Shown piece after piece: positions 1 through 64,000 of a DNA stretch of 64,000 bases (position 1 is its first letter; each line of letters begins with the position of its first letter). The stretch covers positions 28,224-92,223 of the forward strand of contig JAUWAU010000023.1 of NCBI GenBank assembly GCA_030601885.1, given 5' to 3'. A program made the position numbers and the translations under genes. This stretch comes from Armatimonadota bacterium. Its GTDB lineage: Bacteria; Armatimonadota; Zipacnadia; JAUWAU01. Below the pieces are notes generated by a model. It saw only the letters and a program-made list of their open reading frames with translations, was not told the origin of the DNA and made no database searches.

Positions 1-1
1 G

Positions 2-2113
2 AGGGCGACGATCGGCGACTCCACGCGCATCACCATCAGGGCGAAGGCACTGGACCGAGTCACGCCGGGCACGGCCGATAAACGCACGCTCTTCGCCGCC
101 ATTGACAGTGTCAGAATACGCCCCCTGAAGCCGGGCGAGACCGTCGAGGAGTTTCCGGGGAGGCCTCACATGGAGAAAGAACCCGATCTGCCGCTGCAAG
201 ACCGGCTGCGAGGCGTCGAAGCCCGCCCGGTCAAGGCCATCATTGAGACGTACGTTGCGATCCTCCAACACCAGCTCTGCAACGTCGTCACCATCGGCCC
301 GATGAACGGCCACGGATTCGCCAACTACGCGTCGAACACCGTGCCGCCTTCGCCGGGCATGGACCCGGAATGGATCCCCGGCGTCATCAAGGCGTGCCAC
401 GACCGCGGCATTGCCGTCATCGCGTGGCTGCCCTTCAACATCCAGGATGTGCGCCAGGCAGAGGACTACCAGCCGGCCAAGCGCTTTCCCCAGTGGACCA
501 TGAAGTACATCGAGGATCCGGCTCGGTCCGCGAAGCCGCAGGTCGGCATGTGTGTCGTATCATCGCCGTACCGCGAGGAGCATGGCAGGGAGCTCGCCGA
601 GGCCGCGCGCTTCGGAATGGACGCCGTCTTTTTCGATGGCTTCTTCCTCGAAGGCCGCCCCGGCCGCCCACAGCCGGGATGCGTTTGCCAGTACTGCCGC
701 GCCAAGTTCAAGGAAGAGACCGGCCTCGACCTGCCGGCGCAGGTGAACTGGCGCGATCCGACGTTCAAGCGCTGGGTGCGGTGGCGGAATCACAAGATAG
801 TCGAGGTGGCCAAGTACTTCCGCGACGAGATGTGCAAGGCAAACCCGGGTATCGAGCTAACCTGCAACTACAACGCGTGGCCTTTCGGGACCAAGGACTG
901 GGAGACCGCCGTTCCCCTGCGGCGCACGTCAGAGTACGGCGTCTCCCAGCACGCGTACGCGCCGCAGCCGCACATGGAATGGCTCATGCTGGGATTCAAG
1001 TCGCGGCTGAGCCACGACCTGAACCCCGAGCATTCCGACATCTGGCGCACCTCGCGACCGACGTGGAAGTATGAGGATACACCCGAAGACGCCGCCCGGC
1101 AGGAGATCAACATGAAGACGTTCATGCTGTCCGGGCTGGCGCACGGGACGACACCGTGGCATGGCGGGCACATCCAGCCCCCGGAAGTTGGCCGCCGCAT
1201 TCACGAGGCGCTCCGCGCGCGGGAGCGCTACTTCTCGCACGACTCGGTGCGGCATCTGGGCGTGGTGCTCTCGCAGAATACGCACGACTTCTACGGTCAC
1301 ATCCCCGATACCACTAACCTGGCGGACCATCGCGACGGCATTCTCGGCACCTGGCTGCTCCTCACGAAACGACACCTTCCGTTCAACTTCGTGTTCGACA
1401 ACGAACTGGAAGCCGGCGATTTGGCAGCTTACAGGATGCTGGTACTGCCGAACACAGCGGCGCTCTCGGACGCGATGCTGGCGAGCCTCAAACAGTGGGT
1501 TCTGGCCGGGGGCCATCTCGTCGCCACCGGGGATACGGCTCTCTACGACGAATGGGCTGAGCCACGGGCCGAGTGGGGGCTGGCCGAGCTCCTCAAGGTC
1601 GCGTCTCCGGACGAACTGCGTGTACCCCACACGGTTGAACACCGCACCGGGACCGTCACCTACATCCCCGGCGATCCGGGCGCAGCCTACGCCCGCGAGC
1701 GCGATGAGCGACAAGCCGAATGGCTGCTGAAGGCCATCCTGTCGGTGGCGTTCCCCTTCGAGACGGAGGGGCCCGAGTGGCTGGAGGTGACGCCCATGTG
1801 GGGCCCGGAGCGGAAGTCTGTCTATCTCCACATGCTGAATGTGTCCGCGTTCATGCCCGACGGCGATACGGGATTCCGGGGGCTGGGACGCCCACCCGCG
1901 CCGACGGCCGATGCCGGTCAAGACGTTAAGGGCGCCGGCGGCGTCCGTCGCGTGACTGTGGCGGTCGAGAACGCGCGCATCCGCCCGCGAGCGTGGCAAG
2001 TGCGCTCGGCGCGGCTTGGCGTCGCAGACATCGAGCTCAAACCCGACGCCACGGGCGCATACGTCGTGCCGATAATCACCGACCATGACGTATTGGTTCT
2101 CAATCTGCAGTGA
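2..2113 (+). CDS. Putative glycoside hydrolase (GHL6/beta-galactosidase-like with trimerisation-type domain), probably 5'-partial
   Basis: The ORF listed from 170 is open in the same frame back to the window edge (...VTPGTADKRTLFAAIDSVRIRPLKPGETVEEFPGRPH-MEKE...). TIM-barrel-like text GVIKACHDRGIAVIAWLPFN. An alternative start at ATG 170 has GGGGAGG upstream. Confidence 0.65.
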   Translation, partial: RATIGDSTRITIRAKALDRVTPGTADKRTLFAAIDSVRIRPLKPGETVEEFPGRPHMEKEPDLPLQDRLRGVEARPVKAIIETYVAILQHQLCNVVTIGPMNGHGFANYASNTVPPSPGMDPEWIPGVIKACHDRGIAVIAWLPFNIQDVRQAEDYQPAKRFPQWTMKYIEDPARSAKPQVGMCVVSSPYREEHGRELAEAARFGMDAVFFDGFFLEGRPGRPQPGCVCQYCRAKFKEETGLDLPAQVNWRDPTFKRWVRWRNHKIVEVAKYFRDEMCKANPGIELTCNYNAWPFGTKDWETAVPLRRTSEYGVSQHAYAPQPHMEWLMLGFKSRLSHDLNPEHSDIWRTSRPTWKYEDTPEDAARQEINMKTFMLSGLAHGTTPWHGGHIQPPEVGRRIHEALRARERYFSHDSVRHLGVVLSQNTHDFYGHIPDTTNLADHRDGILGTWLLLTKRHLPFNFVFDNELEAGDLAAYRMLVLPNTAALSDAMLASLKQWVLAGGHLVATGDTALYDEWAEPRAEWGLAELLKVASPDELRVPHTVEHRTGTVTYIPGDPGAAYARERDERQAEWLLKAILSVAFPFETEGPEWLEVTPMWGPERKSVYLHMLNVSAFMPDGDTGFRGLGRPPAPTADAGQDVKGAGGVRRVTVAVENARIRPRAWQVRSARLGVADIELKPDATGAYVVPIITDHDVLVLNLQ

Positions 2114-2241
2114 GTGGCCCCAGTGGCCGGCCGACACCATACGCCGCGAGGCCGTGATCGCACGGAGGGTCACCAATACCACCCAAGCGGTCCCGCGGGC
2201 AGGGGGATAATAGTCCGAAAACGGGAACGGAGGAACAACAC

Positions 2242-2763
2242 ATGGACCTGACCGGAAAGCGCGTTGCACTGTTGGTGGAGGACCTCTATGAGGACCTCGA
2301 GTTGTGGTATCCGTACTACCGCATGCAGGAGGCTGGTGCCGAAGTCGTCATCCTCGGGACCGGAGAGGAGAACTATGAGAGCAAGCACGGCTATCCCGCC
2401 ACCGCGGACAAGGCGGCGGACGACGCCTCGCCGAATGACTTCGACGCGGTGCTGATCCCGGGCGGCTATGCTCCCGACATCATGCGCCGACATGCGCCGA
2501 TGGTCGATTTCGTGCAAAAGATGCACGAGGCCGGGAAAGTGGTCGCCTTCATCTGCCACGCCGGCTGGGTGCCGGCTTCTGCCGACATCGTGCGTGGCCG
2601 GAAGGTCACCTCCTTCTACGCCATCAAGGACGACATGGTCAACGCCGGCGGGGAGTGGGTGGACGAGGAAGTGGTTCGGGACGGCAATCTCATCAGCAGT
2701 CGCACTCCGAAAGATCTGCCCGCATACTGTCGGACGATCATCGAAGCGTTGAGCGAGGGATAG
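2242..2763 (+). CDS. DJ-1/PfpI family protein (intracellular protease/amidase-like)
   Basis: KRVALLVEDLYEDLELWYPYYRM and the nucleophile elbow FICHAGWVPASA; GGAGG before the ATG. Confidence 0.88.
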   Translation: MDLTGKRVALLVEDLYEDLELWYPYYRMQEAGAEVVILGTGEENYESKHGYPATADKAADDASPNDFDAVLIPGGYAPDIMRRHAPMVDFVQKMHEAGKVVAFICHAGWVPASADIVRGRKVTSFYAIKDDMVNAGGEWVDEEVVRDGNLISSRTPKDLPAYCRTIIEALSEG

Positions 2764-2851
2764 CCGCTCAGGGCCACATCACAGCGACAAAGAGAGCATA
2801 CGGCAGGGCAGGACCCGCACGGCCCAGGCGGCGAAACTCGACACCAGGGGG

Positions 2852-3772
2852 ATGCATATGCCCGACGAGAGATTGCCTGAACAGGTGGGTCGTCGTGGCC
2901 TGCTGAAAGCCGGCGGGGCTGCTGTCCTCGGCGCCGCCCTCGGGCGCACGGCGAAGAGCGCCCGCGCGCAGCAGCGCCCGGGAGCACGCAGGCCCAGTAG
3001 AGCACCTACCAACCGGGAGGGTAACATGGCAAACGCCACAGGCTCCACGAATCCGTTCGAACTCGTCAAGCAGTACAAGTATCTCCGCGTCGTAGACGTC
3101 GCCGATGCCATGGACGGCATCGGCTATTTCGATATTGGCCTGATGTCTCCCGACGTCCGGCCTCTGTGGCTGGGAATGATGTTCTGGGGCGTCGCGTTCA
3201 CGGTCCGCTGCGTGCCGGCCAATCGCCCCATGTGGAAGCTCTCCAGCACCGAGGAGATCGTCGGCGCCCACGGCATCTGGTTCAAGGAAGTGGGACGCAT
3301 CAGTTATAGCGACCAGATCAAGCCGGGGCACGTCATCGTGACCGACGCCGGCGGCGGACGAGAGTGCGGCTTCTGGGGCTCGGCGAACTCGCTGGGGATG
3401 ATCCGCAAAGGCGTGGCCGGAATCGTGACGGACGGCTATTGCCGCGACACGGCCGAGGTCGCCCGCCAAAAGACCCCCATCTGTGCGCGCCAGCGCGGAC
3501 GAACCATCATCCCCGGCCGGATCGAAGTCGCCGACGTGCAGACCAAGATCGGTTGCGGCGGCGTGCAGGTCCGCCCCGGCGACATCGTCGGCTGCGACGA
3601 CGATGGGATCATCGTGATACCGATCGAGGTGGGTCCCGAGGTCGCCGTCCATGCTCGGGCGATTCTGCTCGCCGACATGAGAGGTCGGCGCAGACACTAC
3701 GAGAGCCTCGGGATGGACCCTGACGAGACGGTTGACTTCGAGAAGGTCGAGGAGTACTACAGCCGATTCTGA
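2852..3772 (+). CDS. RraA-like family protein, optional Tat-like N-terminal extension
   Basis: VVDVADAMDGIGYF...GHVIVTDAGGGRECGFWGSANSLGMIRKGVAGIVTDGYCRD is RraA-like. N-terminus GRRGLLKAGGAAVLGAALG resembles a Tat signal. Internal ATG at 3026 is preceded by GGGAGG. Confidence 0.82.
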   Translation: MHMPDERLPEQVGRRGLLKAGGAAVLGAALGRTAKSARAQQRPGARRPSRAPTNREGNMANATGSTNPFELVKQYKYLRVVDVADAMDGIGYFDIGLMSPDVRPLWLGMMFWGVAFTVRCVPANRPMWKLSSTEEIVGAHGIWFKEVGRISYSDQIKPGHVIVTDAGGGRECGFWGSANSLGMIRKGVAGIVTDGYCRDTAEVARQKTPICARQRGRTIIPGRIEVADVQTKIGCGGVQVRPGDIVGCDDDGIIVIPIEVGPEVAVHARAILLADMRGRRRHYESLGMDPDETVDFEKVEEYYSRF

Positions 3773-3847
3773 GCAGGACATGCGGATCAAAGATGACAGC
3801 GCTCGAGGAACGCGAACCAATTCCTCGACTGGAGAGTTCGTATCGCC

Positions 3848-5827
3848 ATGCCTCCCGCCTCTCAAAGCCAAACGGCAGCTCTGCCGCAGACGCACCCCCT
3901 ATTCCCCAATCTGCTGTCGCCGATCCGGATCCGCAACACGGTGATCCGTAACCGAGTGCTCGTCACCGGACACCAGCCGAGGCTGAACGACAGCGGCATG
4001 ATCGGCGACCGCCTGTACTACTACCATTTGGAGCGCGCCAAGGGCGGCATCGGCCTGATGATCATGGAGGAGACGGGCGTCGCCCTCCGGCCCGGCACGA
4101 GCCTCGAGGGAAAGCTGTTCCTGGTCAACATCAGCGACGAGATCATCCCTCAGTACCGGCGCGTGGCTGATGGCGTGCATCGGTACGGAGCCAAGATCCT
4201 CGCCCAACTCATCTATTGGCCCCACCACACGGGCTTGTGCTGCTCCGACGGAATCCGGCTGGCGGCGCACAATCTGCGCGCCGCAACGATCGACGACATC
4301 AAGCGGTTGGTGCGGCAGTACGCGGAGGCGGCGCGGCGCGCGCAGGCTGGCGGGCTCGACGGAGTGGAAGTGACCACTTGGGGCGGGTTGCTGGCGCAGT
4401 TCGTTTCGCCGGACATCAACCGCCGCACCGACGCCTACGGCGGGAGCTTCGCGAACCGGATTCGCATCGTGGTGGAGGTGCTCGAGGCCGTGCGCGAGGC
4501 TGCGGGAGATGAGCTTGTGGTGGGCGTGCGTGTGGACGGCGAGTCCTACACAGAGGGAGGCACGACGCCCGATCTGGCAGCCCGCGTCGTTGCCACTCTC
4601 GAGGAGAGATGCCTCATCGACTATGCCAACGTCGTGGCCGGCGGCGGGCCGGGCCTCTGTGCCGGGCTGAACGAGATGTCCATGTTTGTGCCCCTGGGCG
4701 CGCACATTGGCATTGCCGCGCGAGTGAAGCGCGAATGCGATGTGCCGGTCTTGCACGCCGGACGGATCACCGACCCAAACCTGGCCGAGACCTTCCTGGA
4801 GAAGGGCTATGTGGATATGATCGGCATGACTCGGGCTCACATCGCCGATCCACACCTGGTTAACAAGGCGGCTGAGGGGCGGCTCGACGAGATCACGACG
4901 TGCGTGGGATGCAACGAGGGCTGCATCGGCCGACACGCCCGCAACCTTGCGATAACGTGCGTGCAGAATCCCGTCACCGGTCGTGAGGAAGAATGGGCTC
5001 GGATTGTGCCGGCGCAGGTCGCCAAGCGTGTCGTGGTCGTTGGGGGCGGGATGGCCGGCCTCAAGGTGGCCTCCGTCGCGGCGCAGCGCGGGCACGACGT
5101 CACCCTCGTGGAGCTGCAGCCCGAGGTGGGTGGACAGGTGCGCATCGCCAGCAAGGTCCCTGCTCGCGCCGAGCTCGGCGATATGGTGCGCAATGTCGTC
5201 CGGGCGTGCGAGCGCGCCGGTGTGCAGATTCTCACCGGAACCCGCGCGACGGCGGACACGGTCCTCGGGCCCCATCCCGACGCCGTTGTCGTCGCGACCG
5301 GCTCCGGCCCGGCTGCACCGGGCTTCTCAGGGGCTCAACTGCCGCACGTGTATGACTGCTTTCAGTTTCTGGACGATGATGTCTCGGTCAAGCCCGGTGG
5401 GCGCGTCATCGTGTACGACCTCATCGGCGACGAAGTAGCCGCCTCCATAGCCGACATGCTGGCGCGGCAGGGAGCTTCTGTCGAGATGCTCACCACGCAC
5501 CCGTACTTCGGCTGGGAGGTAGTCAACCGCACATGGGGCATCCTCCACTATCGCCTGCTGCAGGTGGGGGTCAAGATGGAGCCCGACACGGCTCTGGTTT
5601 GCATTCAGGACCATAGCGCAGTCGTGCAACATATGTATTGGCCGGAGACCGAGACACGGCACGACGTCGAGGCAGTCATCGCAAGTCTCGGCCGGCGGCC
5701 TAACGCAGACCTCGCTGACGCCCTGCAGGGGCGCGTTCCTCAGATACACAAGGTCGGACACGCCGACTCTCTGAGCGATCTGCACGGCACTATGCTTGGC
5801 GCTGAGACCCTGGGTCGCGCGCTTTAA
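3848..5827 (+). CDS. NADH:flavin oxidoreductase / 2,4-dienoyl-CoA reductase-like (OYE barrel + FAD/NAD domain)
   Basis: LFPNLLSPIRIRNTVIRNR start, CVGCNEGC cysteine cluster, VVVVGGGMAGLKVASVAAQRGHDVTLVE dinucleotide fold. Confidence 0.9.
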   Translation: MPPASQSQTAALPQTHPLFPNLLSPIRIRNTVIRNRVLVTGHQPRLNDSGMIGDRLYYYHLERAKGGIGLMIMEETGVALRPGTSLEGKLFLVNISDEIIPQYRRVADGVHRYGAKILAQLIYWPHHTGLCCSDGIRLAAHNLRAATIDDIKRLVRQYAEAARRAQAGGLDGVEVTTWGGLLAQFVSPDINRRTDAYGGSFANRIRIVVEVLEAVREAAGDELVVGVRVDGESYTEGGTTPDLAARVVATLEERCLIDYANVVAGGGPGLCAGLNEMSMFVPLGAHIGIAARVKRECDVPVLHAGRITDPNLAETFLEKGYVDMIGMTRAHIADPHLVNKAAEGRLDEITTCVGCNEGCIGRHARNLAITCVQNPVTGREEEWARIVPAQVAKRVVVVGGGMAGLKVASVAAQRGHDVTLVELQPEVGGQVRIASKVPARAELGDMVRNVVRACERAGVQILTGTRATADTVLGPHPDAVVVATGSGPAAPGFSGAQLPHVYDCFQFLDDDVSVKPGGRVIVYDLIGDEVAASIADMLARQGASVEMLTTHPYFGWEVVNRTWGILHYRLLQVGVKMEPDTALVCIQDHSAVVQHMYWPETETRHDVEAVIASLGRRPNADLADALQGRVPQIHKVGHADSLSDLHGTMLGAETLGRAL

Positions 5828-5838
5828 GGAGCGAAGCC

Positions 5839-6699
5839 ATGCACTCCCTTCGCCTCGTGGTGTGCGTCAAGCAAGTCCCGGCGCCGAAGGCCGTGCGTTT
5901 GGATCCCCAGACACACGCCCTTGTGCGAGAAGGCGTCCCCACACTCATCAATCCGCCCGACGAGTTCGCCGTGGAGACGGCTCTCCGCCTGCGCGAGGCC
6001 GTGGGCGGAACTGTGACTGCTCTGAGCATGGGGCCCGCGCAGGCCGAGGAGGCCGTGGCCCATTGCCTGCGCATGGGCGCTGACGAGGGCGTGCTTCTCA
6101 CCGATGCCCGCATGGCCGGCTCTGACACCCTCGCCACGTCTCGCCTCCTGGCGGCCGCGATCAGGACGCTCGGCTTCGACATCGTCCTCTGTGGGAGGCA
6201 GGCTGCGGACGCCGAGACCGCTCAGGTGGGCCCGGGGGTGGCCGAGCTTCTGGGTGCCCCAGTGCTGACCCACGTCGTCTCGGTGCAACCCGGGGACCAC
6301 GCATTCCGCATCGAGCGCGAGTCCGACGAGGGCATCGAGGTGTACGAATGCGCACCGCCTCTCGTACTCACAGTAACCAAGCAGCGCGAGCTGCCTCGCG
6401 CGGCGAATCTGCCACTGCCGGCGGAGAAGATCCAGCGTTGGTCGCTGGACGAACTCGGTGTGCCCGCTGAGCAAGTCGGGCTAACTGGCTCGCCGACGCG
6501 AGTGACCGAAGTGTCCCCAGGGCTGACGCAAGATCTGCCGCAGGCCGACTATCCAGCCGACGCGCCTTTGGCCGAGCGCCTTGAATTCGTCCTCAGCGGC
6601 GGCATCCGGCCGAAGCCCGGACGGGTGTTGCTTCGGGACGAGGGCGAAGCGACGGCCCGGTGCGTGGTGGAGTACCTCGACGGGGAGGGCCTCCTTTGA
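5839..6699 (+). CDS. etfB: Electron transfer flavoprotein beta subunit
   Basis: LRLVVCVKQVPAPKAVRLDP...INPPDEFAVETALRLRE...CGRQAADAETAQVGPGVAELLG, typical EtfB. Confidence 0.9.
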   Translation: MHSLRLVVCVKQVPAPKAVRLDPQTHALVREGVPTLINPPDEFAVETALRLREAVGGTVTALSMGPAQAEEAVAHCLRMGADEGVLLTDARMAGSDTLATSRLLAAAIRTLGFDIVLCGRQAADAETAQVGPGVAELLGAPVLTHVVSVQPGDHAFRIERESDEGIEVYECAPPLVLTVTKQRELPRAANLPLPAEKIQRWSLDELGVPAEQVGLTGSPTRVTEVSPGLTQDLPQADYPADAPLAERLEFVLSGGIRPKPGRVLLRDEGEATARCVVEYLDGEGLL

Positions 6700-7964
6700 C
6701 TTCAGAGGCGCCGATACACGTGGACGCGGAGCTGTGCACGGCATGCGGCTGGTGTGTGTCCGGCTGTCCGCTCGGCGCCATCCGACTCGAAGGCGATGTG
6801 GCCGCCATTGAGCCCGGACGCTGCAACGGCTGCCTCGGGTGTCTGGCCGTCTGCCCAGAGACGGCTCTCAGCGCTGATGTGCCCCCCAGGCCCACGGACG
6901 TCGCGTCTTGCGAGGGCGTATGGGCCGTGGTCGAGTTCGACGAGGGACGCCCGCAGGATGTGTCGCTGGAGATACTGTGTGAGGGTCGGCGACTGGCCGA
7001 CGTGCAGGGCACGACGCTCAGCGCTGTGGTGATCGGCGCCGAGCCGGAGCCGTCACGGGAGCTTCTCGCCCGCCACGGCGCAGACCGGATCTTTGAAGCC
7101 GCCCACGAGCCTCTGGCGCGCTTCGATTCGGACTTGTGGACTAGCCTGGTCACCGGGCTGATCCGGCAGCACAAGCCCGAGATCGTCCTCATTGCCGCGA
7201 CGAACCGTGGGCGGGAGCTGGCGGCGCGAGTGGCCGTGCGGTTGGGCACCGGGCTCACGGCCGACTGCACTGCTCTAGACATAGACGACGACGGCAATCT
7301 GGTGCAGATGCGTCCGACGTTCGGCGGCCGTCTCATGGCCACCATCCTGTGCGAGAACCATCGGCCCCAGATGGCCACGGTGCGCCCGGGTATGCTGAAG
7401 AAACGCCGTCTGCCTGGGGCGCGCCGACCCGAGGTGATCGCGGTCCCCTTCGAACCCCCTGCGCGCCCGCCACGGGTTCGGCCCATAGAGTACCGTGAGA
7501 TCCGTCGTCGGGTTCGCCCCCTCGAGGGCGCTCAAGTCATCGTCTCCGGGGGAATCGGCACAGGCGGAGAGCCGGGTTTCGCTGTGCTGCGCGAGCTGGC
7601 CACAGCCCTTGGAGGAGCGCTGGGCGCATCCCGTGGCGCCGTGGAGCGAGGCTGGATGCCTCACGAGCACCAAGTGGGCCAGACTGGCCGGAGCGTCGTG
7701 CCTCGTCTATATGTGGCCTGCGGAATCTCAGGCCAACTCCAGCACCTGATTGGCATCCAGGGCGTGGAGAGGGTCATCGCCATCAACACTGACCCCAGCG
7801 CGCCCATCTTCCGCGTCGCGGACGTCGGGATCGTTGGCGATCTCTTTGAGGTGGTGCCGAAGATCGCCGAGTTGCTGAAGGAAGCAGGCACAGCTTCTGC
7901 CGGGAACGATCCTCAAGCCAACCATCCCGAGCGCCGCCACGCATGTCTTGACCGGGCCAGGTAA
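6696..7964 (+). CDS. etfA: Electron transfer flavoprotein alpha subunit with N-terminal 2x[4Fe-4S] ferredoxin domain
   Basis: CTACGWCVSGCP and CNGCLGCLAVCP motifs, then EtfA text (VIVSGGIGTGGEPGFAVLRELA; YVACGISGQLQHLIGIQGVERVIAINTDPSAPIF). TTG start at 6696 overlaps the etfB stop (TTGA) with GGGGAGGG upstream. Confidence 0.88.
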   Translation: MTSEAPIHVDAELCTACGWCVSGCPLGAIRLEGDVAAIEPGRCNGCLGCLAVCPETALSADVPPRPTDVASCEGVWAVVEFDEGRPQDVSLEILCEGRRLADVQGTTLSAVVIGAEPEPSRELLARHGADRIFEAAHEPLARFDSDLWTSLVTGLIRQHKPEIVLIAATNRGRELAARVAVRLGTGLTADCTALDIDDDGNLVQMRPTFGGRLMATILCENHRPQMATVRPGMLKKRRLPGARRPEVIAVPFEPPARPPRVRPIEYREIRRRVRPLEGAQVIVSGGIGTGGEPGFAVLRELATALGGALGASRGAVERGWMPHEHQVGQTGRSVVPRLYVACGISGQLQHLIGIQGVERVIAINTDPSAPIFRVADVGIVGDLFEVVPKIAELLKEAGTASAGNDPQANHPERRHACLDRAR

Positions 7965-8076
7965 CTGTGATCTTGCCCCCCGGACCAACAGGAGTGCCGC
8001 GCCTCGCCGAGGGAACCATTGCCCGCCCATCCCGCCGCGAGCGCTGCGGTGCAGCTCTGCCAGGGCGGTGACATCC

Positions 8077-10563
8077 ATGTCGAAATGCCTTCTGGCGCTC
8101 TCGTTCTGCGTCACTGCGGCGGCGGCCGCTGCCGCCCCGCCCGAACTTCCCGAATACACCAAACAGCGCTACGACGAACTGCGCCAGGTTGTTTGGGAGA
8201 CCAACCGCGATGTGTACTGCGCCCTGCTCGCCGTCGCCAGCGACGATCCGGCGACCGTCGCTGAAGGCGAGAAGATGATCCTGCATCGCATCGAGATCGA
8301 GCGCGCGCATATCGCCTTCATGAAGCTGGACATCGTGCTGGCGTATCGCCTGTTCAAGGACAAGCTCAGCCGTGAAGCGCAGGGGACGATCGCTCAGTTC
8401 ATCCGCGAAAGCATCGAGCCAGGCAGCGTTGAGTACGGCCGCCGCTTTGTGCATGCCAACGACAATTGGCCGTTCGCGGCGTGCTATATGATGATCGTCG
8501 GCGGCGAGGCCATCGGGCGCGACGACCTCGCCCAGGAGGGCATCCTGCGGCTGGAGACGTACCTGGACCTGTGCCGCCAGCTCGGCGTTGGCTCGGAGTA
8601 CAATAGTCCGACCTACAATCCGTTGAGCCTCGTCTGCGTGGAGGCCATCGGGGCGCTCTCGGAGAGCCTCCGTGCCCGCGTTGTAGCGCGGGTCATCGCC
8701 GAGCGGCTCTGGACGGAGATTGCCCTCCGCTACCACGCACCCTCATCGCAATTCGCCGCCCCGCACTCGCGCGCGTACATGCACGACACGCTGGGGGTTG
8801 GCTCGTCGTTGCGCTACGTAATGCACCCGCTGTTGCCCAATGGCGTCCTGCTCGATCGGGAGAGCTTCCCCGAGATAGAGCCCCGGCTTACGGTGGTGTC
8901 GGAGAACACCCTCATTCGCCACTTCTTCGACCCTCATCTGGTCGCCATCTGCGAGCGGAAGACGTTCCCCTACGTGGTCCAGGCGCGCAAGTACCGACCC
9001 TTCAAGCTGGTGGAGCCCGACACGTGGCCCGGCGGCTTCTTCGACACCATAACGTACATGACTGAGCGCTACGCCGTCGGCTCCGCGCAGCGTCCCTACG
9101 GCGACGGCAGTGGGAACACGGCCTTCCAGGTGCACTGGACGAAGGTGCCGCAGACAACGAAGCCCGGCGATACACATACGCTGTACCCGCGCTATCGAGT
9201 GAACGATGCCCTGCCTGTTCCCACCGAATCCGTCTTCCCCGAAAGCGGCTACATCCACCCACTGCAGCATCGGAACACGACGGTCATCCTGTATCGCCCC
9301 AAGCTGGCGCTCGATGGCACCATGAAAACCTTGTGCGCCAGCGCCTTGGTTCCCATGCCGACGCAACTGGATGCCGTGTACGTCGGCTTTCCGCCGAAGA
9401 AGGTCACCGGCTGGCCCATGTCGCTGAAGGAGCCTGCTTCGGTGTTCATCCAGGATGGCGATGTATACCTGGCCATCCATCCCCTCACCATCACGGATCG
9501 GGGGCGCCGGGAGGCCATGCGCCTCGAGCACGCGGCAAAGCACCTGATCGTCTCCTACTACAACCTGCAGGCCGATGCGGAGGCCACGTGGGACGAGGCC
9601 ACGTTCCTCGAGACCCGCAACGGATTCGTCGTCGAGGTGGGGGATGCCCGGGAGTTCGGCTCTTTCAACGACTTCGCGAGAACGGTGGGCACTCCGCGCC
9701 TCACCGATACGCTCCGCGATGGCGTTCGCACGGTATCGTACTCTCGCATGGGTCGGTCTATGGTGGTGAGTCAGCGCGTGGCGACTCAAGAGTACCTTGC
9801 GCGGACGTATGACGGGGAGGAGTACTCCGGCCCGCTCTTGCGCTCGCCACACACGGTCGCCTCGCTCGACGCCGCGGTGAAGCTGGCCGATGCGACGCTG
9901 ACCTCACGTCCCGGCGAGCCCAAGTGGCTGACCGTGGAGCCCACGACCGGCAGCTACGTGGTGCTGTATCCCTTCCGCTACCCTTTCCCGCTGCATCTCG
10001 CCACTCCGAAGGGGGAGCTGCACTGTGACGGATTCCGCATGGGCCGGATCGTCTATCAGCCCGGCGCGGAGACTCGGCTCGTCATAGACTGCGCGCGCGC
10101 GCCCAGACCGCTTCGGTTCACTGAACCCGAGGGCGCCTATACGGTCATCCTCAACGATGTGGATGTCACGGAGCAGGCCAGATCGGTGGAAGGCGGCTAT
10201 CTGGAGATTGCCTTGCCGGGAAACGACCGTCCCGATGCCATGCATGCAAGGTTGGAGCTGGATATCCGCCCGGCTTTTGAGCCGCTGCGGCGGGGAGAGA
10301 ATGCCAGCCTCTCTGCCACCGTCCGAAACCTCGGCGAACACGCCGCACGCGCGGTGATCGCCACGCCGTACTACCTCGGCTTTGCGCGGAACTACGGCAG
10401 CGGCGATCGCTATGCCCCCCGACTCGACCCTGGTGCTTCCGTTGACTTCCGTTGGGGTATCACCGGCAGCAGCTTGGGCGCATATTCAGGGGTCAGGATA
10501 GTGGCGACGGCCGAGAACGCGCCCCCCACGGTTGCCGAGGTGCAGTCGGTGCCGATCCCGTAG
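8077..10563 (+). CDS. Secreted hypothetical protein, possibly heparinase/alginate-lyase-like
   Basis: ATG 8077 gives a signal peptide (MSKCLLALSFCVTAAAAAAAPPE); long alpha-helical N-terminal region then beta-rich region. Confidence 0.65.
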   Translation: MSKCLLALSFCVTAAAAAAAPPELPEYTKQRYDELRQVVWETNRDVYCALLAVASDDPATVAEGEKMILHRIEIERAHIAFMKLDIVLAYRLFKDKLSREAQGTIAQFIRESIEPGSVEYGRRFVHANDNWPFAACYMMIVGGEAIGRDDLAQEGILRLETYLDLCRQLGVGSEYNSPTYNPLSLVCVEAIGALSESLRARVVARVIAERLWTEIALRYHAPSSQFAAPHSRAYMHDTLGVGSSLRYVMHPLLPNGVLLDRESFPEIEPRLTVVSENTLIRHFFDPHLVAICERKTFPYVVQARKYRPFKLVEPDTWPGGFFDTITYMTERYAVGSAQRPYGDGSGNTAFQVHWTKVPQTTKPGDTHTLYPRYRVNDALPVPTESVFPESGYIHPLQHRNTTVILYRPKLALDGTMKTLCASALVPMPTQLDAVYVGFPPKKVTGWPMSLKEPASVFIQDGDVYLAIHPLTITDRGRREAMRLEHAAKHLIVSYYNLQADAEATWDEATFLETRNGFVVEVGDAREFGSFNDFARTVGTPRLTDTLRDGVRTVSYSRMGRSMVVSQRVATQEYLARTYDGEEYSGPLLRSPHTVASLDAAVKLADATLTSRPGEPKWLTVEPTTGSYVVLYPFRYPFPLHLATPKGELHCDGFRMGRIVYQPGAETRLVIDCARAPRPLRFTEPEGAYTVILNDVDVTEQARSVEGGYLEIALPGNDRPDAMHARLELDIRPAFEPLRRGENASLSATVRNLGEHAARAVIATPYYLGFARNYGSGDRYAPRLDPGASVDFRWGITGSSLGAYSGVRIVATAENAPPTVAEVQSVPIP

Positions 10564-10602
10564 GCAAGCTGACGAGGGACACGGGTGCCGCCTGTCGGCC
10601 CC

Positions 10603-13395
10603 TCATATCGCTGCCACTCCGCTGATGGCGAACAGCGCGGCGCCCGGCGCGCTCGAGTCGTCCGGGAGAACCATGTCGATGGTGCGGATGACCTTGCCCG
10701 GATGCGGATTCACCCACTCGGCCGCGTAGATGATGACCCGTTGCCCCGACGCCGTCGTGCCGAGCCACGCCGGCCGGGCGCCGTACAGGAACCAGCCAAT
10801 CCGCATGTCCCCGGGCCCCACCGCCGACTGATCCAGCCACTCCATCGCCTCGATGCGGTAGTGGACGGCGAACTCCGCGCCGGCGCCATCCGCGTAACCA
10901 ATTCGGTACACGAAAGCCGGCTGCGTGGCACTGGCCTCTATCGATCCCGTCACAGCGTGAAGAAACACGAGGCTTGCCGCCCGCTTGTCGATGGCTATCC
11001 CCTTGACCTCCGACGGTAGCGACCTGTTCCCCCGTTGAGCGTTCTCGATCATCACGCACGACCGGCCGCCGTTGGCGTTTGGATCTATCAGTTGAAACAA
11101 CTGGCCACACAGTTCCGTCGGTCTCCGAGGTAACGCGCGGAGGTCGAGCCCCGGGCCCAGGTCGAGCCAGCCGCGGCCGTCGAACGGCTTCTCGTCCGTG
11201 GTGCTCCGGTTCGCGTGGACCCTTATGTCCACCGTGAAGCAATCGGTCGGTCGAGCGCGGCGCGAGGGGAGTTTGGTGTCCTGCACGATCTCCCGAACCA
11301 ACTCAAGTCCGTTGACCAGATGCGAGGCCATGTCTAGCGCGGATGCCTCGGGCGTCCGTGCACTCCACAACTCCTCCGCCGCCACGACGTAATCGAGGAA
11401 CTTGAAACGCCGCGCCATGTCTTCCAACGTCTGGGAGCCGTAGTTCGCCACCGTTGCACCGATGAAGTCCGCCCCGCGCTGCCCAGCCCACTTGGTGAAG
11501 TCGCATATCGCGAAGCTCGCATCGGTGTAGCCAACGTTCTGGATGATCTGCCTGTAGCCCTTGGACGCCAGGTACCGGTTGAGATTCGAGGAGTCCGGCT
11601 CGTCCTTCTTCCTCCGCCAAACGCCGTAGGACCAGTTCACCAGTGCGACGCGGTCTTTTGGCAATTGGTCAATGATTTCGTACATCGGGATCTGCGGCCC
11701 GCCCGGATACCCAGGCTCCTCGCCCTGGTGCTCCTTGAGGATGATCGTGGTCTGGTACATGTGAATGCGCCGGTGCGTCTTGCGGATGTGGTCGGAGCAC
11801 TTGTTCACCCAGTCAGCCATGAGCTGCACCGGGTCGTGATCGCAACAAAGCTCGCAGCAGCCCCACCGCGAGCCGTTGTACCACTGCAGTGGCTCGTCCA
11901 CGCCGCCAAAGAAATACTCGTCCGTGTAGATGGAGCAGACCTCGTTGACGGCTTGCCTGAAAACCTCGAAGTTCCTCGGCTGAAGCGGGCAGGCGTTCAC
12001 GCGGCTCATGCGACGGAGGATCTCGCCGGGGTAGCGCTTGAACTCGATCCTCCCGTCCTTGAGATAGGCCTCGCCGGGGCGAGCTTCGACGAGCGATGGA
12101 TCGCCGAGCTGCATGACCCACGTAGCCGGAGCAATGCCCCAGCCTCCGCTCGTTGCGAGCCCCAGGGATTCGTTGAACTCGATCGCGTCCTTCAGTTCCT
12201 CGGCGCTGATGGCCTTGCTGTACCCCGTCTTCCACGACTCGAAGTTGACCGCCTAGTACAGCCCCTCGTGCACCACGCGGTTGTATTTGAGCGCGGCGAG
12301 CGCGCGGATGTAGCGCTCGTTGAACGCCCCGTCCTCCCTGTTCGGCGGGACCTTGCGCACCGCGCGGAAAGCGAAATGCGGCCAGTCGCGTATCTCGCAG
12401 CAGGGAACGGTCCCGTCCTCGGCTATGATCTGCGCAAGAGTCCGGACCCCGTTCCTGAGGCCTGCTTCGTCGAAGCCGGTAAGCTCGATGCCGCCGGGCG
12501 TCACTATTAGCTCGTATCCCCCAGGTGCCTCCCACGGCGCCCCGGTCTCGCGCTTCCCGTCGAAGCTCTTGAAGCGGATCGCCGATTCATCGCGCTTGGT
12601 GAGGACATGCCCCGGCCTCAGTGTGAGCCGCGTGCGCAAGTTGCCTCCGGAGGCTTTGAGCTCTCGCGGTCGGGGCACGATCGCCGCGAGGCCATGGCGC
12701 AGCGTCACCTGCTTGACGGGCTTTGGCTCGGAGAGCGACGCCGGATCGTATGGGAGGAGGGGCTGGAGATCGCGGGACTCACCGGCGCGCACCGTGCGCC
12801 CCCAGATCTGGAGCTCAGCAAATCGCGGCTCGTGATTGCCGCGGACGTTAATGCGTAGATACCTCGCAATGCCGTTCACGCCGTGGAACAGCACGGCAAG
12901 ATAGCGCCCGCGTCTCCTGTCCTCCTCGGTGGGGAAGTCCTTCGGACCGTACGTCTCCACGGGCACAAACACCTCGCCGTCCTGCTGTCTCAGGTAAAGC
13001 GTCCCGCCGGTCAGTCTGTTGCCCTTGCAGCGGACCTCGACTCTGTCAAGGTAGTAGTCGGCCCCCAGGTCAAGCACGATGTCTCGGCCAAGGCTGCCGA
13101 ACTCACGGTCGTCCCACTCAAGAAGCGTGTCCTCGTCTCCGTCGGTGAGAGCGCCTTGCGAGAAAGGCACATCTCTCTGCGGAGGGCCCTCAGGCCATCC
13201 GGGCGTAATGAGACCGGGCATGAGGATGGAGTAAGTGCCGTCAACGCCGGCGTTGTCCGCATCCCGCGGCGCGTTGCCGGTGAGGCATTTGAGCCCCGGC
13301 GTCTGCGACGACGTCGTTGACACTATGGCGGCGAGCGCCAGCGCGACGGAGATCGGCAGTGAGAGTCGTCCAAGCGCCTGATGCGGGGAGTGCAT
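10603..13395 (-). pseudogene. GH20-type beta-N-acetylhexosaminidase-like gene interrupted by one in-frame TAG (12253-12255)
   Basis: ORFs 12253..13716 and 10603..12114 are in the same frame and the 12115-12252 gap has no stop. Signal peptide, discoidin-like module, GH20 N-terminal domain (IVPRPRELKASGG...RTLAQIIAEDGTVPCCEIRDWPHFAFRAV) and downstream catalytic-type motif YFFGGVDEP. Start ATG 13395. Confidence 0.75.
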
Positions 13396-13552
13396 GACAA
13401 CTCCGCCCTCGAAGCATCGACCGGATTCAGATCTCCCAGGTGCTCTCTCTGGCCCCGAACTGTTGCGAGAAGGGGCGTGCGAGCCCTGTCGCAGTGCCCC
13501 GGCTCGATCTGGAGGAGCAAGGCGGTCAGTGCCTGGCTGTTTGCCGTCGGCA

Positions 13553-15700
13553 CTAGCTCGCGCGCGTGATGCGATAGTACAGCCGATAGCTGCCCGTATC
13601 GCCGGAGTTGTAGAAATGTAGGCTGCGGGCATAGCTGCCGCCCGGCGGCACCAGGCGTTGTAAGTCATGATACGACAGGTACAGCTCTTCCGTTCCCAGG
13701 TGGTCTGGATCGCCACCGAACCAGGACGCGATGGCGCCGATCACCTGCTTCATGAACCACGCCACGGCCTCGATCACCGCTGCCAGTGGCAGCCCGCCGC
13801 TGAGGCTCGCCAGGCCTGCGGCCACATGTCCCATGAAGCCTACGAAGTCCTGCATCGCGTGCACGTCCCCCAAGTCCCACTCATACAACTGTGTCACCAG
13901 AAACATCCCATACTTGATTTCCCCCCAACTACCGTCGATGCGGAAGATGTTCCGATCGGCCGCTTTGTAGTCCTTGAGGTCGCCATCGTCAAATCCGCCG
14001 TATTCGTCTGTATTCTTGGTCCACACATCTCCGTCGGCCGTCACCGTCCAGAAGGTCACAATCTCGTCACTGCCCCACCACTCAGGATTGGACTCGTCCA
14101 CGCATTTGATCCGCTCGAATACTATCCGGTATCGTGGGGTGCCAACGGTGTAGGCGATGGCGTCGCTCACTGGCGTGCGGGAAATGGCGACCTGGAACAT
14201 GTAATTGCCGGCAATCAGGCTCGCAGGCAACTGGACTCGCAGTTGGGTACTGCTGCTGGTGGCCTGCGCCTTCTCCACCCACAGCCTCGGCTCGGCGAGA
14301 TCCAAGAGTTCCATGCGCACGTAGTGATCATTGCGCGGCTGAAAGTTCCGACCGCTGATAACCACCCACTGTGATGGCTCCTGCCGCGGGGGCGATATGC
14401 TGGTGATCTCAGGCGTGGGCGCGGGCGGCTCCTTGATCCGAAGGGGCACCAGGTTGGTAGCATGAGATTCCATGATCGCTCCCGGACGGAGCTGCCGGCG
14501 CACATCGGCCCGCAGTGATGCACTGAGGCCGAGCGATCGCACCGGGCTGGTGCGCCGGACCGCTGCCGAGCGCGTCCGCCTGGCTGGCGTCGCTGGAGCA
14601 GCCGGTTGCGCATCGCTCGTCGTCTCCATGGGGCGCGAGACCACCACTTTTAGCTGCCACCACTCGGGCGCAATATTGGTGGGCAGCCGAAAGGTCAGCC
14701 GGGTGCTGGTGGCGCTTTGTGGCTGGAGCCTGAAAGACGGCACCAGAGCGCTTAACGACAGTATCTGGACTGAGTTCTGATTGGCGTCGGTTGAGAACGC
14801 CCGGCCGACTATCGTGAGCTGCTGGCCGGGGCTATAGCCCTGCGTGCCGGCACTCGGCTCCAACCGATCGATTCTCGGCCGCAGATCCGGCCGCAAGGTT
14901 GCGGCCGCTGCCACTTTTGCCTGTGCAGGCGTCCGTATGGCGGCTACTCCCGTGCTCTTCAGCGCATCTGCCACATGCGTGGCCGTCACTGGGGCCAGCG
15001 GTCTCATCCTCACCGCCGTCGGCGTAAACGCCTTGGCCCTCACGTTGCTGGGGACGGCCTTCATGTCTCGCACGAACGACGTCAGCAGTTGCCGGCTCAC
15101 TCCCGGGTACTTCGCCAGTCCCTCTTCGAAAATCCGATCCAGCTCGTTCTTGTCCCGCACATTGCCCAAGTGACGCTCGGCCAATTGTGCGATGATCGGG
15201 AGGAACGCGTCCCTGGCCTCGGATCGGGCGAGCGCTGCTTGTAGGCGACCCGTGTCGGTGACCGTGGGCTTAAACACCTTGCGGGCGCCGCCGGCCAGGA
15301 TGGCCAATTGCCCCGATGTCTGGACCACGCCTTGCTTTGGCCCGACGGTCACCGTGTAGGTCTGACCTTTGGTGCCCTGGAAGCCCACTCCGACGGGCGG
15401 CACGCCGGCTTGTACCGCGGGCCGACTCAGCCCTGGAGCCGCCACGCTGACTTGGATGGCGGCCTTGGAAGTCCATGTTGCGGCGGCCGTATACGCGTTC
15501 GAGTCGGGCGCGACGAAGTTGTAGGTGAACTTCGGCTGAGCCCGCGAAAGGCGAAACGAGACTTCCATCGGGCCCGCGGGCACCGTCGCCACGCGGCGCG
15601 CCGGTCGCATGACGGGCCGACGACTGAACTGTGCCTGTCCCGCAGTAGCGCCAACGAAGAAGCACACCAGGATCGTGAGCACTCGTGTCCAACAACGCAT
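13553..15700 (-). CDS. Secreted multi-domain protein with IPT/TIG-like repeats
   Basis: Signal peptide MRCWTRVLTILVCFFVGATAGQA; repeats PSAGTQGYSPGQQLTIVGRAFS and ITSISPPRQEPSQWVVISGRNF. GGAGG before ATG 15700. Confidence 0.72.
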   Translation of the reverse strand: MRCWTRVLTILVCFFVGATAGQAQFSRRPVMRPARRVATVPAGPMEVSFRLSRAQPKFTYNFVAPDSNAYTAAATWTSKAAIQVSVAAPGLSRPAVQAGVPPVGVGFQGTKGQTYTVTVGPKQGVVQTSGQLAILAGGARKVFKPTVTDTGRLQAALARSEARDAFLPIIAQLAERHLGNVRDKNELDRIFEEGLAKYPGVSRQLLTSFVRDMKAVPSNVRAKAFTPTAVRMRPLAPVTATHVADALKSTGVAAIRTPAQAKVAAAATLRPDLRPRIDRLEPSAGTQGYSPGQQLTIVGRAFSTDANQNSVQILSLSALVPSFRLQPQSATSTRLTFRLPTNIAPEWWQLKVVVSRPMETTSDAQPAAPATPARRTRSAAVRRTSPVRSLGLSASLRADVRRQLRPGAIMESHATNLVPLRIKEPPAPTPEITSISPPRQEPSQWVVISGRNFQPRNDHYVRMELLDLAEPRLWVEKAQATSSSTQLRVQLPASLIAGNYMFQVAISRTPVSDAIAYTVGTPRYRIVFERIKCVDESNPEWWGSDEIVTFWTVTADGDVWTKNTDEYGGFDDGDLKDYKAADRNIFRIDGSWGEIKYGMFLVTQLYEWDLGDVHAMQDFVGFMGHVAAGLASLSGGLPLAAVIEAVAWFMKQVIGAIASWFGGDPDHLGTEELYLSYHDLQRLVPPGGSYARSLHFYNSGDTGSYRLYYRITRAS

Positions 15701-15908
15701 CACTACACCTCCGACGCTAGGGGTCTCACTGGTTTCAGTGGGAGGCATTCCGCGCCGCGCCCCCTCATCCTTCCCGCGCCGTGATACTTTGTTGCGATGC
15801 TGGGAGATTTTCTCTGAAAGCGTGCGGATGGGCGCGGAGAGCATTCCAGGCCCGAGGATCAGCACGAGCGCGCTGATGTCCGTGTACTCCTCCGGCCGGC
15901 AGCACGTT

Positions 15909-15938
15909 TTGCTGCAACAGGGCATTCTAGGTTATAAT
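15909..15938 (+). promoter_or_regulatory. Candidate sigma70-type promoter for the CsgG-like gene
   Basis: TTGCTG-N18-TATAAT in a GC-rich background, 95 bp upstream of ATG 16033. Confidence 0.5.
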
Positions 15939-16032
15939 GCAGCAGATGACGACGACATGGACCGGGCCTCACGCGCTGCGGACGCGACGAGCCGTGCGTG
16001 AGCGCTCGCCGTCAGAAGGAGTGACCCATCCC

Positions 16033-17097
16033 ATGAAAACGAGGAGCGCTACCGGCATACGAGTAGCAGCCGCTGTTGCGGCTGTAACCCTCGCAATACT
16101 GCCGGCACAAGTCCTGATGGCCCAGGACCAGCCGATCGAGCAGCAGCCTCTGCCAGAGCCGGTAGAGACTGTCGCCCCTGAGGCTGAAAAGCCCACGGGG
16201 CCTCTGCCCGGCCAAACGCGTATTGCAGTGGTGGCCTTCGAATCACCGCCCCAGGTAGACACCGAGTATCAGGTGGGGCCGGGGCTGGCGGATATGCTCA
16301 TCACCGCTCTGGTGAATCAGCATCGCTTCTGGGTTATCGAGCGCACCCGACTCGAAGATGTACTGATTGAACAGGATCTCGGGCTGGAAGGGATACTGGA
16401 TGCGGCCGGCGCCGCCAAGGCCGGCCAGGTGCTGGGGGTGCAGTACTTGATCATGGGCAAGGTGACCAACTTCGGCTTTCGCGGTCGGGAGGCGGCTGTG
16501 GGCGCCGCTGTGGGGGGCATTCTGAGCAAACTCGGGGGCCTGAGTGGCCGGAAGCGCAAGGCGCAGGTTGCCATTGACGTTCGCATGGTGGCCGCTGAAG
16601 GCGGGCGCATCGTTCTCTCCAAGAAGGCCTCAGGCGAGTCCAGTGAAGGCGGCGGGTTCGCCCTGGGTGGTGATCCCAGCGAATTGATCGGGCTCGCCCA
16701 TGTACAGTCTGAAGAGTTCGAGAATTCAATGATCGGCCGCGCCTGTCGCAAAGCCATTGACGAAGTGGTGAAAGTGGTGGTGGACTACTTCCCCTTCGCG
16801 TGCCGCGTCGCGACAGTGGCCAACGGAAACGTATACCTGGACGCGGGCAAGTTCCAGGGGCTAACGCCCGGTATGACGCTGCGGGTGCTTCGCGAGAAGC
16901 CGGTGACGGATAGCAAGGGGACCGTGGTATTTGTGGAGACCACCGAACTGGGCACCATCACGATCGTTGCGGTCACGAATGATAGGGCCAAGGCCAAGGC
17001 AGACCTGGGAGCTGGCAGCATCCAGGAGGGCGACAAGGTGATGATGCTCAAGAAGGCGGCGGCGAAGCAGGAAGGAAAGAAGAAAGGGCGTCGATAG
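16033..17097 (+). CDS. CsgG/HfaB-like secreted protein
   Basis: Signal peptide; IAVVAFESPPQVDTEYQVGPGLADMLITALVNQHRFWVIERTRLEDVLIEQDLGLEG...GQVLGVQYLIMGKVTNFG. AAGGAG before ATG 16033. Confidence 0.85.
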   Translation: MKTRSATGIRVAAAVAAVTLAILPAQVLMAQDQPIEQQPLPEPVETVAPEAEKPTGPLPGQTRIAVVAFESPPQVDTEYQVGPGLADMLITALVNQHRFWVIERTRLEDVLIEQDLGLEGILDAAGAAKAGQVLGVQYLIMGKVTNFGFRGREAAVGAAVGGILSKLGGLSGRKRKAQVAIDVRMVAAEGGRIVLSKKASGESSEGGGFALGGDPSELIGLAHVQSEEFENSMIGRACRKAIDEVVKVVVDYFPFACRVATVANGNVYLDAGKFQGLTPGMTLRVLREKPVTDSKGTVVFVETTELGTITIVAVTNDRAKAKADLGAGSIQEGDKVMMLKKAAAKQEGKKKGRR

Positions 17098-17108
17098 GCC
17101 AACCGTGG

Positions 17109-18143
17109 TCACCGGGGCAAGTTGTCGTCCGGGTGGAAGTCGGTTGACAGCCACCCTTCGCGCCGAAAGAGGAAGTCCTCGTTCTCGTACATCATCGGCG
17201 CCACGGCAACGGCCGCGAGGCGGAAATCTCCGCACAGCGTAAGCTCCAGCACGCCACTGTTTGCGTGCCCGACGATGGCCCAGGATCCATACTCCCCCGC
17301 CGCGACGCGGGGCATTGTGCGCACCTCGTCCCGCCCGGGCGAGACCTCGCACGGCCCGATGGCGCGCTCCGGCGATCCCACGAGAAGACTGACCAGATAG
17401 TACCCCTCGCGCTCCGTCCGCAGTCGCAGGACCGGGCCATCCTTGGCCGCTGCCTCGCGTGGCCACGCGCCTTCGGCACGAACTGGAGCCGTCTCCGCGA
17501 ATCGCGCGTCGGATTCCAGCCTGAGCAGCGACGGATCCGCCCAGCTCGCCACCGCATTCGTCTCCGGGTGCCCGAGCGCACAGGTGGCGTAACCCCCGAC
17601 ATCACGCTCTCCAACGTTGACACGCAGCACGGGCACGTTCGGCTGGGTCCAGCGGTTGCTTCTCAGCGGATGTACCTGCTCGACCGGAATGTCCAATGCG
17701 CGGCAAATGATGAGCTTGAACTCGTGCAACCCGCCCAAGTGCGTCTTCCCCTCGCCCGAGTGCAGACGGTAGCCATCCCCTTCACGCAGGAGACTCCACG
17801 TGGCGGTCGTCTTGGTGAGGCCGTCGGCGCCGATCCAGAGCCCACGGACGGTGAGGTCGATATCGAGTGCCCCTCCTGGCAAATGCGCCCGCATGTACCG
17901 CAGGTCTCGAAGCTGCGTAATGCCCTTGGGGCCGAGACGCCCGACGAGGATGCGGCCGAAGGCCCAGCAGAAGTAGGCGGACGGCTCGGTGAGGTCGAGC
18001 TTAGCCCATGCCGGTTTGCTGTAAGCCTCGGACAGCGCCGTACGCGACTTCAGCGTCGCATAGATGCTGGGGTGGCTCAAGAACGGAACGGCGTTCACCT
18101 CGGTGCCCACCGTGTCGCAGACGGGCGTGCGCGATCCGGCCAC
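17109..18143 (-). CDS. Hypothetical protein, possibly 5'-truncated
   Basis: Long ORF of protein-like composition ending 11 bp from the convergent CsgG-like gene. No signal peptide; N-terminus overlaps a different small ORF. Confidence 0.5.
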   Translation of the reverse strand: MAGSRTPVCDTVGTEVNAVPFLSHPSIYATLKSRTALSEAYSKPAWAKLDLTEPSAYFCWAFGRILVGRLGPKGITQLRDLRYMRAHLPGGALDIDLTVRGLWIGADGLTKTTATWSLLREGDGYRLHSGEGKTHLGGLHEFKLIICRALDIPVEQVHPLRSNRWTQPNVPVLRVNVGERDVGGYATCALGHPETNAVASWADPSLLRLESDARFAETAPVRAEGAWPREAAAKDGPVLRLRTEREGYYLVSLLVGSPERAIGPCEVSPGRDEVRTMPRVAAGEYGSWAIVGHANSGVLELTLCGDFRLAAVAVAPMMYENEDFLFRREGWLSTDFHPDDNLPR

Positions 18144-18298
18144 GCGCTGAATACCTCCTCAGCCCGGTCAACGAAATCATCGAAGTCGCCAGCCACGGCA
18201 AGCGCGGCATATTGCTCAATGGCCGCTGCCGCTGCGTCCTGGTCGCCACTGGCCAACTCGTCCAGTAGGTTCTTCGCGAGTTGCTGCCGCTCGTCCAT
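18095..18298 (-). CDS. Small helical protein of unknown function (possible truncated antitoxin-like)
   Basis: MDERQQLAKNLLDELASGDQDAAAAAIEQYAALAVAGDFDDFVDRAEEVFSAW; purine-rich GGGAAGGG upstream. The C-terminus runs into the neighbouring ORF in another frame. Confidence 0.35.
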   Translation of the reverse strand: MDERQQLAKNLLDELASGDQDAAAAAIEQYAALAVAGDFDDFVDRAEEVFSAWPDRARPSATRWAPR

Positions 18299-18532
18299 GT
18301 CCCTTCCCTACAGAGAGGTTCGCAGTCTGATGGCCTGTCTCCTCTCATTCTGGATTCACGCCGCTTGGTGCTACACCCGCGAAGGTTTAGTAGACTCTGG
18401 CCACGGTGTGCATCCGCGTAGTGTCTGGAGAGGAGTAAGTAGGCCACGCAGTCGGGCAAGCCTGCAGGCCCCAAGAGGCGATCTGCCAGAGGTGCGCGCC
18501 ACAGGGATTAGGAGAAATCTCACAGAAGGGGG

Positions 18533-18561
18533 TTTACGAGCGGCCCAGTATGGTATATACT
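18533..18561 (+). promoter_or_regulatory. Candidate sigma70-type promoter for the tandem-hairpin RNA
   Basis: TTTACG (18533-18538)-N17-TATACT (18556-18561); predicted TSS near 18568, the first base of hairpin A. Confidence 0.55.
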
Positions 18562-18567
18562 ACGGAT

Positions 18568-18664
18568 GAGGCCCGACGCGGCACCCTTCGGGTGCCCCAC
18601 CTGGCCTCTCCCAAGAGACCCGAGGCGGTGCTCTAGTAGCACCCCACCTGGTCTCTTTTCTTTT
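18568..18664 (+). ncRNA. Candidate small structured RNA: two tandem 41-nt homologous hairpins
   Basis: A (18568-18608) GAGGCCCGACGCGGCACCCTTCGGGTGCCCCACCTGGCCTC; B (18615-18655) GAGACCCGAGGCGGTGCTCTAGTAGCACCCCACCTGGTCTC. Same length and architecture; differences are compensatory at 4/38, 15/27, 16/26 and 18/24. Confidence 0.6.
18613..18664 (+). terminator. Rho-independent-like terminator formed by hairpin B
   Basis: AAGAGACC...GGTCTCTT outer stem followed by TTCTTTT. Confidence 0.6.
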
Positions 18665-18693
18665 GTGCCCATCCATCAGCGCAAGCGTATGGC

Positions 18694-18820
18694 CTACTCG
18701 TCCTCATCACTGCTCGGGTCCCGATCCTCGTATGGCGGAAAACAACGCTGCAGAGCGTAGAGTTCGTCGATTCCGCGCGGATCGCCCTCCTCCAGAGCGA
18801 GGTTCTGCGCCACGGGCGCG
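18694..18820 (-). pseudogene. C-terminal fragment of an unidentified protein
   Basis: Minus-strand text NLALEEGDPRGIDELYALQRCFPPYEDRDPSSDEDE-stop looks like a genuine protein C-terminus; upstream residues look like antisense noise. Confidence 0.35.
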
Positions 18821-19147
18821 CTCTTCATACTGTACGCGATGGTCGCGTATCCTCTGCTCAACATCCTCTTGGGGCACGCCCACCCCCGATCACCGGGCTT
18901 CGGTGTGGCGCCGTGCCCGACGACCATCTTCACATTCGGGCTACTGTTGTGGACGAATAGCCGGGTCCCGAAGTACATCCTGGTGGTCCCGGCGCTGTGG
19001 TCGCTCATTGGATTCAGTGTCGTGGTAAAGCTCGGCGTGCTTGAAGACACCGGCCTGTTGCTGGCCGGTGTCGTGGGAACCGCAATGCTTCTGTATCGCG
19101 ACAGAAGTCGGGCAGCCGTCGTGAGCCCCGACATACACGACGTGTAG
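18812..19147 (+). pseudogene. C-terminal fragment of a DUF6064-like membrane protein
   Basis: TGALFILYAMVAYPLLNILLGHAHPRSPGFGVAPCPTTIFTFGLLLWTNSRVPKYILVVPALWSLIGFSVVVKLGVLEDTGLLLAGV resembles the DUF6064 C-terminal half; the N-terminal half is absent upstream. Confidence 0.6.
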
Positions 19148-19208
19148 GAAGACTCTCGCAGCAGCTTCCTCGATGGAACGATTACGGCACCGTGTGTGGG
19201 AGACGGTG

Positions 19209-22200
19209 CTACCGCCGCCGAAACTCAACAAGTGGCCCAGTGCCTGAGCCCCTCAAGCCCTCGTCGAAATGAAAGAGCAGGACCGTGTCAGCGTCTTCGA
19301 CGAGGGGCTCCCCGGGCGGCACGAAGTCTTCGTGATACCTGACGATCCGAGAGACGCGGAATTCATCGTAGGTGGCCGCGAGCGGGCCGAGCGTCAGCCG
19401 GCCGTCGCCTTTGCGGTCCGGCGCCGGCTCTGTGAGCTCGGCGATCATCCTCCCGTTGCGGTAAATGGCGTACGACGGCGGATCCTTTCTCCACACGCAG
19501 GCGATGTGGTTCCACTCTCCTGCTTTGAAGGCAGCATACGCGCTCGCTCTCAGCAGCCAGCCTTGGCCTCTGTTCTCCCAGGCGGGATGGAACTGCACCC
19601 AGGTCAGGAACATATCGGACTGGTCCCACGCCGGCTGGTTGCGGTAGCCGAAGTAGAACGGCGGCGCCGTCCAGAAGGGCTTGATGGATCTCTCCGGGTA
19701 CCAGTGCGTAGACCAGTCGGTGCGAATCCAGCATTCGATCGTCCCCTCCGGGAAGGGGAACTCCTTTGACCCGGGGACGGCCTCCCAGCGGGCCTCCCAG
19801 GGCTTTCCCATCACATGGAGCCCCTGCCCGAACCGCCCGCCCACGAGGCCCTCCTCGGTTGGCGGCTCCCACTCATCCTCCGGTTTCGCTCTCGGGATAC
19901 CGGGCGGCACAAAGAAGCGCTCCCGGTCACCGAAGGCAACCGCCGGCTTGAGATCCTCGAACCGTACGAAGGTCGCCGGCCCGGGGATGAAAGACCAGAG
20001 GCCATCCCGACCGGTGGTGGCGACAATGATCCGCCCTGTTTGGTCGCGCGCCTCCTCGACCTCTGTGCCGGAGGGGTCCAGAACACGAACGGGCCGGCTT
20101 GTCTTGATGGTGAACGCCGCCTGAGCTTCGGGGACCTCAAAGAAGTACGGCTTCTCGCGCGTCAAGCCGTATCCGCACCCGCTCCGATGGCCGAAGTACG
20201 TGCCCTCGGGAAACGACAGCACGAGCTTATCGATGTTGCAGCCGATGACGATAAAGCGATTGAGCCCCAGCGAAATACGGTACGGGCCCGCCGGCGCCGC
20301 CGCCGGGATGGCGATTCTGTAGACCAACGCCCGATGCGAGGGCACCCTTTCCGCGCCCGCTGCGGGCGCATCCTTGCCGTCTGGTCCCGTGACCCGGACC
20401 GATGGCTCCTGGGACGGCTCCGATTTGACGCTGATGATCTGAACGAACAGCTCTGCCTCCTCGCCGGCCTTCTTCCCGACGTAGACAGGGCACTCGGCGT
20501 TCCGGCCAAGGTTCGCAACGTAGGGGAACACTCCCACATCGTCACCGGCATCACCGAGGCCTGCGAGGATGTGCGGGACGGAAAACCACGCAAATCCCTG
20601 CACGTGGGGGGCGAACTTGTGTTGGTGTTCGCGGCTCGCACGCGCCGCCGCGGGCAGGGATTCGAACTCCCGCAGCCATCGCAGGGCGCTCTCCAGATGG
20701 GCCATGGCAGCCGCCCGGTACGCACGGTTGCCCGTCCACTCGAAGCAGCGCACCAGGTACATCGGCGCTACGTTCTGGTACGAGAGTGGCGCCCGGCGGC
20801 AGGAGTGGCCGAACAATTCCTGGTTGGCCTTCAGCACAGCCTGCTTCGCCTTCTCCACGCCGAACAGGTCGTAGTAGTCCAGCAGGGCCATGATCTTACG
20901 GTCGAACTTGTACGTGGCGTCGTACGTCTCTAACGATCGCGTGTAGAACTTGGCGGAGAAGCCCAGCTCAGCGTCCAGGTCAATGAGGGCGTCCGCGAGC
21001 GCATGGATCTTCTCAGCCAGTCGCGCGTCCTGCGTGACTTCGTACGCGTTGATCATCATGCTGAGGTGGGTGAAGGGCGTCGAGAACGAACGGGTCGTGT
21101 CCAGGTCCCACAGTCGATTCATGGCGTCCGTGTATCGCTCGAGCGCGTCCCTCGCCCAGCGCAGGTCGCGGAGGAAGTAGGCCATCCGGAACGGGACCAT
21201 GTAGTCCGTGGACTGCCCGCTCGTGTCCCACTTGCCGCCGGGAGTGTCCCAGTAGAGCGGCAGTTGCACATCGCCGCCCACGGCCAGGAGCCCTTTCTCC
21301 TTGTGCGCGCGGCCGCCGCTCCAGTGGATCGTCTTGAAGTCGGCCAGAAAGCGGGTATAGGGCTCGGCGAAGTCCAGGTACTTCCGATCCCCGGAGCGCA
21401 GATAGGCCACCCAGATGTTCTTCGGCGTGTTATAGGCAGCGACGTTGTTGAGGCGGTAGAAGCCCGCGTATAGCTTGCCGTTCTCACGCCGCTCGTAGGC
21501 CAGCTCCGGCCCCACGCCGTAGCTGATCCAGCCGGTCATGGGGAACTCCTTCATCCGCGCCAGCCAGTAGTCGAAGTACTTGGAGATGAAGCGCTCAGCC
21601 TCCGGGAAGCGCGCCTCGTCCTTGGCGGCGATGGGCCAAAAGGCGCCCGATGCACCGAGCCAGCTCGGATCTGCCACGGCAACGGGCGGCTTCTCGAATG
21701 CCGCGACCCAGCGCCGGCTGGTGGCTGGATCCGGACTGCCGGAGTGGTATGCGCAGAAGATCTCGTGCGTCCGGGCCGATCCGAGGCCCGTCGGGTTGAG
21801 CTTCTTGAAGCCCTCCTCGTCTACGCGCACGACCACGCCGTGCGCCGGTACGGGCCGTGATATGCCGGCGATCCAGTCGCCATAGTAGTCCTTCACGAGC
21901 GTCGCCGGTCGGTAGTCGAGCTCCTGGCCGCCTCGGTTCGACCAGAGCCTCGCCGTCACGCCATTCGGGCCCACGTGCAGCTCCTTGGGAAACTGCTCGG
22001 CGAAGTGCCTGACGGCGACCGTTATTCCGCTGCTCTCGTCGGCCGCCTCGCACCAGCCGGCGGCGACATTGCCCTCACTCAGCGTTTCCGCTCTCCCGGC
22101 CGAGAGCCGTCTGACAGAGAAGTGCGATCGAGTCTCGGCGAAATGCGGATACTCGTCCTGAAAGATCCACGCTTCGTCCCCAGCGCGCTCGATGTCGGCC

Positions 22201-23054
22201 ACAACGTCCTCGCCTCGCTCGACGCCGAATCGTGCCTGATCGCGCCCGCTCGCGCCCCTTGGAAACCGGACGCCCACTTCCCTGAACCACAGCCGATCGG
22301 TGTCCTCCGTGAAGATGAACGTGTGATCCAGCGTGAAGAAGGCCCGGCCGGCGTACAGGTGATACCGCACTACCGCCCTGGCCAGACGCACGCCGTCTGG
22401 TGTGACGTACCACCCCTCCACTCGGACGACGGCGCGAATGGGACCTGCGTCCTCGATGGTCCAGGAGAGCTCCGCTCCATCGCCTCCCAGGATGCCCTTG
22501 CGACCTTGATGGTCAACTACATAGACCCCGTGCCCATCGTCTCGAATGCGGGAGAGCCCCTCGATCTCGACGCCCGTGGGTGACGCGAAGCCTCGATCCC
22601 AGAGAATCCGCATGCGGCCGGTGTCCACGAAGATGCGCCGGCCTTCGCGCACGACTTTGAGCGCGGGCTCGGGCCCGGGCATGGGGGCGGGGCGCGGGCC
22701 CATCTCCAGGAAATAGCGGTCGCTCGGGTCGCCCTGGAAATCGACCCAGATCCATTTGATGCTGCCGTCGGGCCATCTGGTCCTCGGGGTGACCTGAACG
22801 GGGAGCACGCCCTGCTTCGTGCCCCGAAGCCGCAGCCCATCGGCTGATGGCACCTCACCGCGGGGCAACGGCACGCCTGCGCCCAGAGGCCACGTACCCG
22901 GCCCGCGGAAGGCGCCAGGGTCCACGCGAAGCTCAATCCGTTGCGCGTCTCTCACTTCAGGCGCAGCGTGAAGCGCTGACGCAAGCATCACTCCGAGGAT
23001 CGCGACGACGTACGTGATGATCGACACGGCCAGGCCCCCTCCGCACGGCGACAT
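19209..23054 (-). CDS. PcRGLX/YetA-like (exo-rhamnogalacturonan lyase-like) secreted protein with C-terminal LamG-like domain
   Basis: Start ATG 23054 with signal peptide; LPRGEVPSADGLRLRGTKQGVLPVQVTPRTRWPDGSIKWIWVDFQGD is typical of the family N-terminal barrel. C-terminal FPEGTIECWIRTDW...AGEWNHIACVWRKD is LamG-like. Confidence 0.78.
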   Translation of the reverse strand: MSPCGGGLAVSIITYVVAILGVMLASALHAAPEVRDAQRIELRVDPGAFRGPGTWPLGAGVPLPRGEVPSADGLRLRGTKQGVLPVQVTPRTRWPDGSIKWIWVDFQGDPSDRYFLEMGPRPAPMPGPEPALKVVREGRRIFVDTGRMRILWDRGFASPTGVEIEGLSRIRDDGHGVYVVDHQGRKGILGGDGAELSWTIEDAGPIRAVVRVEGWYVTPDGVRLARAVVRYHLYAGRAFFTLDHTFIFTEDTDRLWFREVGVRFPRGASGRDQARFGVERGEDVVADIERAGDEAWIFQDEYPHFAETRSHFSVRRLSAGRAETLSEGNVAAGWCEAADESSGITVAVRHFAEQFPKELHVGPNGVTARLWSNRGGQELDYRPATLVKDYYGDWIAGISRPVPAHGVVVRVDEEGFKKLNPTGLGSARTHEIFCAYHSGSPDPATSRRWVAAFEKPPVAVADPSWLGASGAFWPIAAKDEARFPEAERFISKYFDYWLARMKEFPMTGWISYGVGPELAYERRENGKLYAGFYRLNNVAAYNTPKNIWVAYLRSGDRKYLDFAEPYTRFLADFKTIHWSGGRAHKEKGLLAVGGDVQLPLYWDTPGGKWDTSGQSTDYMVPFRMAYFLRDLRWARDALERYTDAMNRLWDLDTTRSFSTPFTHLSMMINAYEVTQDARLAEKIHALADALIDLDAELGFSAKFYTRSLETYDATYKFDRKIMALLDYYDLFGVEKAKQAVLKANQELFGHSCRRAPLSYQNVAPMYLVRCFEWTGNRAYRAAAMAHLESALRWLREFESLPAAARASREHQHKFAPHVQGFAWFSVPHILAGLGDAGDDVGVFPYVANLGRNAECPVYVGKKAGEEAELFVQIISVKSEPSQEPSVRVTGPDGKDAPAAGAERVPSHRALVYRIAIPAAAPAGPYRISLGLNRFIVIGCNIDKLVLSFPEGTYFGHRSGCGYGLTREKPYFFEVPEAQAAFTIKTSRPVRVLDPSGTEVEEARDQTGRIIVATTGRDGLWSFIPGPATFVRFEDLKPAVAFGDRERFFVPPGIPRAKPEDEWEPPTEEGLVGGRFGQGLHVMGKPWEARWEAVPGSKEFPFPEGTIECWIRTDWSTHWYPERSIKPFWTAPPFYFGYRNQPAWDQSDMFLTWVQFHPAWENRGQGWLLRASAYAAFKAGEWNHIACVWRKDPPSYAIYRNGRMIAELTEPAPDRKGDGRLTLGPLAATYDEFRVSRIVRYHEDFVPPGEPLVEDADTVLLFHFDEGLRGSGTGPLVEFRRR

Positions 23055-23264
23055 TGTCTGAGCTTCTTCGGTCCTTCGAACGTTAATCCTGCACGCCTCT
23101 GCGAGACGGAGCGGCGGCCAGATCGCGGGCGATCCGCTGCAGCACATTGCGTGTAGCCTCGTATCGGCTCAGCAGAGGATTCTCGCTGTCCGCACCTGAA
23201 CTGTATGCGAGAGCGGAGGAGTAGTAGGCTGGTCTGCTGGCAGGCCACGTGAGGGAGCACGACC

Positions 23265-24722
23265 ATGCCGCGCGGCAGCGTTACGCTGGTCAATACGAAC
23301 GACATGAAGCCCCTGGTGGCGCCACTGGCACTGGATTATCTGGGTGCGTGCCTCGTAGAGGCGGGCTGGCGGGTGGAGGTGCTTGATCTGGCGCTGGCGG
23401 ATGATGTGGGAGACGCTGTTGCGCGCCATTTCGCTGACCGCAATCCGGTCGCCGTCGCCGTGACCGTCCGAAACACGGACGACTGCTACTTCGCCAGCCA
23501 GCGTTCCTGCCTCCCCGGTGTGCGTGACCTGGTGAAGCAGATCAAGGGGCACACGGATGCTCCGTTGATACTGGGTGGCTGCGGCTTCTCCCTCATGCCG
23601 GAGGCGATAATGACGTACTGCGATGTCCCCTACGGCATTCAGGGCGACGGCGAAGTGGCCCTGCCGCGGATGCTGGAGGCCATAGCCGCCGGGGATGCTC
23701 CGGACAGAGTCCCCGGAGCCGTGTACCGGCGTGGTGACGGGTTCGTGAGGGTGTCACCAGAGCCGCCGCCGCTCGAGGAGCTCCCACTGGCGCGCCGGGA
23801 CACGATCGACAACGAGCGCTACTTCCGTGAAGGCGGTATGGCAGGCTTCGAGACCAAGCGGGGCTGCAACCGGATGTGCACCTACTGCGCGGATCCCGTC
23901 ATCAAGGGGCGTCAACTCCGACTGCGTCCGCCTGCATCGGTTGCGGACGAGGTGGCGATGCTCCTCCGCAAGGGGATAACGCACTTCCACACGTGCGACA
24001 GCGAGTTCAACGTCTCGTACGAGCATGCCCTGGCTGTGTGCCAAGAGCTCGTTTCCCGCGGCTTGGGGCCGAAGATCCGCTGGTACGCCTACGCGACGCC
24101 GAAGCCGTTCACCGATGAGCTGGCGAATCTGATGAAGCGCGCCGGCTGCGTCGGCATCAACTTCGGCGTGGACCACGGGAGCGAGCGGATGCTCCGCGTG
24201 CTCGGACGCGATTTCGGGCCGGACGATCTGCGGCAGACGGCCCGAATCTGCCGTCGGCACGACATCGTCTTCATGTACGATCTGCTCCTCGGCGCGCCGG
24301 GCGAGACGCGGGAGACCGTGGCCGAGACCATTGAGCTGATGCGCGAGGTCGCGCCTGCGCGCGTCGGCGTGGCGGCGGGCGTCAGGATCTACCCGGGAAC
24401 GCGGATGGCGAGGATGATCGAAGAGATGACTCCCGTGGCCCGCTGGGCCCTGTACGGTGTCATCCGCGACAACGACTCTTTCGCCTTCCCGCTGTTCTAC
24501 GTCGCTCCCACTCTCGGCCCCGGCATTTACAACCACATCGCGCGCCTGGTCGGCGATGACGAGCGTTTCTTCCTCCCTGGCGGCAGAAAGGCTGAGCGGG
24601 ATTACGATTACAGCGACAACGAACTCCTCGTCCAGGCCATCAAAGACGGCGAGCGCGGCGCTTTTTGGGACATCCTCCGGCGGCTTGCAGAGGCAGGGGA
24701 AAGGGTAGAGGGTGAAGCGTAG
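23265..24722 (+). CDS. B12-binding-domain radical SAM protein
   Basis: Cobalamin-binding-like N-terminus (LALDYLGACLVEAGWRVEVLDLAL) and radical SAM CNRMCTYC motif. Confidence 0.88.
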   Translation: MPRGSVTLVNTNDMKPLVAPLALDYLGACLVEAGWRVEVLDLALADDVGDAVARHFADRNPVAVAVTVRNTDDCYFASQRSCLPGVRDLVKQIKGHTDAPLILGGCGFSLMPEAIMTYCDVPYGIQGDGEVALPRMLEAIAAGDAPDRVPGAVYRRGDGFVRVSPEPPPLEELPLARRDTIDNERYFREGGMAGFETKRGCNRMCTYCADPVIKGRQLRLRPPASVADEVAMLLRKGITHFHTCDSEFNVSYEHALAVCQELVSRGLGPKIRWYAYATPKPFTDELANLMKRAGCVGINFGVDHGSERMLRVLGRDFGPDDLRQTARICRRHDIVFMYDLLLGAPGETRETVAETIELMREVAPARVGVAAGVRIYPGTRMARMIEEMTPVARWALYGVIRDNDSFAFPLFYVAPTLGPGIYNHIARLVGDDERFFLPGGRKAERDYDYSDNELLVQAIKDGERGAFWDILRRLAEAGERVEGEA

Positions 24723-24730
24723 AGGCTGCG
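24702..24730 (+). repeat. Degenerate heptamer array (AGGGTRA-like) spanning a stop codon
   Basis: GGGGAAAGGGTAGAGGGTGAAGCGTAGAGG read as AGGGTAG-AGGGTGA-AGCGTAG-AGG. Confidence 0.5.
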
Positions 24731-24760
24731 GGGCCCTCGCCGGGCGGGGGGGCGGCAGGC

Positions 24761-24794
24761 TGACTGACCACTGGCCACTGACCACTGATCACTG
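24761..24794 (-). repeat. Heptamer array (TCAGTGG / CTGRYCA)
   Basis: + strand TGA-CTGACCA-CTGGCCA-CTGACCA-CTGATCA-CTG; overlaps the TGA stop of the minus-strand gene. Confidence 0.8.
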
Positions 24795-25892
24795 CGGTGC
24801 TACTGGCTGGCACTCACGCACGAGCCCCGCGACCTCCTCCACCGGTATCGCGTACCGCGTGTTCCCATCCCGCCCCACCATCGTCTCCGCCTTGAGCAGC
24901 GAGTTGACGATGGCCTCCTCGGTCGCCTCGATGGCACCCTTGAACAGAGGCGTCAGTTCGCGGTCCCTCGAGGACGCCGCCTCCGGCGTCCCCGGCTGTG
25001 CCGTGGAGAAGGCAACAACGAAGTCGCCACTCCCGTGGGCAGCCAGTGCGCCCGTGCGTGCCAGGCCAAAGCCGGCGCGCTTTGCCACGCGCTTGAGCTG
25101 CCGTGCCGAGACGGCGGCATCGGTGGCGAGGATCATCATGATCGATCCTGCCGATGGGCGGCGGGTTGCCCGCGGCGGCCGGAGCACCGCGCCGATGTGT
25201 GCCCCGGCGATCCGCAGGCCCTCGGCTGCGCCGGTGTTGGTCACGACGAGGGCGCCGAGGGTGACCGCCGATCCGGCCACCCGAAGGCGACGCGATGCGG
25301 TCCCGATCCCGCCCTTCCAGCCGAAGCCCGACATGCCCGTCCCGGCTCCGACGTTGCCCTCTGGGACCGATCCCCCGGCCGCGCCCTCAATGGCCTCCAG
25401 CACGTGCGCTTCCGTGATATGCCTGCCGAGGATATCGTTGAGAAACGAATCGTTGCACTCGCCCACGATGGGGTTGAACGAGTAGACGCCGGGGCTGCGC
25501 GCTGCCACGTAGCTGACAACGGCGTCGGCAGCGCGCCAGACGCTCAGCGTGTTCGTGAGCAGGATTGGCGTCTCGATCTCCCCGAGCTCCATGAGCTGCG
25601 GCAGGCCCAAGGACTTGCCGAAGCCGTTGATGACTTCGGCGGCCGCGACCACCTGCTCCTCGAATACGTTCCTGCGGTGTGGCAGAATTGCGGTGACGCC
25701 GGTGCGTATCGGCCCGTCTCCGACACGCAGTGGCCCCCCGCCGTCAATCAGCGTCACCTGACCCACGGTTACGCCGGGCACGTCCGTTATGGCGTTGTGC
25801 CTGCCGGGCGGCATATCGCCGATCTCGATGCCGATGTCTCGTGCTCTCGGCCTGTCAGCGGGCACAGCGCTCACCTCGCGACACTGCGTCAC
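24789..25892 (-). CDS. P1/S58 family peptidase (DmpA-like)
   Basis: HNAITDVPGVTVGQVTLIDG...GNVGAGTGMSGFGWKGGIGTASR. GTG start overlaps the upstream stop (GTGA). Confidence 0.87.
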   Translation of the reverse strand: MTQCREVSAVPADRPRARDIGIEIGDMPPGRHNAITDVPGVTVGQVTLIDGGGPLRVGDGPIRTGVTAILPHRRNVFEEQVVAAAEVINGFGKSLGLPQLMELGEIETPILLTNTLSVWRAADAVVSYVAARSPGVYSFNPIVGECNDSFLNDILGRHITEAHVLEAIEGAAGGSVPEGNVGAGTGMSGFGWKGGIGTASRRLRVAGSAVTLGALVVTNTGAAEGLRIAGAHIGAVLRPPRATRRPSAGSIMMILATDAAVSARQLKRVAKRAGFGLARTGALAAHGSGDFVVAFSTAQPGTPEAASSRDRELTPLFKGAIEATEEAIVNSLLKAETMVGRDGNTRYAIPVEEVAGLVRECQPVAPQ

Positions 25893-26695
25893 GAATGGGA
25901 GAAGCCCGCCAGATAGTGCAGCGGACTGAACATCTCGAAAGCCTGCAGGTAGTCGTCTGCCGTAAAGCTCACCGTTCGACCGTCCGTCCGCTCGATGAAG
26001 GGGAGGGCGCTGAGGTTGTCGGCGTAGGACGGGTTGTTGAACGTGATCTCGGTGCGGACCGGCGGATCGATGACGAAGGGCGGCGTCCTCTCGACCTTGG
26101 CCAGGGCGCGCTCGGCGCCCTCTCGCACGAGATCCCGGGCCCGTTCCACCGCGCAGCATTGGGCGGCCGTATGCGACACGGCCTCCTTGACGCACACGGT
26201 CTCGACGTCGCCGAGCTGGTCGCGTGCCTCCGCGCACACGCCGCTGTCGCCGGTGACCAGCACCACCGGCACGCCGTAGTGGCCGGCAATGGCCGCGTCG
26301 GCCCCCATCTCGCCCACTTCGATGCCGTTAAACCGGAGAGAGAAGATGTTCAACGAGTACGTATGCGCCATCACGCCGTTCAGCGTTCCGGCCCGGGCGT
26401 GGTACGCCACCAGCAGCGCGGCAGCGAAAGTGTCGTCAATGCCCGCCATGTGGTTCTGCGGCTTCGGCTTGCCGCTGAGAAAGGTGGCCCGGGAGTCGAT
26501 CTTCTCGGGAATGATGTTACGCATGTTCGCGTGCGCCTCGGTCACCAGCACCTCCGTGGCGCCCGCCTCGAAGGCGCCCGCGATGGCCGCGTTCGCCTCG
26601 CCCGTGATGAGCTCTCGCTCGCGCTGGCGATCTGCCGGGTCCCACTTGACGTATCCGCCGACACCCTCGAGGTCAACTGCGATGAACACTTTCAT
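25889..26695 (-). CDS. M55 family D-aminopeptidase (DppA-like)
   Basis: MKVFIAVDLEGVGGYV...TEVLVTEAHANMRNI...GVMAHTYS...VPVVLVTGDSGVCAEA. Confidence 0.87.
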   Translation of the reverse strand: MKVFIAVDLEGVGGYVKWDPADRQRERELITGEANAAIAGAFEAGATEVLVTEAHANMRNIIPEKIDSRATFLSGKPKPQNHMAGIDDTFAAALLVAYHARAGTLNGVMAHTYSLNIFSLRFNGIEVGEMGADAAIAGHYGVPVVLVTGDSGVCAEARDQLGDVETVCVKEAVSHTAAQCCAVERARDLVREGAERALAKVERTPPFVIDPPVRTEITFNNPSYADNLSALPFIERTDGRTVSFTADDYLQAFEMFSPLHYLAGFSHS

Positions 26696-26971
26696 TGGTC
26701 GTCGTCTCCCATCGCGCAACCAACCAAAGCGACTACCCGCGCCGCACAGTGTCGGCCGAGCGGAGCGCGGCGTGCGGCGCCGCGGGCGCCCTGCGCGTGA
26801 TCACCAAGGTCCGGACGCCGCCCACCGATTCAGCGCAGTGGACGAGTTTTCCTCTGTTCTACGAGATCAAGGCGGAGTTGCATCGGGGTCACGCAGCAGG
26901 CGAGCGGGGAGATGCGGTGCGGAGCTCATCGGCCGGGGCCGACGGCGCTAGCTGTGCCCGGACGCCGCTCG

Positions 26972-29770
26972 TTACTGGGTCGTTGCGGGGGCCTTCGGGG
27001 CGGGAGGTGCGGACTTGGGGTCGCTTGGCGGCTTCTTGGCGCCTGCGCCTTGTTTCGTCGCCGGCCCGCTCTGGGTTTTCGGCTTGGGCTTTTTCGCAGT
27101 TTCTGTCGCCGACTTGGCGCCCGTGTCCCCAGCCAGCACCTTGGCGATCTTGTTTTGTGCCCCCGGCGTGGTCCTGACGCCGAGCGCAATGAAGGACTTG
27201 GCAGAATCTCTGCCGAGGGCTCTTTCTACGCAGGCCAGCAGCAGAGCGGCCTTTTCCTCGGGCGCCGTGAGCTTGCGCAGCTCCGACGGCACATTCTGAG
27301 CTTCAGCGAAGAGGGGGACCACCGGCGCCCAGTCGATGGCCTCGCCGGGCCCCTGTCTGGTCCATTCGGTGATCTGCAGCAGCATGCCGAAGATGGCGTC
27401 CACCGGTATCGTCTTCGCCGTAGTCCGCGCACCGATATGCTTGGACAACGCTTCGGCGGCTCTTGTCTGCGCTTCTTCCAGTCGCGCGGCGTGCGCCGTG
27501 GACGCGGCCGCACCCAGATCCATCTCGCCGATGGACATGAAGAGCCGATGATCCAGCCGCAACGCAGCAAAGCGGGCAAGCGCACCGGCCAAGCCCGGAA
27601 CGGCATTCGTGACGTGCGCGATCGACGGATCCAGCATGAAAAGCTGAGCCAGGGGTTCGAAACACGTCGCGTACGCCGGCGGCTCTCCGCAGTATCGGGT
27701 ACTGATCCGCACCGGCGGCCCAGCCTTCAGCGACCTGGACTCTGCGTCTAGCACGATCGGCACCCGCTCCCCCTTCCCCGGGTCGGCCCCGGTGCACTGG
27801 GCGAGATACGAGTACGCACTGTCCAGTATGTCCGGGAGATTGTAGGCGCGCGCGATAACGGACTCCTCGAAGGGTGCTACGACCGCGACGTGCGGGCGCA
27901 GAATGACGTCGTGGCCCCTGATACTGCGCTTAAGCGCTTTCTCAACGCTCACCCCAATCCGCTTTCGTTCCAGGTTGGCCTCTTCCTCGGCCCCGTGCGC
28001 GCTAAATCGCCGCAGCTCGATGAGGGCATCATCCGCGAGGCCGCTGTTGGGGTACAACGCGATGATCTTGCGATACGAGTCGGCCGCGACCTGTGGCTTC
28101 TCCGCTATTTGGTAACAGCGCCCCAGCAGAAACATCGCATTCGCCGCCAGGGCGCGCTGGGAATACCTGGCAAGGTAATTCTGCAGGCTCACGCGTGCAT
28201 TGAGCGCATTCCCCGCAGCCAGGTGCAGCAGGCCGATCTCGAACACATAGTCGTCGCTGTATCGATGTTCCGGATACGTTTCTGCGACCGTCATGTACAC
28301 CCGGATCTTGTCCGCCGGCTTCTTGAGGCTGCTGCGCAGGCTGTGGATCTTGCTCACCGCCGTTGTGGCGTATCTGCTGTGAGGAAAGCGCTTTATGAGC
28401 TGCAGGTAGCACACGAGCGCTGCCACGTCATGCTCGATGGTCTCGTACGCGCCTGCCGCCTTGTACATCGCGTCGTCACGCAAGTCGCTCCCAACGTACT
28501 CGTTGGCGAGGAAGAGATACGCGCGTACCGCGTCCCCTATCTGTCCGGCGGCTCGCACGCCGCGCCCGCTCCCGAGGGCGTGCGCCCAGTCTCGTTCAAC
28601 GTCGGCAATCTCCTCGGGCGTCGCCGCCGTCTTCGCCCTGTCGTAGTACTTGTGCATCTGCTCGAAGCAGCCGGCCATGCGGTACACGGCGTCGTCGGCC
28701 TGGTCCGATGTGGGGAACTGGCGCAGCAACCGTTGATAGAGCCCGGCCGCCTCGGCGTACCTCCGCATGTAGGACGCTGCAGCGGCCTGATTGTATAGGT
28801 CCGTGACTTGCCGGTACAGGGGCACGGCCAGCGTGTCATTTGGGTTTGGCACCAGGACGTTGGGCTGGTTCCGCACGTACCTCGCCAGCCTCCCGGCGCC
28901 CCTTGCGGCCGCATAGCTCGCCGGATACGTGGTAACCATCTGATTGTAGAGCTCGACGGCCCGCTCGATCTCGTCCATGTAAATCAGACAGCTCAGCGCT
29001 CCGTACAGGCAGTCGTCAACGTAGTCGCTGTACGGGTACTTGTGGACAAGCTGCATGTATGTGTTGAACCCTTGCTCGTAATCGTCGAGGTAGCTGTAAT
29101 ACGTCGAACCCATGTAGTAATAGCCGTTGTCGCAGTAGTCGCTGTCCGGGCAGAGCTGCAGCAGGTTCTGATACGCCTGGATCAGTCCGGGGAAATTGTA
29201 GTCGCGCCGGGCGCGCGATGCGTTGCTGTAGAGTATGTCGTCCACGTAGGGGTTGTTGGGAAACCGCTGAACGAACTCTTGATATCGAGCCTCCGCGCCG
29301 ACGTAGTCGCGGGCGCTGTTTAGATGCGAGATCAGAGCCCACAGCGCATCAGCCGTGTAGTCGCTCTGGGGGTAGTTGGCGATGAACGACGCCAGAGCGC
29401 TGATGTGCTTCGGCGGGTGCTTCAGACGCTTGATGAGGTTGCATATCTCCCATGCCGCCATCACGCTGTAGCGGCTGCCGCGGTACACGTCCCGCACCGC
29501 CTCGTACGCCCGCACTGCCTCCATGATGTCGCTCTCTGTGCCGCGCGAAGCCGTGCGCGCCAGTCGCGCAGCCTCGTCGTACCGGGCCTTCACGACCCAA
29601 AGGTTAAATGCCGGCGGCGAGACTGCTATCGCCGGTAAGGGCCCCGCCTGAGCCGCCTCCGGCACCTCCGCGTTGGCCTGGCAGTAGGCCGGCATCGCCG
29701 TGCCGCAGAGCGAGATGGCGAATATCGCGATGAGAAGACGTCCCAGCGTAGCTGTCTGTCTTGGCTTCAC
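26972..29770 (-). CDS. Secreted TPR-repeat protein
   Basis: GTG 29770 with AAGGA upstream and signal peptide (ATLGRLLIAIFAISLCGTAMPAYCQA); many TPR-like units (NYPQSDYTADALWALI, KYPYSDYVDDCLYGAL, RFPHSRYATTAVSK). Confidence 0.8.
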   Translation of the reverse strand: MKPRQTATLGRLLIAIFAISLCGTAMPAYCQANAEVPEAAQAGPLPAIAVSPPAFNLWVVKARYDEAARLARTASRGTESDIMEAVRAYEAVRDVYRGSRYSVMAAWEICNLIKRLKHPPKHISALASFIANYPQSDYTADALWALISHLNSARDYVGAEARYQEFVQRFPNNPYVDDILYSNASRARRDYNFPGLIQAYQNLLQLCPDSDYCDNGYYYMGSTYYSYLDDYEQGFNTYMQLVHKYPYSDYVDDCLYGALSCLIYMDEIERAVELYNQMVTTYPASYAAARGAGRLARYVRNQPNVLVPNPNDTLAVPLYRQVTDLYNQAAAASYMRRYAEAAGLYQRLLRQFPTSDQADDAVYRMAGCFEQMHKYYDRAKTAATPEEIADVERDWAHALGSGRGVRAAGQIGDAVRAYLFLANEYVGSDLRDDAMYKAAGAYETIEHDVAALVCYLQLIKRFPHSRYATTAVSKIHSLRSSLKKPADKIRVYMTVAETYPEHRYSDDYVFEIGLLHLAAGNALNARVSLQNYLARYSQRALAANAMFLLGRCYQIAEKPQVAADSYRKIIALYPNSGLADDALIELRRFSAHGAEEEANLERKRIGVSVEKALKRSIRGHDVILRPHVAVVAPFEESVIARAYNLPDILDSAYSYLAQCTGADPGKGERVPIVLDAESRSLKAGPPVRISTRYCGEPPAYATCFEPLAQLFMLDPSIAHVTNAVPGLAGALARFAALRLDHRLFMSIGEMDLGAAASTAHAARLEEAQTRAAEALSKHIGARTTAKTIPVDAIFGMLLQITEWTRQGPGEAIDWAPVVPLFAEAQNVPSELRKLTAPEEKAALLLACVERALGRDSAKSFIALGVRTTPGAQNKIAKVLAGDTGAKSATETAKKPKPKTQSGPATKQGAGAKKPPSDPKSAPPAPKAPATTQ

Positions 29771-30047
29771 GGTCGCATTCCTTCGAGACGGCGCCAAGGG
29801 TCGGTGCGCAAAGGAGAAGGTGGAATCAAAAAGACGGCAAGCCGCCACGGATTGCCATCATCGCGGAGCCTGCCGCGCGGTTCCCGTTTAGTGCCTCTCG
29901 TGCTCGGTTGTAGAGAACACCTCACCGAGGGCCTCTGTTCCGCCTGGCTGGTGGCCCGGGTGACGTCGCCCGGCTCCCATGGCCCGCCTCCCAGGTGCCG
30001 CTCTCAGGCTCTGCCGGTGAGAGGCCGCCACTGCGTCGGCATCGTGG

Positions 30048-32705
30048 CTATCTCCGCGGGCGGATGATTATCTCATACCACAGCGTGTGATGCTCCGGCC
30101 CTATGGTCACCAGAGCACGGTCGTCAGAGTCCCCGATCACCAACGGCTCTCGTCGCTGGCCCCGCTCGTCCAGCACGTGGGCCTCGACGCGGCCCGGACG
30201 GACAGGTAGCCGTATGGTCGCGGAGATACCTTCCACCAGAGATGGCTCCTCGCCCCAATTACGCCGCAGCGTCACCCGCTCACCTTCCTGTTCCCAGCCC
30301 CAGCCGGTGTTCTCCGCCCGGCCTGTGGCGGTCACCAGTATGCGCCCCGGCCGGGCAAAGCCGGTTCCATCCACGGCCGTCGCGGTGATCGCCGCCCATC
30401 CCTGCAATGTCGAACCGAGAGAGATCGTGACCTCGCCGAGCTCGAACGTGCGCCCGTCGCAGAAGCCAATCGCCGCCTTGGAATTCGGTGTGTCAACGAG
30501 CACGCACGCCTGCTGCGGGTCGCGACAGTCCCACGTCAACTGCCCACCGTCGCTGACGTACAGCGCCGCCTCGGAAGGGTCGGGCACGGAGCCTTTCACC
30601 TGGAGCGGCCCTTTGCCGAGGCGGATTGCCATTCGACGCCTCAGCGCCGCTTCGAGCGGCACGCCGTAGGTGGTTACATAACTGCCCCGCGCCGGATTGT
30701 CCAGACCATGTTCTACAGTCGCCGGTGCATTCGCAGTGACGACGGTCCTGCGACGACTTGCTCTAACGTCCGGTCGGCGGAACAGAGCGGCTGCCGCCGG
30801 CAGCGTCACGAGCTTCGTCGGATGGGATTTGATGTCGAAGTAGCTGGGGATTCGTCGCACGTCCCACTGGTCGTTGTGGCAGTAGGCGAAGCTGAAGATG
30901 CCGTCCCAGTCCTGCAGGGCGCCGTAGGCGGCCAGGAGGAGGTAGGCCTCGGAGCAGTAGGTGTTTGGCGCGGGGTGGTTGTACTCGCTGATCGTGTACG
31001 GATAGCCGGCAACGCGACGCGCCGCCAGCCCGGGGAGCGTGCCGCCCTTCGCCGTCACCATGCTGACGTTTCTCACCCACCAGTTGTTCGAGTCCCACGG
31101 GCGTCCGGGGAAGGATGGGTGATGCCAGTAGGCGTGGGCGTCGAAGTAGTCCATCGCCACGTGCGTCTGGATGGGAGTGTATCCCATCTGCGTTCCCGTG
31201 ATGAGGCTCTCGACGCCAAGCTCGGAGCGCAGGTACTCGGCCATCCCGGTCCAGTACTCGCGTGCCACGTCGAGCAGGAACCGCACGTAGTCGCGCTGCA
31301 GTGGCCGGCTCCAGCCTGCCATTTCGCTCCGGCGCGGACGGGCGATCGTGCGGGCCGCCAGCGTCTCGCCATCCCGCAGGCCATCCACGCCGCCCGGCCT
31401 GAGCGAGACATCCGCGAGCCAGAGCGTGCCCCTGACCTTCGCCAAGTCACTGAAGCCCACGCGGCCGCCGGCGTACGTCTCGTTGGGCCGGAAGCTGAAC
31501 GAATAGCGCTGCCACTCCGACTCGACGGCGGCGCTCGCGCTGAAGCCGAGCGAGTGCCATGGCTCACGTGTGGCAAAGGTGTTCACCGAGATGCGCCGCT
31601 CGGGCTCGGCCCTCGCCCAGAAGCTGAGCATATACGGTGCGCCCTCGTCGAAGTCCAGGCCGGCTTGATGGAGCTGTACGTACCAACCCGTCTCGCTGGG
31701 CTGGGCGATCGTCACCTTCAGCCCTGCATTGCCTGCCGGCCCGTCGCGGACCGACTCCGCGGTTGCTGACGCCGATTCGTGCACTTCGAGAGCCCATCCC
31801 TGCAGCCCATCGACGAATTGGCCGTTGCGCAGCATCTCCCCGCCCAAGGGCGCTGCGCCGTCAGACCAGGCCTCCCTGATGGCGTCCGTATCGCCATACC
31901 GGCCCCGCAGCCACTCGTGCCATCGCGCGTCTAGCATCTCCTGGCAGTACTGCGGCAGCGCATCGAGTTCGCCGCGGCGCCAGAGCGTCGTGAGCGAGTT
32001 CTCGTTATTGAGCTCGATCATGGCCACGGCCGGCTCGTCCGCGTAGGCGTTGCCGGTGTAGGCATTGACGTGCGCGAGCAGGTCGCGGGCGTACTTGCGC
32101 TGCAGTTCGATCATCCGGGGGTGGAAGTTGTCCACCCCCTTGTCCATCCTGGGCATCTCATCGGCGTGCTCGATGCCGTCGGCCTCTCCAAGCTTGCGCG
32201 AAACGTGCAGGTTGATGTTGGCGTAGATGCCGTTGCGCTTGAGCTGGTGGATGAGATAGTCCAGGCGGTCGAGCGCCTCGGGAGACAGATGCTGCTTGTC
32301 GTCGTATGCGCCGTCGAGGATGCCGTTCGGGAAGGCCCGGCTGTCCATGTGATGAAAGCGCACGATGTTGATGCCGAATTTCGCCATCCGCGCGGCAGCC
32401 TTCTCGGCCACCTCGTGCGGCGGAAAGGCGCCCGCGAAGCACAGATTCGTGCCAAAGAAGCGAAGGCGCTTCCCGCGGCCGTCCACGAAGTGGCCGTTGC
32501 GTACACGCACAAAGCCATGCTTGCCGGCCGGCTTCTCGTTCCAGGCGCTGACGTTGGCCACACTCTCTGACGCGTCATCCCATGGGATCACGAAGGGGAA
32601 CATCGCCTGCGCGGCGTTCGATGGTGCGTCTGCTGCCATGAGCGCCTCGCCTCCGAGCAACGCCAAGAGCAACGCAAACAGCAACTCAAAATGTTTCATC
32701 CGCAC
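30048..32705 (-). CDS. Secreted glycoside hydrolase (GH5-like barrel) with carbohydrate-binding-like insert
   Basis: Signal peptide; LRFFGTNLCFAGAFPPHEVAEKAAARMAKFGINIVRFHHMD...VAMIELNNEN; CBM-like GLKVTIAQPSETGWYVQLHQAGLDFDEGAPYMLSFWARAE. Confidence 0.78.
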   Translation of the reverse strand: MRMKHFELLFALLLALLGGEALMAADAPSNAAQAMFPFVIPWDDASESVANVSAWNEKPAGKHGFVRVRNGHFVDGRGKRLRFFGTNLCFAGAFPPHEVAEKAAARMAKFGINIVRFHHMDSRAFPNGILDGAYDDKQHLSPEALDRLDYLIHQLKRNGIYANINLHVSRKLGEADGIEHADEMPRMDKGVDNFHPRMIELQRKYARDLLAHVNAYTGNAYADEPAVAMIELNNENSLTTLWRRGELDALPQYCQEMLDARWHEWLRGRYGDTDAIREAWSDGAAPLGGEMLRNGQFVDGLQGWALEVHESASATAESVRDGPAGNAGLKVTIAQPSETGWYVQLHQAGLDFDEGAPYMLSFWARAEPERRISVNTFATREPWHSLGFSASAAVESEWQRYSFSFRPNETYAGGRVGFSDLAKVRGTLWLADVSLRPGGVDGLRDGETLAARTIARPRRSEMAGWSRPLQRDYVRFLLDVAREYWTGMAEYLRSELGVESLITGTQMGYTPIQTHVAMDYFDAHAYWHHPSFPGRPWDSNNWWVRNVSMVTAKGGTLPGLAARRVAGYPYTISEYNHPAPNTYCSEAYLLLAAYGALQDWDGIFSFAYCHNDQWDVRRIPSYFDIKSHPTKLVTLPAAAALFRRPDVRASRRRTVVTANAPATVEHGLDNPARGSYVTTYGVPLEAALRRRMAIRLGKGPLQVKGSVPDPSEAALYVSDGGQLTWDCRDPQQACVLVDTPNSKAAIGFCDGRTFELGEVTISLGSTLQGWAAITATAVDGTGFARPGRILVTATGRAENTGWGWEQEGERVTLRRNWGEEPSLVEGISATIRLPVRPGRVEAHVLDERGQRREPLVIGDSDDRALVTIGPEHHTLWYEIIIRPRR

Positions 32706-32758
32706 GAGACCTCACCTTGGGCGAGCCGCTTCGGACCGAGCCCGCCTGCTTTCACGGA

Positions 32759-34024
32759 TCAGCCCTCAGGCGTCAGGTGCTTCAGCAGCTCGTGGATCTT
32801 GCTTATGAGAATCGGCGCAGTGCGTGGCCCGATGGACATTGTGCGCTCGTATTTGTAGAGCGGGTTGTCGGAGTCTTCCTCGGGGAGTATGTAGCCGAGC
32901 TCGATGGGAGAGAGGCCGATGATGAACTTGTGAGGCCCCGGCATGAGGTCTTTGATGCCGGCGCCGACGGCGGGGAGCGCCTCGCCGGGCACGGTGACCA
33001 TCTGCACGGGTCCGAGGCCGATGGCTGTGACCTGCGTGGTCAACTCATCGCCAGCCGGCAGGGGTATGACGCCGAACTTCGCAGCAATCTTGAAGACGGG
33101 ATTCTCAATGGGGAGCGTCACATCAGCGGCGGCCAGGCGAATGGTCAGCTCGTCCAGCACATCGGCGCCCTCGAGCGCGTCCATGGCCGCCCGGCCCACG
33201 GCGGCGCCAATCCGCTCCGCCTCCTCAAACGTATGCACATCGCCCGTGTCAACCGTTACCATGCCGCCGAGCGCGCCGTTGATGAACACGGCCGTCCCAC
33301 CTGCCTCTTCCTCCACCGTGCGGCACAGGTAGCCGGCGAAATCAGCCGTCACCAGCGTGTTATCGTTCCAGAGCGTCTCGGGATGGCATGCCCAGTTCAC
33401 CAGGGTGCCGATCCCGTTTCCCGCCTCGTCCACCGCCTGCAGTACCTCTATGTGGCGATCGATGAGCGCCTCGTCCCTGATGTTAACAGATGTGCGCGGC
33501 GGGGCCTCGGCTCGCGCGAAGCGCAGGCGTGCCGGCTTCATCGCGCCAAGAGCTGCGTTGACGGCTGCGGCCGTCTGGGACTGCATGTGCTTGACGTACG
33601 CCGGGTCAATGCCGCTCTTGCCGGGCAGGCCCCAGAGGCCGAGCGTGTCGGGCGCGGAGTGCACGTGGGTGGAGGCGATGATGACGTTGGAGGCCGGCAG
33701 ATCGGACACCTGCTCGCGGATCGCTGCCACCTGCGTGGGCAGGAGACCAATGAGGTCGAGACACACCAGCGCGATCGTCGTGTGATCGTCGCTGATGGCG
33801 AGGCAGCGCGCGTAGATATCGTCATGGACACCAGTTGCGCGCCGATTCGCCTCGAGCCCAGCGAGGTACTGTCCCGGCGCCTTCGGCGTGATCGCCTTCT
33901 TGGCCGCGCCGGCGCTGAGCCCGGCCGTTGCTGGAGCCGCGCCAGGCAAGAGCGTCCCCGGGACAACTGTCGCAATCAGCAGCCACGCGCCGCCGATGGC
34001 CGCACGGCGAGTGCAATGACTCAT
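32759..34024 (-). CDS. Neutral/alkaline non-lysosomal ceramidase-like protein
   Basis: AGAAKKAITPKAPGQYLAG...LVCLDLIGL...VIIASTHVHSAPDTLG...NWACHPETL. Signal sequence; GGAGGGG before ATG 34024. Confidence 0.82.
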   Translation of the reverse strand: MSHCTRRAAIGGAWLLIATVVPGTLLPGAAPATAGLSAGAAKKAITPKAPGQYLAGLEANRRATGVHDDIYARCLAISDDHTTIALVCLDLIGLLPTQVAAIREQVSDLPASNVIIASTHVHSAPDTLGLWGLPGKSGIDPAYVKHMQSQTAAAVNAALGAMKPARLRFARAEAPPRTSVNIRDEALIDRHIEVLQAVDEAGNGIGTLVNWACHPETLWNDNTLVTADFAGYLCRTVEEEAGGTAVFINGALGGMVTVDTGDVHTFEEAERIGAAVGRAAMDALEGADVLDELTIRLAAADVTLPIENPVFKIAAKFGVIPLPAGDELTTQVTAIGLGPVQMVTVPGEALPAVGAGIKDLMPGPHKFIIGLSPIELGYILPEEDSDNPLYKYERTMSIGPRTAPILISKIHELLKHLTPEG

Positions 34025-34073
34025 GCTACTGCCCCTCCGGCACGAGCGCAGTGAGTGGCATTGGGTCGTTTCT

Positions 34074-34101
34074 CTGACCACTGGCCACTGATCACCGATC
34101 A
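34074..34101 (-). repeat. Heptamer array (TCAGTGG / CTGRYCA)
   Basis: + strand CTGACCA-CTGGCCA-CTGATCA-CCGATCA; overlaps the TGA stop of gene 34092..35042. Confidence 0.75.
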
Positions 34102-35042
34102 CGGGGCGTGGAGAGCTTCTCTCGCTTGATGGGCCCGCGCTTGATCACGCGGACCTTCGGCTCGGATTCGCCGCCCCGGGCCGACTCGGCGGATGGACGA
34201 CGGTGTGTGCTGAACGTGTAGGTTACTCCGCTGAGGAACTGAGTGCGATCCGTAATGTCAACGTAGCCCAACAGCAGCGTGAGACCGCACCGCTGCTTGG
34301 CCGGATGGGCGAGGAGGCTGAAGGTGGCGCCGACGTTGGTGCTGTAGCCATCGTATTCGATCATCGTGCTGACGCGCTCGTCCAGACGATGAGACAACCC
34401 GCCGAAGAGGCGGTTGTGGAATCTGCCAGTCCCGAATCCGCCGGTGAGATACGTTGGATGATTGGCCCGCCCGATATCCTTTGTGGCCACGACGAAAGCC
34501 GACCGTGCACCGGCATCGCTCCGGCCTGGGCCATCCTCGCGTACGTTGAGCAAGTCTATGACGCCGACGGCGACCGCGGGCGTCTTGCCACGCTCCCCCA
34601 CCAGTTGCTTCTGCACGTTGTAGGACGACTCCCATGCATCGCTCGTCTCCATGTCGGCCAGGTACCAGGACTTCCCGGGCGAACCGAGTCCCACGGCAAA
34701 GGTCACGTTGCCGTTGACATCGTCGCCACGGAAGTCGAGTTGGAAGTCCTCAGTGAGCTGCCCGACATGGGCGCCAACGATGTAGCTGCGACCCGACGGG
34801 GTGTAGGCCACCGGAATGCTGATCTGCGTTGCGCCGTTGAACCCCGGAGCGCCCTCGGGCGTGACGCCGTATCCGCCGCCGGGAAGGCCGGAGATGAAGC
34901 GGAAATCCGGAAATCTGCGGAAGTGCTGCGCGTTGGCGGCCGTGGCGAGCAGCATACTTGCGCACAGCAGCGCCACTGCGTACGCTACCGTCGCTGTGCG
35001 CGTAACGCGGGTGGACGGCCGGATGCCATGTCCAAGAGCCAT
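34092..35042 (-). CDS. Secreted/outer-membrane beta-barrel-like hypothetical protein
   Basis: Signal peptide (VAYAVALLCASMLLATAANAQ) and alternating amphipathic strands; YjbH-like appearance. Confidence 0.6.
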   Translation of the reverse strand: MALGHGIRPSTRVTRTATVAYAVALLCASMLLATAANAQHFRRFPDFRFISGLPGGGYGVTPEGAPGFNGATQISIPVAYTPSGRSYIVGAHVGQLTEDFQLDFRGDDVNGNVTFAVGLGSPGKSWYLADMETSDAWESSYNVQKQLVGERGKTPAVAVGVIDLLNVREDGPGRSDAGARSAFVVATKDIGRANHPTYLTGGFGTGRFHNRLFGGLSHRLDERVSTMIEYDGYSTNVGATFSLLAHPAKQRCGLTLLLGYVDITDRTQFLSGVTYTFSTHRRPSAESARGGESEPKVRVIKRGPIKREKLSTPRDR

Positions 35043-35321
35043 GTGCAATCTTCCCTTCACAATGCCGCGTGCGCTGAGGGTCGCTGCGCCGCGGAGACGA
35101 TCACTCCCTGGTCCTGCCCCCACCTCCGAAGAGCATACTTCCCGGGTTCGTTGCCGGATTCCTGCATGCTGTCCATCATTTCGGTGCTCTGAGGGCTGGC
35201 GAGCCACAGTGCCCGAACGGGCTGCCGCAACCGAAGGACCGGGCATGGTGAGCGCGAATAGCTGCCTTGGAGTGATGCGCCTGCCTGGGACGCAGCCGCA
35301 CACCCGTGGGAGGTAGATGCA

Positions 35322-35891
35322 ATGGAACGTGCCGTTGATAACCGGTCCTCGGGGCCTTCGGCGACCAGAGGAAACCTCGAGGAGATGCTGGCAGCCAATC
35401 GCGCCTTCATGGCCGAGCGGCGGCTGCAGGCGATGCCGGACGCGCCGACGCGCAAATTGGCGGTCCTCACGTGCATGGACTCACGTCTCACCGGCTTATG
35501 GAATGAGGCCCTCGGGCTGCAGCGCGGAGATGCCATGGTACTGCGCAACGCGGGCAATACCGTTGCAGCAAGCGACGATGTGCTCCGCTCACTGGCGGTT
35601 GCCGTGTACGCGAAGGGCGTCGAGGAGATCGTCGTGCTCGGGCACAGCGACTGCGGCATGACGAAGATCCAAGCGTCGGCGTTCATAGATGCCATGAGCC
35701 GGGCCGGCGTGTCCCGCGATGCGATTCCCAGCATTGATTTCCGGGAGTGGCTGGGGGCATTCGCTCGCGAGGAGGACAACGTTCGCGACACCGTGCGCGC
35801 CATCAGGGAGTCCGGGCTGTTCTCCCCAGATGTCCAGGTGCACGGCCTGCTGCTCTACGTTGAGACCGGCGAAGTGCGCGCCGTTCAGTAG
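35322..35891 (+). CDS. Beta-class carbonic anhydrase
   Basis: LTCMDSRL and VLGHSDCGM zinc/active-site motifs. Confidence 0.9.
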   Translation: MERAVDNRSSGPSATRGNLEEMLAANRAFMAERRLQAMPDAPTRKLAVLTCMDSRLTGLWNEALGLQRGDAMVLRNAGNTVAASDDVLRSLAVAVYAKGVEEIVVLGHSDCGMTKIQASAFIDAMSRAGVSRDAIPSIDFREWLGAFAREEDNVRDTVRAIRESGLFSPDVQVHGLLLYVETGEVRAVQ

Positions 35892-35980
35892 CCGCATCTC
35901 CGCCGAAGCGCAGGGGATTGCACCTCGGCACTGGAATGCTCTCTTCGATAGAACGGATACAGACCCAAGGAGGGATCGCA

Positions 35981-36550
35981 ATGCCGGAACGCCGGGCAAT
36001 ATGGTTCGATGAGCCCTCGGCAGCACATACACAGGCCACGCTCCAGGCAGCGCACGAGCGTGCCACCGAGCTCGGCATCGATCAAGTGGTCGTTGCCACG
36101 ACCAGCGGGAAGACGGCGCTTGAGGCGGCGAAGCTATGTGGGGACAACGCGAAGATCATCGGTGTAACGCTGCATGCCGGGACGTGGGCCAAGTACGCGC
36201 CCCCCAACGCGGACATCGTGGCTGAGGCCGAGAAGCACGGGGTGAAGTTCCTCACCGCGACCCATGCGCTTATGGGCCACGTGGGGAACGCGCTGCGCGA
36301 CAAGTTCGGCGGCATAACGCACATTGAGCTGATCGCTTTCGTGCTCTACATGTTCTCACAAGGCATGAAAGTCGGCATCGAAGTCGTCGCGATGGCGGCC
36401 GACGCCGGTCTGCTCGACATGGACAGCGACGTCATCGGCATCGCCGGCACCGGCGGCGGGGCAGATACGGCGCTCGTCATAAAGCCCGCCTTCACGACCA
36501 ACTTCTTCGATCTGAAGGTGCGCGAGGTCATTTGCATGCCGCGAACGTAG
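35981..36550 (+). CDS. Pyruvate kinase alpha/beta-domain-like protein
   Basis: IDQVVVATTSGKTALEAAKLCGDNAKIIGVTLHAG; strong AAGGAGG before ATG 35981. Confidence 0.75.
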   Translation: MPERRAIWFDEPSAAHTQATLQAAHERATELGIDQVVVATTSGKTALEAAKLCGDNAKIIGVTLHAGTWAKYAPPNADIVAEAEKHGVKFLTATHALMGHVGNALRDKFGGITHIELIAFVLYMFSQGMKVGIEVVAMAADAGLLDMDSDVIGIAGTGGGADTALVIKPAFTTNFFDLKVREVICMPRT

Positions 36551-36565
36551 CGGCGGAATCGGGCC

Positions 36566-37735
36566 ATGGCAGGATGCAAGATCTGCGGGGCTGAGGAGGC
36601 AACCGTTGCACAGGTGCTCGGGATCTGCGCGGAGTGCCTGCGCACGCGTTGCGAAGAGACGCGCGACGCCGTGCGCGCGGCACACGCGGAGACACGGCGG
36701 CGCTTCGGATTGCCGGAGGCGCCGCCACGCGATGGTGGAGGAGTCGTGTGTCAGCTTTGCGCCAACGCCTGCCGCATCGCTGATGGCGCCGTCGGGTACT
36801 GCCGCGTGCGACAGAACCAGGGCGGCCGGATCGTCGGTGGGGAAGGGCTCGCCGCGCTCGAGTGGTATTACGATCCGCTTCCCACCAACTGCGTCGGCAT
36901 CTCCTGGTGCGCCGGCGGTGCTGACTGCGGCTGTCCGGAATTCTCGGTGACCGACGGTGTCGAGCGCGGCTACAAGAACCTTGCCGTCTTCTACCGCGGC
37001 TGCACCTTCGATTGCCTCTTCTGCCAGAACTGGCATTTCAGGCTTCCTCAGCCGGGTGCTCGGCTGGAAAATTCAAGCAAGACGACGGCACCGCAGCCGC
37101 AGGTGACGCCGGCCGCACTCGCCCAGGCTGCTGACGCACGCACGACCTGCATCTGTTACTTCGGCGGCGACCCGACACCGTTTCTAAACCACGCCCTCGC
37201 GGCCTCGGAACTCGCGCGAGAGCACGGAGGCCCTCGCACGCGCGACGGCCGCCGGGTCATGCGCATCTGCTGGGAGACGAACGGGGCGATGGCGCCGAGG
37301 CTGGCGGAGCGGATGATGACGGTATCGCTGGAGTCCGGCGGCTGCGTGAAGTTTGATCTGAAGGCATGGTCGCCAGGCGTTCACGAGGGGCTGTGCGGCG
37401 TTGGGAACGAGCGGACGCTGAGCAACTTCCGCGCCCTCTCGCGGCGCATTCAGGAGAGGCCGGAGCCGCCCCCGCTCATCGCCAGCACGCTGCTGGTGCC
37501 CGGCTACGTCGAGGCTGAAGAGGTCGCATATCTCGCGCAGTTCATCGCCGAGTGCGACCCGGACATCCCCTACGCACTGCTGGCCTTCTGCCCGCAGTTC
37601 TGCATGGAAGACATGCCGACCACTTCCCGAGCGCAGGCGGCCGCGTGTCTGCAGGCTGCCCACGAGGCCGGGCTGACGCGCGTTCGCCTCGGCAACAGGC
37701 ACCTCATCGGTCTGCCGCGTTGGGCCGTCGTGTAG
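36566..37735 (+). CDS. Radical SAM protein (PflA/AmmeMemoRadiSam-related)
   Basis: FYRGCTFDCLFCQNWHF (CX3CX2C) and N-terminal CxxC pairs (CKICG, CAECL, CQLCANAC). Confidence 0.85.
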   Translation: MAGCKICGAEEATVAQVLGICAECLRTRCEETRDAVRAAHAETRRRFGLPEAPPRDGGGVVCQLCANACRIADGAVGYCRVRQNQGGRIVGGEGLAALEWYYDPLPTNCVGISWCAGGADCGCPEFSVTDGVERGYKNLAVFYRGCTFDCLFCQNWHFRLPQPGARLENSSKTTAPQPQVTPAALAQAADARTTCICYFGGDPTPFLNHALAASELAREHGGPRTRDGRRVMRICWETNGAMAPRLAERMMTVSLESGGCVKFDLKAWSPGVHEGLCGVGNERTLSNFRALSRRIQERPEPPPLIASTLLVPGYVEAEEVAYLAQFIAECDPDIPYALLAFCPQFCMEDMPTTSRAQAAACLQAAHEAGLTRVRLGNRHLIGLPRWAVV

Positions 37736-37801
37736 CAATACCGGGCGAACGCCGCTGGTCGGGCGGCTCGCGCACAAATCTGCACGAATCGGAGCTACAG
37801 T

Positions 37802-40800
37802 ATGCTTGCGTGGGTAATACTGCTCGCATCCGGTCTGACGTCGAGCCCTGCAGAGGCTTCTGCCGGCGAACCCACGGTGGTCAAACAATGGCGGTTCGCT
37901 AGCGACGGCGATACCGAGGGCTGGATCGCGCGGCACGACCTGGAGAACTTCACCGTGGCCGACGGCGCGCTTCGCATGACCATCACCGGCCCAGACCCGT
38001 ACGTCCACGCGCCCCCGTACGAGTTCGACGGCCTTCGCGCCCACCTCATCGAGGTGCGCGCGCTCCTGCCGGAGGCCGCAGAATGGCATCGCATGCAGCT
38101 CTTCTTCGGCACGCCCGATGCGCCTCACCATTCCGCCGAACGCAATCTGTCTGCCGTGAAGACCGAGGGTGACGGTGCGGTGATCTTCCTGTTCGACCTG
38201 CACGGGCACGAGCAGGCCCGGGGACGCGTGCGCAACATCCGGCTCGACATTGACGGGGCGGAGACGGGCTCCGTCGCCCGAATCGACTCCATTCGCATTC
38301 TCCGTCCTCCGGCGAAAGTGCAAACGCATCTGTCCATCGGCGCGGAGCTCGTCCGCACCGGCGATCCCATCGAGATGAAGTTGAGGATAGAGAACGTCGG
38401 CGGCGAGGATGCACCGGCTCTTGAGTGTGGCCTCGACACCGGCGAGACGCTGGCGCGTAGCGACGCCCCTGCTGCCGACAGGCTGTCGATACGGGCACTG
38501 GCGCCGTGTGAGGTGTACGAGGTCGCGCTGAAGTACCGCGTGCTGGCCGGCGACGCGCCGGCATACGTGCGGGTCGTGCCGCCCGCCGAGAGCGTGATGC
38601 CGCCGGCGGAGGCAAGTGTCCTGGCCGTGGCAGAGCTGTGGCCCGCTGATGTCCCGCCGCGACGCGATGGGAGCGTTTTTCAGGCTGCTGATGGCAGCAT
38701 CTACATCGACGGCCCTATCCGTATTGCCATCCAACGCCTGCCGGACGGCCGGTACGGCCCCCTGCGCCTGTTCGCGGCAGATGGGAGGCCGCTCGGTGCC
38801 GCCGCCTGCCTGGTGCGCCAATGCTCGCTGTCGCCCTCACGCACCACTGCCCCGTTCTTCCCCACGCGGGCGAGGATCGCGCCCCATGGCAGGGCTGCGA
38901 CCTTTTGGGGCGAGATGGACGCCCCTGGGCTGACGGTGGACATTGCTTACGCCGTTACTCGTGACCGCACGATCCACATCACGCATCGCCTGCACGCGAA
39001 GCAGGACGTGACCCTGTACCGCTTCGACGGTCCCAGCCTGCGCCTCGGAGAGGCGTGCTTCGGCGCGCAGACCGTCCGGGCCATCTTTCCCGGACTTGAG
39101 TACCTGGGGCCGGGAGAGTCGTCCTCGAGCGCCGAGGACATTGATCCGCCCGGCAATGCCCGCTTCTCTCCGGAGCCGACCATGGTCACCATCCCGATCA
39201 TGATCCACCAGGGCTCCGGGCCTGCCGTGGGCCTGTCGTGGGATAACGTGGCGAAGTGGGCGCCCGGAGAAGCCTTCCCGACTCCCCTGTTCTCATCGCC
39301 CAACGCCGTCGAGGGGCAGGAGAATCACCTCATGGGCCTCTTCGCCCCGTCGGTGCCCAAGTACGTGCACCCGAACACGCGCATCGCACATCAGCCCTAT
39401 GCGCTCCGACCGGGCGGGAGCGTGCGTCTCTCCGCCGAGATCTGGGCGGGCGAGTCGCCGGAGGCGGTGCTGGCGAGGTACATAACCCGTCGGTGGAATG
39501 GGTCGATCCCGAAGCCGGCGCGATCGTGGGCCGATGAGCTCAAGCTGTGCCGCTTCGCCTACACCGACTCGTGCTACGACCCTGAGCAGAAGGGCTGGGT
39601 CCATGCCCACGGCGGCAAATGGCCCCCGGCGCCGCACGCGTTCAACATCCTGGCGCTGCTCATGGATGCTGCCAGAGAGCCTGACGCGAAGCGGGCTGAG
39701 GCGCTCCGTGCGCTGGCCATGGGCGTGTACGACTCGGTGCGGGCCAGGGGAGGCTTTGGCACCCCGCCGCCCGCCCTTGCACTGTTCTTTGGGGATGTCG
39801 AGAGCGCGGTGGCAGGGATACGAGCGGGTGGCTCAGGCACAATCCGATCGCAGCTTCCGAGCGGCGGATGGCGCTTCGTGCCAGACGAGAGGCGCGCGTC
39901 TCTGGCTCGGTGGGGCGACGAGTCGTTGGGGGTTACCGGCTCGCACACTCCGAACCTGCAGCGCGCGGCCCTCGTCACCGCCGATCCGGACTTGGTGGCC
40001 GCCTTCATGCGGGCCGTAGAATACTGCGACCGGTTCCACGTTCCACGCGGTGCGCAGACGTGGGAGCTTGCGGTCCACACGCCCGACATCATGGCATCGG
40101 CCGATGGCGTGGAGATCTACCTGGCTGCGTACCAGCTCACCGGGGAGCTGCGGTACCTCGAGCGGGCCCGCCACTGGGCCATCAGCGGCCTGCCGTTCGT
40201 CTTCTTCTGGCGCCATCCGCGCGTGCAGGCCCTGCACTTCTCCACCATCCCCGTCTTCGGCGCCACCCACTACAGGGGCTCCTGGTTCGGACGGCCGGTG
40301 CAGTGGTGCGGTCTGGACTACGCCAAGAGCCTGATTCGCCTATCCCGGTTCGAGGACAAACTGCGCGGCGAAGCCATGCCGTGGCGGCGGGTTGCCGAGG
40401 GCATCCTGCGAAGCGCCATGATCCAGCAGTATGCCGACGGGCCCACGCGGGGCTGCTATCCGGACTTCTGGCTGTTTGGCGACGACCGCGGCGCCGGGCC
40501 GGCGATCAACCCCCAGCTCATCCTCACAAACCTCTGGATGCATCAGGACTACGGCCCGGACGTCCGGACGGTAGTCGTCCCGGTCGGCGATACGCGGGCA
40601 CACGCATCCGCACTGGCGCACGTTGTGGCGGCGGCCATTGACGAGACCCTGCATGTACGGTCCAAGCGGCCCATAGGCTCGGTGGTGGCCTTCATCGTCG
40701 CGAACATCGGCCCGCCAAAGACCGTTCGGTCAAGCTCGGAGCTTGTCGAGGTGTCCGACCCCGGAGCCGAGCGCGGCTATCGTTACGACGCCGACGCACG

Positions 40801-40891
40801 CCTCCTCACGGCCACCGTTGTAGCGGGCGCGAACGGGGTGGCGCGGCTTGAGATCGAGCTGCAGATGGTCGATGGTCCGCCAAGCCAGTGA
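37802..40891 (+). CDS. Large secreted hypothetical protein (glycan-associated)
   Basis: 1029 aa; signal peptide MLAWVILLASGLTSSPAEASA; CBM-like N-terminus (WRFASDGDTEGWIARHDLENFTVADGALRM), helical-barrel-like C-terminal half. Confidence 0.65.
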   Translation: MLAWVILLASGLTSSPAEASAGEPTVVKQWRFASDGDTEGWIARHDLENFTVADGALRMTITGPDPYVHAPPYEFDGLRAHLIEVRALLPEAAEWHRMQLFFGTPDAPHHSAERNLSAVKTEGDGAVIFLFDLHGHEQARGRVRNIRLDIDGAETGSVARIDSIRILRPPAKVQTHLSIGAELVRTGDPIEMKLRIENVGGEDAPALECGLDTGETLARSDAPAADRLSIRALAPCEVYEVALKYRVLAGDAPAYVRVVPPAESVMPPAEASVLAVAELWPADVPPRRDGSVFQAADGSIYIDGPIRIAIQRLPDGRYGPLRLFAADGRPLGAAACLVRQCSLSPSRTTAPFFPTRARIAPHGRAATFWGEMDAPGLTVDIAYAVTRDRTIHITHRLHAKQDVTLYRFDGPSLRLGEACFGAQTVRAIFPGLEYLGPGESSSSAEDIDPPGNARFSPEPTMVTIPIMIHQGSGPAVGLSWDNVAKWAPGEAFPTPLFSSPNAVEGQENHLMGLFAPSVPKYVHPNTRIAHQPYALRPGGSVRLSAEIWAGESPEAVLARYITRRWNGSIPKPARSWADELKLCRFAYTDSCYDPEQKGWVHAHGGKWPPAPHAFNILALLMDAAREPDAKRAEALRALAMGVYDSVRARGGFGTPPPALALFFGDVESAVAGIRAGGSGTIRSQLPSGGWRFVPDERRASLARWGDESLGVTGSHTPNLQRAALVTADPDLVAAFMRAVEYCDRFHVPRGAQTWELAVHTPDIMASADGVEIYLAAYQLTGELRYLERARHWAISGLPFVFFWRHPRVQALHFSTIPVFGATHYRGSWFGRPVQWCGLDYAKSLIRLSRFEDKLRGEAMPWRRVAEGILRSAMIQQYADGPTRGCYPDFWLFGDDRGAGPAINPQLILTNLWMHQDYGPDVRTVVVPVGDTRAHASALAHVVAAAIDETLHVRSKRPIGSVVAFIVANIGPPKTVRSSSELVEVSDPGAERGYRYDADARLLTATVVAGANGVARLEIELQMVDGPPSQ

Positions 40892-40898
40892 ATCCTGA

Positions 40899-43800
40899 AT
40901 GGGTGGGATAGTGACCGTGCGAGCACCAATGGCTGTCAGAATCTTGACGCTGAGCTGTATGGCGCCGACGGCCTTGGCCTATACGTGCCCCGCCCAGGCT
41001 GCCGGGGCCATCGTCCGCATGTTCGTCGAGGCGGAGGACTCCGACGGGCTGCTGCGCTACCCGTATGACAACGAGGCCGTGCCGGGATGGTACGCGAGGA
41101 TATCCAACTGCCGCAGCTACGGGGCGCCCGGGCGGGCGTGCCACGCGGCGATCCACGAGAATTCGCCGGCCGATCGCCGCACCATATCCCAGCGTCTTCC
41201 CCGCCCCTTGCCGCCGGGAGCCTATCGCGTCTTCCTGCGGACCGTGGGGCCGAGGTATCCCGATGACGACACCGTGGTCCGGGTCCATCTCGGCGAGACC
41301 CCCGTTGACTTCCGCTGGCGGGAGGGCGGAAAGCGCTTTGTCTGGCTCCCCGGCGTGACAGTCGAGTTATCGGAGCGGGGCCGCTCCGTGTCCTTCACCG
41401 CGGTCCAGTTCGGCGGCAACGGCCACGGCGTGCTCTACGAGCCCCTATCGCGATCCATCTGGATCGACACGCTCTATATCACGGGCGATCTGTCCGAGGT
41501 CGTCCCGCCCGACATCACCGCCGAGCGCGCATTGCGGGCCGGTGTGTCGCCCGAGGAGCTGCCGCCGCGGCCGGCCTATCGTGCCGATGACCAGAAGACG
41601 CCGGCGCCCGACGGCCCAGTGCACGCGGGCGCCATCCCATTCGCGGCCTTCGACGGGCGGCGGAACTTGTGGCCCAATTCTTCCTTCGAGTTGGGCATGA
41701 ACGACGGCTGGGCCACGTCGGCCAGGGATGTGAAGCACGTGTTCACCGACGCCGACCTCGACCGGGACAACCCCGTTCACGGCCGGTACTCGCTGCGCAT
41801 CCCGGCCGGCACTGATCCCTTCAGCAGGCCGTACCACTTGGCGGAACCCGTCGAGGTGACGCTCTCGCTCTACGTCAGAGGCAGCGGCACAGGGCAGGTA
41901 CGCCTAATGCGCTTGGTGGAGAGGGGAGAGGAGGGCCACCGGCGCAATCTGCTCGATGCGAATCCGGTGCTCTCGATGGAGTGCGCGGCGGGCGAACAGT
42001 GGCAGCGGTCCTCCGTGAGCGGCAAGGTGCCGTCCGGGTGGCTGTACCTGAGCGTGCGCTCCGATGAGCAGCTCCGGATCGACGCGGTGCAGCTCGAACG
42101 CGGCCCACTGACCGACTACGCGCCCCGTGCCGACCTGGAAGGGGCGCTGCGCACCGGACAACTCGGGAACATCCTCTACGACCACGAGGCAGCCCTCACA
42201 GCGTGGTTTCACAACAGTGGCGCCAGCACCAAACAGGTCAGGCTGTGCTATCGCATCGTGGACGTGCGCGAGCGCGCCGTCGCCGAAGGCGTGACGGAGC
42301 CGGTCACGGTCTTACCGGGCGAGACCGTTCGCAGGGAGCTCGATATGCTGCCGCAGCTCCGAGGCATGTTCGCCGCCAGCTATGCCGTCGAAGGCCGAGC
42401 AATGCCCGAGGGCGAGACGGTGTATCTCGTTATGCCAAGCCCTGCCGATGGGCGCACGCGGCACGAGCTCGGCGCCAATACCTCATTCAGTCCGACGGAG
42501 CTGGCCCTCAAGGCCCGGCTGGGCTTGAAGTGGACGCTCACATGCAAGACGCGCGAGGCCGGTTCAGCCCGCGAGCATGTCCATCCCGAGCCGGACGTAT
42601 GGAACTGGTTCGACGAACGCGTGGCGCAGCCGCGGCGGCTCGGCATGGACTTGGTAACCTGCTTCTGGCCCCATCGGGTGCCGGATTTCATGAACCGGCA
42701 GCGGCCGGAGCGCTACCGGTGTACTCGCGGGGGGTATGCGACGATGCCCGATCTGAAGCTGTGGGGCGACTACGTTGCTACCGTGGGCGCCCACTATCGG
42801 GGAAAGATCGAGCGCTGGTGCATCGACGACGAGGCGGAGAACTCCTGGCCGCCGGATCAGTACGCCGAGGTGGTGAATGCCACTTTGGACTCGCTCGAGG
42901 AGCGCGTCCCGACGGTCAAGGTCGGCCTGAGCGGCACGCCGGAGTTCACCGAGGAGTTGCTCCGCTACGTGGACGTGAACAGGATCGACTTCTTCGGCGG
43001 GTCCACCCTTGACTTCGACTACTGGCATGCCCGGCGTGTGCGGCGCTTGCGGGAGCGCTACGGTAAGCCGTGGTTCTGCTACGGCGTCGGGGCCAGGGAG
43101 CCCTCGAGCACCATGTATCACACGTTGTACACCTACGAGCCCGTGCGCTGGAAGGCTGCCTGGATGGCGAGGCGGCTGGTGAACATGTTCCTGGTCCAGG
43201 ACCTCGAGGTTGCCGGGCACTACGCCGGCATCCTGCGCAACGATGGCAAGCACCTGGGCCTGAACAAGCCGCTGTGCGACTACGACGGCACGCCAGTGCC
43301 CTGGGGCGCCACCTTCGGCTGTCTCGGTACATTGCTCGCCGATGCACAGCCGGCGGGCGAGGTACGCCTCGGTGCGACGGATCGTCTGGCCTATCTGTTC
43401 CGCATCGGCGACAGCCTCGGCGCCGTCACCTGGGCCACGTGCGTGCGGGATCACGACCATAACTGGAAGCCCGCCATCCGCAGCGTCAAGGGCCTCACGC
43501 TGCCGTGCGCGAGAGGCTCAGTTGACGTGCTGGACATGTACTGGAACACGCGACGCGACGCCCATTGGCAGGCTGGGAAGATGCGGCTCGACCTGGACGA
43601 GGAGCCCGTGTTTTTCATCGCTCGCTCGCTCGGTCGTGATGCCTTCGTCAGGATGCTGCGCACGGCGGAGACGCCCGCGGCGCTCTTGGATGCCTCATTC
43701 GCTCTTGCCCCCGGCGACGATGGCCTGGTGGCGCTGGAGATCACGGCGACGAATAACTCGGCTGCTGATCTGCGGGATGTGACGCTGGACCTGCGGATGC

Positions 43801-44618
43801 CTGAGGGTGGCCCATTGCCGAGGAGCATGGCTGCCGCGTGGATCTGGCAGCAGCCGGTGGCGAGCATTGGCGACATCGCCGCCGGGGAGATCAAGCGCGT
43901 GACGCTGCCCACGCTGCTCGACGGTCAGGCGCCCTTCGAGGATGGCCAGATCCGAGCGACGTTCCGGACCGCTGACGGTGTAGAGGGAGCCGTGGACGAT
44001 GTGCTGTGGCTGGTGCCCGCCGCGCGCGTTACGACTGCGCCGACGATAGACGGCAAGCTCGACGAGTGGCGGCATGGCTCGTCGGCGTGGCTGTTCTACG
44101 ACTGGGCCTGGGCGCGCTTCGGGCGCGACACCGTGCAGATCTACGGGGGCGGTCAGCACTTCAGCTACCCGCCCTACAGCCTCGACGCTGGGGCCGCCTT
44201 TTGGACCGCGTGGGACCGGCGGAACCTGTATGTAGCCCTGCGGCTCGAGGACGACCAGCCAATCCTGAGCACGGAGGCGGGGGAGAGCGTTCGGCTCGTG
44301 ATAGGTGAAGACACTCGCCAGACGTCTGAAGTGCAGATAACGCCCACCGCAGACGCAGAGGTGAAGGCGCTCCTTACAGCGGGTGACCGCGTCAGGACGC
44401 CTCTGAGGGCGAGGGCTGCAACTGCCGACACCGGTGTGGACGTCGAGGTTGTCGTGCCATGGAGGGCTCTCGGCATACGTCCGCGGTCCAATGCCGTGCT
44501 CCGCTTCGACCTCCTCTGGACGGACGCGGACCGGGAGGACGAAGAGCTCGTCTCTGGCACGCTGCGATGGGCTGGCGATGCTCGCGGACCGGGACATCTG
44601 CTGCTGACCCCTGAATGA
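40899..44618 (+). CDS. Large secreted clan-A-like glycoside hydrolase with C-terminal CBM9-like domain
   Basis: 1239 aa; NTSFSPTELALKARLGLKWTLT...WNWFDERVAQPRRLGMDLVTCFW...IERWCIDDEAENSW; TIDGKLDEWRHG...AFWTAWDRRNLYVALRLEDD is CBM9-like. Confidence 0.68.
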   Translation: MGGIVTVRAPMAVRILTLSCMAPTALAYTCPAQAAGAIVRMFVEAEDSDGLLRYPYDNEAVPGWYARISNCRSYGAPGRACHAAIHENSPADRRTISQRLPRPLPPGAYRVFLRTVGPRYPDDDTVVRVHLGETPVDFRWREGGKRFVWLPGVTVELSERGRSVSFTAVQFGGNGHGVLYEPLSRSIWIDTLYITGDLSEVVPPDITAERALRAGVSPEELPPRPAYRADDQKTPAPDGPVHAGAIPFAAFDGRRNLWPNSSFELGMNDGWATSARDVKHVFTDADLDRDNPVHGRYSLRIPAGTDPFSRPYHLAEPVEVTLSLYVRGSGTGQVRLMRLVERGEEGHRRNLLDANPVLSMECAAGEQWQRSSVSGKVPSGWLYLSVRSDEQLRIDAVQLERGPLTDYAPRADLEGALRTGQLGNILYDHEAALTAWFHNSGASTKQVRLCYRIVDVRERAVAEGVTEPVTVLPGETVRRELDMLPQLRGMFAASYAVEGRAMPEGETVYLVMPSPADGRTRHELGANTSFSPTELALKARLGLKWTLTCKTREAGSAREHVHPEPDVWNWFDERVAQPRRLGMDLVTCFWPHRVPDFMNRQRPERYRCTRGGYATMPDLKLWGDYVATVGAHYRGKIERWCIDDEAENSWPPDQYAEVVNATLDSLEERVPTVKVGLSGTPEFTEELLRYVDVNRIDFFGGSTLDFDYWHARRVRRLRERYGKPWFCYGVGAREPSSTMYHTLYTYEPVRWKAAWMARRLVNMFLVQDLEVAGHYAGILRNDGKHLGLNKPLCDYDGTPVPWGATFGCLGTLLADAQPAGEVRLGATDRLAYLFRIGDSLGAVTWATCVRDHDHNWKPAIRSVKGLTLPCARGSVDVLDMYWNTRRDAHWQAGKMRLDLDEEPVFFIARSLGRDAFVRMLRTAETPAALLDASFALAPGDDGLVALEITATNNSAADLRDVTLDLRMPEGGPLPRSMAAAWIWQQPVASIGDIAAGEIKRVTLPTLLDGQAPFEDGQIRATFRTADGVEGAVDDVLWLVPAARVTTAPTIDGKLDEWRHGSSAWLFYDWAWARFGRDTVQIYGGGQHFSYPPYSLDAGAAFWTAWDRRNLYVALRLEDDQPILSTEAGESVRLVIGEDTRQTSEVQITPTADAEVKALLTAGDRVRTPLRARAATADTGVDVEVVVPWRALGIRPRSNAVLRFDLLWTDADREDEELVSGTLRWAGDARGPGHLLLTPE

Positions 44619-44777
44619 GCGGCACTGCGTGGCCATCGGACGGCCCTCTGATGCCTTTGTGCCTGCTCTTGCCTGGACGCCGGCGCGGTGGTATGGTCGT
44701 CGGCGCAGAGCAGCGGCTGAGGTATGCTGCGGCCGGCATGCCTCAGCTCGAGCCTGTCGCAGTAAGGGAGTGCAGAA

Positions 44778-47075
44778 ATGGCTACGACTGGAGTGAACGT
44801 GGCCGCTCTCGAGGCGCAAGATGTCGCGGAGGTTCGAGAAGCGCCGGCTGCGCTCTCAGAACGATCGCGGCGTGTTCGGCGGATCGTACTGAACGCGGCT
44901 GCGCCCTTCACGGAGCGCAGCCTGTGCCTCGCCGAGTCCTTTCGGCAGACGGAGGCGGAGCCGTTCCGCGAGATCCGAGTGGCGAGGGCCGTGGCACACC
45001 TGCTGGGCAGCATGCCGATTCGGATTCGCCGGGGCGAGGTCCTCGTGGGCTGGCACCCCAGCAGTCACCCGGATGAGGGCGCCGCCGAAGCCATCAGGGA
45101 GGCGGACCGCTACCTGCACGAACAGCACTGGCGCGGCTTCGTCTCCGAGGGGCACATGGCGCCGGACTACGCGACGGTCCTGCATTGCGGCCTCGACGGC
45201 ATTCGCGGACGAATCTGCGAAGCTGCAGCCGCCCTCGACCCCAAGCCGCCTGACACCCCGAAGAAACGAGCCTTCTACCATGCTTGCACCATCGTGCTGG
45301 AGGGTCTCCAGCGCTTCATCCGCCGCTACGCTCAACTGGCGATTGACATGGCCGCCGAGACTGACGACCGCGAGTGGCGGAAGGAGCTGGAGGAGATCAG
45401 TCACATCTGCGAGCGAATCGCCTCCGAACCCCCGCGCACATTCCGGGAAGCGATCCAGCTAGTCTGGTTCATGTTCCTCGGCGTAGCGCTCGAGGGCGGC
45501 ACGCACCACCACTGCTTCGGCCCGGGGCGGATAGATCAATACCTTCATCGCTTCTATCTGGCCGAGCGCGAGGCGGGCGCCGCGGACGCCGAGCTGGTTG
45601 ACGACCTGCTCGCGCAGCTCTTCATCAAGTGCAATGAGTTCATGGGACGGGGCATGAGCGCCGTCATTCTCGTCGTGGGCGGCCGCAAGCCCGACGGCTC
45701 CGACGCCACGAACGAGCTGTCCTACAAGATGCTCGAGATCAGCGACCGCGTGCGCATGTACTTCCCGGGAGTGGACGTCTCGTGGCATAACGATATCGAC
45801 TCGCATTTCATGCGCCGCGCGGTGGCACTGCTGCGCAATGGGAAGGGGCAGCCGTCATTCTTCAACAGCGACCTGATCGTCGGAGGACTCCAGAGGCGCG
45901 GCATCCCGTTCGAGCACGCTGTTGACCACCTGCCGAGCACGTGCACGGAGACCTCCATCATGGGGCGCTCCAATCCATGCGTCGCGTGGCCATACGTTAA
46001 CTTACCCATGTGCCTGCTGTATACGCTGTTTGGTGGAAAGCACCCGACGAAAGGCACCTCCGATGACTTCGCCACCGACGTTGGCCTCCGGCCGACATAT
46101 CTTCCTCAGGGCTGGCACGATGCCACGGGGAGTCTGCTCGATGGGGAGCCGAAGACGTACGCGGAGTTGAAGGGGGGCCTCATGACCGTGCTGCGGCACG
46201 CTGCCGCCGGTGCGGTCGCGCATTGCCAGGCGGATCTGTACCTGGAGTCTGTCCACCGCCCCTTCCCGCTCCTGTCGTGCTTCATTCAAGGGTGCCTTGA
46301 GCGCGGGTTAAACATCAGCCACGGCGGAGCGCTATACAACTTCATCCAGCCGGAGGCGGTGGGCGTCTCGAACGTCGTGGACGCTCTTACCGCGATCCGC
46401 ACATTGGTGGAGGAGCAAGACCGCTGCACGCTTGACGACTTCCGCACGGCCATCAAGGCCGACTTCGAGGGACACGACGACCTGCGAAAGGCGATCCTCG
46501 GCGACTGTCGCAAGCACGGCAACGACATCGACTGGGTGAACGAGCTCTTTGGCGAGGTCGCGGGCGCCTGGTGCGCCGCCTTCGAAGGGCACGCCAACTT
46601 TCTGGGCGGTCCATTCCTGCCGGGGTTTCTGGGTTGGACGGTATGGATTCGGTACGGTGAAAACACGCCCGCAACGCCGGACGGGCGCAAGGCGGGGGAG
46701 CCCCTCGCCAACTCCATCACCAACTGCACCGGAGTGCAGGTGAAGGGTTTCCCCGCGCTGGTGCTTTCGACAGCCAAGCTCGACCAGTCGCGCGCGCTCG
46801 GCGGCGTGACGTTCAATGTTCGCTTCCAGGCAGATGTGCTCGCCGAGAACAAGGGGATCGACGGGCTGAAGGGTCTCATCGAGGGCGCCTTCGACGTGGG
46901 TGTATATCAGATTCAAGTCAACCTGACGAGTACGGAAGTCATGCGAGCTGCCCAGGAGAATCCGCAGCAGTACGAGGATCTGTTTGTGCGAATCGGCGGC
47001 TACATCGTTCCCTTTACGTTGCTGCCTCGTAAGGCACAGGACGAAGTCATCGCCCGGACTGAGCTAGGAATGTAG
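44778..47075 (+). CDS. Glycyl radical enzyme (pyruvate formate-lyase/diol-dehydratase superfamily), substrate unknown
   Basis: C-terminal YEDLFVRIGGYIVPFTLLPRKAQDEVIARTELGM glycyl radical motif; STCTE aligned to the thiyl-Cys GCVE site; TPDGRKAGEPLANS. Confidence 0.9.
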   Translation: MATTGVNVAALEAQDVAEVREAPAALSERSRRVRRIVLNAAAPFTERSLCLAESFRQTEAEPFREIRVARAVAHLLGSMPIRIRRGEVLVGWHPSSHPDEGAAEAIREADRYLHEQHWRGFVSEGHMAPDYATVLHCGLDGIRGRICEAAAALDPKPPDTPKKRAFYHACTIVLEGLQRFIRRYAQLAIDMAAETDDREWRKELEEISHICERIASEPPRTFREAIQLVWFMFLGVALEGGTHHHCFGPGRIDQYLHRFYLAEREAGAADAELVDDLLAQLFIKCNEFMGRGMSAVILVVGGRKPDGSDATNELSYKMLEISDRVRMYFPGVDVSWHNDIDSHFMRRAVALLRNGKGQPSFFNSDLIVGGLQRRGIPFEHAVDHLPSTCTETSIMGRSNPCVAWPYVNLPMCLLYTLFGGKHPTKGTSDDFATDVGLRPTYLPQGWHDATGSLLDGEPKTYAELKGGLMTVLRHAAAGAVAHCQADLYLESVHRPFPLLSCFIQGCLERGLNISHGGALYNFIQPEAVGVSNVVDALTAIRTLVEEQDRCTLDDFRTAIKADFEGHDDLRKAILGDCRKHGNDIDWVNELFGEVAGAWCAAFEGHANFLGGPFLPGFLGWTVWIRYGENTPATPDGRKAGEPLANSITNCTGVQVKGFPALVLSTAKLDQSRALGGVTFNVRFQADVLAENKGIDGLKGLIEGAFDVGVYQIQVNLTSTEVMRAAQENPQQYEDLFVRIGGYIVPFTLLPRKAQDEVIARTELGM

Positions 47076-47076
47076 C

Positions 47077-48000
47077 ATGCCCGGCACTGCATCGCCGCTC
47101 CGCGACGTTGAGGGAACGATCTTCGACCTCGATCAGACAGCCATCCACGACGGCCCCGGCGTCCGCATGAACGTGTACCTCAAGGGCTGCCCTCTGCGCT
47201 GCATCTGGTGTCATAGCCCGGAATCGCAATCCTTCCGCCCCGAGGTCGTGTGGTACGAAGCGAAATGCACCCGGTGCGGCCAATGTGTCCCGGCCTGTCC
47301 GGAGGGCGTTCGCTCGTTTGACGTCGTCGATGAGGACGCTGCAGCGCGCTGTCGGCTGTGCGGCGCGTGCGTGTCCGTGTGTCCGAGCGGAGCCCTCGAG
47401 ATCAAGGGGCAGCAGACAACAGCGGGCGAGCTCCTCGACGAGGCTCTGCGGCTGAAGCCATTCTTTCGCCGCACGGGCGGCGGGGTAACGCTCACGGGTG
47501 GAGAGCCCACGGCGCAGCCGGAGTTCTCACTGGCCGTCGCCGGCCTTTGCGGGGAGGCAGGGATTCACATGGCCATGGAGACGTGCGGCTTCGTCGAGTG
47601 GCGCGTGCTCTCCCGTCTAACGAAAGTGGTGGATCTGTTTCTTTTCGATGTGAAGCACGTCGCCGCGGGGCTGCATCAGCAGTACACGGGTGTCTCAAAC
47701 CGCCGGATTCTCAGCAACCTGCGGCGATTGGCGGAGACCGGGGCCGATGTCATCGCCCGGGTGCCTCTCATCCCATCGATGAATGATGACGCGGAGACCG
47801 TCGGGGCGATGGGCAGGCGCATCATGGAATTGGGCGTCCTGCGAGTCTCTCTGTTGCCATTCAACCCCGCCACGCGGGGCAAGTACTCGTGGCTGCGCCG
47901 ACACGCACCAATCGCCGGGGCCACGCAACAGAGCCTCGAGCACGTCGCAATGCTGCAGCAAATCGTGGCGGACGAGGGGCTGGAGGTCGTCCCGCCGTAG
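47077..48000 (+). CDS. Glycyl radical enzyme activating enzyme (radical SAM + two ferredoxin clusters)
   Basis: HDGPGVRMNVYLKGCPLRCIWCHSPES; CTRCGQCVPACP; CRLCGACVSVCP; TGGEP. Confidence 0.93.
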   Translation: MPGTASPLRDVEGTIFDLDQTAIHDGPGVRMNVYLKGCPLRCIWCHSPESQSFRPEVVWYEAKCTRCGQCVPACPEGVRSFDVVDEDAAARCRLCGACVSVCPSGALEIKGQQTTAGELLDEALRLKPFFRRTGGGVTLTGGEPTAQPEFSLAVAGLCGEAGIHMAMETCGFVEWRVLSRLTKVVDLFLFDVKHVAAGLHQQYTGVSNRRILSNLRRLAETGADVIARVPLIPSMNDDAETVGAMGRRIMELGVLRVSLLPFNPATRGKYSWLRRHAPIAGATQQSLEHVAMLQQIVADEGLEVVPP

Positions 48001-48014
48001 GGGCGTACATGCGC

Positions 48015-49406
48015 TTACTCCGTATCGCCGACCTCTTCTTTGAGCCGATACAGCTCTGCTCTTAGCTCTCGCACGGCGTCCGCGTAGGCGGCATCGTCGT
48101 ATACGTTGTTCATCTCGTACGGATCATTGGCCAGGTCGAACAGCTCCCACTCCGGTTCTGTCGGCTCGTCCACGGCTCCGCTCTTGCCCAGCGGCTCGCC
48201 GTAGTAGTAGATCAGCTTGTACCGTTTGGTGCGCACGCCGTAGTGGGCCGGCACGCCGTGATGGGCCAGGTGCATCCAGTACCGGTAGTACATCGACGTC
48301 TGCCAATCCTCCGGCGTGTTGCCCGCGAGCACCGGCCGGAAGCTGCGGCCCTGCATCTCCGGCAGCACATCGACGCCGGCGTAGTCGAGGAACAAGGGAG
48401 CGAAATCATTGTTCAGCACGATGTCGTCGTTCACCGTGCCGGGCTTGATCTCCGGCGGGTAGCGCACGATGAACGGCATCCGGAGCGATTCCTCGTACAT
48501 GAAGCGCTTGTCGTAGTAGCCGTGCTCGCCCAGGAACATCCCCTGGTCGGAGGTGTAGATGGCGACTGTATTGTCCGTCAGTCCCTCTTCGTCGAGGTAG
48601 TCCAGCAGCCTGCCCACATTGTCGTCAATGGAGGCCACGCAGCGCAGGTAGTCCTTAATGTAGATCTGGTAGGCCCACCTGCGCAGGTCGTTGCCCTTGA
48701 GACCCGGCGGTATCTCCCGCTTGAGGTCGCCCTCGTGCATGTCCTCCCCGATCTTGAGCTTCGCATTCGCCGCCGCCTGCGAGCGATTCCGGTAGTCGTC
48801 GAAGAGGCTGTCGGGTTCGGGGATCTCGATATCCTCGTACATTCTCGCGTGCTTCTCGTCCGGCTCCCACGGACGGTGCGGCGCCTTGTGATGGCACAGC
48901 AGGAAGAACGGTCTGCTCCTGTCCCGGTTCCGCAGCCATTCGATGCTCATGTCGGCGATGAGGTCCGTTGCGTATCCTTTGATCTTCCTCTCGCCTTTTC
49001 CCATCTCTATGAAGATGGGATCATGGTACAGGCCCTGGCCGGGAAGGACTATCCAATAGTCATAGCCCGTTGGGTCCGAGTACAGATGCCACTTGCCGAT
49101 GACGGCCGTCTGATACCCAGCTCTCCGCAGCATCTTGGCGACGTTGTCCCGGCTGCCGTCAAATTCGTCCCGCAGAGTGTACACGCCATTGACGTGGCTA
49201 TACTGACCCGTCAGGATCGTTGCGCGGCTCGGCGTGCAGATCGAATTGCTGCAGAAGCAATTATCCAGCCGCATCCCCTCGGCCGCCATGCGGTCCATGT
49301 TCGGTGTCTCGTTGATCTTCGATCCGTAGCAGCTCATCGCATTGGCTGCGTGGTCGTCGGTCATGACGAACAGAATGTTCGGGCGGTTGTTACTTGCTGA
49401 CGGCAT
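48015..49406 (-). CDS. Sulfatase
   Basis: RPNILFVMTDDHAANAMSCYG; formylglycine motif CTPSRATILTGQ; GGAGG before ATG 49406; no signal peptide. Confidence 0.92.
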   Translation of the reverse strand: MPSASNNRPNILFVMTDDHAANAMSCYGSKINETPNMDRMAAEGMRLDNCFCSNSICTPSRATILTGQYSHVNGVYTLRDEFDGSRDNVAKMLRRAGYQTAVIGKWHLYSDPTGYDYWIVLPGQGLYHDPIFIEMGKGERKIKGYATDLIADMSIEWLRNRDRSRPFFLLCHHKAPHRPWEPDEKHARMYEDIEIPEPDSLFDDYRNRSQAAANAKLKIGEDMHEGDLKREIPPGLKGNDLRRWAYQIYIKDYLRCVASIDDNVGRLLDYLDEEGLTDNTVAIYTSDQGMFLGEHGYYDKRFMYEESLRMPFIVRYPPEIKPGTVNDDIVLNNDFAPLFLDYAGVDVLPEMQGRSFRPVLAGNTPEDWQTSMYYRYWMHLAHHGVPAHYGVRTKRYKLIYYYGEPLGKSGAVDEPTEPEWELFDLANDPYEMNNVYDDAAYADAVRELRAELYRLKEEVGDTE

Positions 49407-49476
49407 TAGAACGCCTCCCGAAGTACGTGTTGCACCCACTACCCCGAAGATTTCGGCCGCAGGCCCACCCGTTGTA

Positions 49477-49497
49477 GCCGGAGCAGCTTGCTCCGGC
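49477..49497. repeat. REP-like perfect hairpin
   Basis: GCCGGAGCA-GCT-TGCTCCGGC, 9-bp perfect stem in the intergenic region between two sulfatases. Confidence 0.6.
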
Positions 49498-49735
49498 GGC
49501 CCCCAGCCCCCCCCGCCGGGCCCATCTTCATGGTTTCAGAGTGTGGCCACGCCACATGATGGCTGCTTCGAAGATTCGGTCGTGTGCCTTTCTGTAGGCG
49601 AGTACCTGTGGCTCGCCACAGCCCCATCTCAGCGCTCCCACGGGCTGTGCGCCAGCCCGGACATCTTCACTGTTTCCGGGTGCCTCAACGGCATATGAGG
49701 ACTGCCTTGGAATCACAAGGAATCCTCGTGCCATA

Positions 49736-51205
49736 TCACTCTCCGCTCGGCCATTTCCCCGCGAGCGGATCATCCTCTCGCTCCTGCCACTCCGCAAGCT
49801 CCTTGCGGAGCCGCGCCACGTCGTTCGCGTGCTCTGGGTCGTCGGCGAGGTTGTTCACTTCCCACGGGTCGGCGGACACGTCGAAGAGCTGCGTGGTATG
49901 CGTCCCATCCACGGAGTATTCTATTAGCTTGTACCGATCGTCTCGGACCGTTCTCTGTATATCCTTGTAGGCGCCGAAGACCGACTCGCGCAGCTTCTGC
50001 TTCTTCCCGCTGATGAGTGGGACGAGGCTTTCGCTCTCGACCGATCCGGGCACCGGGATGCCGGTTAGCTCGCAGACGGTCGGGAAGAGATCGTGGAGGT
50101 AGCACAGCGCGTCGCGCCGCTCGCCCTCCGGCATGCCTGGGCCACTTATGACCAACGGCACGCGCAGACTATGCTCGTACAGGTTCTGTTTCCCCAGGAG
50201 CCCGTGCTGACCCACTGCCAGGCCGTTGTCTCCGGAGAAGATGACGATGGTATTGTCCGCGCATCTGCTTTTCTCGAGGGCATCGAGCACCCGGCCCATC
50301 TGTGCGTCGAGATGCGTGATCATCGCATAGTACGCCGCGATGTGCTCTCGCACGATCTCGGGCGTGCGCGGCCACGGCGCCAGTTTCTCGTCGCGGATCT
50401 TCATCTCTCCATTGTCGAAGGGGTGCTCGGGCATGAAGTTCGCTGGCGTGGGTATCGCCGCGGGATCGTACATGTCCGCGTATTGCTTGGGCGCCATCCT
50501 GGGGTCGTGCGGGGCGGTGTAGGAGACGTACATAAAGAACGGTTTGTCGTCCTTGTAGTTCTGCAGGAAGCCAACGGCGGCATCGCTGAACAGCTCGCTG
50601 GAGAACTTCGCTCCTATGCGTGTGCTCTCTTTCGAGTACTCACCGGTCGGGTCGAAGTCGTGGATCGGCACTTCCAGGTGGTTGCTCATTCCACCGAAGA
50701 AGATGTTCCCGCCGTCGGCGAACCCTCTGTGGTACGCCTCGACGGTGTTGTGCCACTTCCCGGTGGCAAAGGTCCTGTAGCCGGCCTGGCGCATGACCTC
50801 GGGCCAGAGAGCCAGATCCTCGGGGAGCTTCTCTCGGCTTCGCAGAGGCAGATTATCGTGCCCAAACAAGCCCCGCCCGGTGATCAGTGATGCCCGGCTG
50901 CAGACGCACACTGCCCCGAGTGTCGAACCCATGATGTGCGTATGGGTGAATGCTGTTCCGTTCCTGGCCAACGCGTCGAGGGTTGGCGTGATGATAGCAT
51001 CGTTGCCAAGCGCCTGAATCGTGTCAAAGCGCTGATCGTCGGCGAACAGGAAAAGAACATTGGGCCGTTTGTCGGATGCGTTTTGCCCGTTTCTCGTCAT
51101 GGCGCTCACCGGTCGCAGAAAAGATGGCGACAAAATAGTGGCGGCCGTTCCGGCCGCCATGCGGCTTAAGGCCTCGCGTCGGCTCACGTGTTTCACGGTC
51201 GTCAC
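49736..51205 (-). CDS. Sulfatase with Tat-like signal and noncanonical C-V-C-S-R site
   Basis: SRREALSRMAAGTAATILS; RPNVLFLFADDQRFDTI; GAVCVCSRASLITGRG. Confidence 0.9.
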   Translation of the reverse strand: MTTVKHVSRREALSRMAAGTAATILSPSFLRPVSAMTRNGQNASDKRPNVLFLFADDQRFDTIQALGNDAIITPTLDALARNGTAFTHTHIMGSTLGAVCVCSRASLITGRGLFGHDNLPLRSREKLPEDLALWPEVMRQAGYRTFATGKWHNTVEAYHRGFADGGNIFFGGMSNHLEVPIHDFDPTGEYSKESTRIGAKFSSELFSDAAVGFLQNYKDDKPFFMYVSYTAPHDPRMAPKQYADMYDPAAIPTPANFMPEHPFDNGEMKIRDEKLAPWPRTPEIVREHIAAYYAMITHLDAQMGRVLDALEKSRCADNTIVIFSGDNGLAVGQHGLLGKQNLYEHSLRVPLVISGPGMPEGERRDALCYLHDLFPTVCELTGIPVPGSVESESLVPLISGKKQKLRESVFGAYKDIQRTVRDDRYKLIEYSVDGTHTTQLFDVSADPWEVNNLADDPEHANDVARLRKELAEWQEREDDPLAGKWPSGE

Positions 51206-51250
51206 ATTCTCCCATCGAGGCGCTTGCCCTGCAGGGAGAAACGGCAGGTC

Positions 51251-53470
51251 CTACGGGATGCTCCGGAACGGGAGCTTCGCTCCCCAAAGCGGGTCGATAT
51301 TGCTTGCGTCGATGACCTCGTCGAAGTCCAGGGCAGGTATCGTGAAGCTCACGCCCGGCGGGCCGGGTGCTGCGCGCCCCCTGAGCAGCGTTACGACTTG
51401 GGCGCGCGACCAGTTTTCCGCGGCGAATCTCAGCCTACCGGGCGTGGCCCGGATCCCAGCGCCCTGCCCGGCAACTGTGACTGACACCGGCTCAAGCGGC
51501 GGCATCCCCAGAAGCACGCGGACCTGAGCTTTCCCGGCCCGAGTGGACATCTCTTCCCCGGGCAACACCCGGAGCATGTTGCGATACCCCGGCACCCATC
51601 GCTCGCCGCCGTATTCGTATGCGCCAATGTCCGGGGCTTTGTCGGTGAAGCCGTCCGTGAAGCCGGCGATCTTGCGGCCCGCGTCTATCAGGGGCGAACC
51701 CGGCTGCGGTCGGAAGTCCAAGTTGGCCGGATCGACGAGCATCAGCTCCGCGCCGTTGTAGTTGTTCTGGAGGTTCTCGCCCTCGGGGAATGGTTGGCCC
51801 CTCGGGTTGCCGGTGATGGTCAGCGCGGCGTTGTTGAAGATCTCGCTATTGGCGTTCTGCACCGGCAGCAGCGGATGCTGCTTTCGCCACCATTTATTGG
51901 GTTCGGGCATGACGTGGAGGCTAATGTAGTTCCCGGGCTTCTGCTCGGTGCCGATGTGCAACACGGTATTGTGGTGGACTCGGTTATGATCGCCTTTGAC
52001 GATTATGCCGTCTCTGCCGCAGTCCCACACTACGTTGTGATGGACGGTGAGACTTCGGGTCTGATCGTCTCCGCGGATGCCCAGGCCGCCGCCTCTCTCG
52101 GTCCGGCAGCCATGCACCCAGTTGTACCGGACGATGCTGCCGGCGATCGACGGCTGTCCCGTATAGACCAGCGCCACGTCCTTGCACAGCAAGCCTCCGT
52201 CGTAGACGTGGTTGTACTCGATGATGTACTGCTGGGCACGGTAGTTGAGGCTCGCGTTTCCGCTGTTGAACACGGTGCAATTGCGCACGACGCTGTAGCC
52301 GTCTTTCTGCTGCTGTTCGCCCCGGTGCGTTGATATCGCGACATACTTCAGCGAGCCGTTCCAGCAGCAGTCGTGCACCAGGCAGTTCTCCACCGTGCTG
52401 TTCGGGCCGGACATTCGCAGCCCGGTCGTGGAGCTGTAGCCCAAGCTGCAATTCCTCACCGTGTTATTGGCGCCGATCATCTGAGTGGCATCGACACCTT
52501 TTCGCGCGCCGGGTCGTTCGTCGATGTCCGGCACGAAGGTGGGGAAGAGGAGATGGCAGCTCTCGACGAGGCAGTTATTGCAGTTCTGGAAGCGGTACGT
52601 GGTCGCGAAGAAGTGAAATCCGTGAAGCTCGACGTAGTCGGCGTCCGATACATCAAAGGCGAGCTCCCGAACCTTGGCCTCGATCCGGTGCGATGCCGGG
52701 CTGTCTCCCTTCGGAGTCCATAGATACAGGGTCCCCGTATCGGCGTCGAGGAACCACTCGCCGGGGCTGTCTAATGCCTCAAGCTTGCGGGAGAGGTAAT
52801 ATCGGTCGTCCTCCCATTGCTTCGTCTTGTCGGCGTAGTGAGTTATGCCGAGCAGATCCTTGTCGTATTCGAACGTATCGCTCCCCCTGGAGTGCGCTGC
52901 CACCGGTCGGGTCCACGTGTAGAACTGGTGCGCGACGTTCAGCGTGGCCAGCGCGCCTGTCCAGTCGATGCCGGTCTGCGCGAGCTCCGGATCGACCATT
53001 TTCCCGTAGCGGCTCCCCACGCCGGCGTTGGCCCACTTCGACCTGTCGAACAACTCCTCGAAACGCATATTGGGCCAGCGCGCTTCGATCATCATGTTTC
53101 CGTCCATGAATAGCTGATCGAAATCCAACTCGACCTTCGCTCTGTAGATACTGCCTTTGTGGACGGACCACTGGGCCTCGATGAGCTCCGTGCCACTGAG
53201 CGTCACGACTTCGCCCGGATGGGCTGCGAAGCGAATCGGCTTGGCATCCTCGCCCGACCTCGTGAGCTTCACGGTCTCCCGGTAGGTGCCCGCGCGGACA
53301 TAGCAGGTATCGCCTGGCCGCATCGCGTCCGCCGCTTTCCGGAGCGAACGAAACGGCTGCTGCTTCGTCCCGCGGTTATCGTCACTGCCGTCTGGCGCCA
53401 CGTAGTACTCGGCGGCCACCGAGGCGCTCGCAGCCAGAACGAGGCCGAGAACGAGCCATGTGGTTCCCAT
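51251..53470 (-). CDS. Secreted right-handed beta-helix (pectate-lyase-like) protein
   Basis: Signal peptide from ATG 53470; YYVAPDGSDDNRGTKQQPFRSLRKAADAMRPGDTCYVRAGTYRETV; parallel beta-helix rungs. Confidence 0.85.
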   Translation of the reverse strand: MGTTWLVLGLVLAASASVAAEYYVAPDGSDDNRGTKQQPFRSLRKAADAMRPGDTCYVRAGTYRETVKLTRSGEDAKPIRFAAHPGEVVTLSGTELIEAQWSVHKGSIYRAKVELDFDQLFMDGNMMIEARWPNMRFEELFDRSKWANAGVGSRYGKMVDPELAQTGIDWTGALATLNVAHQFYTWTRPVAAHSRGSDTFEYDKDLLGITHYADKTKQWEDDRYYLSRKLEALDSPGEWFLDADTGTLYLWTPKGDSPASHRIEAKVRELAFDVSDADYVELHGFHFFATTYRFQNCNNCLVESCHLLFPTFVPDIDERPGARKGVDATQMIGANNTVRNCSLGYSSTTGLRMSGPNSTVENCLVHDCCWNGSLKYVAISTHRGEQQQKDGYSVVRNCTVFNSGNASLNYRAQQYIIEYNHVYDGGLLCKDVALVYTGQPSIAGSIVRYNWVHGCRTERGGGLGIRGDDQTRSLTVHHNVVWDCGRDGIIVKGDHNRVHHNTVLHIGTEQKPGNYISLHVMPEPNKWWRKQHPLLPVQNANSEIFNNAALTITGNPRGQPFPEGENLQNNYNGAELMLVDPANLDFRPQPGSPLIDAGRKIAGFTDGFTDKAPDIGAYEYGGERWVPGYRNMLRVLPGEEMSTRAGKAQVRVLLGMPPLEPVSVTVAGQGAGIRATPGRLRFAAENWSRAQVVTLLRGRAAPGPPGVSFTIPALDFDEVIDASNIDPLWGAKLPFRSIP

Positions 53471-53907
53471 TGGACTTGGAACTCCCCCTTGGTGTTCGCT
53501 GTGAAGGGCCAGGGCGACGCGCCTGGGCGCCGCATCCCCGCACCCGCGTAGGCGGGCCATTCCTGGCCCGCTGCCTCTCAAACGTGAGATCAGCCAACGA
53601 GCCACTATAGCGCAGCCAGTCGCCCGGCCAACTCGCGGCAGGCCGACTCGCGCTCTGGTCGGCGACACGGCCGCTGAGCCCCGCGGTGGCTCGACGCAGT
53701 GGTTCGCTGGCGCTGCCGGCCATCCTCCTGTGCCTGAGCCGTCCCAAAGCATTGCGACCCTCTCTATCGCACATTTGGGCCCTGTGCCTCGCCTGCTCGT
53801 CGCCTTAGAGGCTACTGTTGTTCTTCGGCTGCTCAGCAGGACGACCTCTCGCCCCAAGCGAACCTCCCGCTCGCAACTCCTCAACGTGCCCCAAGAGGTG
53901 GCTCGCA

Positions 53908-55401
53908 ATGGATTCCAGCCGAGACAAACCCAACATCGTCATCATCATGACCGACCAGCAGCGGGCGGACTTCTCCAGGGCCGAGGGTTTCGCGCTCGAC
54001 ACGACGCCGTTCCTCGACTCGCTGGCGACGCGCGGCGCGCGGTTCTCCCGTGCTTACACAACGATGCCAGTCTGCGCGCCGGCCCGCTGCAGCATGTTCT
54101 CGGGGCGCTTCCCAAAAGCAACTCGCGTGCGGCAGAACGGCGCCATCCGGAACATGTTCGGCCCCAAGGACCTGGTGGACATCCTCCGCGAGCACGGCTA
54201 CTCCATCAACATCAGCGGCAAGAACCACAGCCATCTGACGCCCGACCGGTTCGACTTCAAGTCCCTTTACGGCCATCACGGCGGCCAGCAGCCTGAGCGG
54301 AAGACTCCGGAGGAGCAGAAGATGGACGAGTGGCTGGGGGCGCTCGATCATGGCGTCAGCCTTGAGCCGACGCCCTTCGCGCTCGAGTGCCAGCCACCGT
54401 GCCGGGTCGTCCGCGACGCCATCGAGTGCATCGAAGGCCGCGAGGAGCGCCCCTTCTTCCTGTGGCTCACCTTCGCCGAGCCGCACAATCCCTATCAGGT
54501 GCCTGAGCCGTACTTCAGTATGTTCCCCGAGGACGAGATCCCCGACCACATCGCCGGGCCGGAAGTGATCGATGCGAAGGGCCTCAAATGGCGCTGGGAG
54601 CGGAAGCTGATCGAGGGCAAGCGCCCCGGCTACGATGAGCACTGGCGCCGATACCGCGCCAACTACTGCGGCATGATTCGCCTCCTCGACGACCAGATAC
54701 GCCGTTTCGTGGCGCATCTCGACAGCAAGGGGCTGCTGGATAGCACCATCATCATCTTCACCGCGGATCATGGCGACTACGCCGGCGACTACGGCCTGCA
54801 GCGCAAGGGCGTCGAGCTGCCGGAGTGTCTGGTGCGCGTGCCGCTCATCTTCGTCGGCCCGCAGATCACCTCGTGCGAGACGCAGCGCGGCGACTTCGTC
54901 TCGCTCGTGGACATCATGCCCACGCTCTGCGAGGCCATCGGCGCCGAGACTCCCTATGGCGTGCAGGGGCGGAGCCTCTGGCCCATGCTCACCCGGCAGG
55001 ACTATCCCAAGGACGAGTTCCGCAGCATGTATGCAGAGTCCGGCTTCGGCGGCGTGTACTACGCGGAGGACGACACGCCCCAACTGCACTTCCCCGTGGA
55101 CGGGCCGAGTTTCGACGAGTTGAACTGCTTCACGCAGAGCGGCAACATGAAGATGGTGCGCATGGAGAAGTGGAAGCTGACCTTCGACATGATGGGCCGC
55201 GGTCAGCTCTACGATCTAGGGAACGACCCGGGCGAGCTGCACAACCTGTTCGACGACCCGGCCGTCCGCGACGTGCAGATGGACATGCTCCAGGAGCTGC
55301 TGAAGTGGTGCATCCGCACCGAAGACGACCTTCCCGGCGGTGCCTACGTGCCAAGGCGCGCAGACAGAAACTGGTACACACTGGCGAAAGGCAGTGAATA
55401 G
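53908..55401 (+). CDS. Sulfatase (cytoplasmic-like)
   Basis: KPNIVIIMTDQQRADFS; CAPARCSMFSGR (C-x-P-x-R); AAGAGG upstream. Confidence 0.92.
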   Translation: MDSSRDKPNIVIIMTDQQRADFSRAEGFALDTTPFLDSLATRGARFSRAYTTMPVCAPARCSMFSGRFPKATRVRQNGAIRNMFGPKDLVDILREHGYSINISGKNHSHLTPDRFDFKSLYGHHGGQQPERKTPEEQKMDEWLGALDHGVSLEPTPFALECQPPCRVVRDAIECIEGREERPFFLWLTFAEPHNPYQVPEPYFSMFPEDEIPDHIAGPEVIDAKGLKWRWERKLIEGKRPGYDEHWRRYRANYCGMIRLLDDQIRRFVAHLDSKGLLDSTIIIFTADHGDYAGDYGLQRKGVELPECLVRVPLIFVGPQITSCETQRGDFVSLVDIMPTLCEAIGAETPYGVQGRSLWPMLTRQDYPKDEFRSMYAESGFGGVYYAEDDTPQLHFPVDGPSFDELNCFTQSGNMKMVRMEKWKLTFDMMGRGQLYDLGNDPGELHNLFDDPAVRDVQMDMLQELLKWCIRTEDDLPGGAYVPRRADRNWYTLAKGSE

Positions 55402-55425
55402 TGATCAGTGGCCGGCGGTCAGTCG
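55402..55425 (+). repeat. Heptamer array (TCAGTGG family)
   Basis: TGATCAGTGGCCGGCGGTCAGTCG directly after the TAG stop at 55399-55401. Confidence 0.65.
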
Positions 55426-55467
55426 ATACACCGGCGCCGCGAGCTGCTGCTGCGGCCGTTCTGTAGG

Positions 55468-55487
55468 GCGCGCTGTACGTCGCGCGC
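55468..55487. terminator. GC hairpin between convergent genes (terminator/REP-like)
   Basis: GCGCGC-TGTACGTC-GCGCGC adjoining the stop codon of gene 55487..57028. Confidence 0.4.
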
Positions 55488-57028
55488 TAATCGAAATCTC
55501 CCACTGCCACAGCCCAGTCCGACACGTACGGCGCGGTCCACGTGTGCTTCTTCGGTGCGAGCCGGCCGAGCGGGATCTCCTCGTACGGCTTCTTGGCGTC
55601 CACGGCGACGGCTCTGCGGGCGCGCCCCATCCTCGATAGGTCCATCCGGATGGACGCGGCGTCTTCCTTGCAGAAGACGAAGTGCGTCCCTTGGGGCCGC
55701 TTCAGGCAGACGCCGTCGGTAATGGCGCTATCGCGGACCATGTCCTTCAGGAAACGGTTCTTGAAGAACTCCGCATAGGTGTTGATCCACTCCGGATGCG
55801 GGTACGGCGCGGAGCCGCGCGAACTGTCGTGGCCGCGAGGCAGGTGGCCCCAGATGTTGGCGACCCCCCCGGCCATAGTGGAGTGCCAGAGGCCCCGCCG
55901 TGTCATCTCCTCATCGTAGTCCTTGTCAGGATAGGGCGACGGATCGCGGATCCGGAAGCGGTCCTCGGAAAACGACGGCTTCTCCGGCCGGGCCTCAATG
56001 GCCGCAACGTATGCCTCGTACGTGGGCCTGTGCTGCTCGTAGCCGGAGTAGTCCAGCCCCTCGTAGATCTGCGGGAATTCGATGCCCGGCTTGTACTTAT
56101 TGGGCCCCACGGAGCGCCCGCCCAGGAGGTGGGACCAGCCCAGGTGCTCGTGCATGTACGTGTGCCATTCGCGCAGGTCCTCTTCCTCCGTCCACTCGTC
56201 CAGATCAAAGCCATATCCCATGGTCCACCCCGGCAGTGGCCCAAGCCGAGCCGCTATGTATCGCTGCAGCCGCCTGTCCACGGCGCCGTTCTTCCCCCAA
56301 CGGATGGGCGTCTGCTTTCTCGATTCGTCCCCCCACGCCCAGATGTGGACGATCCCGCCGGCCGCGTGGACCTTCGTGATGAGCAGCTCCAGCGCCTCGA
56401 AGGTGCGCGGGTCGGGGTTGGGGTCCGCATCGTCGATCTCGGTAGAACGCTCCTTCTCGAGGTCGAACCACCGGCACATTACCGCCGTGTGAAATCCGTT
56501 GAAGCCGTGCTCGACGAGGAACGTCCGGATGTCGGCATCGATCTTCTTCGGGTTGTTGTAGTAAGCCGGCGGGTCGTCATACATCACGAGCTGCGGCACG
56601 AACGCCTCGTCGGTGCCCGTGCGCCCCCACTTGCCGCCAAAACTGGTGACGAAGCCTGGAACTCCGGGGTTCGGCTCAATCGTGACCGTCCCTCGCTTGC
56701 CGTCCAGATCCGCGTCGGTACCAGACGTGACGAAGGTCCATCGTCCCGGCCGCGTGCCGGTGAACCGGAACTTACAGGCGCTGCCCCCGGCGTAGAACAT
56801 CCCGGTCGTGTGCTTCTCGCCACTCGCGGGGTGCACGAACGTCACGGTGGCGATCAGGTCGTACGGGTTGCCCTCGAACGTCGGGTTCTCCAGGCTCCAT
56901 TCGAGGACAGGCGCCCACTGGGTGCCCGTTCGATCCAGCGCACCGGCACAGACGGGCGCCGCCAATACGACGGCGGCAACGAGTGATCCGACGACGCACG
57001 ACATCGGCGGTAACGTTTCAGCCTTCAT
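55487..57028 (-). CDS. Secreted DUF5060-domain, glycoside-hydrolase-like protein
   Basis: VLEWSLENPTFEGNPYDLIATVTFVHPASGEKHTTGMFYAGGSACKFRFTGTRPGRWTF, then a barrel-like region. Confidence 0.75.
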   Translation of the reverse strand: MKAETLPPMSCVVGSLVAAVVLAAPVCAGALDRTGTQWAPVLEWSLENPTFEGNPYDLIATVTFVHPASGEKHTTGMFYAGGSACKFRFTGTRPGRWTFVTSGTDADLDGKRGTVTIEPNPGVPGFVTSFGGKWGRTGTDEAFVPQLVMYDDPPAYYNNPKKIDADIRTFLVEHGFNGFHTAVMCRWFDLEKERSTEIDDADPNPDPRTFEALELLITKVHAAGGIVHIWAWGDESRKQTPIRWGKNGAVDRRLQRYIAARLGPLPGWTMGYGFDLDEWTEEEDLREWHTYMHEHLGWSHLLGGRSVGPNKYKPGIEFPQIYEGLDYSGYEQHRPTYEAYVAAIEARPEKPSFSEDRFRIRDPSPYPDKDYDEEMTRRGLWHSTMAGGVANIWGHLPRGHDSSRGSAPYPHPEWINTYAEFFKNRFLKDMVRDSAITDGVCLKRPQGTHFVFCKEDAASIRMDLSRMGRARRAVAVDAKKPYEEIPLGRLAPKKHTWTAPYVSDWAVAVGDFD

Positions 57029-57063
57029 GTGCGACGTCTCTCCTGCATTGGCGCCAAAGGCCC

Positions 57064-58188
57064 TCATCGCCTTCCTTGACGCAACGTCAGCGTGGCCTTC
57101 ACCAGATTAAACTTGTCGTGCGCGTTGATGCCTTCTTTGGCGCCGTTGCCGTACACGCTGAACACACACCACATCGTCAGCCCATCCGCGCTCATCCACT
57201 TCTGCGGGAAGTCGCAGTTGAGGCCGTGACTGTCCGATCCCATGTCGCCCCAGTTGTCATAGTACGCGACGGTGGTCCACGGGCCCCACGGCTCGGGGCC
57301 ATCGAATATGCCCAGTTGGTTTGCCCCGGTATGGAAACTCGTGAGGACATATCGTTTCAGCCCGGGGTTGTAGACCACGGTGCCCGGCGTCCCTCCGTTC
57401 GGATCGGTGAACACGGCTTGGATCTGGCTGACGTCTGAAGTCCAGATAGGTTTCCCATTCGGCCCGACACCCCCGAAGAACTCGTAGGCGGAACGGTCCT
57501 GCATCTTGTCCTGGGGCACGCGTCCCATGTACGTGCTTCCGTTGCTCCCCCAGCCGGAGCCCTGCTTGAAGCCATAGAAGTAGACGAAGCCAGCGAGGTG
57601 ATCCGGCACGCCCGTGTAGTCCCTGCCGAAGTTGAGAAATCGAGATGGCTTGAAGTTTCCCTCCCCCTTTGGGAACACCCAGGATGACTGCGTCCACGTG
57701 GCTCCGAGGTCCTCGGACCAGGCCACCGCGTGATTCACGTCCGGGAACGTGCCGTCCTGGAGATTCAAGCGGGCGTAGAGCGTACCGTGGACGAACAGTA
57801 TGCCGCCGGTTTTTCCTTTGCCCGGGAACGAGGCCGGGTGCTCCGGGTTCTTACCGCCGTTGATGTTGATCCCGACGAAGCTCTCGGGCGGGCCCTCGAT
57901 GCGGGCAAAGCCCATGCTCACCCGTCCGTCCGAGTTCGTGCCGCCAAAGCCGCCGCCATCGCCCCAGGCGGTGTAGATGTGCCCGTCAGGGCCCCACGTG
58001 ACCGGCCAGATGTCGCTCCCCGGCGCCGCGGTCTTGTGTGTATCCCAGTGCCAGGTAATAGCCTTGAGCACTGGGCTCGGCGGATACGGTGGCTTCGGCT
58101 GTTGCTCGACTGCGTTCATCTGTGCGTTCAGGACGGATGGCGTCATGAGGGACAGAACGACCGCCATTACGGTGAATAGCAATCGCAT
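57064..58188 (-). CDS. Secreted DUF4185-like (sialidase-fold-like) protein
   Basis: Signal peptide MRLLFTVMAVVLSLMTPSVLNAQ; DIWPVTWGPDGHIYTAWGDGGGFGG; AWSEDLGATWTQS. Confidence 0.65.
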   Translation of the reverse strand: MRLLFTVMAVVLSLMTPSVLNAQMNAVEQQPKPPYPPSPVLKAITWHWDTHKTAAPGSDIWPVTWGPDGHIYTAWGDGGGFGGTNSDGRVSMGFARIEGPPESFVGININGGKNPEHPASFPGKGKTGGILFVHGTLYARLNLQDGTFPDVNHAVAWSEDLGATWTQSSWVFPKGEGNFKPSRFLNFGRDYTGVPDHLAGFVYFYGFKQGSGWGSNGSTYMGRVPQDKMQDRSAYEFFGGVGPNGKPIWTSDVSQIQAVFTDPNGGTPGTVVYNPGLKRYVLTSFHTGANQLGIFDGPEPWGPWTTVAYYDNWGDMGSDSHGLNCDFPQKWMSADGLTMWCVFSVYGNGAKEGINAHDKFNLVKATLTLRQGRR

Positions 58189-58332
58189 CGCTCACCTCTG
58201 GAGCTCACATGGGCCGGAATCTGATTGCCGGAACCCAGGACCAGACTCCGTGTTCCTTCGTCCGGAGGACATTGCGCCGTAGGCGGCCAATTGCCCTTCC
58301 ACAACAGTCACTGCTGGAGAGGGGCGAACTTG

Positions 58333-59244
58333 ATGGATAGCTGGGTTCTGTTCCTTTTGGCCGCGGGCGCGGGAGCATGTCTCGCCGCTGCCCCCCCGGA
58401 CGTGGCGCTGCCCGTTGACGAGCTGCAGCGCGTGACCATCGCGACGGGCGACCTGACCTGCATCATCGGCAATCACGCCGACCACGGCGCGGGCAAGACC
58501 GGCTACATCGGCGTCCATAGTCTCACGCACACCGCCGAGCCCGAGAACCTCTTCGTGCCACGCTATGCCGGCCTGATCAACCGGCGCAACCGAGCCGCCG
58601 TCGTCCGCCTGAACTCGACCGAGGGGCTCCTGGCCCACTTTGACAACGGTGAGCCGAGGCTGCACGTCCGCTATCGCGTCGCCGCACCGCACTATGTGGA
58701 CGTGGAGATGCGCGCGATGTCGTCGGGCGGCGCCATCCACCTCAACTCCGCCAGCTACATGAACGGCCCACTGGACCGGCACATATGCTTCATCGACCCC
58801 GATGGCCGCTGGCAGAAACATCTGGACACCGAACACGGCAACGCCGCGAGCGTCTTCCCTGCCGGTGCGTCGCTGCCGGTGCTGAAGACGGTGCCCAATG
58901 CCCGCTTCAAGCATGGCACCAACAGCTTCTCCGACAGCGTCTCGCGGTGGCGCTACGACCCGAAGTATGCCTTCTACTACGGGCGCTTCAGGGACATGGT
59001 GTTCATCCAGATGTTCCCGCCGCGCTGCGGCGTCATCTTCTACATGTCGCCCACGGGAGGCGGGAGCCAGCCCGACGGCCGGCCCAATCCCGCCTGGGAC
59101 TGGCGGGGCCGGTTCGACACCTCCGCCGCACAGGGCGAGTGGGGCGCGTTGCGCATGCGCGTGGTCTACAAGAAGTACGTCAGTGACGACGATTGCCTCC
59201 ATGAGTACCTGAAGTGGACGAACTCGGAGGGCATGTCGCCGTGA
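58333..59244 (+). CDS. Secreted hypothetical protein
   Basis: Signal peptide MDSWVLFLLAAGAGACLAA; stop overlaps the next GTG (GTGA). Confidence 0.65.
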   Translation: MDSWVLFLLAAGAGACLAAAPPDVALPVDELQRVTIATGDLTCIIGNHADHGAGKTGYIGVHSLTHTAEPENLFVPRYAGLINRRNRAAVVRLNSTEGLLAHFDNGEPRLHVRYRVAAPHYVDVEMRAMSSGGAIHLNSASYMNGPLDRHICFIDPDGRWQKHLDTEHGNAASVFPAGASLPVLKTVPNARFKHGTNSFSDSVSRWRYDPKYAFYYGRFRDMVFIQMFPPRCGVIFYMSPTGGGSQPDGRPNPAWDWRGRFDTSAAQGEWGALRMRVVYKKYVSDDDCLHEYLKWTNSEGMSP

Positions 59245-59594
59245 CCGTATTCACTCCCCGAGGCCCCCGGGTGTTGCTGCTGCTTATTGCCGTGGCCGCC
59301 GCGCCGGCCGGCGTTGCCGGCCTCGAGCTCTTGGGCGCATCCTATCGGGCTGATGTCCCCTTCCCGCAGTTCCTGCCCTTTTGGCGTGAATCGTGGGACC
59401 TCAAGGACAGCGTCACCGGCGAGACGCTCCAGTACGCACGCAAAGGAATGCCCCTGGGCGGCTCCGTGCACCTCTTCCTGCGGAATGGGGGAGAGGAGCC
59501 GCTTGAGATCGAAGACGTGCTGCTTGACGGGATCAGCCTCGAGCGCTCCCGCGTTCTCCCCATCAGACCCTGCCGTGGGGCTCTATCCACCTAA
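59241..59594 (+). pseudogene. N-terminal remnant of a disrupted secreted glycan-associated protein
   Basis: VLLLLIAVAAAPAGVAGLELLGASYRADVPFPQFLPFWRESWDLKDS...GGSVHLFLRNGGEEPLEIEDVLLDGISLERSRVL, then short unrelated residues and a stop. Confidence 0.6.
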
Positions 59595-59868
59595 AAGCCC
59601 GATGCGGGATGCTCTGTACAGCATCGCATCGGCCTCGTCGTGCCGAGTGTGCGCGTTGCGTTTGGTCAGTTTGCCGGGCCTCCGCACTCGCGTCGCGCTC
59701 CTGCTGCCGCCGGGGCCTCATAGCACTCGCGGGGCCCTCATGCGTGGGCGCACCCGACACTTCGTCAGTTACTCTGGTACGTAGCCTTCTGGAGGGCCTA
59801 CATGACCCACCTCTGACAGCCCTACGCTGCCCCGGACACGCACGTCGATGGGGCCGGCCCGAGATCGG

Positions 59869-59901
59869 TTGACAAAACGTCGGTAGTTATGCACAATTAC
59901 C
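59869..59901 (+). promoter_or_regulatory. Candidate promoter/operator of the AbiE module
   Basis: TTGACA-N17-CACAAT with overlapping inverted repeat GGTAGTT...AATTACC (one mismatch); start codon at 59908, so near-leaderless. Confidence 0.45.
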
Positions 59902-59907
59902 TACAAT

Positions 59908-60531
59908 ATGTCTACTATCGACCGGCCGAGTGGCGAAAGCAGGGCAGACATAGTCATCGCGGAACTTCGCAAGGCCACCGTGATGCGGACGAAAGACCTG
60001 GTGGCACTCGGCGTCTCTCGACAGTACCTGAGCAAGCTCTGTCGCAGGGGCGTCATCGAGCGAGTCGCCCGCGGTCTGTACAGGCTTCCCGATGCTGAGG
60101 TGTCGGCTCAGCATACGACGGTCCAGGCGTGCCGGCGCATTCCGCACGGCGTGGTGTGCCTCCTCTCAGCCCTCCGGTTCCACGATGTAACAACACAGGC
60201 TCCGTTTGAGGTGTGGATGGCCATCGAAGTCAAGGCCCGCCTTCCGCAGGCGGATGACCTCCCACTCCGCATCGTTCGTTTCTCGGGCCCCGCATTCAGC
60301 GAGGGAGTCGAAGAGCACACGGTGGAGGGCGTGCCCGTTCGCGTCTACAGCCTCGCCAAAACTGTAGCCGACTGCTTCAAGTATCGGAACAAGATCGGCC
60401 TCGAAGTGGCGCTGGAAGCACTGCGAGAAGCCCTGCACGAACGGCGCGTCCCAATGGATGAGCTCTGGCGATTCGCCACCATCTGCCGCGTCGCCAACGT
60501 CATGCGGCCCTATCTGGAGTCGCTCACGTGA
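59908..60531 (+). CDS. AbiEi-like antitoxin (type IV TA, winged-HTH)
   Basis: MRTKDLVALGVSRQYLSKLCRRGVIERVARGLYRLP...VYSLAKTVADCFKYRNKIGLEVALEALREAL. Confidence 0.9.
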   Translation: MSTIDRPSGESRADIVIAELRKATVMRTKDLVALGVSRQYLSKLCRRGVIERVARGLYRLPDAEVSAQHTTVQACRRIPHGVVCLLSALRFHDVTTQAPFEVWMAIEVKARLPQADDLPLRIVRFSGPAFSEGVEEHTVEGVPVRVYSLAKTVADCFKYRNKIGLEVALEALREALHERRVPMDELWRFATICRVANVMRPYLESLT

Positions 60532-60995
60532 GGAAGAGATCGATCACTAATGTCGCCGCCTCGGTGCGCCAGCGTCTACTCAATCTCGCCCGGGAGCGAC
60601 GTGAGGACTTCGGGCTGATCCTGTCCCAGTACGCCATCGAGCGCCTGCTGTACCGCTTGGGGCGGTCGCCTCACGCTGAGCAGTTCGTCGTCAAAGGCGC
60701 TCAGTTGTTCTCCCTCTGGTTTGACACGCCCCACCGTGCGACGCGCGACCTCGACCTCCTGTGCGAAGGGCCGGCCGCTGTCCCTCGTGTGGAGGCACTG
60801 TTCCGCGCTTTGTGTGAGCAGCGCCCAGACGCCCCGGATGGAATCGACTTCGTGACCGAGAGCGTCCGCGCGGAGGCAACCCGCGGACAGGGGGCCTTCG
60901 AGGGAGTCCGCATGCGCATCGAGTATCATCTCGCTAGAGGGGGCGGAGGTAAGCATCACGCTGCCGTCGTGGCTCGAGCCGAAGGATATGTTTGA
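60528..60995 (+). pseudogene. Truncated AbiEii-like nucleotidyltransferase toxin
   Basis: QYAIERLLYRLGRSPHAEQFVVKGAQLFSLWFDTPHRATRDLDLL is the NTase N-terminus; overlaps AbiEi (ATG AGG... coupled). C-terminal half missing after ..RMRIEYHLA. Confidence 0.8.
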
Positions 60996-61176
60996 GGTCA
61001 CCTCGGAGGGCACACGCGACATCCGGTGGGAGCCCCAGGACGCCCAACTGGCCCTGCATCTGGGAACACTCCAGCTCACCCGTCTCATTCTGATCACGAC
61101 CGATCCGGGCCTCCGCAGCCGTCTGCACTCGCGCTATGACCAATCCTTTGCGGCCAACGTGCAGCCGCTGCAATGA
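60937..61176 (+). pseudogene. C-terminal remnant of the disrupted glycan-associated protein
   Basis: Frame +1 text EGAEVSITLPSWLEPKDMFEVTSEGTRDIRWEPQDAQLALHLGTLQLTRLILITTDPGLRSRLHSRYDQSFAANVQPLQ-stop; not AbiEii-like. Confidence 0.5.
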
Positions 61177-61187
61177 AGGGTCCGGCG

Positions 61188-61216
61188 TCAACCATCAACC
61201 ATGAACCATCAACCAT
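61188..61216. repeat. Heptamer array (TCAACCA)4
   Basis: TCAACCA-TCAACCA-TGAACCA-TCAACCA-T. Confidence 0.8.
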
Positions 61217-61239
61217 TGCCTTGGAGGTGGCCTGCCAAC

Positions 61240-62685
61240 ATGAACGTCATCTGCATCTGCATGGACACCCTTCGCGCCGACATCGTGGGCGACGGCAAGC
61301 TGCTGAGCCACTGCCGGACGCCGAACCTCGACGACTTCTGGCGCCAGAGCGTCGCCTTCGAGCGCGCCTTCGGCGAGGGCCTGCCGACGCTGCAGATCCG
61401 TCGCGCGTTCTTCACCGGCCGCCGCTCCTTCCCGTGGCGCTACAACTTCGACCGCCGCGGCCACTGGCACCACGCCAGCGGCTGGCACAAGATCCCGCCC
61501 CAGCACCACACGCTGGCCGAGGTGCTGCTTTCCCGCGGCTACTACACCGGCATGGTCGCGGACACGTACCACATGTTCAAGCCAACGATGAACTTCACCC
61601 GGGGCTTCTGCTCGTACGAGTTCGTCCGCGGGCAGGAGAGCGACAATTGGCGCGGTGGGACGCCGGCAATGATTGAGGAGGCCATGCGCCGGCACGTGCG
61701 CGAGCCCATCAACTGGAACCGCCACGCGACGCTCGCGCAATACCTGTACAACATGCGCGGCCGCGAGAAGCAGGAGGATTACCTTTGCGCGCGCGTGCTC
61801 CTCGGGGCATGTCGCTGGCTCGACGACTGTGCAGCTAATCGGCCCTTCTTCCTCTGGATCGACAGCTTCGACCCGCACGAGGCGTGGGACCCACCCAAGG
61901 CCTACGCCGACGAATACTGCCCCGACTACGACGGCAAGGACTTCATCTTCCCCGGCGCTGCCTGGGAGGGCCAGAAGCCTAACGAAGATGAGATCGAGCG
62001 CATCAAGGCGCTCTACATGGGCGAAGTGACGTTTGTGGACAAATGGGTGGGGGTACTCTTTGAGAAGTTGGACGAGTTGAAGCTCTGGGATGATACCATT
62101 GTAGTTGTGCTCTCCGATCACGGCACCGAGCTAATGGATCGGAGCCAGTTCGGCAAGAGCCGCGAGAATCTGCGGCCGTATAATACGCGCATCGTCTGGT
62201 ACATGCGCCACCCGGACGGCCCGCCGGGCAAGGTCGTCAACGCCTACGTGCAGAGCCACGACGTGATGCCGACGATCCTCGGGCTGCTCGACGTCCCGTA
62301 CGAGGCCGACGGCGAGAACGTCTGGCCGCTCGTCACCGGGGAGAAGACCAACATCCGCGACTACATCATCAGCGCCTGGGCGAGCCATGCGGTAGGGCCC
62401 GCTGGCGCGCACGTCAGCGTCCGCGACGACGAGTGGGCCTACTTCTGCGCCGTCCACGACGAGGAGGCTGGTGACGAGCTATATCACTGGCCGGACGATC
62501 CTGACGAGGGGCGGAACGTGCGGGACGAGCACCCGCATGTCGTGGCGCTGCAGCGGCGGCGCATTGAGGCGCTCATCGGGCAGCCGCTGCCGGCGCACAT
62601 GCTGGAGATCTGCGATCTGGGCCCGGCGCCGTTCGCGCAGTACGTGAGGGCGCGCGGTGGCGCCGCACCGGCTGACTTCGTGTAG
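61240..62685 (+). CDS. Sulfatase/alkaline-phosphatase-superfamily protein lacking the formylglycine Cys
   Basis: MNVICICMDTLRADIVGDGKLLSHCRTPNLD...GLPTLQIRRAFFTGRRSFPWR...VVVLSDHGTELM; GGAGG upstream. Confidence 0.88.
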   Translation: MNVICICMDTLRADIVGDGKLLSHCRTPNLDDFWRQSVAFERAFGEGLPTLQIRRAFFTGRRSFPWRYNFDRRGHWHHASGWHKIPPQHHTLAEVLLSRGYYTGMVADTYHMFKPTMNFTRGFCSYEFVRGQESDNWRGGTPAMIEEAMRRHVREPINWNRHATLAQYLYNMRGREKQEDYLCARVLLGACRWLDDCAANRPFFLWIDSFDPHEAWDPPKAYADEYCPDYDGKDFIFPGAAWEGQKPNEDEIERIKALYMGEVTFVDKWVGVLFEKLDELKLWDDTIVVVLSDHGTELMDRSQFGKSRENLRPYNTRIVWYMRHPDGPPGKVVNAYVQSHDVMPTILGLLDVPYEADGENVWPLVTGEKTNIRDYIISAWASHAVGPAGAHVSVRDDEWAYFCAVHDEEAGDELYHWPDDPDEGRNVRDEHPHVVALQRRRIEALIGQPLPAHMLEICDLGPAPFAQYVRARGGAAPADFV

Positions 62686-62804
62686 CGCATCGAGCGGCAT
62701 AAGCTGCGCGTCAACATGTTCCATGGACGGGTCAGCGAGGGGAGGGTCTGGCCAGAGAGACGTAGACCACCCAGCGCTGACCGATCAGGCGGGAGGTCGC
62801 GATC

Positions 62805-63164
62805 ATGGCTAACAAACCACGCCAGCCGGAGTTGCTCAAGCTCGTCGTCTTTGTCCCGCCAAGTCACGCCGATGCGGTGCGCCAGGCGCTCGGCGAGGCC
62901 CGTGCTGGACGCATCGGAGATTACGATTTCTGCACCTTCTCCTGCCCAGGAGTAGGCCGCTACCGCCCGCTGCCCGGCGCGCAGCCATACGCCGGCGAGC
63001 TCGGCAAGCTGGAAAGCGTCGAGGAGGAGCGCGTCGAGACTCTGTGCACGGGGGACAACATCCGGGCTGCTATCGAGGCCGTCCGCGCCGCCCATCCCTA
63101 CGAAGAGCCGGCCATAGACGTGTATCCGCTGTGTTCGCTGAACGAGTTCCCGGACGGGCCCTGA
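62805..63164 (+). CDS. Small YqfO/NIF3-C-terminal-like domain protein
   Basis: LLKLVVFVPPSHADAVRQALGEARAGRIGDYDFCTFSCPGVGRYRPLPGAQPYAGELGKLESVEEERVETLC...PYEEPAIDVYPL. Confidence 0.82.
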   Translation: MANKPRQPELLKLVVFVPPSHADAVRQALGEARAGRIGDYDFCTFSCPGVGRYRPLPGAQPYAGELGKLESVEEERVETLCTGDNIRAAIEAVRAAHPYEEPAIDVYPLCSLNEFPDGP

Positions 63165-63239
63165 CCGCGGCAATTGGCTAGTGGGGAGACGGCTGCGCGG
63201 GGAGAGACGCAGGTGTCGTGTGTCTGGCCGGACGCCCGA

Positions 63240-63872
63240 TCAGGAAGGGTCGGAACCGGAACTCAGACGGATGTCCTCGAACCACACCTCGACATCCGCC
63301 TTCCGCTGGATCTGCTGAAGCCGACCGGCCATCGCTACAATGGTCTGAAGCACGATGCACTCGAGTTCGCGTGCCTCTCGCTCTGGTACGTCGCGCTTGC
63401 CATCGTGCACGACTCGACTCCTAAGACCATACAGTTTCTTCATTCGCCGCTTCAGCTGCTTCCGGGCATCAAGCTTTTCCTCCATTACAATTGCCACGCG
63501 CTCGGCGAGTTCGCTGGTCAGTCGGTCGACCTGAGCACCAATGAGCAAGGCTTCCAGAGCCGTACAGAGCCGCACCACCTTGTTTGGAGGCGAGTCGTCC
63601 TGGCTCGCCTCGCCAAACCAGTGTAGGGCGGTGATTACCAGTCCCTCGTAGTGTGTGCCCCCGTCGAGCGGTTTGGCGAGCATGGCGCTGAGTTCGTCGA
63701 ACCGAAGCCGCTCGCGCGCCCAGGCAAGCCTCCGCTCGTCTATCGTGCACTCAAACAAGGCCCCGATGGCCTCGTACTCCACGCAGGCGCCCTGCTCAGA
63801 CACTGCCGCGATGACTCCCTCGGCGCGCAATACCCTCCCCGACATTCCTACCCTAGCCCCAATACGGTTCAC
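63240..63872 (-). CDS. ApeA-like HEPN-domain protein
   Basis: ALHWFGEASQDDSPPNKVVRLCTALEALLIG...KKLYGLRSRVVHDGKRD (HEPN R-x4-H). Confidence 0.65.
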   Translation of the reverse strand: MNRIGARVGMSGRVLRAEGVIAAVSEQGACVEYEAIGALFECTIDERRLAWARERLRFDELSAMLAKPLDGGTHYEGLVITALHWFGEASQDDSPPNKVVRLCTALEALLIGAQVDRLTSELAERVAIVMEEKLDARKQLKRRMKKLYGLRSRVVHDGKRDVPEREARELECIVLQTIVAMAGRLQQIQRKADVEVWFEDIRLSSGSDPS

Positions 63873-64000
63873 TTAAGTATCTTGATACACTTCTCGAAGT
63901 CGATTCGCGTGGGTTTGGTGGTGCACCGCGCGCGTATTGGATATCTCCCGACGCTGCGTTTGACGGCTCGCGGATTACGGCGTCCGCGACTGGACACGAC
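63869..64000 (-). CDS. C-terminal end of an ORF running off the window
   Basis: Open frame VVSSRGRRNPRAVKRSVGRYPIRARCTTKPTRIDFEKCIKILK-stop; TGA overlaps the GTG start of the HEPN gene. Confidence 0.4.
   Translation of the reverse strand, partial: VVSSRGRRNPRAVKRSVGRYPIRARCTTKPTRIDFEKCIKILK

Follow-up and report, generated by a model that had tools for sequence, protein, structure and literature searches.

A tandem-hairpin element with a duplicated internal-loop module as a candidate small RNA of an Armatimonadota bacterium

Protein-titrating RNAs of the CsrB/RsmY type present repeated hairpin binding sites within one RNA, the GGA loops of which bind CsrA, and the antitoxin RNAs of type III toxin-antitoxin systems consist of repeats with a terminator-like end. 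The repeats of such ToxI-like RNAs are short and arranged in tandem (PMC8860590). The alpha-r14/NfeR1 (“cuckoo”) sRNAs of alpha-proteobacteria carry three hairpins, which share an identical anti-Shine-Dalgarno motif, CCUCCUCCC, on highly different stems (PMC10746234). Here we describe two 41-nt tandem repeats on the plus strand of a 64,000-nt stretch of DNA from an Armatimonadota bacterium (the window; features in Table 1). Judged by analogy of plan, the nearest known design is that of the alpha-r14/NfeR1 family: several hairpins are packed into a short RNA, a C-rich motif is repeated, and the stems diverge. The element differs from that family in having two hairpins rather than three, in lacking any sequence relation to it, in having CCACCU as one strand of an internal loop, whereas CCUCCUCCC lies in an unpaired region, and in carrying a motif whose complement is not enriched at the starts of its own genome.

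The element also resembles mini-ykkC (guanidine-II) RNAs in its two similar small tandem hairpins; however, its apical loops read TTC and CTAGT and lack ACGR, as an earlier sequence-only reading of this DNA had noted, no Rfam match was obtained at the thresholds tried, and instead of an intact downstream gene or transporter there is a DUF6064 gene fragment. With type III antitoxins it shares short tandem repeats and a terminator-like end, but no ToxN/AbiQ-like toxin gene lies directly downstream. Repeated hairpin sites within one RNA recall CsrB/RsmY, yet the apical loops contain no GGA and the sites number only two. The mini-ykkC, type III antitoxin and CsrB-like identities each fail a defining feature that we tested.

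Table 1. Coordinates of the promoter-like site, the two hairpin modules and the associated motifs within the window
Feature	Position	Strand	Description
Sigma-70-like promoter TTTACG-17-TATACT	18533..18561	+	consensus match
Hairpin module A (copy A)	18568..18608	+	6-bp outer stem, 6x6 internal loop, 7-bp inner stem, TTC loop
Invariant CCACCTGG of module A	18597..18604	+	
Linker TCCCAA, 6 nt	18609..18614	+	
Hairpin module B (copy B)	18615..18655	+	6-bp outer stem, 6x6 internal loop, 6-bp inner stem, CTAGT loop
Invariant CCACCTGG of module B	18644..18651	+	
T-rich tail TTTTCTTTT	18656..18664	+	possible intrinsic terminator, module B as hairpin

The two copies are identical at 29 of 41 positions, and the repeat, its 6-nt separation and its coordinates are as the sequence-only reading had given them. 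Both copies form the stems and the 6x6 internal loop (CGASGC on one side, CCACCT on the other) proposed there: all 12 stem pairs are Watson-Crick in copy A and all 12 in copy B, with none broken, and the outer stem of module B is predicted to reach 8 bp when its flanks are counted. The 12 differences between the copies comprise eight in the stems, one in the internal loop and three in the apical loop; the eight stem differences resolve into exactly the four compensated pairs that had been claimed (4/38, 15/27, 16/26 and 18/24). When the 5' sides of copy A are paired with the 3' sides of copy B, or the reverse, only 8 of 12 pairs are Watson-Crick (9 or 11 when G-U is counted). Because pairing is perfect within copies and poorer between them, the differences favour two local hairpins; on the same counts we rejected a single long 6S-like hairpin, in agreement with the earlier view that the element does not fit one.

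Conservation between the copies is concentrated in the internal loop, where 11 of 12 bases are identical against 18 of 29 elsewhere, a contrast of marginal significance (hypergeometric probability ~0.06); the stems and apical loop together differ at 11 of 29 positions. In the predicted fold G-C pairs close part of the 6x6 loop, and CCACCT is therefore not freely single-stranded in every state. The earlier proposal of an invariant, exposed CCACCT face thus holds for the invariance and only in part for the exposure.

Folding of the 100-nt stretch gives a minimum free energy of −49.7 kcal/mol (z −6.3), which none of 200 shuffles equalled, and the 153 nt upstream show no structure (z 0.75), which confines the structure to the tandem hairpins. 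Under uniform substitution, the chance that eight random stem changes yield four Watson-Crick-compensated pairs is ~8e-6, and sliding the pairing partners abolishes the compensation signal; a two-sequence shuffle control is weaker, with 27 of 500 shuffles reaching the observed compensation. We scanned 2.04 Mb of the same genome (the window plus other stretches) for tandem 41-nt repeats that share one compensated fold: the element headed the ranking (consensus energy −23.2 kcal/mol), and the runner-up, at −14.8 kcal/mol, overlaps a long reading frame.

The promoter-like site matches the consensus at 9 of 12 positions and is the only such site between 18000 and 19200, where 0.2 are expected in shuffled sequence. 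Given its spacing, transcription is predicted to begin near 18568, on the first base of copy A; site, spacing and start all agree with the sequence-only reading. A T-rich tail does follow copy B, as had been claimed, and an intrinsic terminator formed by module B and this tail is plausible from the sequence. The terminator proposal is nevertheless weakened by the lack of genome-wide enrichment of hairpin-plus-T-tract sites: a crude scan of the 2.04 Mb counted 15 such sites, fewer than the 24 of the reversed control, and general use of intrinsic terminators was not detectable in that portion of the genome. The element accordingly combines, as an intergenic small RNA should, its own promoter, in the sense of a consensus match and not of activity, with structure beyond chance. 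It is probably a genuine structured RNA and, on its sequence features, a good small-RNA candidate; sequence and compensation lend good support to the earlier claim of a structured RNA that has two homologous modules and a promoter of its own, and the transcript itself is a prediction.

Downstream on the plus strand lies the DUF6064 fragment (18839-19147), which aligns to profile positions 118-205 of 210; it lacks the first 117 positions, that is, its N-terminal half, and is apparently decayed. It was the only match among the downstream reading frames, which yielded neither a toxin gene nor a defence-family match. On the minus strand upstream, the reading frames 18095-18298 and 17109-18143 have no Pfam or defence-family match; these two overlapping frames (67 aa and 344 aa, respectively; together 17109-18298) may belong to a single gene with a frameshift or to two genes whose translation is coupled. 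Farther downstream, 19209-23147 encodes on the minus strand a 1312-aa protein in which PcRGLX-like domains (exo-rhamnogalacturonan lyase family) are accompanied by a LamG-like match below threshold. Searches of the window for tRNAs and Rfam elements returned none.

Relatives were sought at several depths. Rfam 15 gave no match at the gathering threshold in the whole window and nothing near threshold under lax filters, consistent with the novelty that had been proposed, and the element is single-copy in the 6.8-Mb genome. Covariance models of the single module and of the tandem found no relative in 46 genomes of the class, the nearest of which belong to other families, or in 291 genomes of the phylum. 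Weak matches in two genomes were rejected: in G059 the sequence lies inside a long reading frame, and in G223 it is a GC-rich palindromic stretch without CCACCT. The latter stretch (G223:C80:1356-1437, in another member of the phylum) is tandem palindromic, strongly self-complementary and unrelated to the element. A motif pattern run over 84,980 GTDB species genomes returned 81 stretches, and none of the 80 that were scored with both covariance models resembled the tandem. A tandem CCCACCTGG pattern occurred in four stretches of other class members, from which the module is absent as judged by sequence. Seven viral pattern matches did not fold as tandem modules, a fixed-length single-hairpin pattern gave no match in viral contigs, and BLAST found nothing in phages or plasmids. 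With no homologue in the collections searched, the evidence comes from two copies in a single genome.

We propose, at about an even chance of being right, that the element specifies a noncoding RNA of ~97 nt with a duplicated internal-loop module that most likely binds a protein. According to this proposal, a plus-strand RNA running from 18568 to about 18664 would be transcribed from the promoter-like site, its two modules having arisen from one by duplication; each internal loop, CGASGC/CCACCT, would be recognized by a partner, most likely a protein; the two sites could be offered to a dimer or act as a small titrating sponge; and module B would also assist the end of transcription. Variation between the copies falls mainly in the stems and apical loop, whereas the internal-loop sides are nearly unchanged (11 of 12), which suggests that the internal loop is the working part; retention of both sides fits a loop motif that is read as a unit. 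A protein-binding loop is favoured by elimination of other roles. Tentatively, and with appreciably less confidence, the element may be the founding member of an undescribed RNA family, in which the repeated 6x6 loop (CGASGC/CCACCU) would be a novel motif for binding a protein or ligand, confined to a lineage that has been poorly sampled.

Among other readings, we judge it unlikely that the element is a trans-acting base-pairing sRNA whose repeated seed, CCACCUGG, would occlude ribosome binding sites on the model of alpha-r14/NfeR1. The analogy lies in the common plan of repeated hairpins with one C-rich motif and highly different stems (PMC10746234), and CACCU is common to the motif and to the 16S tail of this genome, GGAUCACCUCCUUUCU. 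Moreover, CCAGGTGG-N3-11-ATG has 68 occurrences, compared with 15 of the reversed pattern, which is a poor control, and AGGTG is about twofold enriched upstream of 929 inferred starts (57 vs 27 in the control), an excess that GGAGGTG-type sites would be expected to give. AGGAGG, however, is strongly enriched upstream of these starts (51 vs 3), whereas AGGTGG, the complement of the motif, stands at background (17 vs 13) and CCAGGTGG is absent (0 of 929). A general anti-Shine-Dalgarno role, as the sequence-only reading had suggested, is therefore not supported; specific targets may exist. Against a seed also count the conservation of the 5' loop side, for which a seed has no need, and the partial pairing of the motif in the predicted fold. 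Quite unlikely, in our view, is a DNA-level element, in which tandem inverted repeats would be bound as DNA or extruded, as in an operator, a recombination site or a repetitive palindrome. The compensated pairs are equally expected of a DNA hairpin, and this counts against the RNA explanation; the genome also contains another, dispersed palindrome that sometimes occurs in tandem. Yet the element is single-copy, has no flanking repeats and no sequence kinship with that palindrome, and its promoter followed by a T-tail is the correct order for a transcript. The dispersed palindrome, CACGGGTAGC-NN-GCTACCCGTG, is a REP-like family: it is perfect, has 22 strict copies in 2.04 Mb (e.g. C87 41907, 71903, 71995 and 145924; C70 137540, 138987 and 140835), some of them in close pairs, and is absent from the window.

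The same-strand position upstream of the DUF6064 fragment would suit a leader or attenuator acting in cis on the DNA that follows, or else a doubled terminator left over next to a decayed gene. We consider this improbable: the loss of the N-terminal half of DUF6064 leaves no intact gene to control, and there is no sign of the mutually exclusive structures of an attenuator, cross-copy pairing being worse than local pairing. Chance, or a recent functionless neutral duplication, would accord with the failure to find a relative in the genomes searched and with a neighbourhood that resembles decaying intergenic DNA, but is very improbable given that four pairs are compensated and no pair is broken, and given the clear outlier position of the element in the 2.04-Mb scan.

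In conclusion, the element is at present a single well-formed orphan, a candidate RNA in a bacterium for which the closest relatives sampled so far fall into other families. Should it be transcribed, it would constitute a regulatory RNA that is specific to its lineage and contains a duplicated module, and its internal loop would offer a well-defined target in the search for an RNA-binding partner.
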